Positions 1 to 10,481 of a stretch of DNA of 10,481 nucleotides are shown here, in pieces. Made by a program: the position numbers and the translations under genes. The notes below the pieces were generated by a model. That model worked only from the letters and a program-made list of their open reading frames with translations. It searched no databases and was not told where the DNA came from. The DNA lies in the NCBI GenBank assembly GCA_023818905.1, contig JAMWDE010000003.1, positions 1 to 10,481 of the forward strand. Direction: 5' to 3'. The DNA is from Candidatus Omnitrophota bacterium (GTDB lineage Bacteria > Omnitrophota > Gorgyraeia > Gygaellales > Profunditerraquicolaceae). The number at the start of each line of letters is the position of its first letter. Within the stretch, counting starts at the first letter, position 1.

Positions 1-36
1 GAATGGGCTAAAAAATTAGTAGAAGCGCTAACGTAA
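1..36 (+). CDS. C-terminal end of an unidentified protein (partial, cut by window edge)
   Basis: Frame 1 reads EWAKKLVEALT followed by a TAA at 34-36. The gene starts outside the window. Only 11 residues are visible, with an amphipathic helical look (alternating Lys/Glu and Leu/Ala), which is too little to name a product. The stop lies 7 nt before the start of the zinc-ribbon gene, the spacing expected of co-transcribed genes, and this is the main reason to believe it is a real gene end. Confidence 0.4.
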   Translation, partial: EWAKKLVEALT

Positions 37-43
37 TTTTAAG

Positions 44-271
44 ATGGCTATATATGAGTATTTCTGTGAAAAATGTGATTCTAAATTTCAATTAAACTTT
101 CCCTTTGGTAAGGCAACGGATAAGGTAGATTGTCCTTTCTGTAAGACCTTAAGCAGAAGAGTCTATTCTAATTTTTTAGTTTTTACTAAGGGAAAACATA
201 GTCCTTCTCCTGTTTCTTCCAGTAGTAGGTGCAATACCTGCGTAACAAAGAATTGTTCCTCCTGCGGTTAA
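44..271 (+). CDS. FmdB-family putative regulatory zinc-ribbon protein
   Basis: A 75-residue protein starting MAIYEYFCEKC, the typical opening of the FmdB/CxxC_CXXC_SSSS family. A zinc ribbon is formed by C8-x2-C11 and C30-x2-C33, followed by a Ser-rich linker (residues 53-61) and a second Cys cluster at the C-terminus (C63, C66, C71, C74). The short length and Ser/Cys-rich tail are normal for the family. FmdB was named from a proposed regulator near formamidase genes; the biochemical role of most members is unknown, so metal binding is all that can be inferred here. No clear Shine-Dalgarno sequence precedes the ATG. The gene follows an unidentified upstream gene by 7 nt and is probably its operon partner. 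A 240-bp gap and a new promoter separate it from nfo. Confidence 0.8.
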   Translation: MAIYEYFCEKCDSKFQLNFPFGKATDKVDCPFCKTLSRRVYSNFLVFTKGKHSPSPVSSSSRCNTCVTKNCSSCG

Positions 272-288
272 TGAGCAATTCTAATCAT

Positions 289-335
289 CTCCTATACTTA
301 AAAATTACCAAACCAACGAGATTCTATTATAGGAG
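289..335. repeat. Inverted repeat, 8-bp arms (CTCCTATA / TATAGGAG)
   Basis: CTCCTATA at 289-296 is perfectly complementary to TATAGGAG at 328-335 with a 31-nt loop. A further AATTC (277-281) can pair with GAATT (338-342) outside it. It lies just downstream of the zinc-ribbon gene. No T-run follows, so it is not a canonical intrinsic terminator. It could be a weak 3'-end structure or chance in AT-rich DNA. Confidence 0.3.
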
Positions 336-382
336 CGGAATTGTTTGTAATTTATTATTGCTACATTGCCAATAAATCGGTT

Positions 383-408
383 TTATCTCAAATTAGCGTC
401 TGAGATAA
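383..408. repeat. Perfect inverted repeat TTATCTCA-N10-TGAGATAA
   Basis: TTATCTCA (383-390) and TGAGATAA (401-408) are exact reverse complements separated by 10 nt. No T-tract follows on either strand, so it does not look like a terminator. Its centre is about 78 bp upstream of the -35 box of the nfo promoter, so it could be an operator for a dimeric regulator. That role is inference. Confidence 0.4.
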
Positions 409-472
409 TTCCAAGGTGTGTTATGCACCAATTTATGGAGTATCCTGCATTGTTAAAATAGAATTCTTGCCC

Positions 473-501
473 TTGACGTATGTTTTTAGGTAGGGTATAA
501 T
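473..501 (+). promoter_or_regulatory. Sigma-70-type promoter for nfo-receiver-leuS
   Basis: A -35 box TTGACG (473-478), a 17-bp spacer and a perfect -10 box TATAAT (496-501). The -10 box ends only 10 nt before the ATG of nfo at 512. Transcription starting 7-11 nt after the -10 box would give a leader of a few bases or none, so the mRNA is predicted to be leaderless or nearly so. No Shine-Dalgarno sequence is present. Confidence 0.75.
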
Positions 502-511
502 TTATCAAATT

Positions 512-1357
512 ATGCTTTTGGGCGTGCAGGTTTCTACCGAAGGGAAAATCTACGAGGCATTTGTACGCGCCAGGGATTTGGGGTGTAACACTATGCAGAT
601 ATTCTCACGTAATCCCCAGAGGTGGCGCACAGATTTTTTAGATTCAGAGGATATAAAAGAATTCCAGAGACACAGGCAAAATTTTAAGATAAAACCAATC
701 TTTATTCATATTCCCTATTTGATCAATCTTGCCTCACCCAATCCTCGGCTTTATCAGGTTTCTGTGGAGGCGTATATAGAGGATATCCTAGAGGCACAGG
801 CATTAGGAGCAGATTATATTGTTACGCATATGGGTAGCCACAAGGATACCTCAGAAGAGGAGGGATTGAAGAGGTTGACCGAGGCACTGAATACGATTTT
901 GGAAAAGACCAAGAATACCACGGTAGGTATACTTTTAGAAAACACTGCAGGCTCAGGCTCCTGGTTAGGGCATAGATTTATCCATCAAAAACAGGTTATC
1001 CAAGAACTAAGTCATAAAAAGCGAGTAGGATTGTGTTTTGATACTGCCCATGCGTATCTGGCAGGATACGATATTGCCACCGAACAAGGCTTAAACGAGA
1101 CTTTAGATGAGATAGAAAAGTTGATAGGGCTAAAATACCTAAAACTCATACATCTTAATGATGCCAAGGATAAGTTAGGTTCTCGCCATGATAGACATCA
1201 GCATATTGGTAAAGGAGAGATTGGTATGGAGGGCATGAGAAGGATTATTAACCATCCATATTTGCGCAAACTTGCCTTTATTTTAGAGACACCGAAAAGT
1301 AGCCTAAATGATGACATTATGAACTTAAATACTGTAAGAAAACTAAGGCAGGATTAA
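512..1357 (+). CDS. nfo: Deoxyribonuclease IV (endonuclease IV, AP endonuclease)
   Basis: Endonuclease IV cleaves the phosphodiester bond 5' to abasic sites and removes blocked 3' ends in base-excision repair, acting in the cytoplasm on chromosomal DNA. The 281-residue protein is a TIM-barrel of the usual length. All nine trinuclear zinc ligands known for E. coli Nfo can be placed with nearly the same spacing: H66, H106, E143, D177, H180, H214, D227, H229 and E259. Signature stretches are FDTAHAYLAGYD (176-187) and HLNDAKDKLGSRHDRHQHIG (214-233). The N-terminal G-x-x-V-S motif has Gln where most relatives have His (GVQVS); that residue is not a metal ligand. Family alignment supports the ATG at 512 although no Shine-Dalgarno site precedes it. 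The gene ends 2 nt before the receiver gene, so the two are surely co-transcribed. Confidence 0.95.
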   Translation: MLLGVQVSTEGKIYEAFVRARDLGCNTMQIFSRNPQRWRTDFLDSEDIKEFQRHRQNFKIKPIFIHIPYLINLASPNPRLYQVSVEAYIEDILEAQALGADYIVTHMGSHKDTSEEEGLKRLTEALNTILEKTKNTTVGILLENTAGSGSWLGHRFIHQKQVIQELSHKKRVGLCFDTAHAYLAGYDIATEQGLNETLDEIEKLIGLKYLKLIHLNDAKDKLGSRHDRHQHIGKGEIGMEGMRRIINHPYLRKLAFILETPKSSLNDDIMNLNTVRKLRQD

Positions 1358-1359
1358 AT

Positions 1360-1749
1360 ATGGCCTATAGATTATTGCTTGCAGATGACGATAGAGAAGT
1401 TGTAGAAGCCCTAAAGGCAAGGCTTTTAAAGGAGGGGTATGATGTAGTGGTTGCCTTTGATGGTCAAGAGGCCTTGACCAAGGTAAGAGAGGATAATCCT
1501 GATGTAGTCCTTTTAGACCTTACAATGCCCAAACTAAATGGTTTTGAGGTACTTAAAGAGATCAGAGAAAGATATACAGATAAATGGAGGCCGGTAATTA
1601 TTATCAGTGCCCAGTCAGACCTTGAATCTGTGCAGAAATCCTACAACTTAGAGGCAGACCATTATCTGACCAAGCCCTGTAGTATTGAGCAGATCTTGCA
1701 GGGAATCCGGATAATGATTTCTCTAATTCCCTTACGTCAGCACAAATAA
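1360..1749 (+). CDS. Stand-alone response regulator receiver domain (CheY/Spo0F-like)
   Basis: A 129-residue single REC domain with no output domain. The acidic pocket D9-D10-D11, phospho-acceptor D53 (in VVLLDLTMP), switch Ser S83 (IIISAQS) and conserved K105-P106 (HYLTKP) are all present, so it should accept phosphate from a histidine kinase. In the usual GADDYL motif it reads EADHYL. Lacking DNA-binding or enzymatic output, it presumably acts by protein-protein contact or in a phosphorelay; the partner kinase is not in the window and the function is unknown. It sits between nfo and leuS with gaps of 2 nt and 5 nt, so it is co-transcribed with repair and translation genes rather than with a kinase. 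AGGA at 1350-1353 may serve as ribosome-binding site. Confidence 0.9.
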   Translation: MAYRLLLADDDREVVEALKARLLKEGYDVVVAFDGQEALTKVREDNPDVVLLDLTMPKLNGFEVLKEIRERYTDKWRPVIIISAQSDLESVQKSYNLEADHYLTKPCSIEQILQGIRIMISLIPLRQHK

Positions 1750-1754
1750 AAGCT

Positions 1755-4154
1755 ATGTATCCATTTAAAGAGATAGAAGAGAAATGGCAGAATTATTGGC
1801 AGCAACAGAAGATGTTTTCTGTTACTGCCCAACCCAGAAGAAAAAAGTATTATCTACTGGAGATGTTCCCCTACCCTTCAGGAAAGATTCATATGGGGCA
1901 TGTGCGCAACTATACTATCGGAGATGTTATAGCTCGCTTTAAAATAATGCAAGGGTTCTGTGTTTTGCATCCGATGGGTTTTGATGCATTCGGTCAACCG
2001 GCAGAGAATGCAGCGATAAAAAATAAGACCAAACCAGACATCTGGACTTATAAATGTATTGATCAGATGAGACAGGAACTCAAGAGGATGGGATTCTCCT
2101 ATGATTGGACAAGAGAGATCTCTACCTGTGATGTCAGTTATTATAAATGGAATCAATGGATATTCTTAAAGATGTTTGAGCGCGGGTTGGCTTACAGGAA
2201 GGCTGCTGAGGTAAATTGGTGTCCCTCCTGTTTAACTACGCTGGCTAACGAAGAGGTAATAGATGAGGGATGCTGGAGATGCGGCACCAAGGTTGAACAG
2301 AAGAAATTAGAGCAGTGGTTTTTAAAGATTACCGAATACAAGGAGCGTCTGTTGGAAGACTTAACCCAACTGAAGAATTGGCCCCAACGGGTTTTGACCA
2401 TGCAAACTAACTGGATAGGTAAGAGTGAAGGGGTAGAGATATATTTTCGTCTGAAGGATACACAAAAGACCATCCCAGTTTTTACTACACGGGTAGATAC
2501 AATTTTTGGAGCAACTTATCTTGTTTTGGCTCCCCAGCATTATTTGGTAAGAGAACTTATTGCAGGTAAGCTTCAAGAGAAAGAGGTTTTGAAGTTTATT
2601 GAACAGGTAACCAAAAGAACTAAGAGCGTCCGTTCTTCTGGTGAGATGAAGAAAGAGGGTGTTTTTACCGGGAGTTTTGCTATAAATCCGGTTAATGAGG
2701 AAGCCATACCCATTTGGGTAGCGGATTATGTGTTGATGGAATATGGGACTGGTGCGATTATGGCAGTGCCCTGTCATGACCAGAGAGATTTTCTGTTTGC
2801 CAGAGAGTATAATTTGCCAATGAGGATTGTTATTACGCCACCAAATTCCCAACTCACCCAGTCGCCAGATGACTTAAAAGAAGCATACGAAGGAGATGGT
2901 ATACAGATTAATTCTGGACAGTTTAACGGTCTTCCTAACCAACAGGCAAAGATAAGGATTGCAGAGTGGATGGAGAATACAGGTATAGGAAAGATAAAAA
3001 CGCATTGGCGTCTCAGGGATTGGTTGATTTCACGCCAACGCTACTGGGGGACCCCTATTCCTATAATCTACTGTCCTAAGTGTGGGATTGTGCCTGTGCC
3101 TTATGAGGATCTGCCGGTAGAATTACCTAAGAAAGCCCATTTTACCGGTGAAGGAGGTAGCCCTTTAGGTAAGATAAAAGAATTTGTAAATGTATCCTGT
3201 CCTAAATGTAAAGCGCCATCAATACGGGAAACCGATACCATGGCTACCTTCTTTGACTCATCCTGGTATTTTTTAAGGTTCTGTTCACCACACTCTGATT
3301 CTGCTCCATTTGATACAGAAGAGGTGAGATATTGGATGCCGATTGACCAGTATATTGGTGGAATAGAGCATGCAATCCTGCATCTGTTGTATTCCCGCTT
3401 CTTTACCAAATTTTTCCAGGACTTAAAGATGTTAGATTTTTCTGAGCCGTTTCAAAGACTCCTTACTCAAGGTATGGTTTTAAAGGATGGGGCAGTGATG
3501 TCTAAGTCACGCGGTAACATTGTTGACCCAGATTCTATTATAAAAAAATATGGAGCAGATACCTTGCGTCTATTTATCCTATTTGCTGCACCTCCAGAGA
3601 CAGAATTGGAATGGGATGACCGCGGAATAGAAGGCGCATTTAAATTCTTAAATCGCATATGGCGTATCTCCAAGAATCTTAAAGAAGGGGCTCCTCCAGA
3701 ATTGATAAGAATTATGCATAAGACCATAAAGAAGGTTACTGAGGATATAGAAGAATTCAAATTTAATACTGCTATCGCTAGTCTAATGGAATTTGTAAAC
3801 GCGATATATCAGTTAGGTGCAGATAGGCAGGTGTTTTCTAATCTCCTGTTGATGTTAGCCCCTTTTGCGCCGCATTTGGCTGAAGAGTTATGGGAGTCTT
3901 TGGGCAACAGAGAAAGTATCTTTAAGTCCTCTTGGCCAAAATACAACCCTCAACAGATAACAGAAGAAAAGGTCACAATAGTTATTCAGGTTAATGGCAA
4001 GGTTCGCTCTAAGATAGAAGTTGCTCCTGATATTTCTGAGGAAAGATTGAAAGAGTTGATTCTGGCTGATGAGAAATTGAAACGCTGGATTCAACACAAA
4101 CCCATTAAGAATTTAATCATCGTTCCTCGCAAATTAGCCAATCTGGTAGTATAG
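1755..4154 (+). CDS. leuS: Leucyl-tRNA synthetase (class Ia)
   Basis: Charges tRNA-Leu with leucine in the cytoplasm. The 799-residue protein has the class I HIGH motif as HMGH (46-49) and the KMSKS loop as VMSKS (581-585), keeping the second Lys (K584). A zinc-binding insert has C156, C159, C173 and C176, and a second CxxC pair lies at C440/C443 and C482/C485. The CP1 editing domain (about 225-415) keeps the TTRVDTIFGATY stretch (244-255) and HDQRD (341-345), whose Asp is expected to hold the amino group of mischarged amino acids. The leucine-specific insertion found before KMSKS in E. coli is reduced to a few residues (MVLKDGAVMSKS), as in many shorter bacterial LeuRS. The anticodon-binding and C-terminal domains are intact. 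The start is 5 nt after the receiver stop with no clear Shine-Dalgarno site, but the MYPF...IEEKWQNYW opening is family-typical. Confidence 0.97.
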   Translation: MYPFKEIEEKWQNYWQQQKMFSVTAQPRRKKYYLLEMFPYPSGKIHMGHVRNYTIGDVIARFKIMQGFCVLHPMGFDAFGQPAENAAIKNKTKPDIWTYKCIDQMRQELKRMGFSYDWTREISTCDVSYYKWNQWIFLKMFERGLAYRKAAEVNWCPSCLTTLANEEVIDEGCWRCGTKVEQKKLEQWFLKITEYKERLLEDLTQLKNWPQRVLTMQTNWIGKSEGVEIYFRLKDTQKTIPVFTTRVDTIFGATYLVLAPQHYLVRELIAGKLQEKEVLKFIEQVTKRTKSVRSSGEMKKEGVFTGSFAINPVNEEAIPIWVADYVLMEYGTGAIMAVPCHDQRDFLFAREYNLPMRIVITPPNSQLTQSPDDLKEAYEGDGIQINSGQFNGLPNQQAKIRIAEWMENTGIGKIKTHWRLRDWLISRQRYWGTPIPIIYCPKCGIVPVPYEDLPVELPKKAHFTGEGGSPLGKIKEFVNVSCPKCKAPSIRETDTMATFFDSSWYFLRFCSPHSDSAPFDTEEVRYWMPIDQYIGGIEHAILHLLYSRFFTKFFQDLKMLDFSEPFQRLLTQGMVLKDGAVMSKSRGNIVDPDSIIKKYGADTLRLFILFAAPPETELEWDDRGIEGAFKFLNRIWRISKNLKEGAPPELIRIMHKTIKKVTEDIEEFKFNTAIASLMEFVNAIYQLGADRQVFSNLLLMLAPFAPHLAEELWESLGNRESIFKSSWPKYNPQQITEEKVTIVIQVNGKVRSKIEVAPDISEERLKELILADEKLKRWIQHKPIKNLIIVPRKLANLVV

Positions 4155-4172
4155 CCTTTCTCCACCGGCCTT

Positions 4173-4199
4173 AAATCTAAGAAAATTTTAGTTAGATTT
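4173..4199 (+). terminator. AT-rich hairpin downstream of leuS, weak terminator candidate
   Basis: AAATCTAA (4173-4180) and TTAGATTT (4192-4199) form a perfect 8-bp stem with an 11-nt loop that itself contains AAAATTTT. Only two more T's follow before CC. The stem has a single G-C pair, so as an intrinsic terminator it would be weak. It sits in the 81-bp gap between leuS and the comEA-like gene. Confidence 0.3.
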
Positions 4200-4235
4200 T
4201 TCCAACTCTTACGTCTATTAGCTTGGGAGGGAGAT

Positions 4236-4565
4236 ATGTTGAATCTTACCAGGGATGAGCGTCGGGTTATTCTATTTTTGATTGGGGTAGCCTTGTTAGG
4301 CATGGGAATAAATTTTTTCCATAAGAGACACAGCCGTATTGTCTTACTTCCCTGTATAGGAGAAAATCTCGGTAAGGTTAGTCTGAATAAGGCGGATAAA
4401 AAACTTCTCTTAGGTGTAACAGGCATAGGCGAAAAGCTGGCAGGGCGCATCATTGAATACAGACAGATTTACGGCGGTTTTAAGTCTATAGAGGAATTAA
4501 AGAATATCAGAGGGATAGATAGTTATAGATACGATAAGATAAAGGATTCTTTTATTTTAGATTAG
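4236..4565 (+). CDS. ComEA-like membrane-anchored helix-hairpin-helix DNA-binding protein
   Basis: A 109-residue protein. Residues 11-27 form one hydrophobic helix (VILFLIGVALLGMGINF) after a charged N-terminus, so it is probably a signal anchor. The C-terminal half (about 47-107) is a ComEA-type double helix-hairpin-helix: LNKADKKLLLGVTGIGEKLAGRIIEYR, then GGFKSIEELKNIRGI. The glycine hairpin GIGEKLAGRII would bind the DNA backbone without sequence specificity. In competent bacteria ComEA captures incoming double-stranded DNA outside the inner membrane and passes it to the ComEC channel. Here comEC follows after a single nucleotide, which strongly supports that role. A strong purine-rich ribosome-binding site GGGAGGGAG (4225-4233) fixes the start. 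Other HhH proteins share this fold, so the symbol is left blank. Confidence 0.8.
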   Translation: MLNLTRDERRVILFLIGVALLGMGINFFHKRHSRIVLLPCIGENLGKVSLNKADKKLLLGVTGIGEKLAGRIIEYRQIYGGFKSIEELKNIRGIDSYRYDKIKDSFILD

Positions 4566-4566
4566 G

Positions 4567-6012
4567 ATGGGACTTAATGTAAAACGGCCGTTGGTATCTC
4601 TTACGCTTGCTTTCTGTCTGGGTATCATCTGGGGCAATTATATAAAGATAACATTCTTGTGGCCTTATGTTATAGGGATTATCCTTTTGGTTTCAAGTTT
4701 TATTCTATTTAGAAAAGGGGTGTTCTTTGATATCTCTATACTGTTACTTGTATTCATCTTAGGCGTGGTCTCTATTAGGAATTCCTTTATTTTATCTAAG
4801 CACCATATCTATAAATATTATTTGAGCCATAAAAAAGATAAACCCCCTTATTACATAATTAAAGGATTTATTACCAACGAACCAATGATAAATAAAAATA
4901 GAACCTGTTTTGTATTAAGAGCCCAACAGTTACAACTGGATAACCTTAATCGGAATTGTAGCGGCGATATACTGGTGTCTATTAAGGATAAGATTGAGTT
5001 TAATTACGGAGAAACATTGTTACTCAAGGGCAGTTTGTGTCAGCCTAGTGGTTTTGGTTTTCAGAAAAGGCAGACCTATCGGGATTACTTACGCAACCAG
5101 AATATATGGTTGATTATGCGGGTTGATTCTGGCGCAGATATCCTGCGGTTAAATAGCAACAGAGGCTTTTTTGTAAAAAGATTAGCCTTAGATTTTAAGG
5201 CAAAGGCAGAAGGCATAATCTCTAAATATCTTTCCAGAGACGCAAGTTCTATATTGGAGGCAATGGTTTTGGGAGAAAAGAGGAATATCCCACCTTATAT
5301 AATCAAGGCGATGATAGAAACGGGTACCGTACATATACTAGTAGTAAGCGGTTTTAATGTGGGAATAGTTACTTTTGTGATTGTTTTATTCTTTAAGCTG
5401 ATGCGCATACCTAAGAGGATACGTATTTATTTAACCATTATTTTTGCAATCTTTTACTGTATCCTTACTGGTGCTTCTACTCCAGTAGTACGAGCAACCA
5501 TAATGGCCATAGTCTTTATGTTGGCTTACCTGATTAAGAGAGAGCCGGATATATACAATTCTCTATGTGTTTCCGCAGTATGTATATTGGTCTCTAATCC
5601 CCGTCAACTATTCGATGTAGGCTTTCAACTCTCATTTGCCAGTGTAGTATCTATTGTCTGGCTCTATCCCCGGATGAAATCAATTACGCAATTAGTTAAA
5701 ATAAAGTTAGGTTGGGTTAGATTTATCTTAGAAGGATTCCTGGTCTCTTTTTCTGCCTGGTTAGGTACGTTAGGATTTGTAGCCTACTATTTTAAAATTT
5801 TTTCGCCTTTAACAGTGATTGCCAATCTTCTTATTGTGCCTTTGGCTTCTTTTGTTACCCTATGCGGCTTTAGTCTAATTATCTTAGGCATGATTTTTCC
5901 TTCTTTGATTTGGCCATTTGTCCGCGTAGAGGAATTAGCAGTGGCAACCCTTTTGGGCACTACAGATTTTCTTGTCAGATTATCCCGCACGTTTATAAGG
6001 TTTTGTTTTTAG
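4567..6012 (+). CDS. comEC: ComEC/Rec2-family DNA uptake channel, without metallo-beta-lactamase domain
   Basis: A 481-residue polytopic membrane protein. Two or three hydrophobic segments lie in residues 8-70, then a soluble OB-fold-like (DUF4131) region at about 75-190, then the Competence domain with many membrane helices from about 225 to the end. Recognised motifs are TGTVHILVVSGFNVGIV (252-268), GASTPVVRATIMA (302-314) and DVGFQLSFASV (350-360). ComEC forms the inner-membrane channel through which single-stranded DNA enters during transformation. The protein stops right after the last membrane helices (RTFIRFCF); the C-terminal metallo-beta-lactamase domain of full-length members (about 750 residues), thought to degrade the non-imported strand, is absent. 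A promoter begins 12 nt after the stop, so this looks like a natural short form rather than a frameshift. It starts 1 nt after the comEA-like stop. Confidence 0.88.
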   Translation: MGLNVKRPLVSLTLAFCLGIIWGNYIKITFLWPYVIGIILLVSSFILFRKGVFFDISILLLVFILGVVSIRNSFILSKHHIYKYYLSHKKDKPPYYIIKGFITNEPMINKNRTCFVLRAQQLQLDNLNRNCSGDILVSIKDKIEFNYGETLLLKGSLCQPSGFGFQKRQTYRDYLRNQNIWLIMRVDSGADILRLNSNRGFFVKRLALDFKAKAEGIISKYLSRDASSILEAMVLGEKRNIPPYIIKAMIETGTVHILVVSGFNVGIVTFVIVLFFKLMRIPKRIRIYLTIIFAIFYCILTGASTPVVRATIMAIVFMLAYLIKREPDIYNSLCVSAVCILVSNPRQLFDVGFQLSFASVVSIVWLYPRMKSITQLVKIKLGWVRFILEGFLVSFSAWLGTLGFVAYYFKIFSPLTVIANLLIVPLASFVTLCGFSLIILGMIFPSLIWPFVRVEELAVATLLGTTDFLVRLSRTFIRFCF

Positions 6013-6024
6013 ATAAGATTTATT

Positions 6025-6052
6025 TTGACAAATTGGATAGGTATATTATAAT
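6025..6052 (+). promoter_or_regulatory. Perfect-consensus sigma-70 promoter for the amidase gene
   Basis: TTGACA (6025-6030) and TATAAT (6047-6052), both exact consensus, with a 16-bp spacer. Transcription should start near 6059. It lies 12 bp past the comEC stop and creates a leader of about 130 nt before the amidase start at 6190. Such a strong promoter ahead of an intrinsic terminator suggests that output is set by termination rather than by initiation. Confidence 0.8.
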
Positions 6053-6109
6053 AGACTTGGAAATTAAAAATTAGGATCTATAAGGGGCTGAGGGAGAGTA
6101 GATTTTCTT

Positions 6110-6143
6110 TGGCGGTTTTTAATGGAGGGTGGTCGGGCCGCCA
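6110..6143 (+). promoter_or_regulatory. Alternative (antiterminator-like) hairpin
   Basis: TGGCGG (6110-6115) pairs perfectly with CCGCCA (6138-6143), with an additional U6116-G6137 wobble, enclosing a loop of about 20 nt that includes GGAGGGTGGTCGG. Because 6138-6143 is also the 5' arm of the terminator, the two structures exclude each other. Confidence 0.55.
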
Positions 6144-6171
6144 TCTGATATAATATCATATGGCGGTTTTT
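6138..6171 (+). terminator. Intrinsic terminator in the amidase leader
   Basis: CCGCCAT (6138-6144) pairs perfectly with ATGGCGG (6160-6166). After one C/T mismatch the stem continues TGAT...ATCA (6146-6149 with 6155-6158), and TTTTT follows at 6167-6171. The GC-rich base and T-run are classic on the + strand; on the - strand no T-run follows the stem. It sits only about 18 nt before the amidase start codon. Confidence 0.75.
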
Positions 6172-6176
6172 AATTT

Positions 6177-6180
6177 GGAG
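6177..6180 (+). promoter_or_regulatory. Ribosome-binding site that decides the amidase start
   Basis: GGAG at 6177-6180, 9 nt before the ATG at 6190. It lies downstream of the in-frame ATG at 6160, so it can serve only the 6190 start. The 6160 ATG lies inside the terminator stem and has no ribosome-binding site. Confidence 0.75.
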
Positions 6181-6189
6181 ATTCGGATA

Positions 6190-6930
6190 ATGCTAAATAG
6201 AAAGATTTACTTATTTTTGTTTTATCTAATTCTATTTATAAATGGCTGCGCCACTGTTCCACGGCAACCGGTAATAGCGCCTGGACAAGGAATATACCAT
6301 ACTGTAGGGAGTGGACAGACTATCTACAGGATTGCCAAAACTTACAATGTGGACATCCAAGAACTCATGCGGATAAACAGGATTAACGATCCTACCCACA
6401 TAGAGGTAGGGCAGAAGTTATTTATCCCGGGCGCAAAAGTTCCTTTGCCGGTAGAAGTTTACAGACCAATTCCGCAAGAATTAGTTGAGAAACTTGTAGG
6501 TCCTAAGCACCTTTCTTCTCAGAGGTGTTATATTACCATACATCATAGCGCAACGCTTGAGGGTAATGCCGAGTGTTTTGACCGCTATCACCGTCACCGC
6601 AAGATGGGTGGGCTTTTTTATCATTTTGTGATTGGCAACGGCAGGGGTTCTGGAGATGGTGAGATTGAAGTGGGTTGGCGCTGGAAAAGACAGGAGGAGG
6701 TAAATAGGCCCTATGATATCCAGATTTGCTTGGTAGGGAATTTTAACAAAGAATTAGTCAGTAATGCACAGTTTGACGCCTTGGTTAAATTAATCAGGGT
6801 TCTATGCAGACAGTACAACATACCCTTGGAGAATATACGAAGACACCAGGACGTTGCAGATAAATTCACCGAATGTCCAGGCAGCAACTTCCCTTTTTAT
6901 CAACTTCTGACAGAACTAAAGCAAAACTGA
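6190..6930 (+). CDS. LysM-containing N-acetylmuramoyl-L-alanine amidase, lipoprotein
   Basis: A 246-residue predicted lipoprotein that should cut the bond between MurNAc and the stem peptide in peptidoglycan. The first 20 residues are a type II signal peptide ending LFINGC, with C20 the lipidation site, so the enzyme is membrane-tethered in the periplasm. A LysM peptidoglycan-binding domain spans about 36-80 (YHTVGSGQTIYRIAKTYNV...VGQKLFIPG). The catalytic Amidase_2/PGRP domain spans about 113-238; likely zinc ligands are H118 (in ITIHHSAT), H219 (RRHQD) and C229 (TECPG), as in T7 lysozyme. An in-frame ATG at 6160 would add ten residues before the signal peptide but lies in the terminator, so 6190 is preferred. 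Expression is probably set by the attenuator-like leader. It may act in wall recycling or cell separation. Confidence 0.9.
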   Translation: MLNRKIYLFLFYLILFINGCATVPRQPVIAPGQGIYHTVGSGQTIYRIAKTYNVDIQELMRINRINDPTHIEVGQKLFIPGAKVPLPVEVYRPIPQELVEKLVGPKHLSSQRCYITIHHSATLEGNAECFDRYHRHRKMGGLFYHFVIGNGRGSGDGEIEVGWRWKRQEEVNRPYDIQICLVGNFNKELVSNAQFDALVKLIRVLCRQYNIPLENIRRHQDVADKFTECPGSNFPFYQLLTELKQN

Positions 6931-7048
6931 ATCCCAATCATAAAAAAGAAACATCTTATACGGCAGGAAACATTTTTATTGTCATAGGCACCCAGAGACT
7001 ATATACTGTTACTCCTCTTTCTATCTCAGGTGGTCTGTTTATAATTCA

Positions 7049-7077
7049 TTGACAAACTATATTGGCTGTGTTATTTT
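7049..7077 (+). promoter_or_regulatory. Sigma-70-type promoter for bamD-like-lptE-holA
   Basis: TTGACA (7049-7054), a 17-bp spacer and TATTTT (7072-7077). The -10 box ends 9 nt before the ATG at 7087, so transcription should begin at or within a few bases of the start codon. The mRNA is predicted to be leaderless or to have only a stub that includes AAGG (7082-7085). Confidence 0.65.
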
Positions 7078-7086
7078 AGATAAGGT

Positions 7087-8028
7087 ATGAGGAAAATAGT
7101 TCTAGTTTTTGTTTTAATCTTTTTCAATTTATCTATCATCTGTGCTTATCCTTATTGGATTTGGACGCCTAAAACCGGTAGATGGGTGAACCCCAAAACT
7201 GCAGTTAGAGCTACTTCCCAGGAGCAATTTGAATTCGCCAAAGGTCTCTATGAAGAGAAACGCTATCCAGAGGCAAGGCGCGAATTTAAAAAACTCATCA
7301 AGGTCTATCCCAAGACATTTGAAGCTGCAGAGGCCCAGTATTATTTAGGGCTTATAGATGAACAAGAAGGGAACCTCTATGAGGCATATCTGGCTTATCA
7401 GAAGGTTATAGACAAATACCCCTTTTCTGAAAGGATACAGGAGATTATTGAGAGGGAGTTTAAGATTGCCGAGGCATTTATGTCAGGAAAAAAGCGCAAG
7501 TATATGGGTATGAGTTTACCTGTGGAGAATCCTGCCATTGAGATATTCACCAAGGTGATTGAGAATTCCACCTATGGGCCTTTGGCTCCAAAGGCCCAGT
7601 ATAAATTGGGTCTACTTTTTAAGAGTTTAGGTAGATATTACGAAGCAGAAGAGGCATTCAGTAAAGTGATTTCTAACTATCCAAATAGTGAATGGGTAAC
7701 ACCAGCAAAATTTCAAATTGCCTCCTGTTACGCTGCTATCTCTAAAGGAACTGACTATGACCAAGGTTCAACCAAAGAGGCAAAAGAGAAATTTGAGGAG
7801 TTTATTATTGAGTATCCCGATGCGGTTTTGTCCAATGAGGCAGAAAAAAGTCTAAGCCAACTAAGAGAAAAAGAAGCAAAGAGTAATTTCAATATCGCTC
7901 GGTTTTATGAAAAACAGAAGGATTATGCAGCAGCAAAAATTTATTATGAAGATATAATTGAGAATTACCCTCAAAGCATCTGGGCTGCTAAGGCTATGGA
8001 GAGACTGAGCATAATGGAGAAAAGATGA
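7087..8028 (+). CDS. BamD-like TPR outer-membrane assembly factor (YfiO family)
   Basis: A 313-residue periplasmic protein made almost wholly of tetratricopeptide-type helical repeats. Clear units are at about 46-78 (QFEFAKGLYEEKRYPEARREFKKL...YP), 81-112, 169-199 (AQYKLGLLFKSLGRYYEAEEAFSKVISNYP) and 267-297 (FNIARFYEKQKDYAAAKIYYEDIIENYP). BamD is a subunit of the BAM complex that inserts beta-barrel proteins into the outer membrane. A signal peptide covers residues 1-20, followed by a short aromatic WIWTPKTGRWVNP segment (24-36). Unlike E. coli BamD there is no good lipobox: C19 is preceded by S-I-I, so cleavage by signal peptidase I after A20 is more likely. The gene is longer than E. coli bamD (about 245 residues). 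It overlaps lptE by 4 nt, which supports an outer-membrane role. A general TPR protein such as CpoB is the main alternative. Confidence 0.8.
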   Translation: MRKIVLVFVLIFFNLSIICAYPYWIWTPKTGRWVNPKTAVRATSQEQFEFAKGLYEEKRYPEARREFKKLIKVYPKTFEAAEAQYYLGLIDEQEGNLYEAYLAYQKVIDKYPFSERIQEIIEREFKIAEAFMSGKKRKYMGMSLPVENPAIEIFTKVIENSTYGPLAPKAQYKLGLLFKSLGRYYEAEEAFSKVISNYPNSEWVTPAKFQIASCYAAISKGTDYDQGSTKEAKEKFEEFIIEYPDAVLSNEAEKSLSQLREKEAKSNFNIARFYEKQKDYAAAKIYYEDIIENYPQSIWAAKAMERLSIMEKR

Positions 8029-8570
8029 AGATAAGGTTCTTTGGGGGAATAGTTATTTTGATTGTATCTTTTACTCTTATGGGGTGCGGCTATACAACCC
8101 GCTCTATAGTAGGTAATAAATTTCGTACCATTTATATTGCGCCTTTTGCAAACAAGATAGATATTACCCGCGAGGTTGACGCAGCAAGTAAGTACAAGAT
8201 ATATAAGCCAATGCTTGAGGCAGATATCACCAAGGCTATAGCGAATAAGTTTCTCTTTGATGGAAACCTTAAACCTACCGAAGAGAATATGGCGGATTTG
8301 GTTCTAAGGGGAGAACTGATAGAGTTTAGACGCGACCCCCTTAGATATACAGAAGATGATGATGTGGAAGAGTATAGGATTAATTTAGTGGTCAATCTTG
8401 TGCTTTGGGATAGACATCAAGATAAGTTGGTTTGGGAAGAGAGGCGTTTTGTGGGAGATACTACCTATTTTGTTACTGGCACGGCGGCAAAGTCAGAAGA
8501 TATTGCCATAAGGGAAGCGCTTGATGATTTGGCGCGTAGAGTTGTAGAGCGCACTGTAGAAACCTGGTAG
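8025..8570 (+). CDS. lptE: LPS-assembly lipoprotein LptE
   Basis: A 181-residue lipoprotein. The signal peptide ends LMGC, with C21 the lipidation site followed by GYTTRS, the usual LptE opening. The mature part has the family pattern of an early RTIYIAPFAN strand, an alpha helix ending in AIANKFLFDG, a LVLRGELIEFRRDPLRYT strand pair, and a C-terminal helix IAIREALDDLARRVVERTVETW. LptE plugs and supports LptD, the outer-membrane translocon that delivers LPS to the cell surface. Its start overlaps the bamD-like stop as ATGA, and GGAG (8016-8019) 5 nt upstream is a good ribosome-binding site, so the two are translationally coupled. This makes outer-membrane biogenesis the theme of the operon and indicates an LPS-bearing diderm. 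Confidence 0.85.
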   Translation: MKIRFFGGIVILIVSFTLMGCGYTTRSIVGNKFRTIYIAPFANKIDITREVDAASKYKIYKPMLEADITKAIANKFLFDGNLKPTEENMADLVLRGELIEFRRDPLRYTEDDDVEEYRINLVVNLVLWDRHQDKLVWEERRFVGDTTYFVTGTAAKSEDIAIREALDDLARRVVERTVETW

Positions 8571-8581
8571 AATGACAGTTT

Positions 8582-9307
8582 ATGTATTATAGAAGACCCG
8601 TTTTTGTTTCGGAGAAATCCTTGCCCCAGAAAGAAGCAGCCGTATATGTTTTTATTGGTCAGGATAGTTTCTCCAAAGATATAAAACTGCAGAACATAAA
8701 AAAAGAATTTTCAGATACGAAATTAGAAGATTTTAATCTAGATATACTGTATGCTAAAGAATTGGACCTAAAGAGCTTGCAGGAAAAATTACTTTTTCTT
8801 CCTTTAGAGGCAAAAAGACGTATTGTAGTGATAAGGCACGCACAGGAATTAAGGTCTGATATAAAAGATTTTATCCTTAAATATGCCAGACACCCCTATA
8901 GTTTTCTACTTTTAATTTTAGATATAGACAAACCACTTGCTAGAAAAGACGCATTTTTAAATACCATTTCAAGATATGCCCGCGTTTATTATTTTAAAGA
9001 GACATTGCCACCGGATACATTTATGTTAAGCAAACAGATAAACCTTAAGAAACCTGTTTCTGCCTTGCGCGTTCTTAGTCAACTTTTAAAAAACGGAGAA
9101 AAACCAGAACGTATTTTGGGTGGATTGAGGTATGCCTGGCAAAGGGATAATCTTATAAGTAATTTAGAACGAAAAAAGAGATTAAGATCTTTACTTAATT
9201 GCGATATAGATATAAAAACTGGTAAGATTAGGCCTGAGTTTGCATTAGAGAGATTAGTTATTAGTCTCTGTAGTTCAGAATTAAGCAGGCGCTCCGGTAG
9301 TTTTTAA
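8582..9307 (+). CDS. holA: DNA polymerase III delta subunit (HolA-like), short form
   Basis: Delta opens the sliding clamp ring within the clamp-loader complex at the replication fork. Recognisable parts are the N-terminal AAA+-like domain (about 20-140: AVYVFIGQDSF, then LLFLPLEAKRRIVVIRHAQEL, then YSFLLLILDIDKP) and the C-terminal collar helices (about 155-232: LRVLSQLLKNGEKPERILGGLRYAWQRDNLI, ending in CDIDIKTGKIRPEFALERLVISLC). The protein is 241 residues against about 330-345 usually; the helical domain II between these parts is essentially missing. The ATG at 8582 has no Shine-Dalgarno site; an in-frame TTG at 8621 has GGAG 6 nt upstream and would give 228 residues starting just before the first strand. 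The gene lies 11 nt after lptE and its last 27 bp overlap the end of rpsT on the other strand. Confidence 0.8.
   Translation: MYYRRPVFVSEKSLPQKEAAVYVFIGQDSFSKDIKLQNIKKEFSDTKLEDFNLDILYAKELDLKSLQEKLLFLPLEAKRRIVVIRHAQELRSDIKDFILKYARHPYSFLLLILDIDKPLARKDAFLNTISRYARVYYFKETLPPDTFMLSKQINLKKPVSALRVLSQLLKNGEKPERILGGLRYAWQRDNLISNLERKKRLRSLLNCDIDIKTGKIRPEFALERLVISLCSSELSRRSGSF
8611..8614 (+). promoter_or_regulatory. Possible ribosome-binding site for an alternative TTG start of holA
   Basis: GGAG at 8611-8614 lies 6 nt before an in-frame TTG at 8621-8623. The conserved HolA core begins only six residues later, so TTG is a credible true start. The upstream ATG at 8582 has no such site. Confidence 0.4.
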
Positions 9308-9568
9308 GGCGGCTTTCATAAGCTGCAAGGTAAGACGGGATTTTTTTCGCTGAGCAGTGCGGGTATGAATAACCTTCTTCTTAGCAGCTTTATCAAGTTG
9401 GGAGTATATTTTTTTGAGTAATTCTTTGGCTTCGTCTATGTTTTTATTTGAGACCAGGGTTTTAAATTTTTTTATAGTAGTCTTAAGTATCCTTTTTATT
9501 CTTATATTCCGCAGACGTCTTTTTGCATCTGCGCGTAGTCTCTTTACTGCACTTCTACGTTTAGGCAT
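9281..9568 (-). CDS. rpsT: 30S ribosomal protein S20
   Basis: A 95-residue, very basic helical protein of the normal S20 type, which binds 16S rRNA early in small-subunit assembly. The opening MPKRRSAVKRLRADAKRRLRN, central helix TTIKKFKTLVSNKNIDEAKELLKKIYSQLDKAAKKKVIH and R..KSRLTLQL ending are family-typical. It is the only - strand gene in the window. A strong ribosome-binding site AGAGGAGA (9582-9575) sits about 6 nt before the start, and a good promoter lies about 100 bp upstream. Its last nine codons, including the stop, overlap the end of holA in the opposite direction. Neighbouring holA and rpsT genes are also seen in other bacteria. No obvious terminator follows it. Confidence 0.95.
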   Translation of the reverse strand: MPKRRSAVKRLRADAKRRLRNIRIKRILKTTIKKFKTLVSNKNIDEAKELLKKIYSQLDKAAKKKVIHTRTAQRKKSRLTLQLMKAALKTTGAPA

Positions 9569-9670
9569 ATCTTTTCTCCTCTATTGATTATTAGCTTAAT
9601 ATTATCACCGTTACGTTTTAGAACAGATATATTCTTCTCTATCCTTGCATATTAATAAAATTTATGCTTA

Positions 9671-9699
9671 AATATAACATATTTAGATAACCGTGTCAA
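9671..9699 (-). promoter_or_regulatory. Sigma-70-type promoter for rpsT
   Basis: Read on the - strand: TTGACA (9699-9694), a 17-bp spacer and TATATT (9676-9671). Transcription should begin near 9664, giving a leader of about 96 nt before the rpsT start. The -35 box lies only 13 bp upstream of the divergent murJ start codon, so RNA polymerase bound here would cover the murJ start region. Confidence 0.65.
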
Positions 9700-9712
9700 T
9701 ACTATTCAACAG

Positions 9713-10481
9713 ATGTCAACTGCAAAACTTATTGTCAAATCCGCCTCTATAATCAGCATTGCTACCCTTTGCTCTCGTTTGTTGGGTTTTGCGCGAGATA
9801 TAGTGATTGCCCGCCTATTTGGGGTTTATATCTATGCCCAGGCATTTGTGGTAGCCTTTAAGATACCCAATCTATTACGTGATCTGTTAGCAGAAGGAGC
9901 TGCCAATGCTGCCTTTGTGCCTGTATTTAGCGAATATATAACTAGACACAACAAAGAGGAATTGTGGGAATTGGCCAATGTGGTTTTAAACCTTTTACTT
10001 GTAATCCTATCTATAATTACTCTTTTGGGCATAGTTTTTTCGCCTCTTATTGTGCGCATCATCGCTCCTGGGTTTATATCAGATACTGCTAAATTAGAGG
10101 CCACTGTTAGATTAACCAGATGGATATTTCCGTATATCCTACTAATTAGTCTGGCGGCTTATTCTATGGGGATACTTAATTCCTTTAAACATTTTAGTGT
10201 TCCTGCCTTTGCTCCTTGCCTTTTGAATATTTCTATAATTCTATGCGCTTTACTCTTTGGAGAAGACACATTAGGATTAGCCACTGGCGTTTTATTAGGT
10301 GGCGTTATGCAACTTGCAATACAGATTCCGGTTTTATATAAAAAAGGTTTTAGGTTAAATTATTTTTTAAGACGCTTCAGACATCCTGCGGCAAGAACCA
10401 TAGGTATTTTGATGTTGCCACGGATTTTAAGTAGCGCTATCTATCAACTGAATAATTTTGTTGATTCTATATTTGGCTCTT
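9713..10481 (+). CDS. murJ: Lipid II flippase MurJ (MviN), 3' part cut by window edge
   Basis: 256 residues are visible; the gene is open to the edge, against a usual family length of about 500-530. MurJ is a MOP-superfamily inner-membrane flippase that moves lipid II to the periplasm for peptidoglycan synthesis. The N-terminal signature SRLLGFARDIVIARLFG (21-37), AFKIPNLLRDLLAEGAANAAFVPVFSEY (48-75) and LPRILSSAIYQLNNFVDSIF are diagnostic. R22, R28 and R56 match the essential R18, R24 and R52 of E. coli MurJ. Hydrophobic helices recur through the rest. The ATG at 9713 gives the expected N-terminus but has no Shine-Dalgarno sequence. No convincing + strand promoter is visible in the 144-bp gap it shares with rpsT. 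Confidence 0.95.
   Translation, partial: MSTAKLIVKSASIISIATLCSRLLGFARDIVIARLFGVYIYAQAFVVAFKIPNLLRDLLAEGAANAAFVPVFSEYITRHNKEELWELANVVLNLLLVILSIITLLGIVFSPLIVRIIAPGFISDTAKLEATVRLTRWIFPYILLISLAAYSMGILNSFKHFSVPAFAPCLLNISIILCALLFGEDTLGLATGVLLGGVMQLAIQIPVLYKKGFRLNYFLRRFRHPAARTIGILMLPRILSSAIYQLNNFVDSIFGS

Follow-up and report, generated by a model that had tools for sequence, protein, structure and literature searches.

The leader in front of a cell-wall amidase gene of an Omnitrophota bacterium is probably a riboswitch that turns transcription ON, of the nhaA-I superfamily (Li+-I / Na+-II type) and with an intrinsic terminator as its expression platform, that is, a working ion switch. It is homologous to this known superfamily, though divergent, and its target is new. 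This reading is built on homology, on covariation within the RNA family, on a terminator that shares a strand with the aptamer and on the kinds of genes found downstream in relatives. The window, by which we mean the whole stretch of 10,481 nucleotides that was analyzed (GenBank assembly GCA_023818905.1, contig JAMWDE010000003.1), carries the following features in and behind the leader, placed with the Rfam model RF03057 and with R1, a lineage-specific covariance model described below:

6025..6052, + strand: promoter, TTGACA-16-TATAAT (12/12 consensus)
6084..6115, + strand: aptamer P1, with GGG 6084-6086, stem 6087-6097/6103-6113 and GG 6114-6115 (RF03057 and R1 placement)
6116..6126, + strand: P1-P2 linker of 11-12 nt, longer than usual in the family (compared with relatives)
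6127..6146, + strand: aptamer P2 with loop CGGGCC, containing UGGUCGGGCCGCCA; proposed antiterminator (cmscan and R1 alignments)
6138..6171, + strand: intrinsic terminator, CCGCCAT...ATGGCGG plus TTTTT, using the P2 3' strand (fold energy, pairing probability, relatives)
6177..6180, + strand: ribosome-binding site GGAG (read from the sequence)
6190..6930, + strand: LysM + Amidase_2 lipoprotein-like N-acetylmuramoyl-L-alanine amidase (Pfam PF01476, 2.4e-15; PF01510, 2.9e-17)

Identity of the Leader Element

The Rfam family nhaA-I (RF03057, curated cut-off 37 bits) comprises riboswitches termed Li+-I, or Na+-II if a terminator comes after the aptamer. At the gathering threshold Rfam gave no match for the window leader, while in E-value mode the best match was RF03057 at 6084-6146 (22.3 bits, E 0.0077-0.018), in whose alignment the 14-nt P2 stretch UGGUCGGGCCGCCA is identical to the nhaA-I consensus. 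Since 22.3 bits does not reach the cut-off of 37, the element is named a divergent homologue and not a filed member. Homology was also found with R1, which was built from 63 aptamers of the same phylum (alignment A1) with the window left out: on the window's whole genome the element is the only match listed (32.3 bits, E 1.4e-7, R1 E-values being rough), and the second-best match within the window scores only 5.4 bits. By both models 6084-6146 is homologous to nhaA-I, though divergent, and this is a known class rather than the undescribed one put forward in the preliminary description. The trpB motif (16.8 of 59 bits) and the miRNA and snoRNA matches of the E-value mode were discarded as chance.

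Promoter, Leader Fold and Terminator

The strings on which the preliminary description was based, namely the promoter, TGGCGG at 6110-6115 and 6161-6166, CCGCCA at 6138-6143, TTTTT at 6167-6171 and the ATG at 6190, are all present at those positions, and its proposal of an attenuator or riboswitch agrees with our view of a transcription-attenuation leader, probably a riboswitch, before a gene with LysM and Amidase_2 domains (Pfam). The promoter boxes (-35 TTGACA, 6025-6030; -10 TATAAT, 6047-6052; 16-nt spacer) form the sole 12/12 match in the window, where promoter-like sites with at least 9/12 matches number 28 vs 29.9 expected. Among 64 relatives, 50 also have a -10-like hexamer 5' of the aptamer, compared with 46% of shuffles. 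A second promoter-like site (7049-7077, TTGACA-17-TATTTT, 10/12) stands directly before an ORF at 7087 that is read as BamD-like.

The leader from 6059 to 6175 folds with -34.6 kcal/mol (z -3.80), which none of 200 shuffles equals; with the 3' arm of the terminator removed (6059-6160) the fold is ordinary (z -1.57; 12/200 shuffles as good). The terminator hairpin spans 6138-6166, its stem by itself accounts for -15.3 kcal/mol, and its predicted probability in the growing transcript is 0.88 at 6164 and 0.98-0.99 from 6166 on. A crude terminator scan of the window gave 5 sites vs 7.6 expected, the leader terminator not being among them. As in the window, a terminator overlaps the P2 3' strand in 54/64 relatives, and when the downstream 60 nt were shuffled, a stem of at least five pairs on that strand together with a T-run arose in 4%.

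The Family Across Omnitrophota

RF03057 exceeds its cut-off in 96 of the 384 Omnitrophota genomes surveyed, as well as in 20 of a set of 58 (the window's own genome counted), and R1 is positive at E <=0.01, in some cases weakly, in 130/384. Among 14 named control genomes one lay over the RF03057 cut-off in each of the two surveys; seven were weakly positive in the 58-genome survey and Caulobacter alone in the 384-genome survey. These findings may partly overlap the sequences of PMC9646797.

From 77 distinct cores, 69 were kept after removal of the window (L053) and of seven chance ones (L054, L056, L058, L059, L060 and L114, the last twice). The 64 relatives are these 69 minus five with a P1 score <=11 (L049, L051, L052, L074 and L129:3240); A1 has 63 rows after removal of L047, which has Ns beside the core, and A3 consists of 27 rows, the lower-scoring members plus the window. 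Cores were chosen by GG[N]CGGGCCGCC, so this stretch is bound to be invariant in A1. Of the cells of this alignment 98.9% are paired, and double-change cells number 91 vs 29.1 in shuffles; the pairs showing a double change number 8 vs 6.2 expected, a value reached by 17/500 shuffles. Nearly all of these pairs fall in P1, since P2 hardly varies.

Two loci carry tandem copies of the riboswitch, L032:1501-1683 (G002) and L086:1358-1551 (G345), whose starts are ~130-145 nt apart. At L129:3239-3252 (G174) a P2 core and terminator lie before mscS and P1 is missing; this is probably a decayed second riboswitch within the same gene run.

A downstream ORF could be called for 67/69 elements, not always the adjacent one; the 69 include the G174 remnant, count both members of tandem pairs, for instance L032 and L086, and contain two elements near or at contig ends. 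With identities taken from Pfam on one representative per cluster, the largest cluster (21) is represented by a trehalose-6-phosphate synthase (GT20) that is preceded by a membrane N-terminus; next come MscS (14), Band-7/HflK (12), P-II (4), Na/Ca exchanger (3), peptidoglycan-binding proteins (3) and 10 single cases. Such salt, osmotic and envelope targets lead us to favor Na+ over Li+ as the likely ligand. The window's own genome, 65% complete, yielded neither MscS nor a 224-aa operon protein, an absence that shows little. It is tentatively proposed that Omnitrophota run a salt-responsive RNA regulon of Na+-II-like switches, with trehalose synthase, MscS, HflK, P-II, Na/Ca exchange and peptidoglycan genes as its members, and that the divergent, possibly ion-shifted aptamer described here puts a single wall amidase of this species directly under the control of intracellular sodium; for this wider proposal as a whole the likelihood is rather low.

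Association of the Element With Amidase Genes

An in-frame ATG at 6160, inside the terminator stem, would lengthen the amidase ORF by 10 codons; ATG 6190 is the likelier start because of the ribosome-binding site and the lipoprotein-like signal. Among the 18 genomes whose amidase scores >200 bits, five have an element <=10 kb upstream on the same strand, compared with 0.053 expected, although the P value is only a guide, since the 10-kb limit was set after seeing the data and some of the arrangements may share ancestry; in this count the weak R1 hits of G016 and G030 were scored as zero, and G230 entered with three RF03057 hits. The distance from element to amidase is ~45 nt in the window, ~240 nt in G262 and 0.76 kb in G092, where the amidase is the third gene, and in G174 and G186 the amidase follows at ~6 kb in same-strand gene runs. 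In the scanned DNA of six more orthologues (G020, L142, L145, L146, L147 and L149) there is no convincing R1 match (best 9.2 bits), and upstream of the close amidase orthologues L003-L009 R1 gave no match at E 1. An upstream element is thus missing from 19/24 amidase orthologues and present in 5/24, so that the link is a recurring rather than a general one. As to the refuting conditions named in the preliminary description, the absence before those 19 orthologues speaks against conservation of the leader together with this gene; the RNA family itself covaries in relatives, P1 above all.

The G262 riboswitch (L106:2474-2529, - strand) has an A at GG[N]C, precedes an amidase 71% identical to that of the window and runs into an apparent truncated copy of the gene for the 224-aa operon protein. 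The amidase of L142 (MHKF01000015.1), 73% identical to the window's, is on a contig titled Kerfeldbacteria that is possibly a mis-binned Omnitrophota contig.

Proposed Mechanism and Alternatives

In the favored reading, transcription would begin near 6059 and the aptamer helices P1 and P2 would form at 6084-6146. High cellular Na+ (less likely Li+) would stabilize P1-P2, and the ion-bound form would withhold CCGCCAU (6138-6144) from the terminator, allowing readthrough into the amidase gene; at low ion levels, CCGCCAU would pair with AUGGCGG (6160-6166) and transcription would stop in the U-run. The antiterminator would be aptamer P2 itself, whose strands are 6127-6133 and 6140-6146 and whose 3' strand falls in the 5' arm of the terminator. 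The start site, the ligand, the direction of switching and the continued working of this divergent copy are put forward here as predictions, direction and ligand on the model of PMC9646797 and PMC9337991. This arrangement departs from the preliminary description in two respects: the sensor had been sought at 6060-6109 and is placed here at 6084-6146, and the terminator had been set against a pairing of 6110-6115 with 6138-6143, while 6110-6115 is placed here at the 3' end of P1, the predicted probability of that pairing is 0.00, and it is P2 (6127-6146) with which the terminator competes.

The copy in the window has diverged from its family in several respects. The flanks and stem of P1 are present, yet the closing pair is G6087-C6113 where relatives have U-A (22/27 in A3, and 63/63 in A1, a figure biased by the omission of low-scoring P1 rows). 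Scored independently of P2, a P1 of equal quality with GG flanks and this spacing turns up in 0.06% of shuffles and in 0.175% of segments taken from the window itself; these P values are post hoc, the finder having been widened (linker <=13 nt, flanks corrected) after a first version (linker <=11 nt, GGN flanks) gave the window a best score of 5.5, which 13.7% of shuffles equaled. A longer P1 (UCUAU 6077 / AUGGA 6126), the choice of the unconstrained fold, was rejected because it leaves no linker and both RF03057 and R1 choose the other register. The P1 of the window is rich in G-U, with a predicted probability of 0.19-0.69 along the transcript. The linker measures 4-10 nt in 63/64 relatives and 12 in the remaining one, and is longer in some lower-scoring members, e.g. 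L162. Canonical P2 is predicted at <=0.07 in growing transcripts and, with ViennaRNA, at 0.03 compared with a median of 0.87 in the 64 relatives, 3 of which fall below 0.1; the low value arises because a register-shifted hairpin is more stable, and this shifted register likewise occludes CCGCC (0.99). The A-to-G change in P2 is seen in other members as well. At the variable base of GG[N]C the window has U, and the 69 relatives have T (63), C (5) or A (1); we infer that this base is the published specificity position 54.

Considerably less probable than a working switch, and still a serious rival given the divergence of the window and the G174 remnant, is a decayed riboswitch, in which terminator and P2 were inherited, the aptamer no longer binds an ion and the leader acts as a fixed partial terminator or simple attenuator. 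Such decay does happen in the family, as the P1-less remnant before mscS indicates, and the R1 score of the window is the lowest of 27 matches compared (the other 26 reach 36.7-52.7 bits), with only one whole-model match below it in a further survey (G008, 19.1 bits); the altered closing pair and the weak canonical P2 point the same way. However, the closing pair is a compensated double change, P1 and its GG flanks are kept at plausible spacing better than by chance, and promoter and terminator are intact. It is unlikely that the homologous aptamer has instead shifted its specificity to another ligand while retaining the same P2/terminator switch. The closing pair unlike that of nearly all relatives and the wall enzyme as direct target would fit such a shift, as would the one-base change that altered the ion response of one family member (PMC9646797), but the 14-nt P2 stretch matches the consensus exactly, and G262 and G092, with canonical P1, also have an amidase close downstream.

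The TGGCGG strings sit inside a 14-nt exact direct repeat, TGGCGGTTTTTAAT (6110-6123 and 6161-6174), both copies of which are family-typical sequence (P1 end plus linker, and terminator arm); that they are identical throughout may be due to local copying. Although this repeat makes both pairings equivalent on paper, an unrelated attenuator with 6110-6115/6138-6143 as its antiterminator, as first suggested, is highly improbable, since that pairing stays at 0.00 at every transcript length able to form it and homology explains the strings without it.

Comparison With Known Riboswitches

The ydaO element is a c-di-AMP riboswitch; genes for osmotic and, as in the window, wall functions are among those linked to this class. 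Unlike ydaO, the leader has no such Rfam match up to E 10, and the earlier exclusion of this class is borne out. With Na+-I (DUF1646 motif), for which ON switching by competition between P2 and a terminator has been shown (PMC9337991), the window shares a similar overall architecture and the type of switching proposed here; unlike Na+-I, it shows no listed match to the DUF1646 model up to E 10, overlapping matches of the same clan being reduced to the best one.

As in Li+-I, a representative of which activates expression with Li+ (White et al., 2022; PMC9646797), the window has UGGUCGGGCCGCCA in P2, including the U at GG[N]C, and a P1 between GGG and GG. By contrast, the window lies below the Rfam cut-off, and Li+-I members are mostly linked to nhaA, the authors of that paper speculating that most control ribosome access. 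No crystal structure of a Li+ riboswitch was found in the literature searched; in the same literature, with subscription papers and supplements outside its scope, neither an Omnitrophota/Omnitrophica riboswitch nor a link between a Na+ riboswitch and an amidase was found.

The closest likeness is to Na+-II. One terminator-type nhaA-I variant, that of D. propionicus, gives readthrough with Na+ by experiment, and at its specificity position a C (C54) replaces the usual U (PMC9646797). In this paper, terminator-type variants are reported only in Deltaproteobacteria, and mention is made of tandem elements in environmental DNA beside cation-transport and osmotic genes, of a triple nhaD array with terminators and of trehalose-6-phosphate synthase as an occasional neighbor. 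Like Na+-II, the window has the order P1-linker-P2, the conserved P2 loop and a competing intrinsic terminator that uses the P2 3' strand, and it is predicted to be an ON switch. It differs from the Na+-II elements described there in its Omnitrophota host, its wall-amidase target and its altered P1 closing pair. What had been an undescribed attenuator thereby becomes a testable ion switch, and terminator-type nhaA-I is extended from Deltaproteobacteria to a large uncultured phylum, with osmotic and envelope targets. On this view the hydrolysis of peptidoglycan may be adjusted to the sodium level inside the cell; if true, wall remodelling would be tied to salt sensing, in a phylum where relatives carry the switch before salt-stress and cell-envelope genes.
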